NCBI GenBank assembly: GCA_022361195.1
Contig: JAKSBJ010000223.1
Location: forward strand, 62,001-126,000
From: Flavobacteriales bacterium
GTDB taxonomy: Bacteria > Bacteroidota > Bacteroidia > Flavobacteriales_D > Crocinitomicaceae
Direction of reading: 5' to 3'
Length of the DNA stretch: 64,000 nt
The notes below the pieces were generated by a model that saw nothing but the letters and a program-made list of their open reading frames with translations, was not told the origin of the DNA and did no database searches. The position numbers and the translations under genes were made by a program. Shown one piece after another: positions 1-64,000 of the stretch. How positions within the stretch are numbered: position 1 is the stretch's first letter; each line of letters opens with the position of its first letter.

Positions 1-316
1 CTCCACCACTGTTATTTGGTCCATGAGGTCCTTGTGGTTCACTAAACAAACCTCCCGAACTAGTATTTAAAACCGTTCCTGTGGTTAACAAAATCCCTTC
101 ATTCAACCCAAGATTAGTTGAAGATCCGTCAAAATAACCAATTGCCTCAGGAGAGCCGGTATAAGTAACTCCAGAAACAGCTACCCCGCTTCCAACCAAA
201 ACATCCTCCACTAGATCAGTAGGTGACATTGAGGTAGAAGTTACCAGTTGTGCAGAAGAGTTAATTGCAGTCAAAAATGCTGCACTAACTAATCCTATTT
301 TGAGCCATTTCGTCAT
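1..316 (-). CDS. Choice-of-anchor L domain surface protein (5' fragment)
   Basis: Partial gene running off the left edge; 105 codons are visible from the ATG whose complement is at 314-316. The translation begins MTKWLKIGLVSAAFLTAINS and continues SSAQLVTS, a typical signal peptide with cleavage expected near SSA-Q. The next stretch (about residues 25-105) has the pattern of the choice-of-anchor L domain: SPTDLVEDVLVGSGV, then VTYTGSPEAIGYFDG, then LGLNEGILLTTG. Such domains occur at the N terminus of large secreted adhesin-like proteins of Bacteroidota that usually end in a T9SS sorting domain; the C-terminal part is outside the window. A possible promoter box lies at 416-423 on the minus strand (TATCTTTA, with ATTG 20 bases upstream). 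Function beyond cell-surface location is unknown. Confidence 0.8.
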   Translation of the reverse strand, partial: MTKWLKIGLVSAAFLTAINSSAQLVTSTSMSPTDLVEDVLVGSGVAVSGVTYTGSPEAIGYFDGSSTNLGLNEGILLTTGTVLNTSSGGLFSEPQGPHGPNNSGG

Positions 317-549
317 TTTCTTCTTCTTTCTATGCTCCAGTCGGTTTTATGATTTACTTCCCCTACTCTTTTTAAAAAATTTCAGGTTTTTAACATTTAG
401 CTAGTTTAACTACGTTAAAGATAGGCAAATAGTTGTTCACAAACAATCAAAAATTTTGCCAAAAGTGTCTCTTATTGAGTTAACTCCATCATTTGAAGTT
501 TTATTGCACTACAAATCCGAATTTATTCCCTTAAATTCGCATTTTACAA
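317..549. promoter_or_regulatory. Divergent intergenic region
   Basis: A/T-rich spacer between the minus-strand anchor-L gene and the plus-strand M23 gene. On the minus strand ATTG followed after 20 bases by TATCTTTA (416-423) resembles the Bacteroidota promoter. On the plus strand TAAATTCG at 532-539 is one base off TAnnTTTG and lies 10 bases before the GTG start, but has no good upstream element. No RNA gene or repeat is seen. Confidence 0.3.
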
Positions 550-1404
550 GTGAGTGAGACGTCAAAAATAAAATCCTGGTACAATCGAATAAGGGAAAAA
601 CACAAATTAACCTTTATCAATGATTCTACTTACCATGAAAAATGGAGTTTTCGTCTTTCTTCCCTCAACTTGCTTACACTTTTGTTCTTTTATACCATCA
701 TTGTTATCATTTCCTTGTTTTTGCTACTTCGTTACACACCTCTTTCAGGCTTAGTGGGCGGACAAAGTGACCATGTAAGTCCAGAGCAAGTTCAACAAAA
801 CTCTTTAATGATTGATTCGCTTTACGAACAAACCAATTCCCGTCAAATGTATTTGGAGGACTTATATCATATCCTCAACGACGAACCTTTCAATGATAGT
901 ACCTACAACAAAAATGATAATCACCTAGATGAAAACTATTCTCCTGATTTTTCTAAAAACAAGGAGGATTCGCTTTTGCGTTTGAAGATAGAAAATGGTA
1001 GTCAAACTATTGAGTCGGATAACAATTCAGCCGACTATGAGTTTTTCTTTGCACCTGTTAAGGGAGTTGTTTCTCAATCATTCAATGCTCAAAAGAAGCA
1101 TTTTGGGGTGGATGTAATTACCAAAAAAGACGATCCTATTGTGGCTTGTTTGGATGGGACCGTGATTTTAAATGGGTGGATGGCTTCAGAAGGAAATATT
1201 TTAGTGATTCAGCATTCTAGTGAACTCATTTCTGTTTACAAACATTGCTCTCAAACACTCAAAAGAATGGGGGAAACTGTTACAAAGGGAGACCCTATTG
1301 GAATTGTAGGGAATAGTGGTGAAAATACCTCCGGGCCACATTTGCATTTTGAATTGTGGAAAAATGGAAAGCCAATCAATCCACAGGAGTTCATCAGTTT
1401 TTAA
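550..1404 (+). CDS. M23 family metallopeptidase, membrane-anchored
   Basis: Peptidoglycan endopeptidase of the LytM/M23 family, expected to cut cross-bridges in the periplasm. A short cytoplasmic head is followed by one membrane segment (about residues 40-61), a low-complexity linker with many Asn, Asp and Ser (about 70-165) and the C-terminal M23 domain (about 167-282). The zinc and catalytic residues are all present: HFGVD (H184, D188) and SGPHLHFE (H264, H266), with H232 in YKH. It is therefore likely active rather than a degenerate EnvC/NlpD-like activator. The start is GTG; an in-frame stop at 532-534 rules out a longer form, and no ATG precedes the membrane segment. It lies 86 bases before the RND exporter on the same strand; co-transcription is possible but not shown. 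Confidence 0.88.
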   Translation: MSETSKIKSWYNRIREKHKLTFINDSTYHEKWSFRLSSLNLLTLLFFYTIIVIISLFLLLRYTPLSGLVGGQSDHVSPEQVQQNSLMIDSLYEQTNSRQMYLEDLYHILNDEPFNDSTYNKNDNHLDENYSPDFSKNKEDSLLRLKIENGSQTIESDNNSADYEFFFAPVKGVVSQSFNAQKKHFGVDVITKKDDPIVACLDGTVILNGWMASEGNILVIQHSSELISVYKHCSQTLKRMGETVTKGDPIGIVGNSGENTSGPHLHFELWKNGKPINPQEFISF

Positions 1405-1490
1405 GTTTCTGCTATAATTGAAGCACTTTTATCCTCCGTTTTACATTTTGATTGATTACTTTTGGACTCTTATTCATTTTGGTGTACTAA

Positions 1491-4154
1491 ATGTGGTTTA
1501 AACTTTCGCAATTCATCTTACGAAACCGGATTTTTATTCTTGGTTCAATACTAGGAATCACTGTCTTTCTTGCATACTTTGCGATTACTAATATCAAAAT
1601 TGACAATAAGTATGGTACCATGCTTCCGAAAGATTCGGAACCAAAGCGTAACTATGAATTGTTAAAGAACTCATTTGGTTCGAGCGAATCACTTTTGATT
1701 TTTGCCATCCAAACCGAAGATTTATACACTTTAGAGAAGTTTAGTGCCTGGTATGAATTTGGAGAAAAAATAGCTGAATTTGATGCTGTTGATTCCGTTT
1801 TCTCAGAGGCTCACCTCTATGACATCCATAAGGACACGGAAGAAAAGAAATTCTTCTTCAATCAAGTTGTCAAGCAAAAGCCACAAAGTCAGGCCGAAGT
1901 TGATAGTTTAAAACAAATCATTCGAGGAAATCCATTTTACGATGGCCTTTTATACAACAAGGAGACGAATGCTTCTTTGATGATGTGTTTTATTTCGGAA
2001 GACATCATGGTGGACATGAAGAAGGCCAACGTTTTGTTTGATGTAGAAGCAACCGCCCTCGATTTTGAAGAGCAACTTGGAAAGATTCGGGTAACAGGTA
2101 TGCCTCACATCCGAGTTTCGGTTGGAGCAAAACTCAAAGCTGAGTTAGGATTGTTTATTTGGATTTCAATTGGTGTAACTTCACTCCTCCTTTTCTTCTT
2201 CTTCCGTTCAATTAAAATTGTATGGATTTGTTTGATCGTGGTGGGAGTTGGTGTAATTTGGTCATTGGGAAGTATTGGAGCCATGAACTTCCAGCTTTCT
2301 ATTTTGATGGTTCTGATTCCACCATTAATTATTGTAATTAGTATTCCAAACTGCATTTTCCTCATCAACAAATACCATCAGGAAATTGTTGATCATGGAA
2401 ACAAGGCCAAAGCCTTATCACGGGTTATTCAAAAAATTGGAAATGCGACTTTCCTCACCAACTTAACAACAGCCCTTGGCTTTTCGACTTTCATTTTTAC
2501 TAATTCAGAGCGTCTTTCAGAATTTGGGCTAATTGCATCACTCAACATTTTGGTGGTATTCTTACTCTCAATTACCATTTTACCAGTGGTGTTGAGTTAT
2601 TCGAAAATCCCAAAACCACAGCACCTTAAGCATTTAGAGAAAAGATGGCTACACCTTGCTGTTGGAAAACTAGAGTATTTGAGTTTGTACAAACGAAAAC
2701 TTGTTTACGTTGGGATGTTTTTGGTAATTGGTATCGCATTTTATGGTGCATCCAGAATTGAAACAACCGGAAACATTACAGGTGACTTGCCACAAAACGA
2801 TCCTATTACTACCGATCTTCAGTTTATTCAGGACAATTTCGGAGGATCCATTCCGTTTGACATTCTACTTAGAACCAAAAAAGAAAACACCTGGTTTACT
2901 CGTTTAAAGGAAATTGAAGAAGCACAGGAGTATTTGGCTTCATTTAACACCACTTCTAAATCGCTTTCTGCTGCAGATGGGGTTAAGGTATTGAATATGG
3001 CTTACAGTAATGGTAATCCTGAGAAGTATGAAATTCCGTCTGACACCAAATTATTGAGAATCTCAGATTATCTGGAAGGTTCTAGTGATAGTGATGCTGG
3101 AGATTACAAGGCCTTTCTGGATTCAACAGGAATGATCACTAAAATTTCTTGTCAAATTCGGGACATTGGTTCATACGAAATTCAAGCATTGGTTGATAGT
3201 ATCTCGCCAAAAATGTTTGAAATCATCAACCCGGATGCAAGCTTCCTTGATAGTTCGTATACTGAGATTAGTAAACTAAGTGGTGATAAGAAAGAGAAAG
3301 CTTTAAACGAACTTTATGCCAGCAAGCCTTATATTCAAAATGATATTGCCAGAGTATATTCAGGGGAGGATGCTGACCTTTTAGAACTTTATCAAAGTGG
3401 TGACAAAAATATCACCCAACATCATACCGAAGCCGGTTTTAATGACAGTCTAAAAAAAGCTATTGACCTCAATAAGTGGGATGTAATTTATACCGGAACT
3501 TCTGTTGTAGCATCTAATGGAACGCAATATTTGGTTGTGAACCTCTTTATTTCTCTTGGAATTGCCATTATCCTCATTGGTATTTTGATGTCTGTGCTCT
3601 TCCGTTCATGGCGAATGGTACTGGTTTCATTAGTCCCTAACTTTATTCCACTTTTATTTACTGCTGGAATTATGGGATATTTCGGAATCCCGGTTAAGCC
3701 TTCAACTATTTTGGTATTTAGTATTGCCTTTGGTATTTCGGTAGATGACACTATTCACTTCCTGGCCAAGTTTAGACAAGAGTTGAAAGTTCATGAGCAC
3801 GACCTTCGTAAATGTATTCTTATTGCCTTAAGAGAAACCGGAACCAGTATGATTTACACCTCTATCGTACTATTCTTTGGTTTCCTAATGTTTACTTTCT
3901 CACAATTTGGAGGAACCAAAGGTTTAGGAATTTTGGTTTCACTTACACTGGGAATTGCCATGTTTGCAAACCTCATCATTCTACCTACTTTGCTTTTATG
4001 GATGGATAAGAAAATCTCCAATAAAGCATTGGCCGAACCTATGTTCCATTTATATGACGAAGAAGAAGACATTGAATTGGAGCATTTAGAGATTGAACAA
4101 ACCCTGAGAAAATACGAGGAAGAGGACTCAAAAAAGGATTCTAATGACATCTAG
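1491..4154 (+). CDS. RND/MMPL family exporter
   Basis: Inner-membrane transporter of the RND superfamily, the two-repeat MMPL/'predicted exporter' type also called HAE3 or HpnN-like. Each half has one membrane helix, a large periplasmic domain and a block of five helices: helix 1 near residues 12-33 with a block near 216-372, then a helix near 404-422 with a block near 676-850. The second block has the sterol-sensing-domain-like pattern around ILVFSIAFGISVDDTIHFLA, where the paired Asp are the usual proton-relay residues. The length (887) is normal. The C terminus is a cytoplasmic acidic tail. The substrate is unknown; lipid or hopanoid-like cargo is known for some relatives. It overlaps the downstream prenyl synthase by 11 bases, so the two are probably translationally coupled, which hints at a lipid cargo (inference). 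Confidence 0.85.
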   Translation: MWFKLSQFILRNRIFILGSILGITVFLAYFAITNIKIDNKYGTMLPKDSEPKRNYELLKNSFGSSESLLIFAIQTEDLYTLEKFSAWYEFGEKIAEFDAVDSVFSEAHLYDIHKDTEEKKFFFNQVVKQKPQSQAEVDSLKQIIRGNPFYDGLLYNKETNASLMMCFISEDIMVDMKKANVLFDVEATALDFEEQLGKIRVTGMPHIRVSVGAKLKAELGLFIWISIGVTSLLLFFFFRSIKIVWICLIVVGVGVIWSLGSIGAMNFQLSILMVLIPPLIIVISIPNCIFLINKYHQEIVDHGNKAKALSRVIQKIGNATFLTNLTTALGFSTFIFTNSERLSEFGLIASLNILVVFLLSITILPVVLSYSKIPKPQHLKHLEKRWLHLAVGKLEYLSLYKRKLVYVGMFLVIGIAFYGASRIETTGNITGDLPQNDPITTDLQFIQDNFGGSIPFDILLRTKKENTWFTRLKEIEEAQEYLASFNTTSKSLSAADGVKVLNMAYSNGNPEKYEIPSDTKLLRISDYLEGSSDSDAGDYKAFLDSTGMITKISCQIRDIGSYEIQALVDSISPKMFEIINPDASFLDSSYTEISKLSGDKKEKALNELYASKPYIQNDIARVYSGEDADLLELYQSGDKNITQHHTEAGFNDSLKKAIDLNKWDVIYTGTSVVASNGTQYLVVNLFISLGIAIILIGILMSVLFRSWRMVLVSLVPNFIPLLFTAGIMGYFGIPVKPSTILVFSIAFGISVDDTIHFLAKFRQELKVHEHDLRKCILIALRETGTSMIYTSIVLFFGFLMFTFSQFGGTKGLGILVSLTLGIAMFANLIILPTLLLWMDKKISNKALAEPMFHLYDEEEDIELEHLEIEQTLRKYEEEDSKKDSNDI

Positions 4155-5115
4155 TCTTTCAAAGTATCAAGAAGCCATTGAAAAGGCTTTATCCAATTAC
4201 CAATTACCTGAACAACCTGCTAATCTTTACGACCCTATTCGCTATTTTTTGAATTTAGGCGGAAAGAGAATGCGTCCCGTTTTAACACTCATGTCGCATG
4301 AACTATTTCATCCGGAGTACAATCGGGCAATGGCAGCTGCATTGTCAATAGAGTTATTTCATAATTTTTCGCTCATCCATGACGACATCATGGACGAAGC
4401 ACCATTGCGAAGAGGTAAAGAAACTGTACACTCTAAATGGAATTCAAACATTGCCATTTTAAGCGGGGATGTTTTGTTGGTAGAAGGATTTAAGTTGCTT
4501 ACAACTTACGATGGTACTGTTTTAAAGAGAACCCTTGAGTTGTTTAACAGAACAGCTACCGAAGTTTGTGACGGGCAGCAAATGGATATGGATTTTGAGA
4601 GTCTAGATGAAGTTCCAATTGACGATTACCTCAAAATGATTCGTCTTAAAACAGCTGTTTTGGTTGGGTGTAGCCTTGAGATGGGAGCAATTGTAGGAGA
4701 AGCATCCGATTCGGACTGTAAGGAACTTTATAACTTTGGAGTGAATTTGGGTATTGCTTTTCAACTACAGGATGATATTTTGGACGTTTATGCTCATGGT
4801 GATCAATTTGGAAAACAAATAGGTGGTGACATTATCTCCAACAAAAAAACCTACTTGCTTTTAAGAGCCTTGGAAGATGCCGATGAAGAACAAAAAGAGC
4901 GTTTAAGAGCACTTTTACAGGAAACTGATCCACAGACCAAGGTAAAAGGAGTTATGGCCTTATATGAAGAATTAAACATCCGGGAAAAGGCAACTCAAAG
5001 AATGAATGAATATCATGCAACTGCAATGGGAAATCTCAACGATATTCAGGTGGCAGAAGATAAGAAAGAAGCACTTCGTTTATTGGCTGACTTTTTATTG
5101 AATCGTCAGCACTAA
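4144..5115 (+). CDS. Polyprenyl (geranylgeranyl-type) diphosphate synthase
   Basis: Trans-prenyl transferase that condenses isopentenyl diphosphate with allylic diphosphates in the cytoplasm. GGKRMRP (39-45), the first Asp-rich motif DDIMD (80-84) and the second DDILD (210-214) followed by a GGD..SNKKTYL region are all intact. The first motif has no two-residue insertion and carries Phe at position -5 (F75) with Ser at -4, the arrangement of type I geranylgeranyl diphosphate synthases; product length is inferred from this and not certain. In Bacteroidota such enzymes feed quinone or carotenoid synthesis. The gene overlaps the exporter by 11 bases, and its TAA shares bases with the stop of the convergent GNAT gene. 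Confidence 0.88.
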   Translation: MTSSLSKYQEAIEKALSNYQLPEQPANLYDPIRYFLNLGGKRMRPVLTLMSHELFHPEYNRAMAAALSIELFHNFSLIHDDIMDEAPLRRGKETVHSKWNSNIAILSGDVLLVEGFKLLTTYDGTVLKRTLELFNRTATEVCDGQQMDMDFESLDEVPIDDYLKMIRLKTAVLVGCSLEMGAIVGEASDSDCKELYNFGVNLGIAFQLQDDILDVYAHGDQFGKQIGGDIISNKKTYLLLRALEDADEEQKERLRALLQETDPQTKVKGVMALYEELNIREKATQRMNEYHATAMGNLNDIQVAEDKKEALRLLADFLLNRQH

Positions 5116-5567
5116 AGAAAGATTTTGGCATTTCGCCAATCATCTTCAAATACTACATCGTATTTCTTGTAAAAGTTAATGGCTGGTTCATTCCAATCCA
5201 ACACCTGCCATTCAAACCGTTTTGCGCCCTTTTCTTTTGCAATAGAATAAACCTTATCAAATAGCTTTTTCCCGATTCCCTGTCCTCGCATATCAGCTGT
5301 GACAATAAAATCCTCTAAATACAAACAAGGACCTTTCCATGTAGAGTATTTTGTATAATAAAGAGCGAATCCCACTACTTCATCGTTCACCTCAGCTACA
5401 ATAGCGTCAAACACTTTATTTGGCCCAAAACCATCCTCTTTTAATCCTTCAATGGTATTGGTTACGGCATCAGGCTCTTTTTCGTAAACTGCCAATTCGG
5501 TTATTAATTGATGGACACGCTCCATGTCTTCTTTGACAGCTGGGCGTAAATGAATAGCTAAACTCAT
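5112..5567 (-). CDS. GNAT family N-acetyltransferase
   Basis: Acetyl-CoA-dependent N-acyltransferase of about 151 residues. It shows the GNAT layout: an N-terminal strand (IHLRPAVKEDMERVHQLI), the acetyl-CoA pyrophosphate loop (TADMRGQGIGKKLFDKV, containing RGQGIG) and a final FYKKY segment. It resembles the diamine (SAT1-like) branch, which has EKEPDAV and CLYLEDFIV, but the substrate cannot be fixed from sequence. I choose the ATG at 5567, because a longer reading from 5636 would start inside sprA. The gene starts 7 bases after the sprA stop, so it is the last gene of that operon. Its stop overlaps that of the convergent prenyl synthase. Confidence 0.85.
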   Translation of the reverse strand: MSLAIHLRPAVKEDMERVHQLITELAVYEKEPDAVTNTIEGLKEDGFGPNKVFDAIVAEVNDEVVGFALYYTKYSTWKGPCLYLEDFIVTADMRGQGIGKKLFDKVYSIAKEKGAKRFEWQVLDWNEPAINFYKKYDVVFEDDWRNAKIFL

Positions 5568-5574
5568 TGGATTG

Positions 5575-8500
5575 TTATTGAGCCAGGTTGAATCGTAATG
5601 AAATACCCGCTTTCGTATTTGCCGTAGGGTAGGCATTTGTCAAGACCGGAGTATTTGCAACTCGTTCAAAGTAAAGCGCAACGTTTAAGGCCTCCGTGAT
5701 GTTGTAATCTGCTCTAAACTTCACTGAATACATCTTTTGTCCTGAACTAGGTTGACTGGTATTCTCCAAAATATTACGGGCTAGAGCAATGTTGTTTCGG
5801 ATCGATAAATCAAAACGAAGGGTTAAATCACTCTCTGGTTTTTTTCCAAGGAACTGGAATGGTAATCTTACTTTAGAGAACTTATATCCTGATCCAATCA
5901 CCCATTCTCTACCCCTCATCTCCATTACTTGCAAGTTGGAAATATTTAAGGCTACGGAACGATCACGTTTATACTCAAATTTGGTTACTAAACCATTTTG
6001 TCCAACTACCCATGTCGCATCCATTCCAAGGAAAGGAGCAAATTGTTCACTGATGGTTACATTGTTGATTTGACGTCCCGGAATGTAGTTGTTAGAAGCA
6101 TCCAACTGCTGATTCCCTGATTCATCAAATGCAGCTAGGTTGGTTTGGAAATTTCCTACCGTTACGTTTGATCGATAAGCATGCGATATGGTAAAATTAC
6201 GCACGTGCTTTTTCATGAATTCAAACTTCGACAATCCATCATAACGGATGTCCCAATTCGGAAGTGGAATTGCACTAAAGAGATCAAAGAACTTATTGCC
6301 CGTTCCCCGGCCCGTATAAGCCGCCATAAATGATCCGATTAACACATCCTGCTGATTATCTCCAAAGCCATCATAATATCCTGTCGCCGCATTTAATTCA
6401 GTTCCCGCTTCCTGCCCTAACTGCGCTGAAACATCTTTACGGTATTCTCTCATTTGATTAAAGATGTCTGATACATAAGTAGAATCTAATCGTGTAAAGG
6501 CTGTTTTCCAGGTAATAGTTGTAAAGCTGATTGAACCATTATTTACACGGTTTTGATATTCCCAATTACCAACAGTACCATCTGCATTTATCAATGTATC
6601 ATTGTATCGATAAAAACTGTTTTCATTGTTGGTAAACTTACGATCTGCAGTCAAGTTAATTTTCAAATCTTTGAACGGCTCCAAACTCAATCGACCATTA
6701 ATGGATTGGGTATGTGAAACAGTGTGTTCCAAATTCAATTCCGGGAACTGAACCAACCAACCATTATTAGCCGCATAAGGAGCAAACTCTCCATCAGGTC
6801 CCCAGGCATTTGTTGGACGGCCTAATAGGTCATAATTCTGCTGTCCTGCCACAAATCGGAAAGATGGTGCACCAAAATTATTCATCCCAAACAAACTTGT
6901 CTCCTGATCAAAACCTGGCAATCTCATTCCGTCCGTTTCCGTATAAGTAAATGAGGCATTTTGCACCGTCATTATTAATCGACCTATCGTTTTAAATACA
7001 GGATGGATTTCTTCCTTTTTCTTGTCTTTTTTATCCTTGTTCTTCTTGTCCTTATCCTTGTCTTTACTGTCCGTTTGATTTCCTCGGGAAGAAGTTGATT
7101 TAGTACTTCGACCACCTCTACCACCACGGCCTCCATTAATTCGTTTAAACCATCCAACTTTGTTATACAAGTTACGGAAGTTAGCCTGTCCGTTTACTGA
7201 GAAGTTTCTGGAGTTTTGGATGGTGTGACCATAATCTGGCAAGGCTAATGGCTCACGTTGCCAATCATAACTTGAACGTAGTTTAACATTCGCCGATAAC
7301 CAATCCGTTAGTGGTAGTTTATCCAGCGGAACTTTATAAGTCAAATTATAATTGTGGGCATAATTCATAGTATATCCACCAAACTTAATGGAGTCGCCAT
7401 CAAAAGGACGGAACGCACTTCCCACATAGTTTTTGAACTCCTGGTAGTTATCATAGGCCGTCGTGCCTTCTTCCGCATTTCGGTCAATAATTCCCGCAGG
7501 CTCGAGGATAATCGCATTATTAGAAGCCCCAAAAGTGAATTTAAAGTTCTTGGTTAAATCGTACTTGAAATCATAGTTCCTAACCCATGTAAAGTTTTTG
7601 AGGTAAGTAGGTTGGAAAATGAAATTTGTATCTAGAGCATTTCTATTCTGACGCTCATTGTAGAGTCTCTGCAATTCCGTATTAAACCCTAATGCTTTTG
7701 GTCCGAGGTAGAAGTTTACATCTCTGATTAATCGGAACCATTTTGATTTTCTAAAGAATTTCACCTTCTTAAACGGCTCTACTAATAATGGTTTACCAGA
7801 GTAATTATAGGTTAAACCACCTCGATAGGTTTTGGTAATATCATGCTCCGTATTGATGTCTCTACGGTACAATTCTTTGTAAGAATAAGTTGCTGACCAG
7901 TTCTCAATATTCCAAGGTCGAATTTCTTTTCCTACCGGTCGTTCCCTTCGTACATTTGTAAAGTTATAGGACTTACGAATAGTTACATCTCGAGATAGCT
8001 TCACCCTCTCCTGTCGGGTTTCCACATCGTATTCCTTTAATGGAACATCAGGTGCCAGAAGGTCAAATTGCGGATCGATGGCTGCAGCCGAATAACCAAA
8101 ATAGAATGGAACCTGCAAGTTCATTTTTCGCCCAAAGAACTGTCCTAGTTCTACATTAGATGACAAGTCAAATGACTTTTGAGTGTCTCGTTGACGCTCA
8201 CTTACTTTTTTCTCAATTGATCCCCATCCCGGAGTTGAATAGTTACCCGCAACGTTTACGTTTGCAAAGTCAGCCAACTGCATTGAAACTCGTGCTGTTG
8301 AAGCCCAACCTCCACGTTGATCAAAGTCCGTTAATCGCAATTCGTTCATCCAAACCTCTGCACATTTTTCCTGTCCATCCTCTGCGTGCATCCAAGGGTG
8401 ATTGGTATCTTTTCCAGGGTTTCTTACCCCTAGCATAATCACCTTCATCCCCTGTAAATTTGGATTTCCTTTGATTTTAATTCGTCTTGAAATTCCATCT

Positions 8501-11500
8501 TCCCCAACAACTACATCTACATACTCTGTGGTGGTTGAAACATTGTTCTTATTTCGCTCAATTTTCAAATCCAACAACTCTTCAAATACAATTTCAATGT
8601 TATTTTCTTCTGGCCAAATGATGTAGTCATTTCCTACCTGAGCTGGTGTATTCCACGGCGTTAATTTTAACGGAACCTCAAACTCATAATAGTTATCTAC
8701 GAAGTCAGTTCCTAAACGAATGAAAACCGTTAACTGATCATCCTGAAGATCCGACTCAATTGCACCTCTTGCTTCTCCGTGAACGAACATTTTTAGTTTT
8801 CTATACGATCTGATATCGAAAGAAACATTCTTATAACTTGCTCTTGCCTCACCATCTTTCAATCCACAAATTTCTAGTGAAAGAGACTGCTCATTTAATT
8901 GACGTAAGTTAATAGAACCATTATCCTGCTCTCGAACAATTCCTGGAGGAATCATATATCCAACTGGTTCTTTCTGCTCATTCTCCTCTAAGTTCACCGC
9001 CGCTAAATTAAATTCGGTTGAGTTAGGGTCATCCGGAATAAATTCACCCGGTTCATTGAGGTTATCCAAATACTTTCGCCATTCACCTCTAATCAATTCC
9101 AACCTCGCAAATCGTAATACCACAGGATGATCAAAGCCTTTCACGAACATTCTCATAAAACGGATCGATCTAAAATCTGAGATTCCATTTACTGCCCTAT
9201 CAGGAGTTTCGATTGGAATTTTAAACTGATACCAACGTTCAGTTTTTCCATCATCATTTACCTCAACCACCTGTTCGTTAGTAATGTAGTTTTGTCCTAC
9301 TACCATATCTGAAGGACGAAGGCTAACTGAATATTGGAAATAGCTTTCTGTCTCACTCAAGTTATTATCAAGGTTCAAATCCTCAATATCCGGTGTTGTA
9401 ATTGCCTGTGTTGGATAACCATCGTTATTCATGGTATCGGCCATTTCGGATGTAGGCGAGTTTCCATCCGTTCCGTTGTAGTATTTATACCTTCTTAAGA
9501 TGTCAAACTCCTCTGAATCATAATCATCATCCAAATAGTAATTATAGTTATCGGATGATGGGTCATTTAGTAAGGCTGCTTTTGCTGCAGGAGTCAAGGA
9601 GCTGGCATTTACCCAGTTGATAAAGTCGCTAAACTTACTGGCCTCTGCATCATCATTCATACCATCCAAACCAACATCCTGAAACTGACGTGAACTGGAA
9701 TTATTATCAAATGCGTTTACAATTATTTGTTGGTTGGATACCACCGACCATGTCGTTGTATCATAGCTATTCGGATCGAAAGTTTGACTTGCCGGCAAAC
9801 CATTTTCAAAACTCTTTCTTGAATCTGGTAAAATATCCTCCGAAACGTTTCCAAGGTTGAAGTAAAGATCTCCACCTCCCATGTTCACCGCTCCACTATC
9901 TGTTGCATCATCATTAAATGGATCTAGCATCCAGAATTGGATAAACTGAATGTTCGCCGTTTCAAAATTGGTAGTTGTCAATGATCGCATTACACCTGCC
10001 CAACGATCTTCAGGATTGTTGAAAGTACCATCCGGCTCAATGTAAGCTGCAGTGGTATCAAAGTTATATGGCCCTCTTTCATTTGGATAATAGGCCAAAT
10101 CCAATACAGGAATATTATTTAACGTTCCTGCTGGTGGTTGATTTTGCGGGAATAATTGAGTTTGAGAGATTGAATGCATTCGAGAATCCTCCAAAATCTC
10201 CGTATTATTTTTGATGTGATCAGGAATGATATTTGACCCTTGTGTATTGTAGAAAACGGTTGCATCAATAACATACCAGGCTAGTTGCGCTCTGTTAAAC
10301 CCTGAGTATAACCCAATTTTTGAATCTCCTTCCGGAATCAGGTCTGGCTGTCCTTGAGGAACAGAGGCCAATTTCCAGGTTCCGAATGTCTTAATATCAA
10401 TAGCCGTTTGACTTCCTTCAAAACCATCAATGTATGAAATTCCTTCACGACTAATTGCTCGTTGTGTTCGTGGAATTAAATACGCAAACTCTCCATAGGC
10501 ATTAATGGTTGATTTCTCTTTTGTTGAAATGATTGGTAAAAAGTCTACCATCTTCGTCAAGAAAGGCACCTCCGTTCTATAACTAATATCGGTTCCTAAA
10601 ACTGTATTACTAATTGGTTCATCACCAACATTCACTTTTTGAGTCAACGGTTTTTCGGTCAAATTCATTACCGTTGCTCCCCAGTTAAAGTCTTTATTAA
10701 ACTCATAATTAAAGTGAGCCCCAACTAGTGATTTGGATTGGAAGCCAAACAATGAATTACTTTCTAACTGAACTTTAATTGGTGTTCCAGATTCTAAAAT
10801 ACCTTGATTTAAGATTTTTACTCTTCCCAGGTTATAATCAACCGTATAGTCCACATTCTCGGTTAGTTTAACTCCACCCGCCGTCACAGTTACAGATCCT
10901 TCAGGAATGTTCAAGGAGTTCAGCGAAATCTCAGAGCTCACCGAAGATTTATACGATCCTTTTAGGGTGAAACGGTTTTTACCTGGTATTTGCTGTGCAG
11001 CCGTTTTGGTGGAGTCATATAACTCCTGATATGTAATCGCATCTACCTGATTTGGGGCCAGCGAACTTTCACTACTCAGTTTCTGTTTCAGTGTTTTACC
11101 AAAAGGCTCGATGGTTGTGAAGTAGACTCGTCCTGTCCTGGGGTCAATGGTACCTCCATTTATCGCCTTATTTCCATCGTAGGTTATCGGAACAAAATCA
11201 AAACGTGCATCAGCCTGTAATTGTTGATTCAGATTTAATCGATCCAACTCCAATTGTTGCATTAACAATTTATCATCCACCCCATCATAAGGTAAATAGT
11301 TGATGTTTACAGAAGTTTGTGGATTGTTATACCACAAATCAAAAATAAAATCCGAAGCACTTACCTGATACGCCCCAATAGAGTAAACGTTTTTCATCAT
11401 CAAATCCCAAGTCTTATTTTGTGGGTTGACTACAGTAGGCTTAAGGAGTTTCAATATCAAAGCTGTCTTTGAACCTTCTTCAACCGGAACATCTGTTGAG

Positions 11501-12912
11501 AATTCACCCACCTGATAAGTTTTACCTCTATACGTATATTGGTAAGCAACTGCCAATACCTCATCTTGATTGAGCGGAGCTTTTAAGGAGATAAATCCTA
11601 ATTGGGCGTTATAGGTAAACTCTTGTTCACTTAATCTTCGGGCATTTTCTACTTTTTCATAATGTACCGACTGGTTAAATGGACCCGGAGCACCCACAAA
11701 GGTTGATAATTCTACCACTGCAGAAGAAAAACTTCTAACATCTGTTGAATTGACAATAGTTGAATAAAGTTCGTTGGCATCATTGTCCGGAATATTTCCA
11801 TTAAACATCATTGGACCACCCTCACAATATTCTGCATCATGCTCTCCCAAATCGGTAAAAGCAACAATATTTCGTGTATCCTCTACTTTGTTAATACGGT
11901 TGGTTACCCAAACTTCGATTTTGGTGATGTTAATTGGTGAACTAACAATTGGCATCGTCTGCATGGCCGAATCATAGTGCTCACGATGATAATAATTTAA
12001 GAAGTAGTGTTTATTTGCCTCATAGTTATCTGCCTTTACCTCAAAGTCTTGTACCTGGGCTCCTCCTGCTACATTAATCTCCTGACGTTTCCCTTTTTGC
12101 TGAGAGAAAATAGTTTGAGCCGTTAAACGTCCAAATTTTAAATCCGTACGGATACCAAATAAACTTTGTGATCCCTGGATTAAAGTTGTGTTCAATGGTA
12201 AACTAACATTACCTGCCTCAATTTTTTGGATAATCTCATCCTCGTAACCTGTATATTCAATTTTTACCTGATTCTGGAAATTAAAGGTGGCTTCCGTATT
12301 CTGAGCAATGGTCAACTTGAGTTTATCCCCAATTTGCCCTACCATGTTCAATTGAATTCTTTGCTGGAAATCAAAAGTTGGAACCCTTCTTTGCTTTACA
12401 GGTAAAATTGGATTATCATATCTTGAAATATTGACTCCAAATGACAATTCTGCCGATCCTTGAGGACGAATTTTAATTTCGTTTCCTCCAAAAATCATAT
12501 CAAAGGCTTTACCCTGAACCTTTAATGGTGGGATGATGTTTTTCTCTTTATCTGATGTTTCTTCAACCTTTTCTCCCCAATAGTCTTTTAAGGCCTTTTG
12601 ACGTTGGTACTCCATGTATTCTTCCAAAGTCAGGGAGGTGGGTTGACGGTACATACGATTTCCTATTTTTTGATAGATATCGTACATCCCAGTTTCCGGA
12701 TTGTAGACAATTTCTGTCTTTAAATTATCCGGATCACTTAGACTCATTGGAGAGTCCTTCTTGTTAGTATAATCGTAATAATCATGAATTGGAAAAGGCA
12801 ACTGTGTCTTAGGCGTATCCACATGATTGTACTCCAATAATTCGCCATCGCTTTTTGCGAGGGAGTGTAAGGAGAACCCCAGAAATAGTATAACAAGTAA
12901 GTTTCTTTTCAC
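5575..12912 (-). CDS. sprA: Type IX secretion translocon outer-membrane protein SprA
   Basis: Giant outer-membrane beta-barrel that forms the T9SS export pore (SprA in Flavobacterium johnsoniae, Sov in Porphyromonas). At 2445 residues it has the family's usual size. The N terminus is a signal peptide (MKRNLLVILFLGFSLHSLAK). The early part contains the conserved SPMSLSDP segment and KIRPQGSAELSFGVNISRYD. The rest is rich in aromatic amphipathic strands and ends in LRFNLAQ, a typical barrel C terminus. A Gly/Arg then Lys/Asp low-complexity stretch lies at about residues 1925-1967. It follows ruvA by 2 bases and maeB-ruvA by the same operon logic; ruvA-sprA adjacency is also known in F. johnsoniae. 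It exports the CTD-bearing proteins in this window and, in motile relatives, gliding adhesins. Confidence 0.97.
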   Translation of the reverse strand: MKRNLLVILFLGFSLHSLAKSDGELLEYNHVDTPKTQLPFPIHDYYDYTNKKDSPMSLSDPDNLKTEIVYNPETGMYDIYQKIGNRMYRQPTSLTLEEYMEYQRQKALKDYWGEKVEETSDKEKNIIPPLKVQGKAFDMIFGGNEIKIRPQGSAELSFGVNISRYDNPILPVKQRRVPTFDFQQRIQLNMVGQIGDKLKLTIAQNTEATFNFQNQVKIEYTGYEDEIIQKIEAGNVSLPLNTTLIQGSQSLFGIRTDLKFGRLTAQTIFSQQKGKRQEINVAGGAQVQDFEVKADNYEANKHYFLNYYHREHYDSAMQTMPIVSSPINITKIEVWVTNRINKVEDTRNIVAFTDLGEHDAEYCEGGPMMFNGNIPDNDANELYSTIVNSTDVRSFSSAVVELSTFVGAPGPFNQSVHYEKVENARRLSEQEFTYNAQLGFISLKAPLNQDEVLAVAYQYTYRGKTYQVGEFSTDVPVEEGSKTALILKLLKPTVVNPQNKTWDLMMKNVYSIGAYQVSASDFIFDLWYNNPQTSVNINYLPYDGVDDKLLMQQLELDRLNLNQQLQADARFDFVPITYDGNKAINGGTIDPRTGRVYFTTIEPFGKTLKQKLSSESSLAPNQVDAITYQELYDSTKTAAQQIPGKNRFTLKGSYKSSVSSEISLNSLNIPEGSVTVTAGGVKLTENVDYTVDYNLGRVKILNQGILESGTPIKVQLESNSLFGFQSKSLVGAHFNYEFNKDFNWGATVMNLTEKPLTQKVNVGDEPISNTVLGTDISYRTEVPFLTKMVDFLPIISTKEKSTINAYGEFAYLIPRTQRAISREGISYIDGFEGSQTAIDIKTFGTWKLASVPQGQPDLIPEGDSKIGLYSGFNRAQLAWYVIDATVFYNTQGSNIIPDHIKNNTEILEDSRMHSISQTQLFPQNQPPAGTLNNIPVLDLAYYPNERGPYNFDTTAAYIEPDGTFNNPEDRWAGVMRSLTTTNFETANIQFIQFWMLDPFNDDATDSGAVNMGGGDLYFNLGNVSEDILPDSRKSFENGLPASQTFDPNSYDTTTWSVVSNQQIIVNAFDNNSSSRQFQDVGLDGMNDDAEASKFSDFINWVNASSLTPAAKAALLNDPSSDNYNYYLDDDYDSEEFDILRRYKYYNGTDGNSPTSEMADTMNNDGYPTQAITTPDIEDLNLDNNLSETESYFQYSVSLRPSDMVVGQNYITNEQVVEVNDDGKTERWYQFKIPIETPDRAVNGISDFRSIRFMRMFVKGFDHPVVLRFARLELIRGEWRKYLDNLNEPGEFIPDDPNSTEFNLAAVNLEENEQKEPVGYMIPPGIVREQDNGSINLRQLNEQSLSLEICGLKDGEARASYKNVSFDIRSYRKLKMFVHGEARGAIESDLQDDQLTVFIRLGTDFVDNYYEFEVPLKLTPWNTPAQVGNDYIIWPEENNIEIVFEELLDLKIERNKNNVSTTTEYVDVVVGEDGISRRIKIKGNPNLQGMKVIMLGVRNPGKDTNHPWMHAEDGQEKCAEVWMNELRLTDFDQRGGWASTARVSMQLADFANVNVAGNYSTPGWGSIEKKVSERQRDTQKSFDLSSNVELGQFFGRKMNLQVPFYFGYSAAAIDPQFDLLAPDVPLKEYDVETRQERVKLSRDVTIRKSYNFTNVRRERPVGKEIRPWNIENWSATYSYKELYRRDINTEHDITKTYRGGLTYNYSGKPLLVEPFKKVKFFRKSKWFRLIRDVNFYLGPKALGFNTELQRLYNERQNRNALDTNFIFQPTYLKNFTWVRNYDFKYDLTKNFKFTFGASNNAIILEPAGIIDRNAEEGTTAYDNYQEFKNYVGSAFRPFDGDSIKFGGYTMNYAHNYNLTYKVPLDKLPLTDWLSANVKLRSSYDWQREPLALPDYGHTIQNSRNFSVNGQANFRNLYNKVGWFKRINGGRGGRGGRSTKSTSSRGNQTDSKDKDKDKKNKDKKDKKKEEIHPVFKTIGRLIMTVQNASFTYTETDGMRLPGFDQETSLFGMNNFGAPSFRFVAGQQNYDLLGRPTNAWGPDGEFAPYAANNGWLVQFPELNLEHTVSHTQSINGRLSLEPFKDLKINLTADRKFTNNENSFYRYNDTLINADGTVGNWEYQNRVNNGSISFTTITWKTAFTRLDSTYVSDIFNQMREYRKDVSAQLGQEAGTELNAATGYYDGFGDNQQDVLIGSFMAAYTGRGTGNKFFDLFSAIPLPNWDIRYDGLSKFEFMKKHVRNFTISHAYRSNVTVGNFQTNLAAFDESGNQQLDASNNYIPGRQINNVTISEQFAPFLGMDATWVVGQNGLVTKFEYKRDRSVALNISNLQVMEMRGREWVIGSGYKFSKVRLPFQFLGKKPESDLTLRFDLSIRNNIALARNILENTSQPSSGQKMYSVKFRADYNITEALNVALYFERVANTPVLTNAYPTANTKAGISLRFNLAQ

Positions 12913-12914
12913 AA

Positions 12915-13490
12915 CTACAGCACCTTTAGTGCTTCTTTAATAATATCTTCTACGGTTTGATCTTCTGTTATTACTTTCGCTATCACTTTCTCCACTCGTT
13001 TTTTATCAAATCCCAAAGATAACAAAGCAGTTAACGCATCATTTTGATTTGTATTGTCTGTAACAAAGATATTTTCCGTAGTAAAGTCAGATTTCACAAC
13101 CTTGTCCTTCAAATCAATAATCACTCTTTGAGCCGTTTTGGCTCCAATTCCTTTTATACTCTGAATAACAGCCACCTCTTCGTTCACAATTGCCGATGCA
13201 ATTTCATCTGATGTCATCGCCGACAACATCAAAATTGCCGTATTCGCTCCAATCCCAGAAACCGAAATCAGATGATTAAACATTTCTCTCTCTTTCAGAG
13301 AATAAAATCCATATAGTGTATGTGCATCCTCACGAACTTGTAACTGGGTAAATATTTTGATATTCTCATCATCTCCCAGTTTTGAAAAAGTATTGAGGCT
13401 AATTTTTACAAAGTAACCAACACCTGCACACTCCACAATTACACTTGTGGGAGTCTTTTCAACCAAACGTCCGTTTAAATGCGCTATCAT
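12915..13490 (-). CDS. ruvA: Holliday junction branch migration protein RuvA
   Basis: DNA-junction-binding subunit of RuvAB, which with the RuvB helicase drives branch migration during recombinational repair. The 191 residues show the three RuvA domains: an N-terminal OB fold (MIAHLNGRLVEKTPTSVIVE; VREDAHTLYGF), the tandem helix-hairpin-helix region (LISVSGIGANTAILML and IQSIKGIGAKTAQRVIIDLK) and a C-terminal three-helix domain (DALTALLSLGFDKKRVEKVI) that contacts RuvB. It starts 4 bases after the malic enzyme stop and ends 2 bases before sprA. Its partner ruvB lies apart at 25753-26775, so the two are not co-transcribed here. Confidence 0.97.
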   Translation of the reverse strand: MIAHLNGRLVEKTPTSVIVECAGVGYFVKISLNTFSKLGDDENIKIFTQLQVREDAHTLYGFYSLKEREMFNHLISVSGIGANTAILMLSAMTSDEIASAIVNEEVAVIQSIKGIGAKTAQRVIIDLKDKVVKSDFTTENIFVTDNTNQNDALTALLSLGFDKKRVEKVIAKVITEDQTVEDIIKEALKVL

Positions 13491-13494
13491 AGTT

Positions 13495-15765
13495 TTATTT
13501 TGTTTGTGCGTCCAGTACCGCCACTTTAATCATGTTTAAAATTTCCCTTACCGAACTTCCTAATTGCAAGACATGAATAGACTTCTTGATTCCAAGCAAA
13601 ATTGGCCCAATAGCCTCCACATCATCTCCCATTTCCTGCATTAACTTATAAGCAATGTTTCCTGAAGAAAGATTTGGGAAGATTAAGGTATTTACCTCTT
13701 TATTTGCCAAGGTTGAGAAAGGGAATTTTTCCATCATCAACTCGCCATTCAAAGCAAAGTTCGCCTGGATTTCACCATCAACCGTTAAGTTAGGATAACG
13801 TTCTCTAATGATTTCCAATGCCTTTTGCATTTTTCTTGCATCTGCCCCTTCGGACGAACCAAAGTTTGAATACGATAATAATGCAATTCGCGGATGCACT
13901 TTCAAGCGACGAGCCTTCTTTGCAACCAAATTGGTGATTTCTGCAATCTCCTCAGCAGTTGGGTCAAAATTAACCGTTGTATCAGCAAAGAAGATAGGAC
14001 CCCGTTTGGTAATCAAAATATACATCCCAGCTACCTTGTCTACTCCTTCTTGCTTTCCAACAATTTGCAAAGCTGGTTTAATTACATCCACATATTTACG
14101 CGTAATTCCAGAAATTAAAGCATCTGCCTCTCCGGTTTCCACCATCATGGAACCAAAGTAATTTCTTTCCCGCATTATCTTAACAGATTCAAAAAGAGTG
14201 AATCCTTTTCTTTTTCGTTTTTCAAAATAGAGTTTACCGTACTCTTCGCATTTTGCTTTTTGCGATTCGTCTTTTGGATCAACAATGGTCATATTACCAT
14301 TAAACTCCAGACCATTTTCCTCAATCAACTCTAATATCTTTTCTCTTCTACCTAATAGTACGGGTTGAGCAAAACCTTCGTCAGCTGCAATTTCAGCAGC
14401 TTTCAAAATTCTGAAATTGTCCGCCTCAGCAAAAACAACCCGCTTTGGATTCTTCACCACTTTCTCGGTTAAATCCCGAACAAGTTTATTATCCAAGCCC
14501 AATCGTTTTCTCAAAATGGTATCGTACTCATCCCAGTCTTCAATGTGATGTTGAGCAACTCCCGAATCCATAGCGGCTTTTGCCACAGCTGGAGAAACGG
14601 TTGTAATTAATCTTGAATCCAAAGGCTTTGGAATAATTTGCTCACGACCAAAAGAGATGTTCTTTTCACCATAAGCTTCTATCACATCCTCTGGAACAGC
14701 TTCTTTAGCCAACTTAGCAATAGCTTTCACCGCCGCGAGCTTCATTTCTTCATTGATGCAAGTTGCACGAACATCTAAAGCTCCGCGGAAAATGAATGGG
14801 AATCCCAATACATTATTTACCTGATTAGGATGATCTGATCGGCCAGTAGCCATAATTATATCCTCTCTTACTGAAGTCGCCTCTTCGTAAGAAATTTCCG
14901 GTTCAGGATTTGCCAATGCAAAAACAATTGGATTTTTGGCCATGGATTTTACCATTTCCTTTGAAACTAACCCTCCTTTTGACAATCCCAAAAACACATC
15001 TGAATCTTTCATCACTTCAGCCAAATCAGCTGTTTCATCATGAACAGCAAATTGTGACTTATGCGCGTCTATATCGGTTCGTTTTGTCGTGAGTAAACCT
15101 TTACTATCGAACATATAAATGTTCTTCTTTTTAGCTCCTAATGCTAAATAAAGGTTTGCACACGAAAATGCTGCGGCACCTGCTCCAACAACAACAACTT
15201 TTATGTCTTCAATTTTTTTCTCAGCAATTTCCAATGCATTTAAAAGAGCTGCTGAAGAAATGATAGCCGTTCCATGCTGATCATCATGCATGATCGGAAT
15301 ATTCAGTTCTTCTTTTAGTCTTCTTTCAATTTCAAATGCTTCGGGTGCTTTAATATCTTCAAGGTTAATTCCACCAAAAGTGGGTGAAATAGCCTTTACA
15401 GTTTCAATAAACTTATCAGGGTCAGATGCATCTACTTCAATGTCAAAAACATCGATATCAGCAAAGATCTTAAAGAGCAGTCCTTTTCCCTCCATCACAG
15501 GCTTAGAAGCCATGGGGCCAATATTCCCTAGTCCCAATACTGCAGTTCCGTTTGAGATAACAGCTACTAAATTTCCTTTAGAGGTATATTTATAGACATC
15601 CGACGGGTTTTCAGCAATTTCGATACAAGGGTCGGCAACTCCTGGAGAATAGGCAAGGGACAAATCCCGCTGCGAGCTATAAGGCTTAGTAGGTTGTATT
15701 TCAATCTTCCCCGGCCTTCCGCTTGAATGATAGTCCAATGCATCTTTTTTTCTGATCTTTCCCAT
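13495..15765 (-). CDS. maeB: NADP-dependent malic enzyme with phosphotransacetylase-like C-terminal domain
   Basis: Oxidative decarboxylation of malate to pyruvate with NADPH production, in the cytoplasm. The first about 410 residues are the malic enzyme: SLAYSPGVADPC near the substrate site, the metal and lysine region ending in MHDDQHGTAI, and the nucleotide fold VVVGAGAAAFSCANLYLALGA. Residues about 430-756 form a phosphate acetyl/butyryltransferase-like domain (RVVFAEADNFRILKAAEIA to the C terminus), which in MaeB proteins is regulatory (acetyl-CoA sensing) and not catalytic. The length of 756 is typical of this fused form. It is the first gene of the maeB-ruvA-sprA-GNAT run. The 100-base spacer to the divergent sirtuin holds TATCTTTA on the minus strand, a weak promoter candidate. 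Confidence 0.94.
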   Translation of the reverse strand: MGKIRKKDALDYHSSGRPGKIEIQPTKPYSSQRDLSLAYSPGVADPCIEIAENPSDVYKYTSKGNLVAVISNGTAVLGLGNIGPMASKPVMEGKGLLFKIFADIDVFDIEVDASDPDKFIETVKAISPTFGGINLEDIKAPEAFEIERRLKEELNIPIMHDDQHGTAIISSAALLNALEIAEKKIEDIKVVVVGAGAAAFSCANLYLALGAKKKNIYMFDSKGLLTTKRTDIDAHKSQFAVHDETADLAEVMKDSDVFLGLSKGGLVSKEMVKSMAKNPIVFALANPEPEISYEEATSVREDIIMATGRSDHPNQVNNVLGFPFIFRGALDVRATCINEEMKLAAVKAIAKLAKEAVPEDVIEAYGEKNISFGREQIIPKPLDSRLITTVSPAVAKAAMDSGVAQHHIEDWDEYDTILRKRLGLDNKLVRDLTEKVVKNPKRVVFAEADNFRILKAAEIAADEGFAQPVLLGRREKILELIEENGLEFNGNMTIVDPKDESQKAKCEEYGKLYFEKRKRKGFTLFESVKIMRERNYFGSMMVETGEADALISGITRKYVDVIKPALQIVGKQEGVDKVAGMYILITKRGPIFFADTTVNFDPTAEEIAEITNLVAKKARRLKVHPRIALLSYSNFGSSEGADARKMQKALEIIRERYPNLTVDGEIQANFALNGELMMEKFPFSTLANKEVNTLIFPNLSSGNIAYKLMQEMGDDVEAIGPILLGIKKSIHVLQLGSSVREILNMIKVAVLDAQTK

Positions 15766-15865
15766 GTAGAGTTCCCCTTTAATTAAGCGGCTAAAGATAA
15801 AAAATTTAAAGCAACACAGGAGAATTAATTATTTCATTAATTTTAGAACAACATCATAATTAAAG

Positions 15866-16573
15866 GTGAAAAGAAAAAAGTCCAAAATAGTTGTTTTAAG
15901 CGGAGCTGGAATAAGTGCCGAAAGTGGGCTGGGAACATTCAGGGATAAAGGTGGTTTATGGGATAAGCATGACATTAATGATGTAGCTACCCCAGAGGCC
16001 TGGCGTAAAAACCCCGAACTGGTTTTAGAATTTTACAATATGCGTCGTGAATTGGTTTTGGAAGCAAAACCTAATCAGGCTCATTCTGCTTTGGTTCGAT
16101 TAGAACGCTATTTTGATGTTCAAATTATCACACAAAACATTGACGACCTACATGAACGTGCAGGGTCAAAGAACATTCTTCATTTGCATGGAGAAATTCT
16201 TTTTGCTCAGAGTATTTTAAACACGGAAAAGGTCTATCCTGTAAAGGGGAGTAGAATTGAATTGGGTGATTTAGCACCAGATGGTGGCCAATTGCGTCCT
16301 CACGTGGTTTGGTTTGGCGAGGCTGTTCCTAAGATGATTGATGCGGAACAAATCATGAAAGAGGCTGATATTTTAATTGTGGTTGGTACTTCTCTCAATG
16401 TCTATCCAGCAGCCAACCTTGTTTACGCTTGTCCTCCTCATGCTGAAAAATACATTGTGGATTTGAATGAACTTTCTACTGCTAAGCAAAAAAATCTTCA
16501 TCACCTTAAAGGAAAAGCCTCCGAGAAACTACCTGAGTTAGTAGACCAACTAATCCAGGAATCTAAGAATTGA
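15866..16573 (+). CDS. cobB: NAD-dependent protein deacylase, sirtuin class III
   Basis: Removes acyl groups from lysines using NAD. The Rossmann-type motif GAGISAESGLGTFRD (13-27), QNID (90-93) and the catalytic His in HLHGE (H108) are present. Y57 and R60 (FYNMRR) form the YxxR acidic-acyl pocket seen in class III sirtuins such as SIRT5 and E. coli CobB, suggesting desuccinylase/demalonylase activity (inference). The small zinc-ribbon region after HLHGE has no cysteines at all; the only Cys is in VYACPP near the C terminus. The start is GTG at 15866, since no ATG precedes the NAD motif. It is transcribed divergently from maeB. Confidence 0.9.
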   Translation: MKRKKSKIVVLSGAGISAESGLGTFRDKGGLWDKHDINDVATPEAWRKNPELVLEFYNMRRELVLEAKPNQAHSALVRLERYFDVQIITQNIDDLHERAGSKNILHLHGEILFAQSILNTEKVYPVKGSRIELGDLAPDGGQLRPHVVWFGEAVPKMIDAEQIMKEADILIVVGTSLNVYPAANLVYACPPHAEKYIVDLNELSTAKQKNLHHLKGKASEKLPELVDQLIQESKN

Positions 16574-16768
16574 TTATAAAAAAGATCTGTTCACCAATTC
16601 AAAAACTGTATTCTGTTATAGTCAACCTTCAACTTTTGAGATCATCTCATCTCAATCTTTTCATCTCCTTATTCGACTGCAGAAGAAAAATATAGGTTTT
16701 CAATAGTCAATCTGTTTTTGGATGAATAAAAATTATACAAAGACGATTTCTGAACATCAATGCACAAA

Positions 16769-16797
16769 AAAACCGGCCTCCAAAGAAGACCGGTTTT
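16769..16797 (-). terminator. Intrinsic terminator of the T9SS cargo gene
   Basis: AAAACCGG at 16769-16776 pairs with CCGGTTTT at 16790-16797. On the minus strand a run of seven T follows, so it ends the gene at 16821-17552. It could also serve the convergent sirtuin gene, although the plus-strand T run is only four bases. Confidence 0.8.
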
Positions 16798-16820
16798 CAA
16801 TATTATTTTGTGGTAAAAAC

Positions 16821-17552
16821 TTACTTTCTAACCACTACTTTTTTCGTTTCGATTACATCTTGATTTTTATAAATCGAGTAGAAGTAAACTCCATTTACTA
16901 GAGAAGAAACATCTAATTTATTTGTTCCCTCAGTTAAAGTAACATCCATTACTTTTTCTCCAACAATGTTGTACAATGCAACAGTGTAGTTGTCACCTTG
17001 TGCATTATTTGACATTTGGATATTGAAAACGTCCGACGTAGGATTTGGATAGCTGTTAAACTCTGCATTTTCTGTTTGGTCAATACCAACAGTTGATGTA
17101 AAACGAACATCAACAGAATCTAATAAATTATCAGAGTTATCGATAATGTAGTAACGATACATTGCCACACCAACATTTCCGTTAGCTACGTGGTATACTG
17201 ATAATAAACCATCATCTCCTGGTTCCCATACATATTCATCCGGAGTAGTCCACGGATCGTTAGGACCAACAGTACTTGATGGATAACAGATTCCTGAAAC
17301 CAAATCTTTTCCCCAACATAAATAATCGGTAGCTCCGTCAACAGTTTGTAATTTAACTCGTGTACATCTTAATGTTAAGGCAGCATCACCTTCATTAATC
17401 ACATCAAAGTTTTCATGAATTGATTCTCCTCCTGCTAAGTCAACGATTGTTCCTGAAACATCCGTTGCTTCATCCTCAATGTAGATTCCTATTTGGGCAC
17501 TTGCCACAGAAGCAAGTCCAATTGTAAATAATAATGTAAAAATTTTCTTCAT
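16821..17552 (-). CDS. Secreted protein with T9SS type A sorting domain
   Basis: Small exported protein of 243 residues with unknown function. A signal peptide (MKKIFTLLFTIGLASVASAQ) is followed by a beta-rich domain of about 130 residues with no family I recognise, including ESIHENFDVINEGDAALTLRC, which resembles the DUF4625/CARDB-like 'extra-cytoplasmic Ig' style only loosely. The last about 75 residues are a T9SS type A sorting domain: NSYPNPTSDVFNIQ, YTVALYNIVGEKVMDV, SSLVNGVYFYSIYKNQDVIETKKVVVRK. It should therefore be exported by SprA and fixed to or released from the surface. It has its own promoter and terminator, so it is a single-gene unit. Confidence 0.88.
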   Translation of the reverse strand: MKKIFTLLFTIGLASVASAQIGIYIEDEATDVSGTIVDLAGGESIHENFDVINEGDAALTLRCTRVKLQTVDGATDYLCWGKDLVSGICYPSSTVGPNDPWTTPDEYVWEPGDDGLLSVYHVANGNVGVAMYRYYIIDNSDNLLDSVDVRFTSTVGIDQTENAEFNSYPNPTSDVFNIQMSNNAQGDNYTVALYNIVGEKVMDVTLTEGTNKLDVSSLVNGVYFYSIYKNQDVIETKKVVVRK

Positions 17553-17581
17553 CCTATCTTATTTTCGTCACGTTATACTTA

Positions 17582-17614
17582 CAAATATACAAAAAAGGAG
17601 TGGTCGATCGTAAA
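17582..17614 (-). promoter_or_regulatory. Promoter of the 16821-17552 gene
   Basis: On the minus strand TATATTTG (17582-17589) matches the TAnnTTTG box exactly. TTTAC at 17610-17614, with a 20-base spacer, is a partial -33 element. The predicted transcript start is about 24 bases before the ATG. Confidence 0.5.
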
Positions 17615-17979
17615 CAAACTGTTACAAAGGTGCCTTCTTAACATTAATTTAGGATTTCAATATTATTTATCAGATTTCCTGAATTGCTTAGACATGTACA
17701 AAATTCAATCTAAACTCACCTTTAATCTATCTGAAAAATAGATTTTTTACAACAGCCTAAAAAACAAACAAATAAATAGGTTCGTTTTTTGGAAAAATCG
17801 ATTCAAAAACGCAAAAAAAGCAACTATTAACACTTTTTATTGATTTTTAACACACTTATGATGGACAGCTTTTTTATCGACTCAATTACTTGACAATCAG
17901 ATTTTTAAATCTGTAAGCTGGTTTTTTTAGCCTTATTAGGATTTCAAGAACACATGCATTTCAATTCTTAATAAATCAC

Positions 17980-17998
17980 TAAATTTGTCTTACATTTG
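17980..17998 (+). promoter_or_regulatory. Tandem -7 boxes before the anchor-J/Omp28 gene
   Basis: TAAATTTG (17980-17987) and TACATTTG (17991-17998) both match TAnnTTTG and lie 11 bases apart, 30-48 bases before the ATG. Neither has a clean TTTG 19-21 bases upstream, so which one is used is uncertain. Confidence 0.4.
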
Positions 17999-18027
17999 GT
18001 ATCAACCTTAAAAAAAGAATTTTAATT

Positions 18028-19926
18028 ATGAAAAAAATTTTACTACCGGTTCTAGCGCTTTGCACTGCTGGAGCTTACGGACAGACTTACTTCAGCGATG
18101 ATTTCGCTTCAGGTCTTGGATCCTGGACACTCATCGACGCTGATGGTGACGGAAACGAGTGGAATATCTCTAATGCAGCTGCTTACGGAAGTGCAGTGCC
18201 ATTTGACGGAGATTTTGCTCAGTCACGATCTTGGACAGGTGCTGACGGAGCCTTAAATCCTGACAACTACATGGTTTCAACTGCAGGAATTTCTATTCCA
18301 GGTGCTGCTGGTAACTGTGTTTTATCTTGGACAACAGGAACTATTCAAGGAGCTCCTTTCCATGAAGAGAATTATTCAGTATTGGTTGCCACTGGAACAG
18401 ATGTAGCTTCTTTATTAGCTGCTGATGAAGTTTTCACTGAAACACTTGCTGATGATCAAGAAGTTTTGAATCGTTCAGTAGATTTATCTGCTTACATCGG
18501 TTCTACTATTTACATTGCATTCCGTCACCACTCTTGTACTAACATGAACATGTTGGTTGTTGATGACGTAACTGTTGCAACGCTTCCTGATTACGATATC
18601 TCTGTTAACTCATTAAACCTTCAAACTTTTGTTGAAGCTGGAATGGTTAACATTGAAGGTGAAGTAAAAAACAACGGTGCAATGACTATTACTTCATTCG
18701 ACCTTACTTGGGATGATGGTACTGGACCAAACACTGAAACTATCTCTACTTCTATTGCTTCTGGTGGAACATATACTTTCACTCATACAGATCAATTGAA
18801 TGCTGTTGGAGGAACTGCTTACTCTGTTGAAGTTTGTGCTGACTTAGTTGACGATGCTGAGCCTGCAAATGACTGTATGACTGGAAACGTTAATACTGTT
18901 ACTGAAGTTCCAGAAAAACACACTGTAGGTGAAGAAAAAACTGGTACTTGGTGTGGATGGTGTCCAAGAGGTGCTGTAGCACTTGAGGACATGGAGTCTA
19001 CTTCTACTTTCCACGGTGTTGCTGTTCACAATGGTGACCCAATGGTTGTTGCTTCTTACGACGGTGCTATCGGAACTTACGTTCCTGGTGGATATCCTGG
19101 TGCTGGTGTAGATAGAGTTTTAGCTGGTGACCCAACTAACTTCTCTGCTATGCATTCTGCACGAGTTAACACTATTTCTCCTGCTTCTATTACTGCTGAG
19201 TACGAAGAAGTTGGTGGAAACATGGAAGTTACTATTACAGCTGATATCGTAGGACCATGGAATGGAGACTACAGATTAGGTGCTATCGTTGTTGAGGATA
19301 ACGTAACTGGAACTTCTTCAGGATACGCTCAAGCTAACTACTATGACGGTGGTGGAGCTGGACCATTAGATGGTGCTGGTCACGACTGGACAACTGCTGG
19401 GAACCCTGTTCCTGCTGCTGACATGGAGTACGATCACGTAGCTCGTGCTTTAGGTGATAACCAAATCTTAGGAGCTTCTGGATCACTTCCAACTGTAGGT
19501 GTAGCTGGTACTACTGAGTCTCATACTTATACTATCGCTATCGGATCTGATTGGGATATGGCTAACGTACATGTTATTGGTATCTTGGTTGACGGATCTA
19601 CTGGAGAAATCCTTAATGCTGGATCTGATGCTCACGCTGCTGTTGATGGAATCGAAGAAGTTTCTGCTGAGAACTTCAACGTATCTGTATTCCCTAACCC
19701 ATCTGCTGACATGACTAACATTAAAGTTTCTTTAGAAGAGGCTTCTAACGTTACTGTAGAAATCTACAACTTATTAGGAGAAATGGTTTACAGTTCTAAC
19801 ACTGACAACCTTTCTGCTGGAGAGTACTTCTACCAAGTAGATGTTGCTGATTACTCAGCTGGAATCTATACAGTTAAAACAACTGTTAACAACGAATCTA
19901 AAACAACTAAGCTTTCTGTAAAGTAA
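18028..19926 (+). CDS. Secreted choice-of-anchor J / Omp28-like thioredoxin-fold protein with T9SS type A sorting domain
   Basis: Multidomain surface protein of 632 residues. After a signal peptide ending AYGQ comes a choice-of-anchor J (cleaved-adhesin-like) domain at about 20-187 (YFSDDFASGLGSWTLIDADG ... MLVVDDVTVA), then a CARDB-like Ig domain at about 190-298. Residues about 300-535 resemble Omp28-type thioredoxin folds, with a redox-type WCGWCPRG motif (C309, C312) followed by FHGVAVHNGDPM. The last about 80 residues are a T9SS type A domain (FNVSVFPNPSADMTNIKVS ... YSAGIYTVKTTVNNESKTTKLSVK). Codon use is strongly biased to a few codons (GGT/GGA, GCT, ACT, TCT, AAC), unlike most neighbours, pointing to high expression. 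Perfect terminator follows. An extracellular disulfide role is inferred; adhesion is an alternative. Confidence 0.88.
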   Translation: MKKILLPVLALCTAGAYGQTYFSDDFASGLGSWTLIDADGDGNEWNISNAAAYGSAVPFDGDFAQSRSWTGADGALNPDNYMVSTAGISIPGAAGNCVLSWTTGTIQGAPFHEENYSVLVATGTDVASLLAADEVFTETLADDQEVLNRSVDLSAYIGSTIYIAFRHHSCTNMNMLVVDDVTVATLPDYDISVNSLNLQTFVEAGMVNIEGEVKNNGAMTITSFDLTWDDGTGPNTETISTSIASGGTYTFTHTDQLNAVGGTAYSVEVCADLVDDAEPANDCMTGNVNTVTEVPEKHTVGEEKTGTWCGWCPRGAVALEDMESTSTFHGVAVHNGDPMVVASYDGAIGTYVPGGYPGAGVDRVLAGDPTNFSAMHSARVNTISPASITAEYEEVGGNMEVTITADIVGPWNGDYRLGAIVVEDNVTGTSSGYAQANYYDGGGAGPLDGAGHDWTTAGNPVPAADMEYDHVARALGDNQILGASGSLPTVGVAGTTESHTYTIAIGSDWDMANVHVIGILVDGSTGEILNAGSDAHAAVDGIEEVSAENFNVSVFPNPSADMTNIKVSLEEASNVTVEIYNLLGEMVYSSNTDNLSAGEYFYQVDVADYSAGIYTVKTTVNNESKTTKLSVK

Positions 19927-19954
19927 GCCGTTGACTTTATATAAAATTCGGAAG

Positions 19955-19978
19955 GAGCCGTTACGTTTGTAACGGCTC
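19955..19978 (+). terminator. Strong intrinsic terminator
   Basis: GAGCCGTTAC (19955-19964) and GTAACGGCTC (19969-19978) form a perfect 10-bp stem with a GTTT loop. Eight T follow. It ends the gene at 18028-19926 and separates it from the TlpA-like gene. Confidence 0.93.
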
Positions 19979-20040
19979 TTTTTTTGTTTCTCAAAAGCCC
20001 TTTTAACCCCTTTGGAATCTCAAGAATATCAGGATTAAAT

Positions 20041-20073
20041 TCTTGAATTCACTGAAATTAATTTCTACATTTG
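20041..20073 (+). promoter_or_regulatory. Promoter of the TlpA-DUF6029-Omp28 unit
   Basis: TCTTG (20041-20045), a 20-base spacer and TACATTTG (20066-20073) fit the Bacteroidota TTG / TAnnTTTG promoter. The start codon is at 20127, leaving a leader of roughly 45 bases. Confidence 0.55.
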
Positions 20074-20126
20074 ATTCCACCGAATTTTGGTCTGATATTT
20101 GAATAGTCTAGAATAAACAAAAAATT

Positions 20127-20639
20127 ATGAAAAAATTAAGTATACTCCTTATCGCAGCAGGCTTGTTTGCCACACTATCATTTGTTAATGATGGCGGAAT
20201 TGATACCGGTAAAAAAATGCCTACCGTTATGATCAAAGATATGGAGGGTCATGACATTAATACCGCAGAAGTTTCAAATGATGGGAATCCAATAGTTATT
20301 TCGTTCTGGGCTACTTGGTGTAAACCTTGTCGACTTGAATTAAATACTATCATGGATGACTACGATGATCTTGTAGAAGAGACTGGAGTTAAATTAGTCG
20401 CTGTTTCAATTGATGATGAAAGAAACAAACACAAAGTTGAACCTACTGTTAACGCTGCAGGATGGGATTACGATATTTGGTTAGACCCAAATGGTGATTT
20501 AAAACGAGCTTTAGGTGTTAACAACGTTCCTCAAACGTTCTTGTTAAACGGAGAAGGATCGATTGTATGGACACATAGTGGATTCTCTCCTGGAGACGAA
20601 GAAGAATTGTACGACGAAATTCGTAAGATCAGTAAATAA
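20127..20639 (+). CDS. TlpA-like thioredoxin-fold protein
   Basis: Exported thiol-disulfide oxidoreductase of 170 residues. A signal peptide (MKKLSILLIAAGLFATLSFV) is followed by a TlpA/ResA-like redoxin domain: VISFWATWCKPCRLEL with the active pair C65/C68 (WCKPC), LVAVSIDDERN, and the cis-Pro loop in GVNNVPQTFLLNGEGSIVWTHSGF. It probably works in the periplasm as a reductant. The signal peptide lacks an obvious lipobox Cys. It is the first gene of the unit that continues, 34 bases later, with the DUF6029 barrel and then the Omp28 lipoprotein, suggesting that it acts on those cysteine-containing envelope proteins (inference). Cytochrome c maturation is another known role of the family, but no ccm gene is nearby. 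Confidence 0.88.
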   Translation: MKKLSILLIAAGLFATLSFVNDGGIDTGKKMPTVMIKDMEGHDINTAEVSNDGNPIVISFWATWCKPCRLELNTIMDDYDDLVEETGVKLVAVSIDDERNKHKVEPTVNAAGWDYDIWLDPNGDLKRALGVNNVPQTFLLNGEGSIVWTHSGFSPGDEEELYDEIRKISK

Positions 20640-20673
20640 GAAGAAAACGTAACAAAACAAACATCCCGGATTC

Positions 20674-22332
20674 ATGAAAAAACTTTTAAGCAGTTTAGTA
20701 CTGTTCCTACCCTTTTGTTCGATAGCTCAAAATCAGATTTTCGATCGAGCTAATGTGACTGGGAATATGGAAACCACCATTCAGTACTTGAATGATGATT
20801 CTACCATTGGAGCTTTTGCCCCTGAGCAAAAAGCAGTAATGAACTCCTATTTGAATGTCAATTATTCATTAGGGAAATTCAGAACGGGTGTTCGTTTTGA
20901 GAGTTATTTACCTTCTATTGCTGGTTATCCGGCTTTTTATAGTGGAACTGGGATAGGATATCGCTTTGCTGAATATTCGGGAGAAAAGATTCAGGTTACC
21001 ATGGGTAACTTCTTTGAGCAATTTGGTAGTGGTTTAATCTTTCGTTCGTATGAAGAACGTGCTTTGGGATTAGATAACGCTATGGACGGTGCTCGAATTC
21101 GTTTCTCTCCGATTAAAGGGATGCAATTAAAAGGGGTTTACGGTCGTCAGCGATTTAATTTTGACGATGGAAAGGTTATTTTGTCCGAAGGTGTTGTAAG
21201 AGGTTTCGATGGGGATGTGAATTTGAATGATCTAATTCCAAGTTTCTCTGATTCCAAATTAAAAGTTTCCCTCGGAGGTAGTTTTGTAAGTAAATACGAA
21301 TCGGCAAATAATGATACACTTATCATTCCTAAAAACGTTGGTTCATATGGAGGTCGTCTTTCATTGAGATACTCGAAGTTTTACATTAATGGAGAGTACA
21401 TTCACAAAGAAAACGATCCATCTGCTCAAAATAACTACATCTATAACAGTGGTCATGGAATCTTAATTAACATGGGATATTCCAAAAAAGGATTGGGAAT
21501 CTTATTATCAGCGAAATCTATTGACAACTTAAGTTACCGATCTCAGCGTGATGTAATTGGAAACCAATTGTTCATCAATTACCTTCCAGCATTGAGTAAT
21601 CAACATACTTACAACCTTGCAGGAACCTTGTATCCTTATGCATCTCAGCCCAACGGTGAGGTTGCTTACCAATTGGATTTTCTTTACAAGATTCCGAAAA
21701 AGACTAAAATTGGAGGAAAATACGGAACAGACCTTCACTTAAATGTATCCGTTGTAACCGCTCCTGTTCAACATACAAGCAATATGAACTTTAATGTTGA
21801 TCGTATTGCCTATGAGGGGCGTCCTTTTGATGGAAGTGATAGTTTATACAACTTTGATTTGAACTTCCACGTTTCACGTAAATTCAATAAAAAATTCAAG
21901 GCCAGCGCACACTATTTCCACTTTGTCTTTAACAACGAAGTAAATACGGTTACTAAGAAAGCAAGTGGTTATATCACTTCCGATATCGGAGTTATAGATA
22001 TGCAATACAAAATCAACAGAAAGCATGCTTTGCGAATGGAGATTCAGGGATTGTTCACAAAACAAGATAGAGGAAACTGGGCAACAGCCTTGTTAGAATA
22101 TACCATTTCACCAGGTTGGTTTGTCGCTGTGATGGATCAGTGGAATTATGGTAATTCAACCGTTAAAGACCGTTTACATTATTTGTTAGGATCATTTGGA
22201 TATACACATAACAGTTCTAGATTCATGTTTACGTTTGGTAAGCAAAGAGAAGGAATATTTTGTATTGGAGGGGTTTGTCGACCTGTACCTGCCACAAATG
22301 GTCTAACCTTTACGTTCACAACTACGTTCTAG
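20674..22332 (+). CDS. DUF6029 family outer-membrane beta-barrel protein
   Basis: Predicted outer-membrane barrel of 552 residues with unknown function. A signal peptide (MKKLLSSLVLFLPFCSIAQ) precedes many alternating amphipathic strands rich in Tyr, Phe and Gly (for example KFRTGVRFESYLPSIAGYPA, QVTMGNFFEQFGSGLIFRSY), and the protein ends in the barrel-type TFTFTTTF. I recognise the DUF6029 family pattern from memory. Near the end a Cys pair, C530 and C535, occurs in FCIGGVCRPVP, placed between two strands and so in a loop or turn. It lies between a TlpA-like thioredoxin (34 bases upstream) and an Omp28 lipoprotein (18 bases downstream) and is almost certainly co-transcribed with both. Confidence 0.8.
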   Translation: MKKLLSSLVLFLPFCSIAQNQIFDRANVTGNMETTIQYLNDDSTIGAFAPEQKAVMNSYLNVNYSLGKFRTGVRFESYLPSIAGYPAFYSGTGIGYRFAEYSGEKIQVTMGNFFEQFGSGLIFRSYEERALGLDNAMDGARIRFSPIKGMQLKGVYGRQRFNFDDGKVILSEGVVRGFDGDVNLNDLIPSFSDSKLKVSLGGSFVSKYESANNDTLIIPKNVGSYGGRLSLRYSKFYINGEYIHKENDPSAQNNYIYNSGHGILINMGYSKKGLGILLSAKSIDNLSYRSQRDVIGNQLFINYLPALSNQHTYNLAGTLYPYASQPNGEVAYQLDFLYKIPKKTKIGGKYGTDLHLNVSVVTAPVQHTSNMNFNVDRIAYEGRPFDGSDSLYNFDLNFHVSRKFNKKFKASAHYFHFVFNNEVNTVTKKASGYITSDIGVIDMQYKINRKHALRMEIQGLFTKQDRGNWATALLEYTISPGWFVAVMDQWNYGNSTVKDRLHYLLGSFGYTHNSSRFMFTFGKQREGIFCIGGVCRPVPATNGLTFTFTTTF

Positions 22333-22350
22333 TAAATAGATTAAAGTATT

Positions 22351-23268
22351 ATGAAAAAGTCATTAGCAGTATTAAGTGGATTAATCCTTGCAATTGGGTT
22401 GAATGTTTCATGTGATAAAGTAACTCAACCTCATATTATCCAAACATCATTGGATACAACTCTTTATCCTGGAAATTTTATTGAGTACGAATTTCCAACT
22501 TTTACGCAGAATACAAATACTGAACGAAATGTGTTATTGGAAGACTATACCGGACACAAATGTTCATTTTGCCCTGCTGCCGCGGAAATGGCAGAAGGAT
22601 TAGAAGATGCTAATCCAGGTCGTGTTTTTGTAGCAACAATTCATGCAGGGGCAGCTAATAATGGTGTTTCCGATTTCCAAAAAACGAATGAGAGTGGGAT
22701 GTATACGCGTGACTTCACTACTACAGAAGGGAAAGAAATGGCCAGTGATTTCTTTCAAATGGGGGTAGGATTTAATGCCAACCCTAAAGGAACTGTAAAC
22801 CGTTTAGAAGAAGCAGGTTTATTCTTCCTGAATTCTCCAGATTGGGAAGGTAAAGTGAATGAAGTTTTAGCCTCTGAGCTTAATATTAACCTACAAGCAC
22901 AATCTAGCTACTTTGATGAGACAAAAGGAATTTTCCTTCACGTAGAAACGGAGTTCATCAACAATTTAGAAGGAGAATATAACATCGTTGTTTACATATT
23001 GCAAAAATCGATTGTTGATTGGCAATTGAAATTTGGAGAAGGTGACATTCCTGACTATAATCACCACAATGTTCACATTGGAAACATGTTTGGTGAAACC
23101 TGGGGACGTAGTGTTGCTTCAGGAAGTATTTCGGCCGGAACAAAAGTTCAAACCGATTTCTCTTACCAAATTCCAGATGGTTTAACAAAAGATGACATTC
23201 TTAGTTTGATTTATGTATATGATAAATCAAATTATGAAGTAATGCAGGTTATTGAGCACAAATTTTAA
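22351..23268 (+). CDS. Omp28-related lipoprotein, copy 1
   Basis: Lipoprotein of 305 residues. The signal peptide ends in LNVSC with the lipidated Cys at C21. The body is the Omp28-related fold seen in Porphyromonas Omp28 and relatives: RNVLLEDYTGHKCSFCPAAA with a thioredoxin-like CxxC (C71, C74), then RVFVATIHAGAANNGVSDFQ and a C-terminal beta-rich domain. Omp28 proteins are reported surface lipoproteins; redox chemistry is inferred from the CxxC. It is the third gene of the TlpA-DUF6029-Omp28 unit (18-base gap). The next gene is a close paralogue of the same length. Confidence 0.87.
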   Translation: MKKSLAVLSGLILAIGLNVSCDKVTQPHIIQTSLDTTLYPGNFIEYEFPTFTQNTNTERNVLLEDYTGHKCSFCPAAAEMAEGLEDANPGRVFVATIHAGAANNGVSDFQKTNESGMYTRDFTTTEGKEMASDFFQMGVGFNANPKGTVNRLEEAGLFFLNSPDWEGKVNEVLASELNINLQAQSSYFDETKGIFLHVETEFINNLEGEYNIVVYILQKSIVDWQLKFGEGDIPDYNHHNVHIGNMFGETWGRSVASGSISAGTKVQTDFSYQIPDGLTKDDILSLIYVYDKSNYEVMQVIEHKF

Positions 23269-23312
23269 TGTCTCTATAATTTAGGATTACTTTTTCAACT
23301 TACTTACCTACT

Positions 23313-23331
23313 GTGGTTTTAGACCACTTTT
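23313..23331 (+). terminator. Weak hairpin between the Omp28 genes
   Basis: GTGGT (23313-23317) pairs with ACCAC (23323-23327), followed by a short T run. The 5-bp stem is too weak to be sure; it may partly end the upstream unit. Confidence 0.3.
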
Positions 23332-23349
23332 TACGATAACTGCGTTATA

Positions 23350-23378
23350 AGTACTTAAATAGTACTTCACTAAATTTA
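23350..23378 (+). promoter_or_regulatory. Paired AGTACTT repeats and -7-like box before Omp28 copy 2
   Basis: AGTACTT occurs at 23350-23356 and again at 23361-23367, exactly 11 bases (one helical turn) apart, and AGTACT is itself a palindrome. TAAATTTA (23371-23378) follows, one base off TAnnTTTG. Together they look like an operator next to a promoter for the second paralogue. Confidence 0.35.
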
Positions 23379-23384
23379 CATACC

Positions 23385-24302
23385 ATGTTCTCAAAATTAT
23401 CTTTATTCTCGAGCTTATTCTTTTTACTTACTTTGATTTCTTCTTGTGACAAAGAACGAACTCCAGTTGTTGTTCAAACCGATTTGGATACCTCTTTATA
23501 TCCGGGGAATTTTTTGAATTATGAATATCCCGAATTTGGTGAGAATACCAATACAGAACGAAATGTACTTTTAGAGGATTATACCGGACACCAGTGTTCA
23601 TTCTGTCCTGGAGCGGCTATTGTTGCCGAAGGTTTAGAAAATGATAATCCTGACCGTGTTTTTGTAGCAACAATTCATGCTGGTGCGACAGCCAGTGGAA
23701 TTTCTGATTTTCAGAAGATCAACTCAAGTGGAATGTACACACGTGACTTCACTACTCCAGAAGGGCGTGAGATGGCATCAACATTTACTGATTTAGGAGA
23801 GTTTAGCACAAATCCTGAAGGAACCATTAATCGTGTTGAAGAAAGTGGAAAGTTCTTTTTGAAAGCCGCTCATTGGTCGGACAAAGTGGATGAAGTACTT
23901 GCTTCTGAGCTGGAGGTTAATCTACAAGCAAAATCAAACTACTTTGAGGAGACTCATGGAGTATTCTTGCACATTGAAACCGAATTTCTATCGGACCTTC
24001 AAGGTGACTACAACATTGTAGGATACGTTATTCAGAAAAAGATTATCGACTGGCAATTAATATTTGGAGAAGGTCCTGTGGCCGATTATGAGCATCACAA
24101 CGTCCACATTGGGAATTTATTTGGTGAAACCTGGGGTAGAAATATCGTATCCGGACAAGTTTCGGCTGGAACGAAATTAGAATCAGAGTTCTCTTATCAA
24201 ATTCCAAGTGGTCTTGAAAAGGATGATTTGCACTTTTTGATTTACGTCTATGATAAATCTTCTTATGAAGTAAAGCAAGTTATCAAGCATGAGATAGAAT
24301 AA
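23385..24302 (+). CDS. Omp28-related lipoprotein, copy 2
   Basis: Paralogue of the preceding gene with the same length (305) and the same landmarks: lipobox ending ISSC (C21), the stretch TSLYPGNFLNYEYPEF, EDYTGHQCSFCPGAA with C71/C74, and IHAGATASGISDFQK. Much of the two proteins is identical by eye (for example HHNVHIGN.FGETWGR near the C-terminal third), so this is a tandem duplication, although the DNA has diverged at many third positions and is not recent. The 116-base gap holds its own promoter-like signals, so the two copies may be expressed under different conditions. Confidence 0.87.
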   Translation: MFSKLSLFSSLFFLLTLISSCDKERTPVVVQTDLDTSLYPGNFLNYEYPEFGENTNTERNVLLEDYTGHQCSFCPGAAIVAEGLENDNPDRVFVATIHAGATASGISDFQKINSSGMYTRDFTTPEGREMASTFTDLGEFSTNPEGTINRVEESGKFFLKAAHWSDKVDEVLASELEVNLQAKSNYFEETHGVFLHIETEFLSDLQGDYNIVGYVIQKKIIDWQLIFGEGPVADYEHHNVHIGNLFGETWGRNIVSGQVSAGTKLESEFSYQIPSGLEKDDLHFLIYVYDKSSYEVKQVIKHEIE

Positions 24303-24478
24303 CTCTCTTGCTTCTTTTATTGAGTTTTAAAGCGGTTTTAAATAACTTTTAACGGATATTCCTATCCAGCTCTCTTTGCTCCCTTAAACAGACACCATTC
24401 TGCATAAAAGGATTTAGGCATTTGAGCATTTAACATTTTTTTGTAACTTCTAGAAAATATAGTGTGAAGATATACGTC

Positions 24479-24498
24479 TTTAAATATGGATATTTAAA
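24479..24498. repeat. Perfect inverted repeat, possible operator
   Basis: TTTAAATAT, two G, then ATATTTAAA: nine matched pairs with a 2-base centre. The loop is too short for an RNA hairpin, and there is no T run, so a dimeric regulator site is more plausible than a terminator. It lies about 40 bases upstream of the small-gene promoter. Confidence 0.4.
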
Positions 24499-24539
24499 CG
24501 ATTTACCAGATTATTGTTAATAAGTTAATCGAAAATTCA

Positions 24540-24570
24540 TATTGGTTTATCGGATAATTACCTATATTTG
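24540..24570 (+). promoter_or_regulatory. Promoter of the 61-residue gene
   Basis: TATTG (24540-24544), an 18-base spacer and a perfect TATATTTG (24563-24570). The ATG is at 24598, giving a leader of about 20 bases. Confidence 0.6.
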
Positions 24571-24597
24571 ACGAACATTTTACTAAACTAGTACTTT

Positions 24598-24783
24598 ATG
24601 TTAGAATTATGCAAGGAGATACTAACGAAAGTTAGTTTTGACAGGATTTTATTCCAGAAGGAGTTGGCAAAGGCAATTCAATGGATAAAGTCAGAAGAGT
24701 TGGACGTATTTAAAGACTGGTGTCAATCCATGTTTGGGAAGAAATACCCTGAAATACTCCAATTAGCTTTTACAAAAGCTTAA
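24598..24783 (+). CDS. Small uncharacterised cytoplasmic protein (61 aa)
   Basis: Compact soluble protein without signal peptide or membrane segment. It looks mostly helical: LELCKEILTKVSFDRILFQ, ELAKAIQWIKSEELDVFKDW, then YPEILQLAFTKA. It has two Trp (W29, W41) and two Cys (C5, C42). I do not recognise a named domain; I have an unverified impression that similar about 60-residue proteins are common in Flavobacteriia. It is a real gene rather than chance, because a strong promoter precedes it, a perfect terminator follows 31 bases later, and the reading frame fills the unit exactly. No function is proposed. Confidence 0.75.
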   Translation: MLELCKEILTKVSFDRILFQKELAKAIQWIKSEELDVFKDWCQSMFGKKYPEILQLAFTKA

Positions 24784-24814
24784 GTTAAACTACTAAAGAA
24801 ATCACAATTTAATC

Positions 24815-24838
24815 AAAGCCTGACAGATGTCAGGCTTT
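24815..24838. terminator. Bidirectional terminator between small gene and queG
   Basis: AAAGCCTGAC (24815-24824) and GTCAGGCTTT (24829-24838) form a perfect 10-bp stem with an AGAT loop. T runs lie on both strands. The queG stop codon (24830-24832, minus) lies inside the stem. Confidence 0.9.
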
Positions 24839-25756
24839 TTTATTTGCCGTAAACTCGATGTTTCGCTTTAGCCCTTTGAATTTGGTTCGTTTAACAGCTG
24901 AATGCTTAAAAATCGTCTTAAATGCATCTTCACTTAGATCTAATAAATCGACTTCTCCCAAATCGGAGTGTGGTTCAAATTCATCAAAAGAATGTGGTTG
25001 TGAAAAACGGTTCCAGGGACAAACATCCTGACAGATATCACATCCAAACACCCAGTTTTCCATTTTATCATTGAATTGAGTTGGAATAAACTCATCCTTC
25101 AATTCAATCGTTAAATACGAAATACATTTTGAACCGTCAATTACATTGGCCTTTACAATAGCATCTGTTGGACAAGCATCAATACATCTCGTACATGTTC
25201 CACAATGATCAGTTGTTGGTTGATCATAATCCAATTCCAAATCCAAAATAATCTCTCCCAGAAAAAAGAAGGACCCCACCTTTGTGCTTAATAAATTCCC
25301 ATTCTTTCCTATCCATCCCAAACCAGCTCGTTCTGCCCAGGCCTTGTCTAAAACCGGAGCAGAATCCGTAAAGCATCTGGCACTTCTTTCACCACTATGC
25401 TCCTCGATAAACTCCAATAACTCCTGTAACCGTTTCCGGATCACCAAATGATAATCCTGACCATAAGCGTATTTGGAAATTTTTAGCTCTTTATGCTCAA
25501 ACAGATCTTTTTTGGGGTAATAATTCACCAAAACAGAAATAACTGAGCTGGCATCATCCACCAACAGGGCAGGATTTAATCTTTTGTCAAAGTGGTTCTC
25601 CATATAAGCCATCTTTCCATGATAGCCTTTTTCCAACCAATTTTCGAGGTGTTTCGCCTCTTGCTCAAGAAATTCAACTTTTGAAATTCCACATGCCAAA
25701 AAACCCAATTCATTGGCCTTATTTTTAATGGCTAATGAAAGTTCTGACTTGTTCAT
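24830..25756 (-). CDS. queG: tRNA epoxyqueuosine(34) reductase QueG
   Basis: Cobalamin-dependent enzyme that performs the last step of queuosine synthesis on tRNA. The proposed catalytic Asp is D131 in [11 protein letters not shown]. The ferredoxin-like part carries two 4Fe-4S clusters: [14 protein letters not shown] (C185, C188, C191, C195) and [11 protein letters not shown] (C239, C242, C246), with C211 as the further ligand. At 308 residues it is the short form without the C-terminal HEAT repeats of longer homologues, common in Bacteroidota. It overlaps the ruvB stop by 4 bases (ATGA), so it is translationally coupled to ruvB. Its stop codon lies inside a terminator stem. Confidence 0.95.
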
Positions 25757-26775
25757 TCGAATAAACCGCTTTGGAAAAAGCCCATATCGAATCCCAGATG
25801 TTTATATGCTTTTTCGGTCGCTTTTCTACCTCGTGGGGTTCGCATCAAGAAGCCCTCTTTAATCAAAAAAGGTTCGTAGACTTCCTCAATGGTTCCGGAG
25901 TTTTCTCCAACAGCTGTTCCAATGGTTGTTAAACCAACTGGTCCCCCTTTAAATTTCTCAATGATGACAGATAAAATTTTATTATCCATTTCATCCAATC
26001 CATTTTGATCTACATTCAAAGCCTCCAAGGCAATATTTGCAATTTCCAGATCAATGATTCCATTTCCTTTAATCTGAGCGAAATCCCGAACTCTTCTCAA
26101 AAGTGCATTAGCAATTCGAGGCGTACCTCTACTTCGTCTGGCAATTTCGAGTGAGGCATCTTCTTTGATTTCGATTTTTAAAATCCCTGCAGCACGTGTA
26201 ATGATCTTAGAGAGGATTTCAGAGTCATAATACTCCAATCTGCTATTAATCCCAAATCGAGCTCTTAGAGGCGCTGTAAGTAAGCCTGATCGCGTTGTAG
26301 CACCAATTAGTGTAAATGGATTCAAACTTAACTGTACCGTTCTTGCACTCGGTCCCGAATCGATCATGATATCAATTGTAAAATCCTCCATAGCTGAATA
26401 GAGGTATTCTTCGATAACCGGACTTAAACGGTGAATTTCATCAATGAATAACACATCACCTTCTTCCAAATTGGTTAACAAACCAGCTAAGTCACCTGGT
26501 TTATCCAAAACAGGTCCTGTAGTAATCTTGATTCCAACTCCTAACTCATTTGCAATGATATTTGCCAGCGTTGTTTTTCCCAAACCTGGAGGACCGTGTA
26601 GTAAAACATGATCTAAGGATTCATCTCTTTGCTTTGTCGCTTCAACAAAGATGCTGAGATTATCAATTACCTTTTGCTGGCCCGAAAAGTCTTCAAACAT
26701 TTTGGGGCGAAGTACTTTATCTAAGTCCTCTTCCCTTGAAAAACTTTCTTCGTCTCTGTAGTCAAATGATTCCAA
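25753..26775 (-). CDS. ruvB: Holliday junction helicase RuvB
   Basis: AAA+ motor that with RuvA pumps DNA through Holliday junctions. Walker A GPPGLGKT (61-68), Walker B as FIDEIHR, the sensor region [18 protein letters not shown] and the C-terminal winged-helix domain ([18 protein letters not shown] ... [15 protein letters not shown]) are all intact. The length (340) is normal. It heads a two-gene unit with queG. A TATCTTTG box at 26801-26808 lies directly after the terminator that ends the coxA operon, so ruvB is likely transcribed on its own. Confidence 0.97.
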
Positions 26776-26800
26776 AGTGGCTTGTTGTGTTGTTTTGTAT

Positions 26801-26808
26801 CAAAGATA
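26801..26808 (-). promoter_or_regulatory. -7 box of ruvB-queG
   Basis: TATCTTTG on the minus strand matches TAnnTTTG. It begins at the end of the T run of the upstream terminator and lies 25 bases before the ruvB ATG. A -33 element would fall inside the terminator hairpin, and none is clear. Confidence 0.42.
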
Positions 26809-26813
26809 AAAAA

Positions 26814-26836
26814 ACCCTGACGAATGTCGTCAGGGT
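26814..26836 (-). terminator. Terminator of the act-cox operon
   Basis: ACCCTGACGA (26814-26823) and TCGTCAGGGT (26827-26836) form a perfect 10-bp stem. On the minus strand seven T follow. It ends transcription 26 bases after coxA. Confidence 0.9.
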
Positions 26837-26861
26837 CTTTTATTATTTAGTTTTTTGACTT

Positions 26862-28652
26862 TTAGTGTGCGTGTTCACCTTCTTTTAGAGGAGTAGTTTG
26901 TAACACATAATCCTCTTCGTGTTCAGGATTAGAGAAGTCATAAGGCCATCTGTGTACCTCTGGAATTTCTCCTGGCCAGTTTCCATGTACATGCTCCACT
27001 GGAGTTGTCCACTCCAAAGTGTTTGCTTTCCATGGATTTTGAACTGCCTTTTGTCCTTTACTTGCGCTATAGAAGAAGTTGAAGATGAAAATGATTTGTG
27101 CAATGGCTCCTAAAATTGCAAATACTGTAATTACAACATTTAAGTCCATAATCATTTCGTACTGATTACCATCAAATCCTTCATATACACTGTAATCGTA
27201 GTATCTTCTTGGTGCTCCACCAATTCCAACAAAGTGCATTGGGAAGAATACTCCATAAGCTGAAACTAGTGTCAACCAGAAGTGAACCATTCCTAATCTG
27301 CTGTTCATCATTCTTCCGTACATTTTCGGGAACCAGTGATAAACTCCGGCAAACATTCCGAAGATTGCTGATAGTCCCATTACAACGTGGAAGTGGGCAA
27401 CTACAAAGTAAGTATCGTGTACCGCGATATCCAAAGCCGAATCGGCCAAAATAATACCGGTAATACCTCCTGTAATAAATGATGATACCAAACCAACTGA
27501 GAATAACATCGCTGGTGTATATCTAATGTTACCTTTCCAAAGTGTTGTTAAGTAGTTAAAGACTTTCACCGCAGAAGGAATCGCAATTAGGAGCGTTGTA
27601 AATACGAATACACCACCCAAGAATGGATTCATTCCCGTTAAGAACATATGGTGACCCCATACGATAAATGAAAGGAATCCAATTGCTAAAATTGATCCGA
27701 TCATTGCTCGGTAACCGAAAATTGGTTTTCTAGCATTTGTCGATACAATTTCTGAAGTTAAACCTAAAGCTGGTAGTAGTACAATATATACCTCAGGGTG
27801 ACCTAAGAACCAGAAAAGGTGCTCAAAAAGAATTGGAGAACCACCTGATTGCTCAAGAATCTCAGTTCCAACAATTGCATCGTTAATATAGAATGAAGTT
27901 CCTAAAGTTCTATCCATTAACATTAAAACAACCGCCGAAACAAGAACTGGGAATGAAAGTACCCCCAAGATAGCTGTTACGAAGAACGCCCAGATTGTTA
28001 AAGGAAGACGAGTCATCTTCATTCCAGTTGTTCTAAGGTTGATTACTGTTACGATATAGTTCAAAGATCCTAATAATGAACCAGCGATGAATAATGTCAT
28101 TGACAATAACCACCATGTCATACCCATTCCAGATCCCTGAATTGTTTGCTCATAAATTGAAAGAGGAGGATAGATTGTCCATCCTGCACTAGCAGGCCCC
28201 GTCTCAATGAACAAAGAATAAAGCATCAATACTGATGATAAGAAGAATAACCAGTATGAAATCATGTTCAACAAACCTGACGCCATATCACGACATCCAA
28301 TTTGCAACGGAATCAACAAGTTTGAGAAAGTACCTGACAATCCACCTGTCAATACAAAGAATACCATGATTGTACCATGAATTGTTACCAATCCTAAATA
28401 CATTCCACGATCCAGAATTCCTCCCGGTGCCCATTTATCTCCTAAAAAGAATGATAAAGCACTGTTTGGTTCTCCTGGCCAAGCTAATTGTATTCTAAAA
28501 AGAATGGACAAGATAACCGCTACCACTGCCATAAAAATGGCTGTAACAAGAAACTGTTTCCCGATCATTTTATGATCCTGTGAGAAAATATACTTTGTAA
28601 TAAAGCTTTCCTTGTGATGATGTCCGTGATCAGTATGAGCTGCTGCTGACAT
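26862..28652 (-). CDS. ctaD: Cytochrome c oxidase subunit I
   Basis: Catalytic heme-copper subunit that reduces O2 and pumps protons in the inner membrane. Family signatures are clear: FLGHPEVYIVLLPALG (CuB His, cross-linked Tyr and the A1-type Glu), VWGHHMFLTGMNP (two CuB His) and VAHFHVVMG (heme ligands). It has about 12 membrane helices and 596 residues. The N terminus is His-rich (HTDHGHHHKES) and the C terminus ends EGEHAH, which is unusual. It is the last gene of the act-cox operon, 46 bases after coxB. Subunit III is not in this operon. Confidence 0.97.
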   Translation of the reverse strand: MSAAAHTDHGHHHKESFITKYIFSQDHKMIGKQFLVTAIFMAVVAVILSILFRIQLAWPGEPNSALSFFLGDKWAPGGILDRGMYLGLVTIHGTIMVFFVLTGGLSGTFSNLLIPLQIGCRDMASGLLNMISYWLFFLSSVLMLYSLFIETGPASAGWTIYPPLSIYEQTIQGSGMGMTWWLLSMTLFIAGSLLGSLNYIVTVINLRTTGMKMTRLPLTIWAFFVTAILGVLSFPVLVSAVVLMLMDRTLGTSFYINDAIVGTEILEQSGGSPILFEHLFWFLGHPEVYIVLLPALGLTSEIVSTNARKPIFGYRAMIGSILAIGFLSFIVWGHHMFLTGMNPFLGGVFVFTTLLIAIPSAVKVFNYLTTLWKGNIRYTPAMLFSVGLVSSFITGGITGIILADSALDIAVHDTYFVVAHFHVVMGLSAIFGMFAGVYHWFPKMYGRMMNSRLGMVHFWLTLVSAYGVFFPMHFVGIGGAPRRYYDYSVYEGFDGNQYEMIMDLNVVITVFAILGAIAQIIFIFNFFYSASKGQKAVQNPWKANTLEWTTPVEHVHGNWPGEIPEVHRWPYDFSNPEHEEDYVLQTTPLKEGEHAH

Positions 28653-28698
28653 ATATTTTATTCTTAATTAATTCTTTTTCGATTCGTTTATCTAAATT

Positions 28699-30024
28699 CT
28701 AGTGATGATCTCCTCCTTCATTGTGATCATCATGCCCTTCTTCCTCACCATGACTGTCTCCCTCACCGTGTCCGTGTCCACCGTCATGCTCTCCGTAGTA
28801 ATTCAACTCAACATCAATGTGTGGAGGCTCTTCGCTGTCCGCTACAGCCATTGTAGCATTTCCAGCTTCCAAATCTTTCCACGCATCAAACTCTTCTTGT
28901 GTTCCTACAGTTACAGACATTTTCATGTTTGAGTGAGAAACTCCACAAATCTTGTTACACAATAAGATATAGTTGAAATCAGGATTCTTAGTTTTCTCTC
29001 TCATTTCAGCCGTAGTATAGATCGGCTTGAACTTCAATGAAGTTCTCATTCCAGGTACACAGTTCATTTGCGTACGGAAGTGAGGGAAATAAGCACAGTG
29101 AATTACATCTTGCGAACGGAATACGAAGAAGTACTCCTGATCTTTTACCAAGAATAATTCTTTTGCAATAAAGTCATCCGCTGCTAATTCATCTACGTCA
29201 TTTTCTCCAGAGTACATTTCACGCATCAAAGAAACTCTTTCCTTGATTCGATCCAACTTCTCCATTGTTTTCTCCATCTTGTAGAGGTTCGCAGCAGAGT
29301 AAGTTTCAGTTGCAGCAGAATCGTTGTGCAACTTTTCACGTAAAGAGTTTACTTCATTATCCAATTCGTAAATTCTCCAATCGATATTCTTCTTCGTAAT
29401 AACACCTAAAGCATTTGGGTTATCAGCCGAAGTTGAAACCAATTTGTAATCTGAATATCCTAATTTATTGTCATCACCTGAATAACGAGCTGTCCAATCA
29501 AATTGCTTCGCATAAATTTCAATAACCTTAGCGTCATCAGATGGTTTTCCCGTAATATCATTCCAAGTCATCAAACCTAAGATGATGATGATTGCCAAAG
29601 CACTCGCAGGAATTGTTGTCCAAATTAACTCTAACTTGTTATTGTGTGCAAAGAAATACGCTTTCCTGTCTGGATGATAACGGTATTTGAAAGCAAACCA
29701 GAATAACAAAAAGTTACATGAAAGGAATACTGCAAATACGATAATCCAGTTGATGTCAAATAACCATTCAACATCTACACCGTGCTCAGAAGCCGGTTCT
29801 GGTAACATTCCTTTACCATACGTAGCTACCATGTAAATAAGAGAACCAAAAAAGATGGTTAAGAACACCAACATCAAGGTTGCGTTCAGATTATTAACTC
29901 TAAGGTCAATATCTTCTTCTCTTCTTCCGGTTACTTTCGAATTTAGTGAATGCAATTTCATTAATTGAGCAACTGCAATTGCTGCTAAAACGATAACAAC
30001 CAATATGATTAATTTAAATTCCAT
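28699..30024 (-). CDS. ctaC: Cytochrome c oxidase subunit II (CuA subunit)
   Basis: Accepts electrons from cytochrome c through the binuclear CuA centre. The CuA motif reads CNKICGVSHSNM, with the two Cys, His and Met ligands kept; the usual Glu is Lys here, but that position binds through its backbone carbonyl, so function should survive. An upstream His lies in RSQDVIHCAYFPHF. At 441 residues it is long: extra N-terminal membrane segments (about 1-18, 50-70, 95-115), a helical insertion (LREKLHNDSAATET... about 225-275) and a tail of about 35 residues made of His, Gly, Asp and Glu. No heme c motif is fused. It lies between actF and ctaD in the operon. Confidence 0.95.
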   Translation of the reverse strand: MEFKLIILVVIVLAAIAVAQLMKLHSLNSKVTGRREEDIDLRVNNLNATLMLVFLTIFFGSLIYMVATYGKGMLPEPASEHGVDVEWLFDINWIIVFAVFLSCNFLLFWFAFKYRYHPDRKAYFFAHNNKLELIWTTIPASALAIIIILGLMTWNDITGKPSDDAKVIEIYAKQFDWTARYSGDDNKLGYSDYKLVSTSADNPNALGVITKKNIDWRIYELDNEVNSLREKLHNDSAATETYSAANLYKMEKTMEKLDRIKERVSLMREMYSGENDVDELAADDFIAKELFLVKDQEYFFVFRSQDVIHCAYFPHFRTQMNCVPGMRTSLKFKPIYTTAEMREKTKNPDFNYILLCNKICGVSHSNMKMSVTVGTQEEFDAWKDLEAGNATMAVADSEEPPHIDVELNYYGEHDGGHGHGEGDSHGEEEGHDDHNEGGDHH

Positions 30025-30052
30025 TTTTTAAATCTATTTACTCAATTAATAA

Positions 30053-31270
30053 TTAAATCTCGTGATGCTTACTCTCATCCAAGTATGGGTGATTTTTAGG
30101 TACCAATGGAGCTTTTGTCAAGGTATTAAGAACGAAGAAGGTAAAGATTCCAGCAAACGTTAGGAACAAACCAATTTCGATTAATCCAATGTTTCCAAAT
30201 TCACCCATTGTACCAGGAGTGATTAACATATATACATCTGTCCAGTGTCCAATAATGATGATTAAACATACAACGGCCAGAATTCCTGCATTTCTTTTTG
30301 CCTCTCTCGACATTAAGATTACCATAGGGATGATGAAGTTAATCATGAACATTCCCCAGTAAATTACTTTGTAGTGCTCAAATCTGAAGTGGTAGTAAAT
30401 TACCTCTTCCGGAATATCAGCATACCAGTATAACATGAACTGAGAGAAGAATAAATAAGACCATAAAAATGAAGTTGCGAAAATCCATTTTCCGATATCG
30501 TGAATATGGTGATCGCTTAATTTTTCCAAGTATCCTTTTTTCTTCAGGTAAAGTGCAACTAACATGATTGTTGTCATTGCAGTACACCACATTCCTCCAA
30601 AAACATACCATCCGAACAATGTCGAGAACCAGTGAGCGTCAATTGACATAATCCAGTGCCATGAAGAAGTTGAACTGAAGTATCCAAAAAGAACCAAGAA
30701 TAAAGCTCCTTTAGCGTAGTTTTTCATGTGGATTTTTGTTCCACCTTCAATATCCTCTTGTAAACTTCTTTTTCTAAATCCACGGTAGAACAAGAAATAA
30801 GTAGCGAAGTAAATAATCGTCACCATCCAAAAGAACCACTTCGTTAAGAAAGGTGCTTTTCCGGCAATTAGCGCATCATGTTCTACAATCTCTGAATCCA
30901 TCCAAGCGTAGATGTGACCTACGTGATGTCCGTGGCTTTCGGTATATGCACCATCCATCAAGGTAATCACCAAGAATAGTACAGCTAAAACTCCAATACC
31001 AACAATAACATAAGATGCTACTCCTTCAACTATACGTTTAATCATTACAGACCATGCTGTTTCTGTAGCATACTGTAAGGCTAAGAAGAACAATGCACCT
31101 AAAGCAATTGCGAAAAAGAAAAATCCGTCAATCAAGAAATTGGAGAACAAACGAGTCGTGAACTGCTCCGAGCCCGAGTCCATAATTGCTCCAATTATAA
31201 AAGCTACTAAACCAACCCCTATGGTTCCGAAGATTACTTTTTTAGCCTTATCTGAAATTTGAAATTCCAT
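30053..31270 (-). CDS. actF: Alternative complex III subunit ActF
   Basis: Integral membrane subunit of the quinol:cytochrome c oxidoreductase known as alternative complex III. About ten hydrophobic segments fill the 405 residues, from FGTIGVGLVAFIIGAIMDSG near the N terminus to GLFLTFAGIFTFFVLNTLTK near the C terminus. It belongs to the NrfD/PsrC-related group like ActC, and position and size fit ActF. In known structures it supports ActC and may take part in proton movement. It follows actE by 34 bases and precedes coxB by 28. Confidence 0.9.
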   Translation of the reverse strand: MEFQISDKAKKVIFGTIGVGLVAFIIGAIMDSGSEQFTTRLFSNFLIDGFFFFAIALGALFFLALQYATETAWSVMIKRIVEGVASYVIVGIGVLAVLFLVITLMDGAYTESHGHHVGHIYAWMDSEIVEHDALIAGKAPFLTKWFFWMVTIIYFATYFLFYRGFRKRSLQEDIEGGTKIHMKNYAKGALFLVLFGYFSSTSSWHWIMSIDAHWFSTLFGWYVFGGMWCTAMTTIMLVALYLKKKGYLEKLSDHHIHDIGKWIFATSFLWSYLFFSQFMLYWYADIPEEVIYYHFRFEHYKVIYWGMFMINFIIPMVILMSREAKRNAGILAVVCLIIIIGHWTDVYMLITPGTMGEFGNIGLIEIGLFLTFAGIFTFFVLNTLTKAPLVPKNHPYLDESKHHEI

Positions 31271-31304
31271 GTAGTGTTATTTTCTGTATTAATACTTTTA
31301 AATC

Positions 31305-32111
31305 TTAATGTTCCTCTGCTTCGTGATTTCCTCCTTCAGCGTGTCCATCCTCATGTCCTTCAGCACCTTCTTCAATCATTTCTCCTTCACCTTCTGCTGC
31401 CTCATCCATTGGCATTACTACCGCTGAAGTATCAGCTGCAACTCCTTGCTCTTTTCCTTGTAGTTTTTCTACATAGTGAACAATTTTCCAACGCTCTTCT
31501 TTATTCAACTGAGCAGCGTGAGATCCCATAGCTCCTTTACCATAGGTAATTGTCCAGAAGATTCCACCAGCCGTTAAAGTATCTTTATACGGTCCTGGAG
31601 TTGGGAATTTTCCAAGGCTATTGGTAATCACTGTTCCTTGTCCGTCACCACTTTCACCATGGCAGTGAATACAGAACGACTCATACAATTTTTTTCCTTC
31701 TTTCAACACTTCGTCTGAAAACGGAATTGGGTTAACATCTGCGTCCGCTTTTATACGTCCGTCAGGATCTTGTTTCACCCCATATAGTCCATGTGTTTTA
31801 TCTGCTCCAACAGGTGCACCATGCTTATAAGGCATCATTACATCTGCTCCTTCACCCGTTCCATAGTAAGGAATGGTTCCAGCAGGCGGAACAAATGAAA
31901 ATCTCTCCTCAACCAATTTTTTAGCTTCTTCATCAAAAACACCTTCTACTTCAGCATAATCAACATATGCTTCAGCAGCTGGAGAACGGTACATATCAGG
32001 CATGTACTCTAAACCAGGTGAATTTGGGTCCTCAACGCAGGAAACCATGATAGTTGACCCTGCTAAGGCAGCAATTGCGAAATATTTTAGCTCTTTTAAT
32101 TTCATGTTCAT
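31305..32111 (-). CDS. actE: Alternative complex III monoheme cytochrome c subunit ActE
   Basis: Membrane-anchored c-type cytochrome of ACIII. The signal peptide ends in GSTIMVSC, a lipobox. One heme site CIHCHG lies in LYESFCIHCHGESGDGQG, and the distal Met ligand is probably in the later GAMGSH region. The C terminus is acidic and His-rich (GHEDGHAEGGNHEAEEH). Translation may begin at the first Met or two codons later (MNMKLKEL); this does not change the signal peptide. It follows actD by 6 bases. Confidence 0.92.
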   Translation of the reverse strand: MNMKLKELKYFAIAALAGSTIMVSCVEDPNSPGLEYMPDMYRSPAAEAYVDYAEVEGVFDEEAKKLVEERFSFVPPAGTIPYYGTGEGADVMMPYKHGAPVGADKTHGLYGVKQDPDGRIKADADVNPIPFSDEVLKEGKKLYESFCIHCHGESGDGQGTVITNSLGKFPTPGPYKDTLTAGGIFWTITYGKGAMGSHAAQLNKEERWKIVHYVEKLQGKEQGVAADTSAVVMPMDEAAEGEGEMIEEGAEGHEDGHAEGGNHEAEEH

Positions 32112-32117
32112 GAAGCG

Positions 32118-32663
32118 TTATTTAATCACTACGTAATCTTTCTCCTCGATTTCAATAATATCTGTCCCTTTGATCTTTTGATGTAATTCTTCAGAAGAAA
32201 ATCCGGCATTATCCGATAATCTGATCTCCATTACAAATCTATCATCAGTTGTACGTGGGTGTGGGTTATCAGCAGGCATTCCTGGTAAAGTTTTGTTTCT
32301 AAGTAAATAGATAATTGACATACCATGTGCTGCAAATAATACGGTTAACTCAAAAGAAACCGGCACGAAAGATGGATAGTTTTCCAAAAGACTAAAGTTT
32401 GGCTTACCACCAATGTTCATTGGCCAATCGTGAATCATAAAATATCTGAAACCGATAATCGCTAATGTTAGCCCAAATAACCCAAGCAAAAATGCCACAA
32501 TTCCCAAACGTGTATGTTTCACACCAATTACAGGATCAATTCCGTGAATTGGAAAAGGTGAGAAAACATCTGTAATGTGCACACCGTCTGCTACCAATTT
32601 TTTTGCTCCATCAAGCAAAACGTGGTCATCGTCGTAAGTTGCATATATAACTCTTTCTGCCAT
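32118..32663 (-). CDS. actD: Alternative complex III subunit ActD (DUF3341)
   Basis: Small ACIII membrane subunit of 181 residues with two membrane helices (about 52-74 and 104-124) around the loop MIHDWPMNIGGKPNFSLLENYPSFVPVSFE, a conserved DUF3341 region. The N-terminal cytoplasmic part (YATYDDDHVLLDGAKKLVADGV) and HPRTTDDRFVMEI near the end are also typical. It holds ActC and the peripheral arm together in known structures. The start lies 2 bases after the actC stop. Confidence 0.93.
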   Translation of the reverse strand: MAERVIYATYDDDHVLLDGAKKLVADGVHITDVFSPFPIHGIDPVIGVKHTRLGIVAFLLGLFGLTLAIIGFRYFMIHDWPMNIGGKPNFSLLENYPSFVPVSFELTVLFAAHGMSIIYLLRNKTLPGMPADNPHPRTTDDRFVMEIRLSDNAGFSSEELHQKIKGTDIIEIEEKDYVVIK

Positions 32664-32665
32664 AT

Positions 32666-34243
32666 TTATTCTTTATTGTCATCATCCGAATTTTCTTCGG
32701 ACTCTGAAGTATCATTATTATTGTCTTCTTCTGTTGTTTCTTCTGCCTCAGTAGCCTCTTCAGAAGTTGTTTCTTCCACTACAGTTTCTTCAACAACTGT
32801 TTCAGTTACTTCTTCATGTGAATGAGCTACTGCTGTTCCACCATCACCTGTTCTTTGTAATTGGTGAATATCTCCTTCCTCATTTTTGTACGACTCACCT
32901 GAAATCTTAACAATTGTTTTCAACTCAGCCATTGCCAATACTGGGAAGTATCTTGAGAAAAGTAGGTAGAACACAAAGAAGATTCCGATTGTTCCGATGA
33001 AGATTCCAATATCCGTCCAAGTTGGGTAGAATTGAATCCATGAAGATGGAAGGTAATCTCTGTGAATTGAGGTTACGATAATTACGAAACGCTCAAACCA
33101 CATTCCGATGTTTACAACGATCGAAATAAAGAAAGTAAATAATAAGCTTGTTCTTAATTTTTTGAACCACATCAACTGTGGAGAAATTACGTTACATGTC
33201 ATCATTGACCAGTAAGCCCACCAGTAAGGTCCGGTAGCACGGTTGATGAATGCGTATGATTCGTACTCTACTCCTGAATACCAAGAGATGAATAACTCTG
33301 TTAGGTACGCAACCCCTACAATTGACCCCGTAACCATAATTACGATGTTCATATATTCAACGTGTTTTGTATGAATATATGCTTCGAGTTTCATTCCTTT
33401 ACGAAGAATCAATAGAAGCGTTTGTACCATTGCGAATCCTGAGAATACCGCTCCCGCTACGAAATAAGGAGGGAAGATTGTTGTATGCCAACCTGGAATT
33501 ACCGAAGTGGCGAAGTCAAAGGATACAATGGAGTGTACAGAGAATACAAGTGGTGTTGCCAATCCTGCTAATACTAATGAGATAAGCTCGAATCGATTCC
33601 AGTGTTTTGCTCTACCTGACCATCCGAATGAAAGGATTCCGTAGATTTTTTTTGGAATTGGGCTTTGAGCTCTATCACGGATTGTTGCGAAATCAGGAAT
33701 TAGACCGATGTACCAGAAAACCAATGATACTGAAAGGTATGTTGAAATCGCGAATACGTCCCAAAGAAGAGGCGAGTTAAAGTTAACCCAAAGTGATCCG
33801 AATTGGTTTGGTAAAGGAAGTACCCAATAACCAACCCAAAGACGTCCCATGTGAATCAAAGGGAACAATCCAGCCATAAATACGGCGAAGATTGTCATTG
33901 CCTCAGCAGAACGGTTAATCGCCATTCTCCATCTCTGACGGAAAAGCAAAAGTACCGCAGAAATCAAGGTTCCGGCGTGACCAATACCTACCCACCAAAC
34001 GAAGTTGGTAATATCCCAAGCCCACTCAACGGATTTGTTTAGTCCCCAGGTACCAATTCCAACTCCTAAAAGGTAGCAGATACAACCAATTCCATAAAGC
34101 CCAATTAAAAGGGCAATACCAAACATGATGTACCAAGCCCTAGGAGCCTTTCCTTCGATAGATCGACATACGTCCTCGGTAATGTCGTGGTACGATTTGT
34201 GACCTAAAATTAGCGGTTCTCTTATCGCAGCTTCTTTATGCAT
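32666..34243 (-). CDS. actC: Alternative complex III quinol-binding subunit ActC (NrfD-like)
   Basis: NrfD/PsrC-type membrane protein with about ten helices, thought to carry the quinol oxidation site of ACIII. The N-terminal REPLILGHKSYHDITEDV segment is characteristic, followed by FVWWVGIGHAGTLISAVLLL and later HTTIFPPYFVAGAVFSGFAM. The 525 residues include a C-terminal tail of about 70 residues that is acidic and Thr/Ser-rich (VEETVVEETTSEEATEAEE...), without membrane segments. It lies 42 bases after actB. Confidence 0.95.
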   Translation of the reverse strand: MHKEAAIREPLILGHKSYHDITEDVCRSIEGKAPRAWYIMFGIALLIGLYGIGCICYLLGVGIGTWGLNKSVEWAWDITNFVWWVGIGHAGTLISAVLLLFRQRWRMAINRSAEAMTIFAVFMAGLFPLIHMGRLWVGYWVLPLPNQFGSLWVNFNSPLLWDVFAISTYLSVSLVFWYIGLIPDFATIRDRAQSPIPKKIYGILSFGWSGRAKHWNRFELISLVLAGLATPLVFSVHSIVSFDFATSVIPGWHTTIFPPYFVAGAVFSGFAMVQTLLLILRKGMKLEAYIHTKHVEYMNIVIMVTGSIVGVAYLTELFISWYSGVEYESYAFINRATGPYWWAYWSMMTCNVISPQLMWFKKLRTSLLFTFFISIVVNIGMWFERFVIIVTSIHRDYLPSSWIQFYPTWTDIGIFIGTIGIFFVFYLLFSRYFPVLAMAELKTIVKISGESYKNEEGDIHQLQRTGDGGTAVAHSHEEVTETVVEETVVEETTSEEATEAEETTEEDNNNDTSESEENSDDDNKE

Positions 34244-34285
34244 TATTGCTCAGTTTTAGTATTATCTAAAAAGTTTATTCTTCAA

Positions 34286-37200
34286 TTAATGTCCTCCGTG
34301 ATCTTCAGCGTGATCTCCTTCATGTCCACCATGCTCTTCTCCGTGCCCTTCGTCTCCGTGATCATCACCATGTCCTCCGTGAGCTTGTTGGATAGCTTCT
34401 AAAGCCTCATTTTTCTCATTTCGAACTTTCACTTTGTACCAAACGTTTGGTTGTACCCCAACTTCTTCGAGTGCTTGATAAGCTCTATCTTCTTCTGAGC
34501 TCTTTCTTACAGCCGACTCAGTATCATTCCAGTCACCAAAGATGATTGCATCTGCAGGACATGCATCAGAACATGCTGCTGTTACATCTCCATCTACTAC
34601 TGGACGATCTTCTTTCTTAGCTACCAATTTACCAGCCTGAATCTTTTGAACACAGAACGAGCATTTTTCCATTACCCCTCTTGTTCTAACCACTACATCA
34701 GGATTTAGAACCATACGTCCTAAGTCATCCTGAGCAGGATTCACTTCTGTAAACTTTCTATAGCTTGGGTAGTTAAACCAGTTAAATCTTCTTACTTTAT
34801 AAGGACAGTTGTTTGCACAATATCTTGTACCAATACATCTGTTGTAAGCCATTTGGTTCAAACCTTCGTTTGAGTGTGTCGTTGCAGCAACCGGACAAAC
34901 CGTTTCACACGGTGCGTGGTTACAGTGGTGACACATCATTGGCATATAAACCACTTTAGGATTTTCTGAAGGAACCTCTAAAGCAGCGAATCCACCTTCT
35001 GCAAATTTATCTGCGTCTCTGGTACCGATAGTTGGTTCTACGTCTGAAGCGTAGTATCTATCCAAACGTAACCAGTGCATTTCTCTTCCTCTTCTGATTT
35101 CGTCACGTCCAACAACTGGTACATTGTTTTCTGATTGACAAGCGATCAAACAAGATCCACAACCAATACAAGAGTTAAGGTCGATGGTCATTCCCCATCT
35201 GTGACCTACATGCTTCACTGGATGCTCATCCCACAAATCGTACTCACTAATGTGACCTTCATCATGATTCCATCCAGAATGTAATTTATGCTCGTGATTA
35301 TAAGCTCCTTTTGGTTGGTGCTTATAGATATCAAATGTCGTTTCCTTAACGATTGAATTTCTCGCCATCACTGTGCTGTGTGTTTGAGAAACAGCCAAGA
35401 TGTATTCATCGCTAGATTTAGAAACTTCAGCAGCAAAAACTTCATTAGATCCAGTGCTTGCTAGCGCAAAAGCATTTTCACCAATCATTTTTCTTCCACC
35501 GTTATCTCCTTCAATCCAATCTCCGTATTGACCTGTTTGGTAAGCTCCTTTTCCGATCTTCTCACCACCTTTTCCTCTACCGTATCCAACCGCGATACCA
35601 ATAGTACCTTTTGCTTGTCCAGGTTGAGGGAAAGCAGGAAGCTTAATTTCTTGCCCGTCCACTTTAACAGAAACCATTGTAGATGGACTTTCTTGTCCAA
35701 GCTTCATGTTCAGTTGCATTTCTGTCATGTCAACTGGTGACATAGTAACATAGTTATCCCACGTTACTTTAGATACTGGATCAGGCATTTCCTGTAACCA
35801 AGGGTTACCAGCCTGAGTTCCGATTCCCATACCTGCTTTTTGGTAAAGAGCAACCTCCCAGTTTCCAGTAGTAATAGCACCTTCAGCTTTTCCAGCTTTT
35901 GACAAGTTTCCGTTAAAAGCAGGTGAAGTAGGCTCTTCTAATCTTCCTTCTCCACAGCTGTTGTGAACCATTGCATTCCAGTACGATTCTTTATCCAAAT
36001 ACTCTGTTTGCATTTCGAATCCGTACTTCAACCACATCGACTTGATGTAATCATGGTACAATGTGCTATCTGCACCCATATGCGTTTTCTCTGATGACCA
36101 AATCATCAATGATTCAAACACATTACGTGTATCGTATAGCGGGCGAATTGTTGGTTGTGCTAATGAATAGTGGCTAGCTTTAGGACTAAAGTCATTCCAC
36201 GATTCTAAAGCGTGATTGTCAGGACAAATGTAGTTACATAACTTAGCCGTTTCATCTTCGTATTTAGACATTGAAACGCTAGTTCCTACTTTCGCCAGAC
36301 CTTCTTCAAATTTCTTACTATCGGTAGCTGATAAAGAATAAACCGGATTCACATCCCACATGATGATTGCTCCAACTTTTCCTTTCCCCATATCAGAGAT
36401 CAAATCAGCCATCTTCTTGTCTTCAGACATGTGAAGAGCGATAGGATTGTTCAAGTTAATTGTCGACTTATAATTCCCCAAATAATGGTTGATTGAGTTA
36501 ACAATTACCTGAATTGATTTTCTATTAGATCCTGCTACAACAATTGATTTGCCTTTCGACTCTTTCAATTCTTTTGCAGCGGTTTTAATCTTAGTTTGTA
36601 CATCTTCTGAAAGTGAAGCTGTATCAATTCCAGAAACAGCTTTACCAGTAACTTCCTTATGTAAAAGGGCTACTGCTTTACCTTGTTCAGAAGGTTTAAT
36701 CATTCCTCTAACGTCAGCATTGGATCCACTAATTGACATATTTGTCTCAAACTGGAAATGTCTTGACATCCAATCGTTGTCTGGGTTTCTATTTTCTAAG
36801 TACCCACCAATAAATTGAGTTGGTAATACCCATGAGTTTAAGAAATCACATGAGATAGAAACGATTGTTTTTGCTTTTCCAAAATTGTAATCTGGAATAA
36901 TTCTTTTTCCGAAAGAAGCTTTATTTGCCTCTCTGATACCATTATAAGAAACGGCATCGTATTGGATGTGCTGAACAACTCCATCTTCCATTGGCATTTC
37001 TACCACTTCTGCACCTTCAGCATTTTCACCCTCAGCTCCTTCAACCATTTCTGGCATTTCAGTTCCGTTGTATTTTGCTTTAAAATCAGCAATAACACCA
37101 GCACCTGAAGGGCTAATTACTGTATTCGATAAGAGAACAATTTTCTTTCCTGAATCAGCAACTTTTTTCAATTGCTTTTCAATTTCAGCATCGATTTTTT

Positions 37201-37681
37201 TCCACTTAGAAGATTCACCTCCTTTTGGTCCATTCAAACGCTCACTATCATAAAGCGACAAAACTGAGGCTTGAATTTGAGGATTAACCGCTCCATTTGT
37301 AATACCAAAATCACGATTTCCTTTTAAATGAATTGGTCGACCTTCACGGCTTTTTACCAAAACACCAGCATACGACGTTCCATCGTAATAAGTAGAAGCG
37401 TACCAATTCGCAACCCCAGGAGTTACATCTTCTGGTTTTACCACATAAGGTACAGCGTTAATTACTGGTGCCTCACAAGAAGCAACAGTTGCTGCAGCAA
37501 CACTAAAACCTAAGAACTTCAGGAAGTCTCTTCGTCCAGTTGAGGATGCTTCTAATTTTTCATCAGATAGAAATTGATCTACGCTAAGTTCTTGAGGAAA
37601 CTCATTCTTAGCAGCCTCCATATATTCTGGAGTTTGATTTGCTTCATCAAGACCTTTCCAATATTTTCTATTTGTTCCCAT
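34286..37681 (-). CDS. actB: Alternative complex III iron-sulfur subunit ActB
   Basis: Large periplasmic subunit combining a molybdopterin-oxidoreductase-like part that has lost its cofactor (about residues 75-780) with a ferredoxin-like part that binds four FeS clusters (about 830-1070). Cysteine motifs: CIGCGSCLIACQSENN; MCHHCNHAPCETVCP; CIGTRYCANNCPYKVRR; CSFCVQK...CSDACPADA. A Tat signal is present (GRRDFLKF, R50-R51) and ends at a possible lipobox, TVASC (C69), so it may be lipid-anchored as in other ActB proteins. The last about 35 residues are mostly His, Gly, Asp and Glu. The length is 1131. It passes electrons from quinol toward the ActA hemes. Confidence 0.95.
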   Translation of the reverse strand: MGTNRKYWKGLDEANQTPEYMEAAKNEFPQELSVDQFLSDEKLEASSTGRRDFLKFLGFSVAAATVASCEAPVINAVPYVVKPEDVTPGVANWYASTYYDGTSYAGVLVKSREGRPIHLKGNRDFGITNGAVNPQIQASVLSLYDSERLNGPKGGESSKWKKIDAEIEKQLKKVADSGKKIVLLSNTVISPSGAGVIADFKAKYNGTEMPEMVEGAEGENAEGAEVVEMPMEDGVVQHIQYDAVSYNGIREANKASFGKRIIPDYNFGKAKTIVSISCDFLNSWVLPTQFIGGYLENRNPDNDWMSRHFQFETNMSISGSNADVRGMIKPSEQGKAVALLHKEVTGKAVSGIDTASLSEDVQTKIKTAAKELKESKGKSIVVAGSNRKSIQVIVNSINHYLGNYKSTINLNNPIALHMSEDKKMADLISDMGKGKVGAIIMWDVNPVYSLSATDSKKFEEGLAKVGTSVSMSKYEDETAKLCNYICPDNHALESWNDFSPKASHYSLAQPTIRPLYDTRNVFESLMIWSSEKTHMGADSTLYHDYIKSMWLKYGFEMQTEYLDKESYWNAMVHNSCGEGRLEEPTSPAFNGNLSKAGKAEGAITTGNWEVALYQKAGMGIGTQAGNPWLQEMPDPVSKVTWDNYVTMSPVDMTEMQLNMKLGQESPSTMVSVKVDGQEIKLPAFPQPGQAKGTIGIAVGYGRGKGGEKIGKGAYQTGQYGDWIEGDNGGRKMIGENAFALASTGSNEVFAAEVSKSSDEYILAVSQTHSTVMARNSIVKETTFDIYKHQPKGAYNHEHKLHSGWNHDEGHISEYDLWDEHPVKHVGHRWGMTIDLNSCIGCGSCLIACQSENNVPVVGRDEIRRGREMHWLRLDRYYASDVEPTIGTRDADKFAEGGFAALEVPSENPKVVYMPMMCHHCNHAPCETVCPVAATTHSNEGLNQMAYNRCIGTRYCANNCPYKVRRFNWFNYPSYRKFTEVNPAQDDLGRMVLNPDVVVRTRGVMEKCSFCVQKIQAGKLVAKKEDRPVVDGDVTAACSDACPADAIIFGDWNDTESAVRKSSEEDRAYQALEEVGVQPNVWYKVKVRNEKNEALEAIQQAHGGHGDDHGDEGHGEEHGGHEGDHAEDHGGH

Positions 37682-37708
37682 ATCTATATATAAGCCTCTT
37701 TGTTCTAA

Positions 37709-39061
37709 TTAATAGTGACATTTAGCACATTCCAATCCACCTAACTCTGCCACAGACACAACATCATCCTCTAAGTAAGATCTGTAAGTTCTTTGATCTT
37801 TCTGAAGTCGTGTATGAATCATATTATAATAGCTTCCTTCCGGAGCATTTGCGATATCGATGTTCGACTCACGGTGACATTCAATACACCATCCCATAGT
37901 AAGAGTTGGCTTTGTGAATTTCACTTTATTTTCATCGTAATCTTCGTCAGTTACCCCAACGTTGTTCAAATCTTCAGTTGTCATTACACGAGCAACCGTT
38001 TCCTTTTTCATGTTACCATGACAGTTTTTACAATCTAAACCACCAACATTTACGTGCTGAGAGTGATTGAAGTAAACGTGATCAGGAAGGTTATGAACTT
38101 TCACCCATTTGATAGGCTTCGTCTCTCCTGTGTAAGAATTTGTCGCTGCATCGTAACCAGCTGCTTCATGAATCTTAGCAATTTCTTCTGTTCCGGTTGT
38201 TGAACCTTCATGTACTGTTTTATGACAGTTCATACAAACGTTCACCGTTGGAATTCCAGCATGTTTTGATTTCTCAACTGAGTTATGACAGTATTTACAA
38301 TCAATTCCCAATTTACCAGCGTGCAATTCGTGCGAGTATGCAATTGGTTGTTCTGGTTTATAATCTTCAAAAACACCAATCTTCATCAAATCCAACATTC
38401 CAGCAGCTAAAAGAACTACTACGATGATTAGAGATGTAACTCCAACCCATCCTCTGTACGTCCAAGCCCATCTTCTGAAAGCTGTCATCCAGTTTTCATC
38501 ACCAGGAGTGTTAACACCATCTTGTTCGTTGGCTAATTTTTGTAATCCACTTTTCGCAGAAGCAGCAGAACCGATCACTACCAATAGTAGTGCTGAAAGA
38601 ATCCACCAGATCAAAGTGCTTGACTCTTGCTCCTCTCCAGTTCCTGCACCTGGATCAGCAGCTACCTCAACAACAGGTGGCTGATATTCCTCGACATATG
38701 CTAAAATGTCATCAACTTGTTCATTTGTTACATTTTGGGCAGTCATTACTGATCCCCACTCAGAGAAAAGTTGATTTGCGTAAGCATCTCCACTTTCAAT
38801 AACAGCCGTTGAGTTTCTTACCCAATCGTAAAGCTTCTCCTCAGAAGAGTTTTCGATCCATCTTTCACGGGCACCTTTAAGGGCCGGACCGGTCATGTCC
38901 TTGTCAGGAAAGTGACACGAAGCACAGTTCTGGTTGAATAGCTTCTCTCCCTTAGCCGCATCCCCTTGGGCATGAATATTGTAAGAGAAAGAAATGAATG
39001 CAAAGACCGTTAACACTAACGACTTGAATCTCCGAGAGATAAACATTTTAGATATTTTCAT
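37709..39061 (-). CDS. actA: Alternative complex III multiheme cytochrome ActA with N-terminal monoheme domain
   Basis: Periplasmic c-type cytochrome subunit. I place the start at the ATG ending at 39061, which gives a direct signal peptide (MKISKMFISRRFKSLVLTVF ... NIHAQ); a longer reading to 39163 would add 34 residues without signal character. Six CxxCH sites are present. The first, NCASCHF, is in an N-terminal cytochrome c domain (about residues 33-125). A membrane anchor region follows (WILSALLLVVIGS and WVGVTSLIIVVVLLAA), then five sites in the pentaheme part: CKYCH, CMNCH, CKNCH, CIECH and CAKCH at the very C terminus. It is the first gene of actABCDEF-coxBA. Confidence 0.93.
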   Translation of the reverse strand: MKISKMFISRRFKSLVLTVFAFISFSYNIHAQGDAAKGEKLFNQNCASCHFPDKDMTGPALKGARERWIENSSEEKLYDWVRNSTAVIESGDAYANQLFSEWGSVMTAQNVTNEQVDDILAYVEEYQPPVVEVAADPGAGTGEEQESSTLIWWILSALLLVVIGSAASAKSGLQKLANEQDGVNTPGDENWMTAFRRWAWTYRGWVGVTSLIIVVVLLAAGMLDLMKIGVFEDYKPEQPIAYSHELHAGKLGIDCKYCHNSVEKSKHAGIPTVNVCMNCHKTVHEGSTTGTEEIAKIHEAAGYDAATNSYTGETKPIKWVKVHNLPDHVYFNHSQHVNVGGLDCKNCHGNMKKETVARVMTTEDLNNVGVTDEDYDENKVKFTKPTLTMGWCIECHRESNIDIANAPEGSYYNMIHTRLQKDQRTYRSYLEDDVVSVAELGGLECAKCHY

Positions 39062-39112
39062 TTGCAAAATTTTAATCCTTTTTGCCTGGTATTCGAGATA
39101 TATGATAACATG

Positions 39113-39120
39113 CAAAAATA
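39113..39120 (-). promoter_or_regulatory. -7 box before the act-cox operon
   Basis: TATTTTTG on the minus strand matches TAnnTTTG and lies about 52 bases before the chosen actA start. It falls inside the longer alternative reading frame, which supports the shorter start. No good -33 element is seen. Confidence 0.38.
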
Positions 39121-39300
39121 GTACATTGTCCGTGTTAGAATCAGTGAAACCGCATTTTTTCAAGCAATTCCAGTTAATTTAAAACGATTCTAAATAAGCG
39201 GATAATAGAAAACTCTTCTATTCTAATAGTTTGGGAGACTCTTTGAATAATTTTGTGAAAAATTGGCCTGAAATTTTCTTTCTACCGATAACGAATTTGA

Positions 39301-39308
39301 TACATTTG
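39301..39308 (+). promoter_or_regulatory. -7 box before the SPOR gene
   Basis: TACATTTG matches TAnnTTTG and lies 20 bases before the ATG at 39329. No clear TTTG element lies 19-21 bases upstream. Confidence 0.4.
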
Positions 39309-39328
39309 CTTAAATAATACATGCAGGG

Positions 39329-39817
39329 ATGAAAAAATTAAATTTATTAGCCGCATTCTGCTTAGCTGGGCATTTTGCCGTAGCCCAAGACGGATGGTTG
39401 AGTTATCCTGCTTCATCGGACAGTACACGTCAGGAAGCTTCAAGAAAATTGGATTATTCTCAAAAAGATGGAAAGGTGACCGTTCATGGTGATGCTCGCC
39501 TGGATCAGATTGAGCAGTTTTTAAGAGCCGATGAAGAATCGATTGAGGGAATTAAGATTGATGGATTTCGAGTATTGATTTTCTTTGATCAGAGCAAATC
39601 CATTGCTGAACAGAAAAAGGCCAGTTTCATTTCTATCTATCCCGAACATCAAACCTATGTAGATTATTTAGCACCTAATTACCGTGTAAGAGTGGGAAAT
39701 TTCAGAACCCGATTAGAAGCTGAAAAGTTAAAAGCTGATATTTTGGGTGTTTTCCCAACAGCCATTGTGATTGAAGACAAAATTCAACTTCCATCACTGA
39801 ATAAGAAAGAAGATTAA
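39329..39817 (+). CDS. SPOR domain-containing exported protein
   Basis: Periplasmic or envelope protein of 162 residues. A signal peptide (MKKLNLLAAFCLAGHFAVAQ) is followed by a charged linker, a segment with VTVHGDARLDQIEQFLRAD, and a C-terminal SPOR-like fold: IDGFRVLIFFDQSKSIAEQK, then YRVRVGNFRTRLEAEKLKAD. SPOR domains bind peptidoglycan stripped of side chains, often at division sites; that role is inferred from the family. It is a single-gene unit bounded by a promoter and a shared terminator. Confidence 0.8.
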   Translation: MKKLNLLAAFCLAGHFAVAQDGWLSYPASSDSTRQEASRKLDYSQKDGKVTVHGDARLDQIEQFLRADEESIEGIKIDGFRVLIFFDQSKSIAEQKKASFISIYPEHQTYVDYLAPNYRVRVGNFRTRLEAEKLKADILGVFPTAIVIEDKIQLPSLNKKED

Positions 39818-39841
39818 TTACACAAAAAATATTGAGATAAG

Positions 39842-39871
39842 AAAAAAGGCGGGTTAAAACCCGCCTTTTTT
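39842..39871. terminator. Bidirectional terminator between SPOR gene and infB
   Basis: GGCGGG (39848-39853) pairs with CCCGCC (39860-39865) around TTAAAA, flanked by an A run before and a T run after. The A/T flanks extend the stem and give T runs on both strands, so it can end both convergent genes. Confidence 0.88.
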
Positions 39872-39891
39872 TATTTCGTATGATTATGCTC

Positions 39892-42567
39892 TTACAATTT
39901 TGAAGCTACTTCAACTTCGTGGAAGCATTCAACAACATCATCAACTTTGATATCGTTGAATTTGTCAATGTTCAATCCACATTCGTAGTTATGTTTCACT
40001 TCTTTTACATCATCTTTAAAACGTTTTAAAGATCCAAGTTCTCCGGTGTAGATTACGATTCCATCACGGATAACTCTTACACTCGCATTACGTTGAATAA
40101 CCCCTTCGGTAACATAACATCCTGCAATTGTTCCAACCTTAGAAATTCTAAAGGTTTCACGAATCTCAGCCGTACCAAGAATTTCTTCTTTAAATTCAGG
40201 AGCAAGCATTCCTTCCATAGCTGTTTTGATCTCCTCAATTGCCTGATAGATAACTGAGTAAAGACGAATGTCGATTTCTTCTTTTTCAGCCAGCTTTCTT
40301 GCAGGAGCTGAAGGACGAACCTGGAACCCAACAATAATTGCATCTGAAGCTGATGCCAAGGTGACATCTGCCTCTGAGATTTGTCCAACCCCTTTGTGAA
40401 TGATGTTCACTTGAATCTTTTCTGTAGATAGTTTCAACAATGAATCTGACAAGGCTTCGATTGATCCATCTACATCCCCTTTTACGATAACGTTCAACTC
40501 CTGGAAATCTCCAATTGCGATACGTCTTCCAATCTCGTCTAGTGTAATGTGCTTTTGTGTTCTCAATCCTTGTTCACGATGTAATTGCTCACGTTTAGAA
40601 GCAATTTGTTTCACTTCTTTTTCGTCCTTAAGAACGTTGAAAGCATCACCTGCAGAAGGTGCTCCGTTAAATCCAAGAATAGAAACAGGAGTTGAAGGAC
40701 CAACTTCATTTACTGCCTGTCCTTTGTCATTGTGCATTGCTTTTACCTTACCGAAGTTTTTACCGGCAATGATATTATCACCAATTTTCAATGTACCAGC
40801 CGAAACTAATACGGTAGTTACGTATCCTCGACCTTTATCAAGCGTTGCCTCTACTACCGTTCCGACAGCATTTTTACCAGGATTTGCTTTTAAGTCCAAT
40901 AATTCAGACTCGAGCAATACCTTCTCCAACAATTCATCAACGTTAGTTCCATGTTTAGCAGAAATTTCCTGCGACTGGTATTTTCCACCCCAATCTTCAA
41001 CCAGGATGTTCATCGTTGATAATTGTTCTTTAATTTTATCTGGGTTCGCCCCTGGCTTATCAATTTTATTAATTGCAAATACCATTGGTACACCTGCTGC
41101 CTGAGCGTGAGAAATTGCCTCTTTCGTTTGAGGCATTACGTCATCATCAGCCGCTACAATGATAATAGCGATATCAGTTACCTGAGCACCACGAGCACGC
41201 ATGGCCGTAAAGGCTTCGTGACCCGGAGTATCCAAGAATGTAATCTTCTTTCCACCCTCAGTCTCTACTGAATAAGCACCAATGTGCTGGGTGATTCCCC
41301 CGGCCTCACCTTCAATCACATTCGCCGAACGAACGTAATCCAATAAGGATGTTTTACCGTGATCAACGTGTCCCATTACCGTAACAATTGGAGGACGAGA
41401 AACAAGATCTTCTTCCTTATCTTCCTCAACAATAATAGACTCCTGAACTTCGGCACTGATAAATTCAGTTTCAAATCCAAACTCAGCAGCTACTAATTGA
41501 ATGGTTTCTGCATCCAAACGTTGGTTGATGGAAGCAAAAATACCAAGGGACATACAAGCACCAATTACTTCAGTAGCAGAAACATCCATCATACTAGCCA
41601 ACTCTGAAACTGTCACGAATTCTGTCAGTTTCAAGATTCCTTTCTCTAGTTCCTCTTGCTGAAGCTCTTCAGCTCTTTTTTCAGCAATACTTTGACGTTT
41701 CTCTCTACGGAATTTAGCACCTTTATTTTTACCACCTCCTTGTAATCTGGCCAGTGTTTCTTTGATCTCTTTTTGGATCTCCTGTTCAGTTACCTGAGGT
41801 TTTTCGGTACGTTTACCTTTATGTTTTCTGTTGTTGTTTGCTTTAGCCTGCTTTTCAACATTAACCTTTTTGATTCGTTTTCTCTTCTTACGGTCAGGTG
41901 AATCTTTTTTCTTCTTTTCACGCTCAACCGGAAGTTCGATTTTTCCAACCACCTTAGGGCCACTCAATCCTTGAGTTTTGGCTTTAATGGTTTCAATCTT
42001 CTTAGGTTCGTTTTGCTTTGGTTTTTCAGCAGCTGCAGGAGCTTCTTCTTTCTTTACTTCCTCTTTCTTCTTCTCTTCTACAACTGGCTTCTTAACCTCT
42101 TCTTTTTTCTCCTCTTCTTTCTTTTCTTCTTCTACAACAGGAGGTTTTTCAGCAGCAGGTTTTGCCTTTTCAGGCTTTGTTTTTTGGTTAATCGAATCCA
42201 AATCTATCTTTCCAACAACTGCAACTTTTACTCCAGTTCCAGTAGTCTTAGGCGGCTCTTCTTCTTCTTTCTCTTCTTTCGGCTCAACAACCTCTTCTTT
42301 TTTCTTGGCAGGCTCTTCTTCTTTGAGGTCTTTAAGCGAAATTGATTCTCTCTTTTCGGTAGTGGAAACGGCAGATTCCGAGATTGCTTTTGCTTCTTTA
42401 TCATCCGCAAATTCCTCATCCAAAACACTCATGATTTCAGGATCAATTTTAGTGTTTGGATTAGAGTCAATCTCTACCCCTTTTGTTTCCAAAAATTCAA
42501 CGATCGTAGAAATACTGATGTTGAATTCCTTCGCAACTTTGTTTAACCTTTTCGCTTTTCCTGCCAT
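39892..42567 (-). CDS. infB: Translation initiation factor IF-2
   Basis: GTPase that brings initiator tRNA to the ribosome. The N-terminal domain ([20 protein letters not shown]) is followed by a long Lys/Glu/Pro low-complexity region (about residues 60-300), then the G domain with GHVDHGKTS (near 397), [15 protein letters not shown] and [12 protein letters not shown], and the C-terminal domains including [20 protein letters not shown]. The length (891) is normal for Bacteroidota. It is the third gene of rimP-nusA-infB. The 55-base gap to nusA contains TATCTTTA on the minus strand, which might be an internal promoter. Confidence 0.98.
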
Positions 42568-42622
42568 TCTTATTGTTTGCTTATGCCTGTAAAGATAGTC
42601 TTTTCCTTAGTTTATTCGATAA

Positions 42623-43903
42623 TTATTCCTCCTCTATGTTCGCCTCTTCTTCCTGAGTTTCTTCCTCCTGATCGAATTCAGCTTTCAAAACTCGGATAAC
42701 ATCTTCGATGGTTTCTTCTTCCAAATCAGTTCGTTTCAAGAGTTCAGCCTTATCCAATTCTAATACTGATTGTGCTGAATCCAAACCAATAGATTTCAAC
42801 TCCCCGATTACCCACTGCTCTAGCTCATCTGCGAACTCATCCAAATCTACATCTTCAATATCCTCAGCTCCTTCACGGTAAACATCAATTTCATAACCCG
42901 TTAGCTTACCGGCTAATTTGATGTTGTGTCCTCCTTTTCCAATTGCCAATGACACCTGATCTGTTTTCAAGTAAACATCTGCTCTGGAGTCTTCCTCATT
43001 CAAATCAATTGTTGTGATTTTAGCTGGAGACAAGGCTCTTTGGATGAATAATTTATCGTTACTTGTGTAATTAATTACATCAATATTTTCATTTTTCAAC
43101 TCACGTACAATTCCGTGAATTCTTGCCCCTTTCATTCCCACACATGCTCCTACAGGGTCAATTCTGTCATCGTAAGACTCAACTGCAACTTTTGCTCTCT
43201 CTCCTGGCTCACGAACAATTTTCTTAATGGTAATGAGGCCATCAAATACCTCAGGTACTTCCAACTCAAATAATCTTTCCAGAAACTCAGGTGCAGTTCT
43301 TGAAAGGATAATGATTGGACTGTTATTTCTAAGATCTACTCGTGCTACAACAGCTCTGATAGATTCTCCTTTTTTGAAATAATCAGAAGGGATTTGCTCT
43401 GATTTTGGAAGGATCAACTCATTTCCTTCATCATCCAGAATAAGAATTTCACGTTTCCAAACCTGATAAACCTCTCCCGTAATAATTTCACCAATTCTCT
43501 CTTTATATTTTTTGTAGATATGATCTTTCTCTAATTCCAAAATTCTGGAAATAAGATTTTGTCTCAATGACAATACATTTCTTCGACCAAATCCTTCTAA
43601 CTTAACTTCCTCTGCAACTTCCTCTCCTACTTCAAAATCAGGTTCAATTTCAATTGCTTTAGATAGCGCTATTTCGATATTATCGTCTTCAACTTCCCCA
43701 TCAGGTACAATCTCACGGTTAATCCAGATCTCAAGGTCACCTTTATCTGGGTTAATGATGACATCAATATGCTCATCTGTTCCATATTTTTTCTTTAACA
43801 TGGAACGGAAAACATCTTGTAGGATGTTCATCATTGTTTCTCTATCTATATTTTTGAATTCTTTAAATTCTGAAAAGGATTCAATTAATTCCAACGCATT
43901 CAT
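42623..43903 (-). CDS. nusA: Transcription termination/antitermination factor NusA
   Basis: Binds RNA polymerase and modulates pausing, termination and antitermination. The 426 residues include the N-terminal polymerase-binding domain, an S1 domain (GEIITGEVYQVWKREILILD), the KH region (VGACVGMKGARIHGIVREL and VSLAIGKGGHNIKLAGKLTG) and an acidic C-terminal part (LDEFADELEQW... EEANIEEE). It follows rimP by 12 bases. In Proteobacteria NusA regulates its own operon; the hairpin ahead of rimP could be the target of such control here (inference). Confidence 0.97.
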   Translation of the reverse strand: MNALELIESFSEFKEFKNIDRETMMNILQDVFRSMLKKKYGTDEHIDVIINPDKGDLEIWINREIVPDGEVEDDNIEIALSKAIEIEPDFEVGEEVAEEVKLEGFGRRNVLSLRQNLISRILELEKDHIYKKYKERIGEIITGEVYQVWKREILILDDEGNELILPKSEQIPSDYFKKGESIRAVVARVDLRNNSPIIILSRTAPEFLERLFELEVPEVFDGLITIKKIVREPGERAKVAVESYDDRIDPVGACVGMKGARIHGIVRELKNENIDVINYTSNDKLFIQRALSPAKITTIDLNEEDSRADVYLKTDQVSLAIGKGGHNIKLAGKLTGYEIDVYREGAEDIEDVDLDEFADELEQWVIGELKSIGLDSAQSVLELDKAELLKRTDLEEETIEDVIRVLKAEFDQEEETQEEEANIEEE

Positions 43904-43915
43904 ATCATTTTCAAG

Positions 43916-44392
43916 TTAAAAAGAGATTATCAGTTTAGTTTCTTTTATTTCTTCGTATTTAAATGGCAACTCTTCTGTCACCCATATTTTTTTCTTCTTG
44001 CCTTCGAGTCGTTGTTTTTCTTTGGTCTCTACCACAATTCCTTCTTCATCAGCCTTGAGTAGTGTCCCTTCTACCGACTTAGCATGTTCGATTGTTTTTA
44101 CCTTCACCTGTTTCCCAACATTTTTGAGGTATTGTTTTAACACTCGAAATGGTTGATCCAGACCTGCAGAAGCCACTTCTAATGAAAAGTCTTCTATTTC
44201 ACGATCCAGATTATGTTCAATGTTTCTACTTACCGAAATACAATCTTCAATTGAAACGGAACCGTCTTCTTTGTCAATCTCTAGCAGAATTCGGTTTCCT
44301 GAATTAATGGATAATTCAACGATGTAGAGCATTTCGTCCCGTTCCTTCATCCGCTCCAGAGCTAACTCTTCTACTCGTTTTTTATCTATCAT
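43916..44392 (-). CDS. rimP: Ribosome maturation factor RimP
   Basis: Needed for 30S subunit assembly. The 158 residues show the family pattern: GNRILLEIDKEDGSVSIEDC, SVSRNIEHNLDREIEDFSLEV, and VASAGLDQPFRVLKQYLKNVGKQVKV in the N-terminal half, followed by an Sm-like C-terminal domain (VEGTLLKADEEGIVVETK). It is the first gene of rimP-nusA-infB. A promoter and a terminator-like leader hairpin precede it. Confidence 0.95.
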   Translation of the reverse strand: MIDKKRVEELALERMKERDEMLYIVELSINSGNRILLEIDKEDGSVSIEDCISVSRNIEHNLDREIEDFSLEVASAGLDQPFRVLKQYLKNVGKQVKVKTIEHAKSVEGTLLKADEEGIVVETKEKQRLEGKKKKIWVTEELPFKYEEIKETKLIISF

Positions 44393-44407
44393 TTCGGTGC
44401 ATAAAAA

Positions 44408-44427
44408 GAGGGGACTTTCGTCCCCTC
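44408..44427 (-). terminator. Terminator-like hairpin in the rimP leader
   Basis: On the minus strand GAGGGGAC, a GAAA tetraloop and GTCCCCTC form a perfect 8-bp stem, followed by five T. It lies 75 bases after the cyclase gene and 15 bases before the rimP ATG, downstream of a strong promoter (44457-44488). It may end the cyclase transcript, act as an attenuator of rimP-nusA-infB, or both. Confidence 0.85.
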
Positions 44428-44456
44428 ATCATTGTTGTTATTTCTTATTAACGGCA

Positions 44457-44488
44457 CAAATATACCTATTTATTCAAAAACTTCAAAA
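44457..44488 (-). promoter_or_regulatory. Promoter of rimP-nusA-infB
   Basis: On the minus strand TTTTG (44484-44488), a 19-base spacer and TATATTTG (44457-44464) match the Bacteroidota consensus with the ideal spacing. The predicted start near 44451 gives a leader of about 58 bases that contains the hairpin at 44408-44427. Confidence 0.68.
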
Positions 44489-44502
44489 TCCTGACCGCAA
44501 AA

Positions 44503-45249
44503 TTAGTCCTGATGAATGGTATAAAGCATTATTTTGCTCGGAGAAGCATCATTTTCGAGACTCATAATTTGAATGTTGAGAAAATAATCTCCGTCTAGAA
44601 TTTCATTGGGCACATAAATAAGTTCGGTAATTGTTTTGTCCAATTGCGGATTATTGGGGTAATCCCAAAAAATATGATGACAGGCTACCTTACCACCATC
44701 CGACTCTCGATCCACCGAAGGCAAGTCGATCAACAAATGTTTTACTCCTAAATCATTGATAAATTCCATAGCCTCCTCTGTAAAATAAGGTGGATTACTT
44801 GCCGAATAATCCCTTGTTCGTTTTACATCACCATTGGGTAAAGTTCGAATAAGGAGTGCGGTATTTTCACCCAAATCAGTCAATTGAGCTTCTATCATGG
44901 ACCGATCCATGATTAAATCCTCCTGAAAAGCCTTTGGTTCAATCGAAATCAATTTTGCTTTAAAATGGAATTCCTTTAAACAGCCATTGATGGTATATAT
45001 CTCCTTTGAAATATGTCCCACACACTCGGTATGCGTTCCGTTACCATGCGGATTTAAGGTAATATTTTTGAAGTTTACAGCTCCCCCCTGATTAACATCT
45101 CCAATAAAACCATCTCCAACAACAGGTTCTATTAAAACATCATTACAATACCAAGCCCTAGCATTTTCACTCCCATTTTTAACCGGCAGCGAAACATCCA
45201 TTCCCTGATCTGTTAATACATAACTGTTTTCGTCCAATCGTAACTTCAT
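44503..45249 (-). CDS. Cyclase family protein (kynurenine formamidase-like)
   Basis: Metal-dependent hydrolase-like protein of 248 residues in the cyclase/kynurenine formamidase family. The metal motif usually written HxGTHxDxxxH appears as HGNGTHTECVGHI, with Glu in place of Asp. Other family marks are VNFKNITLNPH and HLLIDLPSVDRESDGGKVACHHIFW. The substrate is not known; neighbours give no tryptophan-degradation context, so kynurenine formamidase activity should not be assumed. TATCTTTG at 45255-45262 lies only 5 bases before the ATG, so the transcript may be nearly leaderless if that box is used. Confidence 0.85.
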   Translation of the reverse strand: MKLRLDENSYVLTDQGMDVSLPVKNGSENARAWYCNDVLIEPVVGDGFIGDVNQGGAVNFKNITLNPHGNGTHTECVGHISKEIYTINGCLKEFHFKAKLISIEPKAFQEDLIMDRSMIEAQLTDLGENTALLIRTLPNGDVKRTRDYSASNPPYFTEEAMEFINDLGVKHLLIDLPSVDRESDGGKVACHHIFWDYPNNPQLDKTITELIYVPNEILDGDYFLNIQIMSLENDASPSKIMLYTIHQD

Positions 45250-45347
45250 TCCTTCAAAGATAATTTTAATTCTATGTTTACTTACTCTTTCCCAATGGCA
45301 AAATTTTCTGCTCTTATTTCAATATCTTTAAGGCCGCAGAAGCGAAT

Positions 45348-45764
45348 ATGGCAAAGCACAAATTGATCATAGAAGAAGAGTATGAGTTTGAATTGATTGG
45401 AATTTGTTCCAATTATTCGGACTACCGATTATGTTGGGGAATTAACAAAGCCTTAAACATTCAATTGAGTAAGGGGAATGATTATGAAGTAACTTTGAAG
45501 AAAGAGGGGGAGAATAAATATTCATTTTATGAATATTACGACGAGGACGAACATATTGAATATTATCTCATTAAAAATCTGTCAAACACATATAAGCGTT
45601 TGATTCCTGAAAAGGACCAAATTGATTACTTTATCATTATTAAAAACAACTATGTAAGAGATGTTAATGATATGGTAACACGGTTGAAGGGAATCGAGAG
45701 TATCTTGACGGCGTTTATTTTTGATGTAGAAGAATTAAAATCAAAATCGAATTTAGAATTTTGA
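45348..45764 (+). CDS. IPExxxVDY family protein
   Basis: Small cytoplasmic protein of 138 residues, of a Bacteroidota-restricted family named for its motif, here LIPEKDQIDYFIII (IPE-x3-IDY). The function is unknown. The rest is charged and Tyr-rich (YSFYEYYDEDEHIEYYLIKN). It precedes pyruvate kinase by 19 bases on the same strand, an arrangement that suggests co-expression and perhaps a link with glycolytic control (inference). Confidence 0.87.
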   Translation: MAKHKLIIEEEYEFELIGICSNYSDYRLCWGINKALNIQLSKGNDYEVTLKKEGENKYSFYEYYDEDEHIEYYLIKNLSNTYKRLIPEKDQIDYFIIIKNNYVRDVNDMVTRLKGIESILTAFIFDVEELKSKSNLEF

Positions 45765-45783
45765 TTGAACGAAAGGAATTAAA

Positions 45784-47199
45784 ATGAAGAAGACTAAAAT
45801 AGTTGCAACCATAGGACCGGCAAGTGCCAATTACGAGACATTAAAATCCATGATAATTGAAGGTGTTAATGTTTGTCGCCTTAACTTTTCACATGGAAGC
45901 CATGACGACCATTTAGAAAGTATAAGAATTATACGTGAAATCAATAGGGAATTAGGATACCACATTGCGATTTTAGCAGACTTGCAAGGACCAAAAATCA
46001 GAATTGGTGAAGTTGAAAACAATGGTGTAGAGTTGGTGGATGGAGCAGAAATTATCATTACTACTAATGAATGTATTGGGACTGCCCAAAAGGTTTATTT
46101 AAACTATTTGGAGTTTCCCAAAGATGTTGCCGTTGATGATCAAGTATTAATGGATGATGGTAAATTACGTTTACAAGTAAAATCTACCAACCAAAAAGAC
46201 GAGGTAGTTTGTACAGTTGTTAATGGAGGGACTCTCAGTTCTAAAAAAGGGGTAAACCTTCCAAACACCAAAATATCATTACCATCCTTAACTAAAAAGG
46301 ATCGTTTAGATTTAGATTTTGCTTTAGCGCAAGATGTAGATTGGATTGGGTTATCTTTTGTACGGTCAAGTCAGGATATTTTGGAATTAAAGGAATTGAT
46401 TAGTACTAAAAACAATCATGCTAAAATCATTGCTAAAATTGAAAAACCTGAGGCAATTGATGATATTGATGCTATTATCAAAATAACTGATGGTTTAATG
46501 GTTGCCCGTGGCGATTTAGGGGTCGAGGTACCAATGCAAAAAGTACCAAATCTTCAGAAAATGATGCTGAAGAAATGTCGAAAATATGCTAAACCAACTA
46601 TTGTCGCTACGCAGATGATGGAAAGCATGATTTCTAACTTTACTCCAACACGTGCCGAGGTGAATGATGTTGCCAATGCAGTTTTGGATGGTTCAGATGC
46701 CGTAATGCTTTCGGGAGAGACCTCAGTGGGGAAATATCCGATAGAGGTTATTAAAACCATGACCAAGATTGTAAAGGAGGTTGAAAAGAACGACGAAATT
46801 TATCATAAAGAAGAATTGCCTGAGCAAAATCAAGATCGATTCATCACGGATTCGATTTGTTTCAATGCTACCCGACTGGCAAAGCGAGTAGATGCTACGG
46901 GAATTATCACCATGACTTTCTCGGGATACACCGCTTATAAAATCTCTTCTCAACGACCAAAATCGGACACTTTTGTGTTTACCGAAAACCGTAAAATTTT
47001 AAGTCAGTTAAATTTGGTTTGGGGAGTTCAGGGATACTTTTATGACAAAATGGAAAGTACTGATCAAACCATCCTCGATTCACAGAACATATTACAGGAT
47101 TTAGGACTTATCAGTCCAGGAGAACTTGTAATAAATATTGCTTCCGTACCAATTGGAGAAAAAGGGAAATCAAATATGATTAAATTATCATATGTCTAA
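45784..47199 (+). CDS. pyk: Pyruvate kinase
   Basis: Last step of glycolysis: phosphoenolpyruvate plus ADP to pyruvate plus ATP. The N terminus KKTKIVATIGPAS, the loop VCRLNFSHGSHDDH, ADLQGPKIRIG, the active-site region WIGLSFVRS, IAKIEKPEA, and VARGDLGVEVPMQKV with ATQMMESM and DVANAVLDGSDAVMLSGETSVGKYP are all present. The length (471) is normal. Bases 47192-47199 overlap the next gene, so pyk and the membrane protein are probably translationally coupled. Confidence 0.98.
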   Translation: MKKTKIVATIGPASANYETLKSMIIEGVNVCRLNFSHGSHDDHLESIRIIREINRELGYHIAILADLQGPKIRIGEVENNGVELVDGAEIIITTNECIGTAQKVYLNYLEFPKDVAVDDQVLMDDGKLRLQVKSTNQKDEVVCTVVNGGTLSSKKGVNLPNTKISLPSLTKKDRLDLDFALAQDVDWIGLSFVRSSQDILELKELISTKNNHAKIIAKIEKPEAIDDIDAIIKITDGLMVARGDLGVEVPMQKVPNLQKMMLKKCRKYAKPTIVATQMMESMISNFTPTRAEVNDVANAVLDGSDAVMLSGETSVGKYPIEVIKTMTKIVKEVEKNDEIYHKEELPEQNQDRFITDSICFNATRLAKRVDATGIITMTFSGYTAYKISSQRPKSDTFVFTENRKILSQLNLVWGVQGYFYDKMESTDQTILDSQNILQDLGLISPGELVINIASVPIGEKGKSNMIKLSYV

Positions 47200-48022
47200 T
47201 TCCTTTGGGCAGCAATATCGTTCGCAGCTTTTAAAGGGAATTTTCTCTGCTTTTCGGTTTTATAATAGTTTTAACAAAGGCAACGTATCAACGGTTTTTC
47301 TTTTTATTTTAATCACTTGCACTGTCTCCTTATGTGTAGGGTTTATTTGGATAATAACTATTGGAAAGTTCTTCGCCGAAACTAATTATGGTCTATTTAA
47401 TTCTTCTGATCCCGTTTATGTTATTTTTGAAACGATAGAGATAACAGGAAGTATCGAGCTCATTTGGTTAGGCTTATTTGCTCGAATCGCACGGCAATTT
47501 GATTTTTCAAAGAAGATTCCTTTTTCTGAAATATGGAACAGCATTGAGTTTCACATAATAGGTTATTATTTGTTAGCTCACCTCTTCGTTCTTATTCTTG
47601 TTTTACTGCCATCAGAGCCGTATTTCCTCTTTTATTATGACGACTTTATCGTAGGTTGGTCGCCTATTTTCTTTGCTTGTTACCTATACTATCAACATGG
47701 TAGTATCCAAAAATTCATTTACGGTAAAGGCTTAGATTGGCCAAAAATCTTGGCTGGATTTACCCTAGTTGGCTGCTTCATAATTATTGTAGAGCGATTT
47801 ATCTCTGGTATTGAAACATTCAGTGGTCATTTCTTTGGAATCTCCATTGGTAATCAAGCCGTAATCATGATTCTCATTGGAGTCATCAATTTATTCGTTT
47901 GGGCGTTAGTTTATCCTTTTTTAAGCCAATTATTAGGAATCAACCCTACTATCACAGCTGTTGTTAAATCATCATCCGATTCAAATAAAGGTGGAGATTT
48001 ACTGGACGACGAGATTATTTAA
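47192..48022 (+). CDS. Uncharacterised multi-spanning membrane protein
   Basis: Protein of 276 residues that I do not recognise. It has about six hydrophobic segments: about 37-60 (FLFILITCTVSLCVGFIWII), 75-100, 125-145 (YYLLAHLFVLILVLL), 150-170, 185-205 (ILAGFTLVGCFIIIVERFI) and 225-250 (AVIMILIGVINLFVWALVY). The C terminus is soluble and acidic (SSSDSNKGGDLLDDEII). There is no signal peptide or known motif. It overlaps pyk by 8 bases, and its TAA shares bases with the stop of the convergent gene. Confidence 0.75.
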   Translation: MSNSFGQQYRSQLLKGIFSAFRFYNSFNKGNVSTVFLFILITCTVSLCVGFIWIITIGKFFAETNYGLFNSSDPVYVIFETIEITGSIELIWLGLFARIARQFDFSKKIPFSEIWNSIEFHIIGYYLLAHLFVLILVLLPSEPYFLFYYDDFIVGWSPIFFACYLYYQHGSIQKFIYGKGLDWPKILAGFTLVGCFIIIVERFISGIETFSGHFFGISIGNQAVIMILIGVINLFVWALVYPFLSQLLGINPTITAVVKSSSDSNKGGDLLDDEII

Positions 48023-50577
48023 AGATTTCCTCCTAAGACACAAACGAGCTTGTGCTTTTCACGATTGTTATTTGCATCTAACACTGATACCAAAATAACA
48101 TAAGTACCTATTGAAGCTTTTGTTCCTTCATCGTTAATTCCATCCCAACTTACTAAAGCCTCCGTTCCTACAAAGAAATTGTCTTTTAATTGGCGTATTA
48201 ATCGCCCTTGATTATCAAAAACGTCAATATCCACCACATTATCTTCTCCAGCCAATTCCAATGAAATAGTGACTACGTCATTATAACCGTCATTATCTGG
48301 TGAAAATAGCTGTGGGTCGACAGTAATAGTACCGGATGGTGCAACATTCATGAATTGGGAGTTTTCATAACCCGGCGTTCCCCATTCAACTGCCTCTGAA
48401 GCAGTATGCCAATTGTCCGGATTATTCATTCCTCCATCAAAAGAAATTCGTTCTAAAGACTTTCCATCCTCATCTGATAAAAGATCAAAATGGTAATCTT
48501 CGTCATAATGGAAATAATCAATCATGATAGAATCCTTACTAATGAGATATACCGTTCCTGAGTCGTTTGGATAAGTAGGCAAATCATCTACCTGCAAAAA
48601 AGAACCAAGACCGTACACCATAAAGTCGTTGATGATGTCCAGCGTATCTTCTGTCAATAAAACGTATTCTCCAGGCAAAATTAATCGCTGTTCATCTGTT
48701 AATGATTTCCAATTTGAGATAGTATCGTCATCCCAATTCGCAATCCAAAGCTCCTCCAAATTCAAAATTTTATCAGAATGATTATACAACTCAACATAAT
48801 CCGAACCACCAGTCAAAGGATTAAACATCACTTCATTTAAAATGATGTCCTCTGCCTCAATAGAATCTGGTAAACCAACTTTGATAACCTGATTAATTGG
48901 ATTTCCCCAGCAGTCTGCAGCCAGCGATAAGGTTAAATCGTAGAGCACTCCTATTTCCAAGCTCAATGGATTCACCTCTAAGGTTGTTAAATTGGTATAG
49001 TTCCAACTCAATGATGTAATGGATGGATTTAATGTCACATTTGCGCTCACTGTTGTATCCATTTGCTCGTTGAACTCAATAAAGATCTGTTCAGCATCCA
49101 CTATCGTAAAAGAACTGACCAATGGCGCATCTGTATCATCCACATCGGTCCAAACCGAATTTTGAAGACCAGGTGTACCTCCCAGTGAATTTACAGAAGC
49201 CCTCCAGTTTGAGATATCATTACAAGGTGCATCCAAATGTTCTCGTTCTATTGACCATCCTCCATCATCCTTTTCAGGATCGTTATACCAATCAGAAGTG
49301 TATTGGATAGAATCGATCGTTTCACCTCCTGGAGCTTTAATGACAATATCATCTCCTCCATTAGTTAAAGCCGGAATACCATCACCTTCCAGAAAATTAG
49401 AAATTCCGAAAAGTGCCCCATCTCCCGCTTCGCAGATTAGTACATAAGCACCTGGCATTAGTACATACTCCCCCAGAGTTTCAGTTGTTGATCCGTCCGT
49501 AATTTGCCAACCGTTTAAATCAAAATATTTTGCCGATCGGTTATGAATTTCAACATATTCCACCTCTGGTAATCCAACAACCGGATTTGGATCAGCCATA
49601 AATTCAGTGATCACAACATCATTTGGTGCAGGTGTTTCTGAAACAAAATAGAAAAATGGAAGATCGGTTGGAGAGACAATTGGATTTCCACTTAAATCTT
49701 CTACATCCGAAATACTCAGTACATAATCCGTTGCGTTTGAGAAAACCGACCCAAATGTCAAATGGACCAATGAAGGGTCTGATCCGTCCAATTCTGCTAA
49801 AGATGGGTTTCCTATTCCACCATCTACCGAATAGTTCGTTACATTTTCAGCTGTTGTTGGGTCAAGCGGTTCGCTGAAGGTAATATCTAATGCTGAAGGT
49901 GAAATGATTGTTAAATCTGTTACCTCTGGAATTGAAGCATCCACAAAAGGATCTCCCAACTCATCAAACCAAAACAATTCCGATCGGCTTGAAGTATACT
50001 TACAAAATACCCCAAAATGAGTGGTTGTTGAATAAGTAGCATCAGTAGTTGTTCCTTCCGAAACAAAAGCAAATCCACCTGTAGAATCTCTAAAAAGCTC
50101 CCAATTACCAGCCGCATCTCTTGTTACACGCACTCTACAGTTTACCGGATCAGAATCTACGACGTCATCCACACCATCAATAATCTCCGTTACCGAAGTT
50201 CCATCTTGGCGGTATAAGCTCACTTCATCAGCTGTATTACCCACCATGACATAATAACCATTTAAACTTCCTTTTAAATCCGCATTATTAGACATTAAAT
50301 ACACTCGAGTGTAATTGGAAGAAGAAGGGTTAAAATCCATTTCCACATAAAAATCCCATGTAGTAACTACATTGGTTGTGGGAACTGACAAATAAGAAGT
50401 ATCAGCAACAGCTGGCGCTAAAAGGTGCAATCGATTTGATGCATCAATCTCAAAATTAGCATCATCTCCCGCCCAAACGGGTGCAGTTGTAAAATCTCCA
50501 TCCGAAAAATCATCTGAAAACTGAGCCTGGGTTACATACGTAACAAATAAAAATACCGCTGTTAAATAAATTCGCAT
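48019..50577 (-). CDS. Lamin-tail domain surface protein with gliding-motility-type C-terminal domain
   Basis: Secreted protein of 852 residues. A signal peptide (MRIYLTAVFLFVTYVTQAQ) is followed by an LamG/concanavalin-like region (about 20-210), an SbsA-like Ig domain (about 215-305), a lamin-tail domain (VVITEFMADPNPV ... VEYVEIHNRS, about 312-440), a second SbsA-like Ig (about 485-570) and a second lamin-tail domain (EDIILNEVMFNP ... DYVELYNHS, about 573-715). The C terminus (about 755-852) has VDPQLFSPDNDGYNDVVTIS and a FlgD-like Ig pattern, as found in T9SS-exported proteins. Lamin-tail domains in bacteria are linked to DNA-related or surface proteins, but a nuclease domain is absent here. 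Confidence 0.85.
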   Translation of the reverse strand: MRIYLTAVFLFVTYVTQAQFSDDFSDGDFTTAPVWAGDDANFEIDASNRLHLLAPAVADTSYLSVPTTNVVTTWDFYVEMDFNPSSSNYTRVYLMSNNADLKGSLNGYYVMVGNTADEVSLYRQDGTSVTEIIDGVDDVVDSDPVNCRVRVTRDAAGNWELFRDSTGGFAFVSEGTTTDATYSTTTHFGVFCKYTSSRSELFWFDELGDPFVDASIPEVTDLTIISPSALDITFSEPLDPTTAENVTNYSVDGGIGNPSLAELDGSDPSLVHLTFGSVFSNATDYVLSISDVEDLSGNPIVSPTDLPFFYFVSETPAPNDVVITEFMADPNPVVGLPEVEYVEIHNRSAKYFDLNGWQITDGSTTETLGEYVLMPGAYVLICEAGDGALFGISNFLEGDGIPALTNGGDDIVIKAPGGETIDSIQYTSDWYNDPEKDDGGWSIEREHLDAPCNDISNWRASVNSLGGTPGLQNSVWTDVDDTDAPLVSSFTIVDAEQIFIEFNEQMDTTVSANVTLNPSITSLSWNYTNLTTLEVNPLSLEIGVLYDLTLSLAADCWGNPINQVIKVGLPDSIEAEDIILNEVMFNPLTGGSDYVELYNHSDKILNLEELWIANWDDDTISNWKSLTDEQRLILPGEYVLLTEDTLDIINDFMVYGLGSFLQVDDLPTYPNDSGTVYLISKDSIMIDYFHYDEDYHFDLLSDEDGKSLERISFDGGMNNPDNWHTASEAVEWGTPGYENSQFMNVAPSGTITVDPQLFSPDNDGYNDVVTISLELAGEDNVVDIDVFDNQGRLIRQLKDNFFVGTEALVSWDGINDEGTKASIGTYVILVSVLDANNNREKHKLVCVLGGNL

Positions 50578-50598
50578 TATACTCTCTTATACGACTGT

Positions 50599-50630
50599 TA
50601 AATATAGTACTTTTGAGGCATCAAAAACAA
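50599..50630 (-). promoter_or_regulatory. Promoter of the lamin-tail gene
   Basis: On the minus strand TTG (50628-50630), a 21-base spacer and TATATTTA (50599-50606), one base off consensus. It overlaps the plus-strand box of asd at 50608-50615. Confidence 0.4.
50608..50615 (+). promoter_or_regulatory. -7 box of asd
   Basis: TACTTTTG matches TAnnTTTG and lies 21 bases before the asd ATG. The upstream element is not clear. Confidence 0.42.
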
Positions 50631-50635
50631 GTAAG

Positions 50636-51628
50636 ATGAAAGTTGCAGTAGTAGGTGCTACCGGTATGGTAGGGGGAGTTATTCTGGAAGTATTAAAAGA
50701 ATTCCAGTTTCCGTTTGATGAATTGATGTTAGTTGCCTCAGAAAGATCAGTAGGAAAACAGATTGAATATGATGGGACAAACTATAGCGTAATAGGCTTA
50801 GAGCAAGCCGTTTCAGAAAAACCAGATATTGCAATTTTCTCAGCCGGTGGAAGCACATCTTTAGAATGGGCTCCAAAATTTGCCGAAGTTGGTTGCACGG
50901 TAATTGATAACTCAAGTGCCTGGAGAATGAGTCCAGATCACAAGTTAATCGTACCAGAAATTAACGCAAATTTAATCGAGGACACTGATAAGATTATTGC
51001 CAACCCTAACTGTTCAACCATTCAAATGGTATTGGCATTGGCTCCTTTACACAAAAAATATGGTGTAAAACGAGTGGTTGTTTCTACTTACCAATCCATT
51101 TCAGGAACAGGTGTAAAAGCTGTTGAGCAGATGGAGAATGAACGAAATGGTGAAAAAGGTGAAATGGCTTATCCTTACCCTATTGATGGGAATTGCTTAC
51201 CTCACTGTGATGTTTTCTTAGACAATGGTTATACCAAAGAAGAGATGAAATTGACCAATGAAACTAAGAAGATCTTAGATCCTGCTATTGATGTTACAGC
51301 AACCGCAGTTCGAGTTCCTGTTTCAGGAGGGCATTCAGAGGCCGTTAACATTGAGTTTGAGAACGACTTTGACCTTTCTGATGTACGACGTCTGTTAAGT
51401 GAAACAGAAGGAATCACAGTCCAAGATAATACCGACACTAACACTTATCCTATGCCATTGTACGCAAAAGGAAAAAACGATGTTTTTGTGGGTCGTATTC
51501 GACGTGATGAAAGTAGAGCCAATACCTTAAACATGTGGATTGTTGCTGATAACCTTCGTAAAGGAGCTGCAACTAATGCGGTGCAAATTGCTAACTACTT
51601 GCTTCAACAAAAGCTAGTGACAGTCTAA
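50636..51628 (+). CDS. asd: Aspartate-semialdehyde dehydrogenase
   Basis: Reduces aspartyl phosphate to aspartate semialdehyde for lysine/diaminopimelate, threonine and methionine synthesis. The NADP fold starts at VAVVGATGMVGG (3-14). The catalytic Cys is C126 in NPNCSTIQM, with STYQSISGTGVKA and VPVSGGHSEAVNIEF (catalytic His). The length (330) is normal. It is a single gene, divergent from the lamin-tail gene and convergent with the binding lipoprotein; I see no clear terminator in the 53-base gap. Confidence 0.97.
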   Translation: MKVAVVGATGMVGGVILEVLKEFQFPFDELMLVASERSVGKQIEYDGTNYSVIGLEQAVSEKPDIAIFSAGGSTSLEWAPKFAEVGCTVIDNSSAWRMSPDHKLIVPEINANLIEDTDKIIANPNCSTIQMVLALAPLHKKYGVKRVVVSTYQSISGTGVKAVEQMENERNGEKGEMAYPYPIDGNCLPHCDVFLDNGYTKEEMKLTNETKKILDPAIDVTATAVRVPVSGGHSEAVNIEFENDFDLSDVRRLLSETEGITVQDNTDTNTYPMPLYAKGKNDVFVGRIRRDESRANTLNMWIVADNLRKGAATNAVQIANYLLQQKLVTV

Positions 51629-51681
51629 GAGCAATTTAACTCAAGGAATTTTAGTGATTGAAAGAAGGGGAAAGTAAATTC

Positions 51682-53469
51682 TTATTCTACTTCCTCTTCA
51701 CCTTCAGGAACGAGGTTATCGTATACTCTAACCTTTGATTTCTTCTTCTCAACAAAGTAAACGATAGACAAATCTCTATGCTCCATTTGGTTGATATCGA
51801 AGTTCTTTAATTCAGGGTTAATGAGTCGAATTCCGGTATTGAAGAAAAGTGGCATAATCACAGCATCATCAATCAACATTTGATCGCACTGAGCATATAA
51901 CTTCATTCGTTTTTCTTCATCAATTTCCTTCATTGCCTGATCGTACACTTCATCAAACTCTGGATTGTTGTAACGGAAGTAGTTAATCGATGTCTCTTTT
52001 CCTTCAATGATATTTTTACCTCTAAACATATAAAGGAAGTTATCCGGGCTTGGGTAATCAGCAATCCAACCAAAACGCCAGAAATCCAACTCAGCTCTTT
52101 CTGCCTTTGGATGCAATTCGTTCATTGGCATAGTTGTCATGCTAATGTTGATTCCTAAGTTCTCATTTAACATAGAAGTTAAAGCGTCTCCAATCTTTTT
52201 ATTGATACCACCAGAAGGGTTATAGTTCAAGGTTACCTCAGGAAATCCTTTTCCTCCAGGATATCCGGCTTCAGCCATTAATTTTTGAGCCTTTTTAAGA
52301 TCGTATTCAAATCCTTTTACCTCTTCGGTTGGGTAACCTGCCATTGGAGGCACAAAGCCGTTGTAAGCAACACTTCCTTCTCCTTCTAATACATAATCAA
52401 CTAATGAGTCTCTGTCAATAGCGTAGTTGAAAGCCTGACGAACTTTTTTATTGCTGAAAACTTCAGATGTTTGAAGGAATCCGTAGTACTGAACATTTAA
52501 ACTGTTAATGGATTGAACATCAAACTCTCTGTTTTTCCCTTCTTTTGCCTCTTCCAATGTTCCCATGATATTTGGAATTTCCTCAACTGGAATTCCCCAC
52601 AATAAATCCAAATCTCCATTTTGGAAAGCAGTCATTTCTTCACGCTTGTCTTTAATGAAAGAGAATGTTACTTCGCTTAAGAATGGTAATTTATTTCCAA
52701 ACTCATCCGTTGCCCAATAAACACTATTCTTTGCAAATCGTGCCGATTGACCATTCTTCATTTCTTTTACGATAAATGGTCCTGTTCCAACAATGTGATC
52801 AGCCATACCATCGTATCCGTATTTTTCAATAGCCTCTTTAGGGTAAACAACCGCTGCCAACACTGATAATGCTGATGGGAAATCAGAATAAGGATCAACC
52901 AAAGTCAATTCCAAAGTATGTTTATCAACAACTTTAATTCCTTTTACCGACTGCGCTTCTTTGTTGTAATACTCATGTCCTCCAACTAAACGCTCAACCA
53001 ATAAAGTTGGCCACTTGTTTGCTTCATGATCTGAACATAAATATTCAAAACAGTATTTAAAATCATCCGCCGTTACCTCACGTCCTTTCCCATCCGAAAA
53101 ACATTCATCATCGTGGAACATTACACCTTTTCTCAAGTGAAAGGTATAAGTAGTTTTAGACTTATCGATATCGAAGCTTTCGGCCAAACAAGGTTCAGCT
53201 TCAAGTGTTTTTTGATTTAGTTTGAATAATCCTTCGTAACCTAAGGAAGCGATGTGGGTTGAATAAACATCATTAATTGAAACCGGAAAAAGTGAGGTAT
53301 AATCTTCGATAGAATTCAGTTTCAACACTCCTCCATTGTACTTCCCACCTTCAACCTTCGTTAAAGCATTTGGGTCACCAGCCTCTTCCACGCCTTCTGA
53401 ACTACCTCCACAGCTAAGCAAGATTGTACTGAATAACAAACTTAGAGTGAAAATTTTAAATACTCGCAT
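51682..53469 (-). CDS. ABC transporter substrate-binding lipoprotein, family 5 (oligopeptide type)
   Basis: Lipoprotein of 595 residues (lipobox TILLSC, C20) with the family 5 solute-binding fold: VNDVYSTHIASLGYEGLFKL, ESFDIDKSKTTYTFHLRKGVMFHDD, the conserved ADDFKYCFEYL and VKEMKNGQSARFAKN, and late in the protein DFWRFGWIADYPSPDNFLYMFRG. Relatives bind peptides, nickel or other ligands for Dpp/Opp-type importers; no permease or ATPase gene is next to it, so it works with a transporter encoded elsewhere or alone. A TATATTTG box on the minus strand at 53488-53495 lies 18 bases before the ATG. Confidence 0.9.
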   Translation of the reverse strand: MRVFKIFTLSLLFSTILLSCGGSSEGVEEAGDPNALTKVEGGKYNGGVLKLNSIEDYTSLFPVSINDVYSTHIASLGYEGLFKLNQKTLEAEPCLAESFDIDKSKTTYTFHLRKGVMFHDDECFSDGKGREVTADDFKYCFEYLCSDHEANKWPTLLVERLVGGHEYYNKEAQSVKGIKVVDKHTLELTLVDPYSDFPSALSVLAAVVYPKEAIEKYGYDGMADHIVGTGPFIVKEMKNGQSARFAKNSVYWATDEFGNKLPFLSEVTFSFIKDKREEMTAFQNGDLDLLWGIPVEEIPNIMGTLEEAKEGKNREFDVQSINSLNVQYYGFLQTSEVFSNKKVRQAFNYAIDRDSLVDYVLEGEGSVAYNGFVPPMAGYPTEEVKGFEYDLKKAQKLMAEAGYPGGKGFPEVTLNYNPSGGINKKIGDALTSMLNENLGINISMTTMPMNELHPKAERAELDFWRFGWIADYPSPDNFLYMFRGKNIIEGKETSINYFRYNNPEFDEVYDQAMKEIDEEKRMKLYAQCDQMLIDDAVIMPLFFNTGIRLINPELKNFDINQMEHRDLSIVYFVEKKKSKVRVYDNLVPEGEEEVE

Positions 53470-53487
53470 GACATGATATTAGATGGG

Positions 53488-53495
53488 CAAATATA
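53488..53495 (-). promoter_or_regulatory. -7 box of the substrate-binding lipoprotein gene
   Basis: TATATTTG on the minus strand matches TAnnTTTG exactly. A tandem direct repeat AGCCCATTT (53515-53523 and 53524-53532, plus strand) lies where a -33 element would be expected and overlaps the end of the upstream gene. Confidence 0.42.
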
Positions 53496-53530
53496 TAAAT
53501 TTCTGAGGTTTAGCAGCCCATTTAGCCCAT

Positions 53531-54598
53531 TTATATTGCCACGGGGTTTCTGAAAGGATTCCGCATCAGATAAGCATCGGGATTTGTGAAGCGTAAAGAG
53601 AACTCAAAACCACCACGATACTGAGATGCTGTGCGGAAATAAGAGACATTAATATCGTAAGATAATCCCACCGAGAAGCTTCCTACATTGAGGTAAAGTT
53701 GCGGAATAACAGCATCCAAAACATTTGTGACTCGCAAATCTGCTCCAAAAGAAGTAGAAATTTCTTTTACAAAGCCCGTGTTTTTCGTCCCTTCTTGCAA
53801 ACGATATTTCCATAATGAACCTACCAGTATTTCATGTTGTTTTCCTTGTACCACACCGGTTAAGTTGGGAAACCAATATAGATCGTGCCATCGGGTAGTG
53901 AAAATGGATGAAAAGTGACCTACGTAACGGAATGGCAAACGAGGATCGAAAGGTCTGACGTGAGAATACTCGGGGCGATTGAGGTGGTAGATAGCAAAAC
54001 CAATTTTAGCATCTGCTGCCGAAGTTGCCATTACTCTAGAATCTTCTTTATGAAACCAATAAGCAACTCCTGCCGCCAAGTCCCAATACTTAAATGGAAC
54101 ATACTCTATTCCCTCACCATTGGCCAAAGAAGGATCAAAATTTAATCCGTTATACTGACTTCCCCATTGCATAGCAGAGGTATTTAAACCACTGGTACCG
54201 TAAATGCTTTGCACACCCAAAATAAATCGGCCATGACGGTTTACCTTAATCAAGGTAGAGAAGTTCATCCCAATCATGGAATTACCCATTTCAATATCTC
54301 CAGAAACGTCTTTATAAGCTAAACCACCAACAGCAAAATAAAGTGGCCGTTTGGAATTTCCTTTTCCAAAAGCGTATTCAATCTGTGCCGAATAAGTTCG
54401 AAAGGTTTTATTAACCGATTGCCATTGGTCTTTCCAGTTAATGGTCGCTTGAACATTACCATGATAAGCTCCGGTAAAAGCGGGATTCATTTGAAAAGAC
54501 GAACGTGTGGTTTGAGAAAAGTGAATATCCTGCGCAGCGATGTTCCATGTTAAGAACACCATTAAGAGGCTGATGATATAACTATTCCTGAGACACAT
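53531..54598 (-). CDS. PorP/SprF family T9SS outer-membrane protein
   Basis: Outer-membrane barrel of the PorP/SprF family, about 355 residues. I start it at the ATG ending at 54598, which gives a signal peptide (MCLRNSYIISLLMVFLTWNI) ending AAQ; a longer reading to 54637 would run toward the preceding terminator. The start of the mature protein, DIHFSQTTRSSFQMNPAFTG, is the family signature. The end is a barrel-type strand (GGFEFSLRFTNP) with a short tail. SprF-like proteins help export or attach T9SS type B substrates such as SprB; this copy stands alone, without an adjacent large adhesin, so its partner is unknown. Confidence 0.9.
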   Translation of the reverse strand: MCLRNSYIISLLMVFLTWNIAAQDIHFSQTTRSSFQMNPAFTGAYHGNVQATINWKDQWQSVNKTFRTYSAQIEYAFGKGNSKRPLYFAVGGLAYKDVSGDIEMGNSMIGMNFSTLIKVNRHGRFILGVQSIYGTSGLNTSAMQWGSQYNGLNFDPSLANGEGIEYVPFKYWDLAAGVAYWFHKEDSRVMATSAADAKIGFAIYHLNRPEYSHVRPFDPRLPFRYVGHFSSIFTTRWHDLYWFPNLTGVVQGKQHEILVGSLWKYRLQEGTKNTGFVKEISTSFGADLRVTNVLDAVIPQLYLNVGSFSVGLSYDINVSYFRTASQYRGGFEFSLRFTNPDAYLMRNPFRNPVAI

Positions 54599-54642
54599 AG
54601 GGCTTCTAACAAAGTTAACATTAAAAATACAGGACAAAAAAA

Positions 54643-54668
54643 AACCGCCTAAAAGGATTTAGGCGGTT
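54643..54668 (-). terminator. Terminator of fabH-accB-accC
   Basis: AACCGCCTAAA (54643-54653) and TTTAGGCGGTT (54658-54668) form a perfect 11-bp stem with a 4-base loop. On the minus strand nine T follow. It lies 27 bases after accC. Confidence 0.93.
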
Positions 54669-54694
54669 TCAATTTATTTTGGAGATTTTATCTC

Positions 54695-56047
54695 TTACTT
54701 TTTCTTTGCCCCTTTGATTTCAAAGGTTTCCATGAACTTCGTTGTGAAGTTTCCTTTACGGAAATTTTCATCTTTCATTAATTGTCGATGGAAAGGAATA
54801 GTTGTTTTTACTCCGTCAATGTAGTACTCTTCCAAAGCACGTTCCATTTTTGTAATGGCTTCTTCTCTGGTTTGAGCAACAGTGATCAATTTAGAAATCA
54901 TTGAATCATAGAACGGAGGAATAACATATCCTGCATATACGTGAGTATCCAGACGAATTCCGTGTCCACCAGGCTCATGGTAATCAGTAATTTTACCAGG
55001 GCTAGGACGGAAATCATTTAACGGATCCTCAGCATTGATTCGGCATTGGATAGCGTGCATTTGAGGGAAATATTCCTTTCCTTCAATCTTTTCACCAGCC
55101 GCCAACTTAATTTGTTCTTTAATTAAATCGTAGTTGATTACCTCCTCAGTAATAGTATGCTCTACCTGAATACGGGTATTCATCTCCATGAAGTAGAAGT
55201 CGCGGTTTTTATCCACTAAAAACTCTACAGTCCCTACACCCTCATAATTTACTGCTTTTGCAGCTTTAACGGCAGCTTTACCCATGGCCTTTCTCAACTT
55301 ATCAGTCATGAAAGGAGATGGAGTTTCCTCAACCAATTTTTGGTGTCGTCGCTGAATAGAGCAATCTCTTTCAGACATATGACAAGCATTTCCGTATCTA
55401 TCTCCAGCAATTTGGATTTCGATGTGACGAGGTTCTTCGATGAATTTCTCCATGTACATCCCATCATTACCAAAAGCTGCTTTAGCTTCCTGACGAGCAG
55501 AATCCCATGCATCAGCTAATTCATCCTCACTCCAAATCACACGCATTCCTTTACCACCACCACCGGCAGTAGCTTTCATCATGACAGGATAAACAATTTT
55601 CTTTGCTGTTTTCTTAGCATCATCTAAATCTTTCAACAAACCTTGAGAACCAGGAATACAAGGTACACCTGCTTTAATCATGGTTGTTTTGGCCGAAGCT
55701 TTATCTCCCATGGCATCAATCATCTCCGGAGAAGCCCCAATGAATTTGATTCCGTTTTCCTCACAAACCTTAGAGAAGTTTGCATTTTCCGAAAGGAAAC
55801 CGTAACCAGGATGAACAGCATCTGCATTGGTAATTTCGCAGGCTGCGATGATTTTCGCAATATCCAAATAGGATTCAGAACTTGAAGGAGGTCCGATACA
55901 AACTGCCTCATCCGCAAAACGAACGTGTAAGCTATCTCTATCGGCTGTTGAATAAACCGCAACGGTTTTAATGTTCATTTCTTTACATGTACGGATGACA
56001 CGTAAAGCAATCTCGCCTCGATTGGCTATTAATATCTTTTTAAACAT
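54695..56047 (-). CDS. accC: Acetyl-CoA carboxylase, biotin carboxylase subunit
   Basis: Carboxylates biotin on AccB with ATP and bicarbonate, the first half of the acetyl-CoA carboxylase reaction. The N terminus [21 protein letters not shown], the Gly-rich ATP loop [31 protein letters not shown] and the catalytic region [19 protein letters not shown] are intact. The length (450) is normal. It follows accB by 53 bases and is followed by a strong terminator. The carboxyltransferase subunits are not in this window. Confidence 0.97.
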
Positions 56048-56100
56048 GATCTTGGCTTTAAATTCTTAAAAATTGACTCTTCCTTTTTTTCCCTTTAGGG

Positions 56101-56604
56101 TTAGGATGGATCGATTAAGAATAATGGCTGATCGTATTCAATTGGTGAAGTGTCATCTACCAATACTTTAACGACTTTACCGGAAACTTCCGACTCAATT
56201 TCGTTAAATAACTTCATTGCCTCAACGATACAAAGTACGTCTCCAACAGCAACAGAATCACCAACATTCACAAACGCATCTTTATCTGGTGAAGAGCGAC
56301 GGTAAAAAGTACCGATCATTGGTGATTTGATGGTAATATATTTTGAATCATCCTCAACCGGAGCTGCTTCAGCTTTTGGCGCCTCAGCTACAGGAGCAGC
56401 AGCGGCAACTGGTGCAGCTTGAGCTACAGGAGCAGCTACTTGTTGAACAGGTGCAGCCTGAACAACTGTTGGAGCTTGCATGATAACACCTTCTCCACCA
56501 TCAGATTTGATCGTGATCTTAAATTCTCCCTGTTCGATGCTTACTTCGTTAACACCGGATTTGGAAACGAATTTGATTAGATTTTGAATTTCCTTAATAT
56601 CCAT
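56101..56604 (-). CDS. accB: Acetyl-CoA carboxylase, biotin carboxyl carrier protein
   Basis: Carries biotin between AccC and the carboxyltransferase. An N-terminal helical region (MDIKEIQNLIKFVSKSGVNE) is followed by an Ala/Pro/Val-rich flexible linker (about 44-82) and the biotinyl domain (about 88-167). The biotinylated lysine is K131 in VEAMKLFNEIES; the common form is AMKM, and Leu at the next position is a frequent variant. It lies between fabH (24-base gap) and accC. Confidence 0.96.
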   Translation of the reverse strand: MDIKEIQNLIKFVSKSGVNEVSIEQGEFKITIKSDGGEGVIMQAPTVVQAAPVQQVAAPVAQAAPVAAAAPVAEAPKAEAAPVEDDSKYITIKSPMIGTFYRRSSPDKDAFVNVGDSVAVGDVLCIVEAMKLFNEIESEVSGKVVKVLVDDTSPIEYDQPLFLIDPS

Positions 56605-56628
56605 ATTACACTTATTTCTATTCTATGA

Positions 56629-57615
56629 TTAATAGGCCCATTTTAGCCAAATCGACCCCCAGGTGAAACCACCTCCGAAGGATGCTAAAATTAGGTTATC
56701 TCCTTTCTTTAATTTGTCTTCCCACTCCCATAATAACAATGGAATTGTTCCGGCAGTAGTATTACCGTATTTGTCAATGTTAATCATGACCTTGTCATTA
56801 TCAATTCCCATTCGAGACGAAGTGGCATCAATAATTCTACGGTTTGCCTGATGTGGAACCAACCAATCGATATCATCTGCTGTTAAACCATTTTTCTCCA
56901 TGATTTCCACAGAAATACCAGCCATATTACTTACGGCATGTTTGAAGACAGTCTTCCCTTCCTGGAAAACATATTGTTCTGGTGATTCAGCATTTTCTTT
57001 TGTAATCGGTTGAGCTGAACCTCCAAGACGTTGAAGTAGGTATTCTCTTCCTGATCCATCAGATTTCAAAATTGAATCCTGAACTCCGAGACCTTCTTCA
57101 TTAGCTTCGAGCAGAACTCCCCCACCTCCATCTCCGAAGATGATACAAGTAGCTCGATCTTTATAGTTGATGATGCTCGACATAACATCTGCACCAATAA
57201 CCAATACTTTTTTATGAGTTCCGTTTTCGACGTAAACACGTCCAATATCCAAAGCGTAAATAAAGCCTGAACATGCAGCACTAAGGTCAAATCCCCATGC
57301 ATTTACACATCCTGCTTTATCGCAAATAACATTTGCAGCGGCTGGAAAACGGTAATCTGCTGTGATAGTTCCACAAATGACCATATCAATTTCGGCAGGA
57401 TCAATTCCACGTTTTTCGCAAATTCCATCCACGATTTCCTTACCAAAATCGGATAAAGCCTGCTCTGGACTTGCGATTCTTCTTTCTTTAATACCTGTTC
57501 TGGTGGTGATCCATTCATCGTTGGTCTCTACCATTTTTTCCAGATCTTGATTGGTTAAAACCCCATCTGGGACGTAACCATGAATCGCGGTAATAGCGGC
57601 CGTAATTTTAGTCAT
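56629..57615 (-). CDS. fabH: 3-oxoacyl-ACP synthase III (KAS III)
   Basis: Starts fatty-acid synthesis by condensing acetyl-CoA with malonyl-ACP. The catalytic triad is visible: Cys in LSAACSGFIYAL, His in LVPHQANRRI and Asn in KYGNTTAGT. The C terminus is LASFGGGFTWGSIWLKW. I start at the Met of MTKITAAITAIHGYVPDG (57615), four residues inside a longer possible reading; this gives 328 residues, the usual size. It leads into accB and accC, so initiation and malonyl-CoA supply are co-transcribed. Confidence 0.95.
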   Translation of the reverse strand: MTKITAAITAIHGYVPDGVLTNQDLEKMVETNDEWITTRTGIKERRIASPEQALSDFGKEIVDGICEKRGIDPAEIDMVICGTITADYRFPAAANVICDKAGCVNAWGFDLSAACSGFIYALDIGRVYVENGTHKKVLVIGADVMSSIINYKDRATCIIFGDGGGGVLLEANEEGLGVQDSILKSDGSGREYLLQRLGGSAQPITKENAESPEQYVFQEGKTVFKHAVSNMAGISVEIMEKNGLTADDIDWLVPHQANRRIIDATSSRMGIDNDKVMINIDKYGNTTAGTIPLLLWEWEDKLKKGDNLILASFGGGFTWGSIWLKWAY

Positions 57616-57861
57616 AAGTTCTTGCAACGGTTTTTTAAATCTGAACTGATTTTTTAAATAAGTCCAACATCTAAAGTGGAGGATAAAATTATCAAAAAAT
57701 CAATCGGAAAACCCAAAAAAAAGCCAAAAATGAGAAAAAAACGCCAAAACCGGGTCGTTTTTAGGCTAAAAGAGCGTTTCCCTTAAATTAAAAAAGGACA
57801 CAGAAGGGCTAAAACCTTCTGTATCCTTATTGGTATTTTCTTTACGTACTTTAGAGCAGTA
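57616..57861. other. 246-base spacer between rpmF and fabH
   Basis: It holds the rpmF terminator (57794-57828) and an imperfect A/T-flanked hairpin at 57737-57762 (AAAAACG / CGTTTTT). No gene is seen; plsX, found between rpmF and fabH in many bacteria, is absent. A fabH promoter is likely here, but I cannot point to a clear one. Confidence 0.4.
57794..57828 (-). terminator. Terminator after rpmF
   Basis: AAGGAcACAGAAGG (57794-57807) pairs with CCTTCTGTaTCCTT (57815-57828) except at one position. On the minus strand a run of T follows. It separates yceD-rpmF from fabH-accB-accC. Confidence 0.78.
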
Positions 57862-58053
57862 TCAAACGGCAACTTCTTTTTCCATTACTACTTTTCCTTT
57901 GTAGTAAAGTTTCCCTTCGTGCCAGTGAGCTCTATGGAACAAATGTGGTTGACCAGTTGTAGGACAAGTTGAGATATTGTCAGCTACAGCTTTTACATGA
58001 GTTCTCCTTTTATCTCTTCTCTGTTTAGAGGTTTTTCTCTTAGGATGTGCCAT
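57862..58053 (-). CDS. rpmF: Ribosomal protein bL32
   Basis: Large-subunit ribosomal protein of 63 residues. The N terminus [19 protein letters not shown] is diagnostic, followed by [20 protein letters not shown] and the C-terminal [14 protein letters not shown]. Only one Cys is present, so this is a non-zinc form. It follows yceD by 41 bases, the classical yceD-rpmF pair. Confidence 0.97.
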
Positions 58054-58094
58054 ACTATTCTATTTTATATTTCTCAAAACCAATTTGTTTTGAG

Positions 58095-58643
58095 CTATTC
58101 CTTTTTCAATTTTTTTAATGCTGCCCACCTTGGGTCAGTTTCATCTTCTTCAATTTCATCTGGTTCAATTGACTCTTCTACTTCGTCAGCTTCAACCATC
58201 AGATATTGATCCATCTGCTCTAACATATCTTGATTACACTCACCTTCGGGGTGAACCCTACGGTTTGGAAGAAGCAAGGCACTGAATTCGTAGATGGGTT
58301 GCGTCAAATCAATTTCAATTTCACCAGCTGAAATTGTTCTGATCTTTTCATCATCTATGATTTCTTCAGTAAACTTATAAATCAACTCTTCCGATCCCTG
58401 CACCTCCATATCAAAGTTATCGGTGCATTTATCACACATTACTTTGATGGTTCCTTCAATGTCAAATGTTACTGTTAACATTGTTGGACTTTTGTCCATC
58501 TCTACATCAATCTTCAGTTGACCTCCTTCAATTATCGAATAATCAAGCTGTTCAAAGAACAAATCGTCTGCTTCAAATTGGAACGTATGCTTACCATCGG
58601 CCAGACTAACAAAGCGGATAGTATGTTCATTACGCCTACTCAC
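58095..58643 (-). CDS. yceD: YceD family protein (DUF177)
   Basis: Protein of 182 residues of the DUF177 family, which almost always precedes rpmF. The conserved part is around TFDIEGTIKVMCDKCTDNFD (CxxC) and the later LLLPNRRVHPEGEC. In E. coli and plants the family is linked with 23S rRNA accumulation; the exact role is not settled. The C terminus is acidic (DEIEEDETDPRWAALKKLKK). A well-formed promoter stands 12 bases before the start region, so yceD-rpmF is transcribed separately from pdxA. Confidence 0.92.
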   Translation of the reverse strand: MSRRNEHTIRFVSLADGKHTFQFEADDLFFEQLDYSIIEGGQLKIDVEMDKSPTMLTVTFDIEGTIKVMCDKCTDNFDMEVQGSEELIYKFTEEIIDDEKIRTISAGEIEIDLTQPIYEFSALLLPNRRVHPEGECNQDMLEQMDQYLMVEADEVEESIEPDEIEEDETDPRWAALKKLKKE

Positions 58644-58660
58644 TCTTCAAAACAGGAGTG

Positions 58661-58692
58661 CAAAGGTAGTAATAAAAAATAACTAGAACAAA
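58661..58692 (-). promoter_or_regulatory. Promoter of yceD-rpmF
   Basis: On the minus strand TTTG (58689-58692), a 20-base spacer and TACCTTTG (58661-58668) match the consensus exactly. The leader is about 12 bases. Confidence 0.62.
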
Positions 58693-58699
58693 GAGTTAG

Positions 58700-59746
58700 C
58701 TATTTTTTCGTGCTTTGTTTTTGAAGCGGGTTTTTATGGAGTTCTTTATATATTTTTCGGTTGGCGTGAACATCACATGCTAAAAAGTAGGCATTTCGGA
58801 ACGATCGTTCCGAGGCTTTGTCTTTTCCAGCAATGTCATAAGCCGTTCCGTGATCAGGCGATGTGCGTACAATTGGTAAGCCAGCTGTATAATTCACTCC
58901 CTCATCGAAAGAAATAGCCTTAAAGGCTGCCAACCCCTGATCATGATACATCGCCAAAACACCATCAAAAATCTTGATATTCCCCGATCCAAAAAATCCA
59001 TCCGCCGAATAAGATCCATAAATTAGTTCTCCTTCGTTCCGTAATTTTGAAATAACCGGATTAATAATCTCCATTTCCTCATCCCCTAAAGTTCCCCTAT
59101 CACCAGCATGTGGATTTAAACCTAAAACAGCAATTTTTGGTTTTGGAATTAAGAAATCCTCCTTTAATGAAGTTAACATCAAACGTAACTTCTTTTCAAT
59201 GTTTTCTTCGGTAATGTTTTTTACCACATCTTTTAAAGGCATATGTCCGGTTACCACCCCAACTCTCAATTGATCAGCCACCATGAACATGAGTACATCA
59301 TCTGCATCTACTGCATTTGCCAAATACTCTGTATGCCCTGGGAATTCAAATCCGGCATCACGCACACAGTCCTTATTAATAGGAGCAGTCACTAAAACGT
59401 CAATATTACCAGCCTTTAAATCTTTCATGGCTGCTTCTAAAGACAATAGAGCATATTTACCGCCATTTTTATTCTTCTCCCCCAAAACAATCTTCACCTC
59501 CTCTGACCAACAGTTGATCAAATTAATTTTTTTCGACTTTGCCTCTTTGGCACTTTTGACTGCCAAAAAGTTAAACTCTGAGCCTTGAATAGTCTTTTTA
59601 TGGAAAGTCGTTGACTTGGACGATCCATATATAATTGGAATTGAGTTTGCAAAAACCTTATTGTTAGACAAGGCTTTTATAATTACCTCCAAACCAATTC
59701 CATTAATATCACCAACGGTGATTCCTACTTTTACCAATTGACTCAT
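58700..59746 (-). CDS. pdxA: 4-hydroxythreonine-4-phosphate dehydrogenase
   Basis: NAD-dependent enzyme of pyridoxal 5'-phosphate synthesis by the DXP-dependent route. The N terminus VGITVGDINGIGLEVIIKAL, DVLVTAPINKDCVRDAGFEFPGHTEYLA, the metal His in VVTGHMPLKDV, LNPHAGDRGTLG and LAMYHDQGLAAFKAISFDEGVNYTAGLPIVRTSPDHGTAYDIAGK pattern are all present. The length (348) is normal. It starts 2 bases after the pepA stop, so the two are one transcript. Confidence 0.96.
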   Translation of the reverse strand: MSQLVKVGITVGDINGIGLEVIIKALSNNKVFANSIPIIYGSSKSTTFHKKTIQGSEFNFLAVKSAKEAKSKKINLINCWSEEVKIVLGEKNKNGGKYALLSLEAAMKDLKAGNIDVLVTAPINKDCVRDAGFEFPGHTEYLANAVDADDVLMFMVADQLRVGVVTGHMPLKDVVKNITEENIEKKLRLMLTSLKEDFLIPKPKIAVLGLNPHAGDRGTLGDEEMEIINPVISKLRNEGELIYGSYSADGFFGSGNIKIFDGVLAMYHDQGLAAFKAISFDEGVNYTAGLPIVRTSPDHGTAYDIAGKDKASERSFRNAYFLACDVHANRKIYKELHKNPLQKQSTKK

Positions 59747-59748
59747 TG

Positions 59749-61152
59749 TTATACTCTTCTTTTAAGGAATTCTATCAATAATCTTACTCCAGCTCCTGAA
59801 CCACCCTGTCCACGATAATTATCTCTGCTACGGTGATATGCAGGACCGGCAATATCCAAATGGATGTAAGGATATTTTGTAAAATGCTCTAAAAACTTTC
59901 CAGCTGTAATCATTCCAGCCTCAGCACCTCCCAGATTTTTAAGGTCCGCAATTGGTGATTTCATCTCCTCGAGGTATTCTTCCCAAAACGGAAATTGAAT
60001 CACTCTGTCAAATGTATAATCACTTGCGTCGGTCATCTCATCCATCTCTTTTTGATTGGCATTACCCATCATAACAGATGCATATTTACCCACTGCACGC
60101 ATTGCTGCTCCGGTTAACGTTGCAGCATCTATCACCAATTCTGGCTTGTATTTATTAGCATAGGCCAAAGCATCAGCCAGCACCATTCTACCTTCAGCGT
60201 CAGTATTTAATATCTCAACAGTAGTTTTATCAAACATGGTAATGACATCACCAGGTGCATAAGCTTTTCCTCCCGGACGATTATCGGTTGAAGGCAATAA
60301 AGTAATGATATGCAAAGGCAACTTTAGTTTCGCCGCGCCATAAATGGTTCCGGCCATTGCTGCTGCACCACCCATATCACACTTCATAATGTCCATTGAT
60401 CCAGCAGTAGGTTTTAAACTCAAACCTCCCGTATCATAAACAATTCCCTTCCCCACCAATACAATTGGTTTTTTATTCACTGCATTTGCTGGTTTCCATT
60501 CCAGAATTGAGAATGTAGGAGGATCAATGGATCCTTTATTTACGGCCAATAAACCTCCCATCTTAAGGGATTCAATTTTAGCCTTCTTTAATATTTCCGT
60601 TTTTATACCAACCTCTGAGCATTTTGCTTTTACATCTTTCGCTAATTGCTCAGCAGTGAGGTAAGAAACTGGTTCGTTAACCAAATCTCTTGCCCAGTTC
60701 GTTGCCTCAACGATCGTATTCACCTCTTTGAGATTAGCTTTTTTATTGCTCGTTGACGCTTTTTTCCACTTTGTATCTGGACTTTTAGCCAAATACTTAT
60801 GGAATGAATAAGCAGAAAGTCCTAAGCCTTCAGCAAATAACTCAATATGTTCAGCATCTTCAGCTTCGATTTGCAAATCTTTAATCAACCCTTTAAACAC
60901 CTCATAAACTTTAAAAGCCTGTGTTCGCGTTTTTTCTCTTGATCGTCCGTTTGAAAGTTTATTGACTTTAACACAAGCAGTAATTAAGCCCGCATTGTTA
61001 GTGTATATAAAATCCTGATTTTCAAACTGGGACAAAAAATAATTTTCGATTGATTTTTCCAGTTTTAACCGCTTGATTTGAGCTTTAGTTTCAACTAAGT
61101 ACAAACAGTTACTGGATATTGCCTTTGAACTGAATTTTATGCTTAACGCCAT
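59749..61152 (-). CDS. pepA: Leucyl aminopeptidase family M17
   Basis: Cytoplasmic dizinc aminopeptidase of 467 residues. The catalytic domain has VGKGIVYDTGGLSLKP, MDIMKCDMGGAAAM and the family signature NTDAEGRMVLADAL, with the metal-binding Lys, Asp and Glu in place. The N-terminal about 165 residues are the divergent macro-like domain. The end reads HLDIAGPAYHRSRDNYRGQGGSGAGVRLLIEF. It is the first gene of pepA-pdxA. Upstream, TACCTTTA on the minus strand (61171-61178) is a weak promoter candidate. Confidence 0.94.
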   Translation of the reverse strand: MALSIKFSSKAISSNCLYLVETKAQIKRLKLEKSIENYFLSQFENQDFIYTNNAGLITACVKVNKLSNGRSREKTRTQAFKVYEVFKGLIKDLQIEAEDAEHIELFAEGLGLSAYSFHKYLAKSPDTKWKKASTSNKKANLKEVNTIVEATNWARDLVNEPVSYLTAEQLAKDVKAKCSEVGIKTEILKKAKIESLKMGGLLAVNKGSIDPPTFSILEWKPANAVNKKPIVLVGKGIVYDTGGLSLKPTAGSMDIMKCDMGGAAAMAGTIYGAAKLKLPLHIITLLPSTDNRPGGKAYAPGDVITMFDKTTVEILNTDAEGRMVLADALAYANKYKPELVIDAATLTGAAMRAVGKYASVMMGNANQKEMDEMTDASDYTFDRVIQFPFWEEYLEEMKSPIADLKNLGGAEAGMITAGKFLEHFTKYPYIHLDIAGPAYHRSRDNYRGQGGSGAGVRLLIEFLKRRV

Positions 61153-61387
61153 CTGAGAAAAATTTGGCCGTAAAGGTACTATTTTTTACATTGTAGGTAG
61201 GAGGTTAAAGAATTTCCATTTGGTTAAAGTTCACCAATTTGATTGATTTAGCACTATTTAGCTTCCAATCAATTAAAATTTGGAACAGATAAATCAATTC
61301 TTTCAACTAAAACTGCTCTTTTTACGTTTAGTATACAAGTTCAGCAACAGTTTTTTGTAACTTTGATATCCTTTGAATTGAAGAAAA
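61153..61387. promoter_or_regulatory. Divergent spacer with -7 box of the type B cargo gene
   Basis: TAACTTTG (61358-61365, plus strand) matches TAnnTTTG and lies 22 bases before the TTG start at 61388. TACCTTTA at 61171-61178 on the minus strand could serve pepA. Nothing else is seen. Confidence 0.4.
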
Positions 61388-63991
61388 TTGAGTCGATTTT
61401 TAACATATACATTAATTCTTTTGCTGACATCCGTCAGTGCATATGCTACTCATAATCGCTCGGGATCTATCACATACGTCCATTTATACGGAACCACCTA
61501 TGAATTTACGGTGACTACCTGTACCAAATCATCCAGTGATGCAGACAGACCCGAATTGGAGATTAGTTGGGGAGATGGAAGCTTTGACACGATTCCAAGA
61601 CACACGGTTTTACCGAATGAGGATTATGATGTGCAAAAGAACATCTATACCGGAATTCACACTTTTACCGGACCGGACACTTACATTATAAGTGTAGAAG
61701 ATCCAAACCGTAATGCAGGGGTTTTAAATATTACCAATTCGGTAGACAAGGTTTTTTGTATTCAAACCGAACTAGTCATTTCACCTTTTATAGGCTCACC
61801 GAATAATTCAATTGTCATTGAAGATTGCCCTTGTCCAGAATTTGCCTGTACCAATAGTATATGGTGTTACAACATCTCTGCTTTTGATCCTGATGGAGAT
61901 AGTTTGAGTTACTCTTTGGTTCCGTGCAGAGGGGAAGATTGTTTGGAAATGGCCATTCCGGTTATTTACGAATATCCTCACCAAATTGCCGGAGGAACGA
62001 TGTCTATTGATCCTGTAACAGGAACACTATGTTGGGATACACCAACTCTAGCTGGAGTCTATAATATTGCTATTCTCATTCGGGAATATAGAAATGGATT
62101 TTACGTTGGATCTGTGATTCAGGACATGCAATTTGAGGTAATAGGAAATTGTAACAATGATCCACCTGTAATTGTAGACGTTGCGGACACTTGTGTTTAT
62201 GCAGGAACTGCGCTCAATGTCGAATTTGAGGCTAATGATTCAGAACATTCGGTAACCGTTTTTGGAACCGGAGCAGTATTTAACCTCGCCGAAAATCCAG
62301 CCATTTTTGTTGACAGCACAGCCTTTTTAAGTGCTACCGGACATTTTTTATGGAATCCTAATTGCGAACAAGCATCTAATGACTACTACTCAATCGTGGT
62401 TCATGCTGAGGATCATCATGAAGCTATTCAATTGACTGACTTGTCTACCTTCCGTCTTAAAGTAAACATCCCACCAGTAACAGGATTAACCGTTACTCCT
62501 ATTGGAAATACAATGGAATTGAGTTGGGATCCGTCTGTTTGCAGTGGAATAGATCACTATAATATATATCGAAGTACGGATAGCTCTACCTATAATTCGG
62601 AATGTTGTGAAGCAGGTACCCCAGCGGCAATGGGATACGCTTTAATTGGTAGCTCAGACGATACAAATTATGTTGATACTGATCCTCTAATTGTGGGTAA
62701 TGATTATTGCTACATCATTACAGCAGTCAATTCATCGGGTGTTGAAAGTTGCGTATCTGATCAAATTTGCAATCACCTCAACTTTGAAATTCCTGTAATG
62801 ACCCATGTTACTGTCTACGAAACCGCCACGGGAACAGGAAAAGATACGATCATGTGGTCTTATCCGAAAGAACTAAATACAGTCACTTTCCCTGGACCTT
62901 ATCACTATGAACTTTATCGATCGGACGATTATGGTGGAGGTTCAGAAACCATGGTTTATAGTTCTCCAAATCAGCTTTTAATTGACAACGAGGACACCAT
63001 TTATGCCGATGTCACATTGGATACTGATCAACGACCTTATACCTACCGGGTTGAACTTTACAGTGATGATGCTTTAGTAGGCTCATCCATTCCAGCTTCT
63101 TCGATATTCTTAACACTTATTCCAAACGACAATCAACTAGAACTAAATTGGATTGAAAACATTCCATGGAGCAATTATTCCTATGAAATTTACCGTGAAA
63201 CACCAACAGGAAGTGGAACTTTTGTGTTGCTGAACACAGTTGATACTATTGGTTATATTGATACTGGACTAGTAAATGGAGTAGATTATTGCTATAAGAT
63301 TAAGACCATTGGTGAATACACTTCATCAGGTATCATTAACCCTATTATAAACTGGTCACAGGAAGTATGTGCAGCACCTATCGATTTAACACCTCCTTGC
63401 CCGCCTGTATTGTCAATTGATGGAGACTGTGAGTTAGAAGAGACGTATTTAAGCTGGACCAATCCAAACAACTCTTGTGCAGATGATGTGACTCGCTACA
63501 ATCTTTATTTTGCTCCATTTGAAGGAGACAGTTTAGAATTGTTGACCACTTTCACCAGTGATTTGGACACCTCCTTTGTTCACAAGGATCGTGGAAGTAT
63601 TGCCGGATGTTATTATGTGACCGCATTAGATTCTATTCAGTATAACAATGAAAGTGATCCATCCAATATTGCTTGTATTGACAATTGTGACGGATACTAT
63701 GAACTACCTAATGTCTTTACTCCTGACGGATCAAACGTCAACGACCTTTACCACCCACTATTACCTTTTAAGTTTGTAGAAAGTATTGACCTTAAAATCA
63801 TTAATCGTTGGGGGCAAACAGTCTTCACCACTACCGACCCTTATATTTACTGGGATGGAACTAATCAAACCAACGGAAAGAAATGTGACGATGGTGTTTA
63901 TTTTTACTCCATCACCGTAAATGAGATTAAACTATCCGGGTTGGTTCCAAGAACCTTCCAGGGAAATATTCAAATTATCAATTCGCAATAA
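61388..63991 (+). CDS. Secreted fibronectin-like protein with T9SS type B (gliding-motility-associated) C-terminal domain
   Basis: Surface protein of 867 residues. It starts with TTG: the only reading that keeps a complete signal peptide (MSRFLTYTLILLLTSVSAYA), with an in-frame TGA at 61379-61381 just upstream. Residues about 21-255 hold the 'THNRSGSITYVHLYG' PKD-like N-terminal module common in Bacteroidota secreted proteins. Fibronectin type III-like domains follow (about 365-465, 468-575, 577-665 and 668-765; for example GIDHYNIYRSTDSSTY). The last about 90 residues are the type B C-terminal domain: LPNVFTPDGSNVNDLYHPL, LKIINRWGQTVF, WDGTNQTNGKKCDDGVYFYS. It should be exported by SprA with the help of a PorP/SprF-type partner. 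Confidence 0.88.
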   Translation: MSRFLTYTLILLLTSVSAYATHNRSGSITYVHLYGTTYEFTVTTCTKSSSDADRPELEISWGDGSFDTIPRHTVLPNEDYDVQKNIYTGIHTFTGPDTYIISVEDPNRNAGVLNITNSVDKVFCIQTELVISPFIGSPNNSIVIEDCPCPEFACTNSIWCYNISAFDPDGDSLSYSLVPCRGEDCLEMAIPVIYEYPHQIAGGTMSIDPVTGTLCWDTPTLAGVYNIAILIREYRNGFYVGSVIQDMQFEVIGNCNNDPPVIVDVADTCVYAGTALNVEFEANDSEHSVTVFGTGAVFNLAENPAIFVDSTAFLSATGHFLWNPNCEQASNDYYSIVVHAEDHHEAIQLTDLSTFRLKVNIPPVTGLTVTPIGNTMELSWDPSVCSGIDHYNIYRSTDSSTYNSECCEAGTPAAMGYALIGSSDDTNYVDTDPLIVGNDYCYIITAVNSSGVESCVSDQICNHLNFEIPVMTHVTVYETATGTGKDTIMWSYPKELNTVTFPGPYHYELYRSDDYGGGSETMVYSSPNQLLIDNEDTIYADVTLDTDQRPYTYRVELYSDDALVGSSIPASSIFLTLIPNDNQLELNWIENIPWSNYSYEIYRETPTGSGTFVLLNTVDTIGYIDTGLVNGVDYCYKIKTIGEYTSSGIINPIINWSQEVCAAPIDLTPPCPPVLSIDGDCELEETYLSWTNPNNSCADDVTRYNLYFAPFEGDSLELLTTFTSDLDTSFVHKDRGSIAGCYYVTALDSIQYNNESDPSNIACIDNCDGYYELPNVFTPDGSNVNDLYHPLLPFKFVESIDLKIINRWGQTVFTTTDPYIYWDGTNQTNGKKCDDGVYFYSITVNEIKLSGLVPRTFQGNIQIINSQ

Positions 63992-64000
63992 AGCCCATGT

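Follow-up and report, generated by a model that had tools for sequence, protein, structure and literature searches.

A conserved terminator hairpin in the rimP-nusA-infB leader of Bacteroidota, probably a NusA-responsive attenuator

The 64-kb window, which is the whole stretch of DNA that was analysed, carries a rimP-nusA-infB operon on its minus strand. A sequence-only reading had described its leader as a consensus promoter followed by a perfect 8-bp hairpin with a GAAA loop, a T run and then rimP, and every one of these elements is present. The features are listed in the direction of transcription, with the evidence for each:

44484..44488, minus strand: TTTTG, upstream element of the promoter (-33 type), with a spacer of 19 nt to the -7 element; assigned by consensus only
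44457..44464, minus strand: -7 promoter element TATATTTG; agrees with the Bacteroidota sigma-A consensus TAnnTTTG
44408..44427, minus strand: terminator hairpin GAGGGGAC-GAAA-GTCCCCTC of 8 bp, six of them G-C pairs; sequence, fold and relatives
44403..44407, minus strand: U tract of five (TTTTT), interrupted by the AUG that follows; sequence
44382..44432, minus strand: small reading frame of 16 codons, overlapping with the start of rimP and considered incidental; sequence
43916..44392, minus strand: rimP, the first gene behind the putative attenuator; Pfam RimP_N, E 4.6e-10
42623..43903, minus strand: nusA, likely the controlled and sensing product; gene call
39892..42567, minus strand: infB (IF2), third gene of the operon; gene call

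TAnnTTTG is the -7 consensus of the Bacteroidota sigma-A (PMC9723704). On a consensus call, transcription is predicted to start ~5-7 nt past this element, near 44452-44450, which leaves about 24 nt to the hairpin; the stem is separated by 15 bases from the rimP ATG (44392-44390, minus strand). The predicted leader RNA of 50 nt folds with -17.8 kcal/mol (z = -5.2), and none of 200 shuffles is as stable. The fold consists of the hairpin and one weak stem; it contains no antiterminator or larger sensor structure, and no space is left in the leader for an antiterminator. A search of the leader against Rfam gives no family at the gathering score, and the rimP-leader family is absent at E<=10.

In the window's own GTDB family, the rimP leaders carry GAGGGGAC-loop-GUCCCCUC-UUUUU and vary mainly in the loop and the flanks. 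Of 60 family genomes, 38 contain the exact stem, GAGGGGAC-N4-GTCCCCTC, nearly always as a single copy. There are 39 copies in total, and 38 of them are positioned ~40-115 bases upstream of a RimP_N match. By this distribution, the exact-stem hairpin is specific to the rimP operon and is not a general-purpose terminator. The odd copy (G052, contig 5) is located behind another gene, like an ordinary terminator.

The comparison was extended to 149 rimP leaders sampled at the levels of family, class and phylum. With a simple scanner, a hairpin followed by a T run is detected in 126 of them, as compared with 9-11% of shuffles; the count of 126 is approximate, as the scanner overlooks hairpins visible by eye (e.g. 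L019, L044, L049) that have long loops, a mismatch or arms running into the T tract, and a few of its picks fall away from the true leader hairpin. At a strict score threshold, a terminator is found in 115 of the 149 leaders and in 0.4% of shuffles. In 103 of the 126 leaders (7.7% of shuffles), the motif TAnnTTTG precedes the hairpin by no more than 75 nt, at a near-fixed distance in the phylum leaders (median gap 23 nt), indicating that the order of promoter, hairpin and gene is kept. This order, noted at first in a single leader, thus holds across the family, the class and the phylum. Owing to the palindromic hairpin and its A-rich flank, the scanner also fires on 71 of the 149 reverse strands, a strand bias that is only moderate. 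Its counts therefore back the hairpin more than its strand, which is given by the promoter, the T run and the gene.

In the class Bacteroidia the stem is mostly (A)GAGGGGAC/GUCCCCUC(U), and in more distant classes its sequence is altered with the hairpin retained. Some classes have a C-rich 5' arm (L031, L033-L035, L047), e.g. AAGTCCCGCC...GCGGGACTT, which reverses the usual G-rich arm. One contig labelled Verrucomicrobia (L166) bears a rimP and a leader of Bacteroidota appearance and is possibly misbinned. Covariation by column of a MAFFT alignment was not relied on, as the 5' arm slid from the variation in loop length, and a loop-anchored table of pairs is circular since the hairpins were picked for pairing; the case for conservation rests on the shuffles, the sequence conservation and the gene context.

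A strict phylum-wide pattern proved too narrow, with matches in 5 of 296 genomes; the four for which rimP could be placed are all at rimP. A degenerate pattern, which admits Bacteroidota and Firmicutes-like forms, matches 80 loci in bacterial genomes, and at least 25 of these belong to leaders of rimP or nusA; the number is a minimum because several matches fall at the ends of loci. These rimP or nusA loci include Clostridia, Bacillales, Nitrospirae, Planctomycetota, Akkermansiaceae and Bacteroidota. The Clostridia stem AGAGUGGRC/GYCCACUCU differs from the Bacteroidota stem AGAGGGGAC/GUCCCCUCU by one exchange of a G-C for a U-A pair, so that the pairing and most of the sequence are common to both.

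The hairpin could in principle belong to the upstream gene. In the window, a cyclase-like gene (44503-45249) is co-directional with rimP and ends 75 nt before the hairpin with no other terminator in between, and the hairpin may act as a by-product terminator of that gene in this genome. Similar 3'-end sequence is found before rimP in L002, L023, L026, L028 and L030, so this neighbour is partly conserved. That the hairpin is simply the 3' terminator of the cyclase-like gene, with the rimP promoter tucked ahead of it, is very improbable: in 39 of the 88 loci with a sufficiently long flank, the upstream gene is transcribed divergently, and most of these 39 have the hairpin, which therefore is not the neighbour's terminator. 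Hairpin and promoter likewise persist where the upstream gene is unrelated, and the promoter precedes the hairpin in the large majority of leaders noted above.

The leader of the window also contains a six-codon frame (ATG 44402-44400, stop 44384-44382), for which coupling to rimP had been suggested. The frame is in place and, as had been overlooked earlier, is in frame with an ATGATG at 44432-44427, at the foot of the hairpin, so that the full frame of 16 codons runs through the hairpin. This geometry would suit leader-peptide attenuation, where translation of the small frame controls termination. Such a mechanism deserves hardly any credence here, as 13 of 29 family leaders have no leader ATG at all, the ATGs of the remainder vary in place, frame and length, and the frame lacks a run of regulatory codons. 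The suggested coupling is likewise not supported, the frame not being conserved among the 29 leaders.

The gene to which the element belongs is best seen where rimP is missing. In 20 genomes with nusA, rimP was detected neither by Pfam nor by a profile made here; one further genome (G426) was excluded, since the profile recovered a divergent rimP missed by Pfam. A hairpin with a T run is located ~50-200 bases before nusA, too close for an intervening rimP, in 18 of the 20 (the scanner detects it in 16 of 19; those of L212 and L220 were identified by eye). These genomes represent about ten families, including one member each of Planctomycetota, Akkermansiaceae and FCPU426. No leader hairpin was found before nusA in L210 (G446) and in L226, which comes from a genome of 0.5 Mb; L214 and L216, of the same family group as L210, have one. 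These two genomes out of 20, together with the variation of the stem and the C-rich 5' arms outside Bacteroidia, count against the reading as a NusA-responsive attenuator. The retention in the other 18 indicates that the element follows nusA rather than rimP, and the gene context favours nusA as the controlled product.

A related question is which product is sensed. RimP or IF2 could take the place of NusA in altering termination at the hairpin, as rimP and infB are both within the operon and RimP feedback has been raised as a possibility (PMC2965389). The 18 genomes that keep the hairpin before nusA without rimP argue against RimP. In the four nusA-leader loci that were checked, infB follows nusA, and this gene order leaves IF2 as a possible sensor. 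NusA acts on the elongating RNA polymerase, however, and IF2 is not known to do so. Either product is, on balance, a rather improbable sensor in place of NusA.

The U tract of the rimP hairpin is short. Exactly five T's and then another base follow 23 of 29 family rimP hairpins, whereas in 54 ordinary 3' terminators, taken from behind genes in the window's own genome and two family genomes, the T run averages 6.0 and is most often seven long (p about 1e-5, a value that overstates independence because the 29 leaders are related). As the controls come from the family of the window only, the comparison is weak at the class level. None of the 54 ordinary terminators contains GGGGAC. Within the window, a strong hairpin at 39841-39872, between infB and the converging gene 39329-39817, is flanked on either side by a T run (GGCGGGTTAAAACCCGCC, seven T's) and is an ordinary two-way terminator, in contrast to the five-T hairpin of rimP. 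In B. subtilis, interruptions of the distal U tract mark NusA-dependent terminators (PMC8060035). The rimP terminator is suboptimal in this sense through its interrupted tract of five U's, which, like the retention before nusA, favours NusA as the controlled product; the hairpin itself is strong. This strength of the hairpin counts against a NusA-responsive reading, since the NusA-dependent terminators of B. subtilis are reportedly often those with weak hairpins.

That a terminator inside the operon leader constitutes an attenuator, as the sequence-only reading held, is well supported: the order of elements is conserved, it is independent of the upstream gene, and the element follows nusA. The attenuator might still be unregulated, with a fixed terminated fraction setting the level of the operon and nothing being sensed. 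A very short leader that lacks an antiterminator or a larger conserved sensor domain would be in line with this, which we nevertheless consider unlikely, because the stem sequence is conserved far more than pairing demands, both within the family and class and, in part, in Firmicutes, and because B. subtilis has a comparable arrangement that responds to NusA (PMC12288461).

From the combined comparisons, the element is probably the Bacteroidota form of the rimP-leader, a NusA-responsive attenuator of rimP-nusA-infB. In this explanation, whose start site is taken from the consensus call, RNA polymerase would begin ~24 nt ahead of a strong G-rich/C-rich hairpin with a short, interrupted U tract. 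With no antiterminator, a portion of the transcripts would end as leader RNAs of ~50 nt, and the fraction that reads through would set the expression of the operon. Plentiful NusA would stimulate termination at the suboptimal U tract, and a shortage of NusA would let more polymerases read through into rimP-nusA-infB. Both termination in vivo and NusA as the responsible factor are what we infer for these leaders; feedback by NusA appears the best candidate because the same arrangement operates in B. subtilis (PMC12288461) and has been proposed for the rimP-leader (PMC2965389).

NusA is active at most transcription complexes, and its level must therefore be held tightly. A wider proposal, which we hold with slightly more doubt than confidence, is that the element is a NusA thermostat of ancient origin, shared by bacteria at large, which is owned by nusA and not by rimP and has survived repeated losses of rimP. 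Its stem and short U tract would be tuned so that termination reports the occupancy of RNA polymerase by NusA, possibly through a sequence-specific NusA contact. The rimP-less lineages with a hairpin before nusA offer a natural test of which product is sensed, and the tract of five U's leads to the prediction that a longer tract should abolish control by NusA.

One of the closest known systems is the rimP-leader, which Naville and Gautheret (2010, PMC2965389) reported to be the commonest attenuator. Known from Firmicutes, Gammaproteobacteria and other groups, it has a conserved G-rich/C-rich terminator and no antiterminator, with NusA as the best candidate regulator; Bacteroidota are absent from the main text of that paper (PMC2965389). 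Both there and here, a single G-rich/C-rich hairpin with a T stretch lies in the rimP-nusA-infB leader without an antiterminator (PMC2965389), and the stem sequence is conserved; the rimP-leader hairpin is placed 4-130 nt from the start codon (PMC2965389). Judged by sequence only, the leader of the window has the intrinsic terminator in its 5' part, lacks an antiterminator or larger sensor, and carries a hairpin that is operon-specific (38 of 39 copies at rimP). The arms, GAGGGGAC/GUCCCCUC as compared with GGGc/gCCC in the rimP-leader (PMC2965389), agree closely and not letter for letter: in GGGGAC...GUCCCC the G run and the C-G pair are separated by an A-U pair. The Clostridia leaders from the pattern scan also have GGRC/GYCC stems. 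The present leaders differ from the rimP-leader (PMC2965389) in their TAnnTTTG-type promoter and in a length of only about 60 nt. A small frame conserved across the hairpin, as in leader-peptide attenuators, is not found among the family leaders.

In B. subtilis, NusA is autoregulated through NusA-stimulated termination in its own leader (Mondal et al. 2016, as described in PMC12288461 and PMC8060035). That leader and the present one share an intrinsic terminator in the operon leader and an interrupted U tract (PMC12288461, PMC8060035), and the tie to nusA over rimP in 18 of 20 rimP-less genomes is of the B. subtilis type. The B. subtilis leader is longer, about 180 nt (PMC2965389), and the response to NusA is proven there (PMC12288461), whereas we infer it here.

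For the phylum, the earlier literature that was found contains only an unexplained structured leader, that of Flavobacterium psychrophilum (PMC9723704). There, a structured 5' element upstream of rimP, with no Rfam match, is listed as a probable regulator; it has in common with the present case the phylum, the gene and the structured leader, and it is transcribed and conserved in other Flavobacteriaceae (PMC9723704). The main text gives no function for it and no link to the rimP-leader or to NusA (PMC9723704). In E. coli, the metY-rimP-nusA-infB leader likewise has terminators, t1 and t2, upstream of rimP, and the operon is regulated by NusA; unlike the leader described here, it has several promoters, a tRNA gene and RNase III sites (PMC6511841).

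The kind of attenuator is therefore already known from the rimP-leader and from NusA autoregulation in B. subtilis, and the present comparison would extend it to the whole phylum. The element agrees with these two and with the structured leader of F. psychrophilum, and the connection of the three is new, as are its anatomy across the phylum, its persistence ahead of nusA where rimP is absent, and its short U tract.
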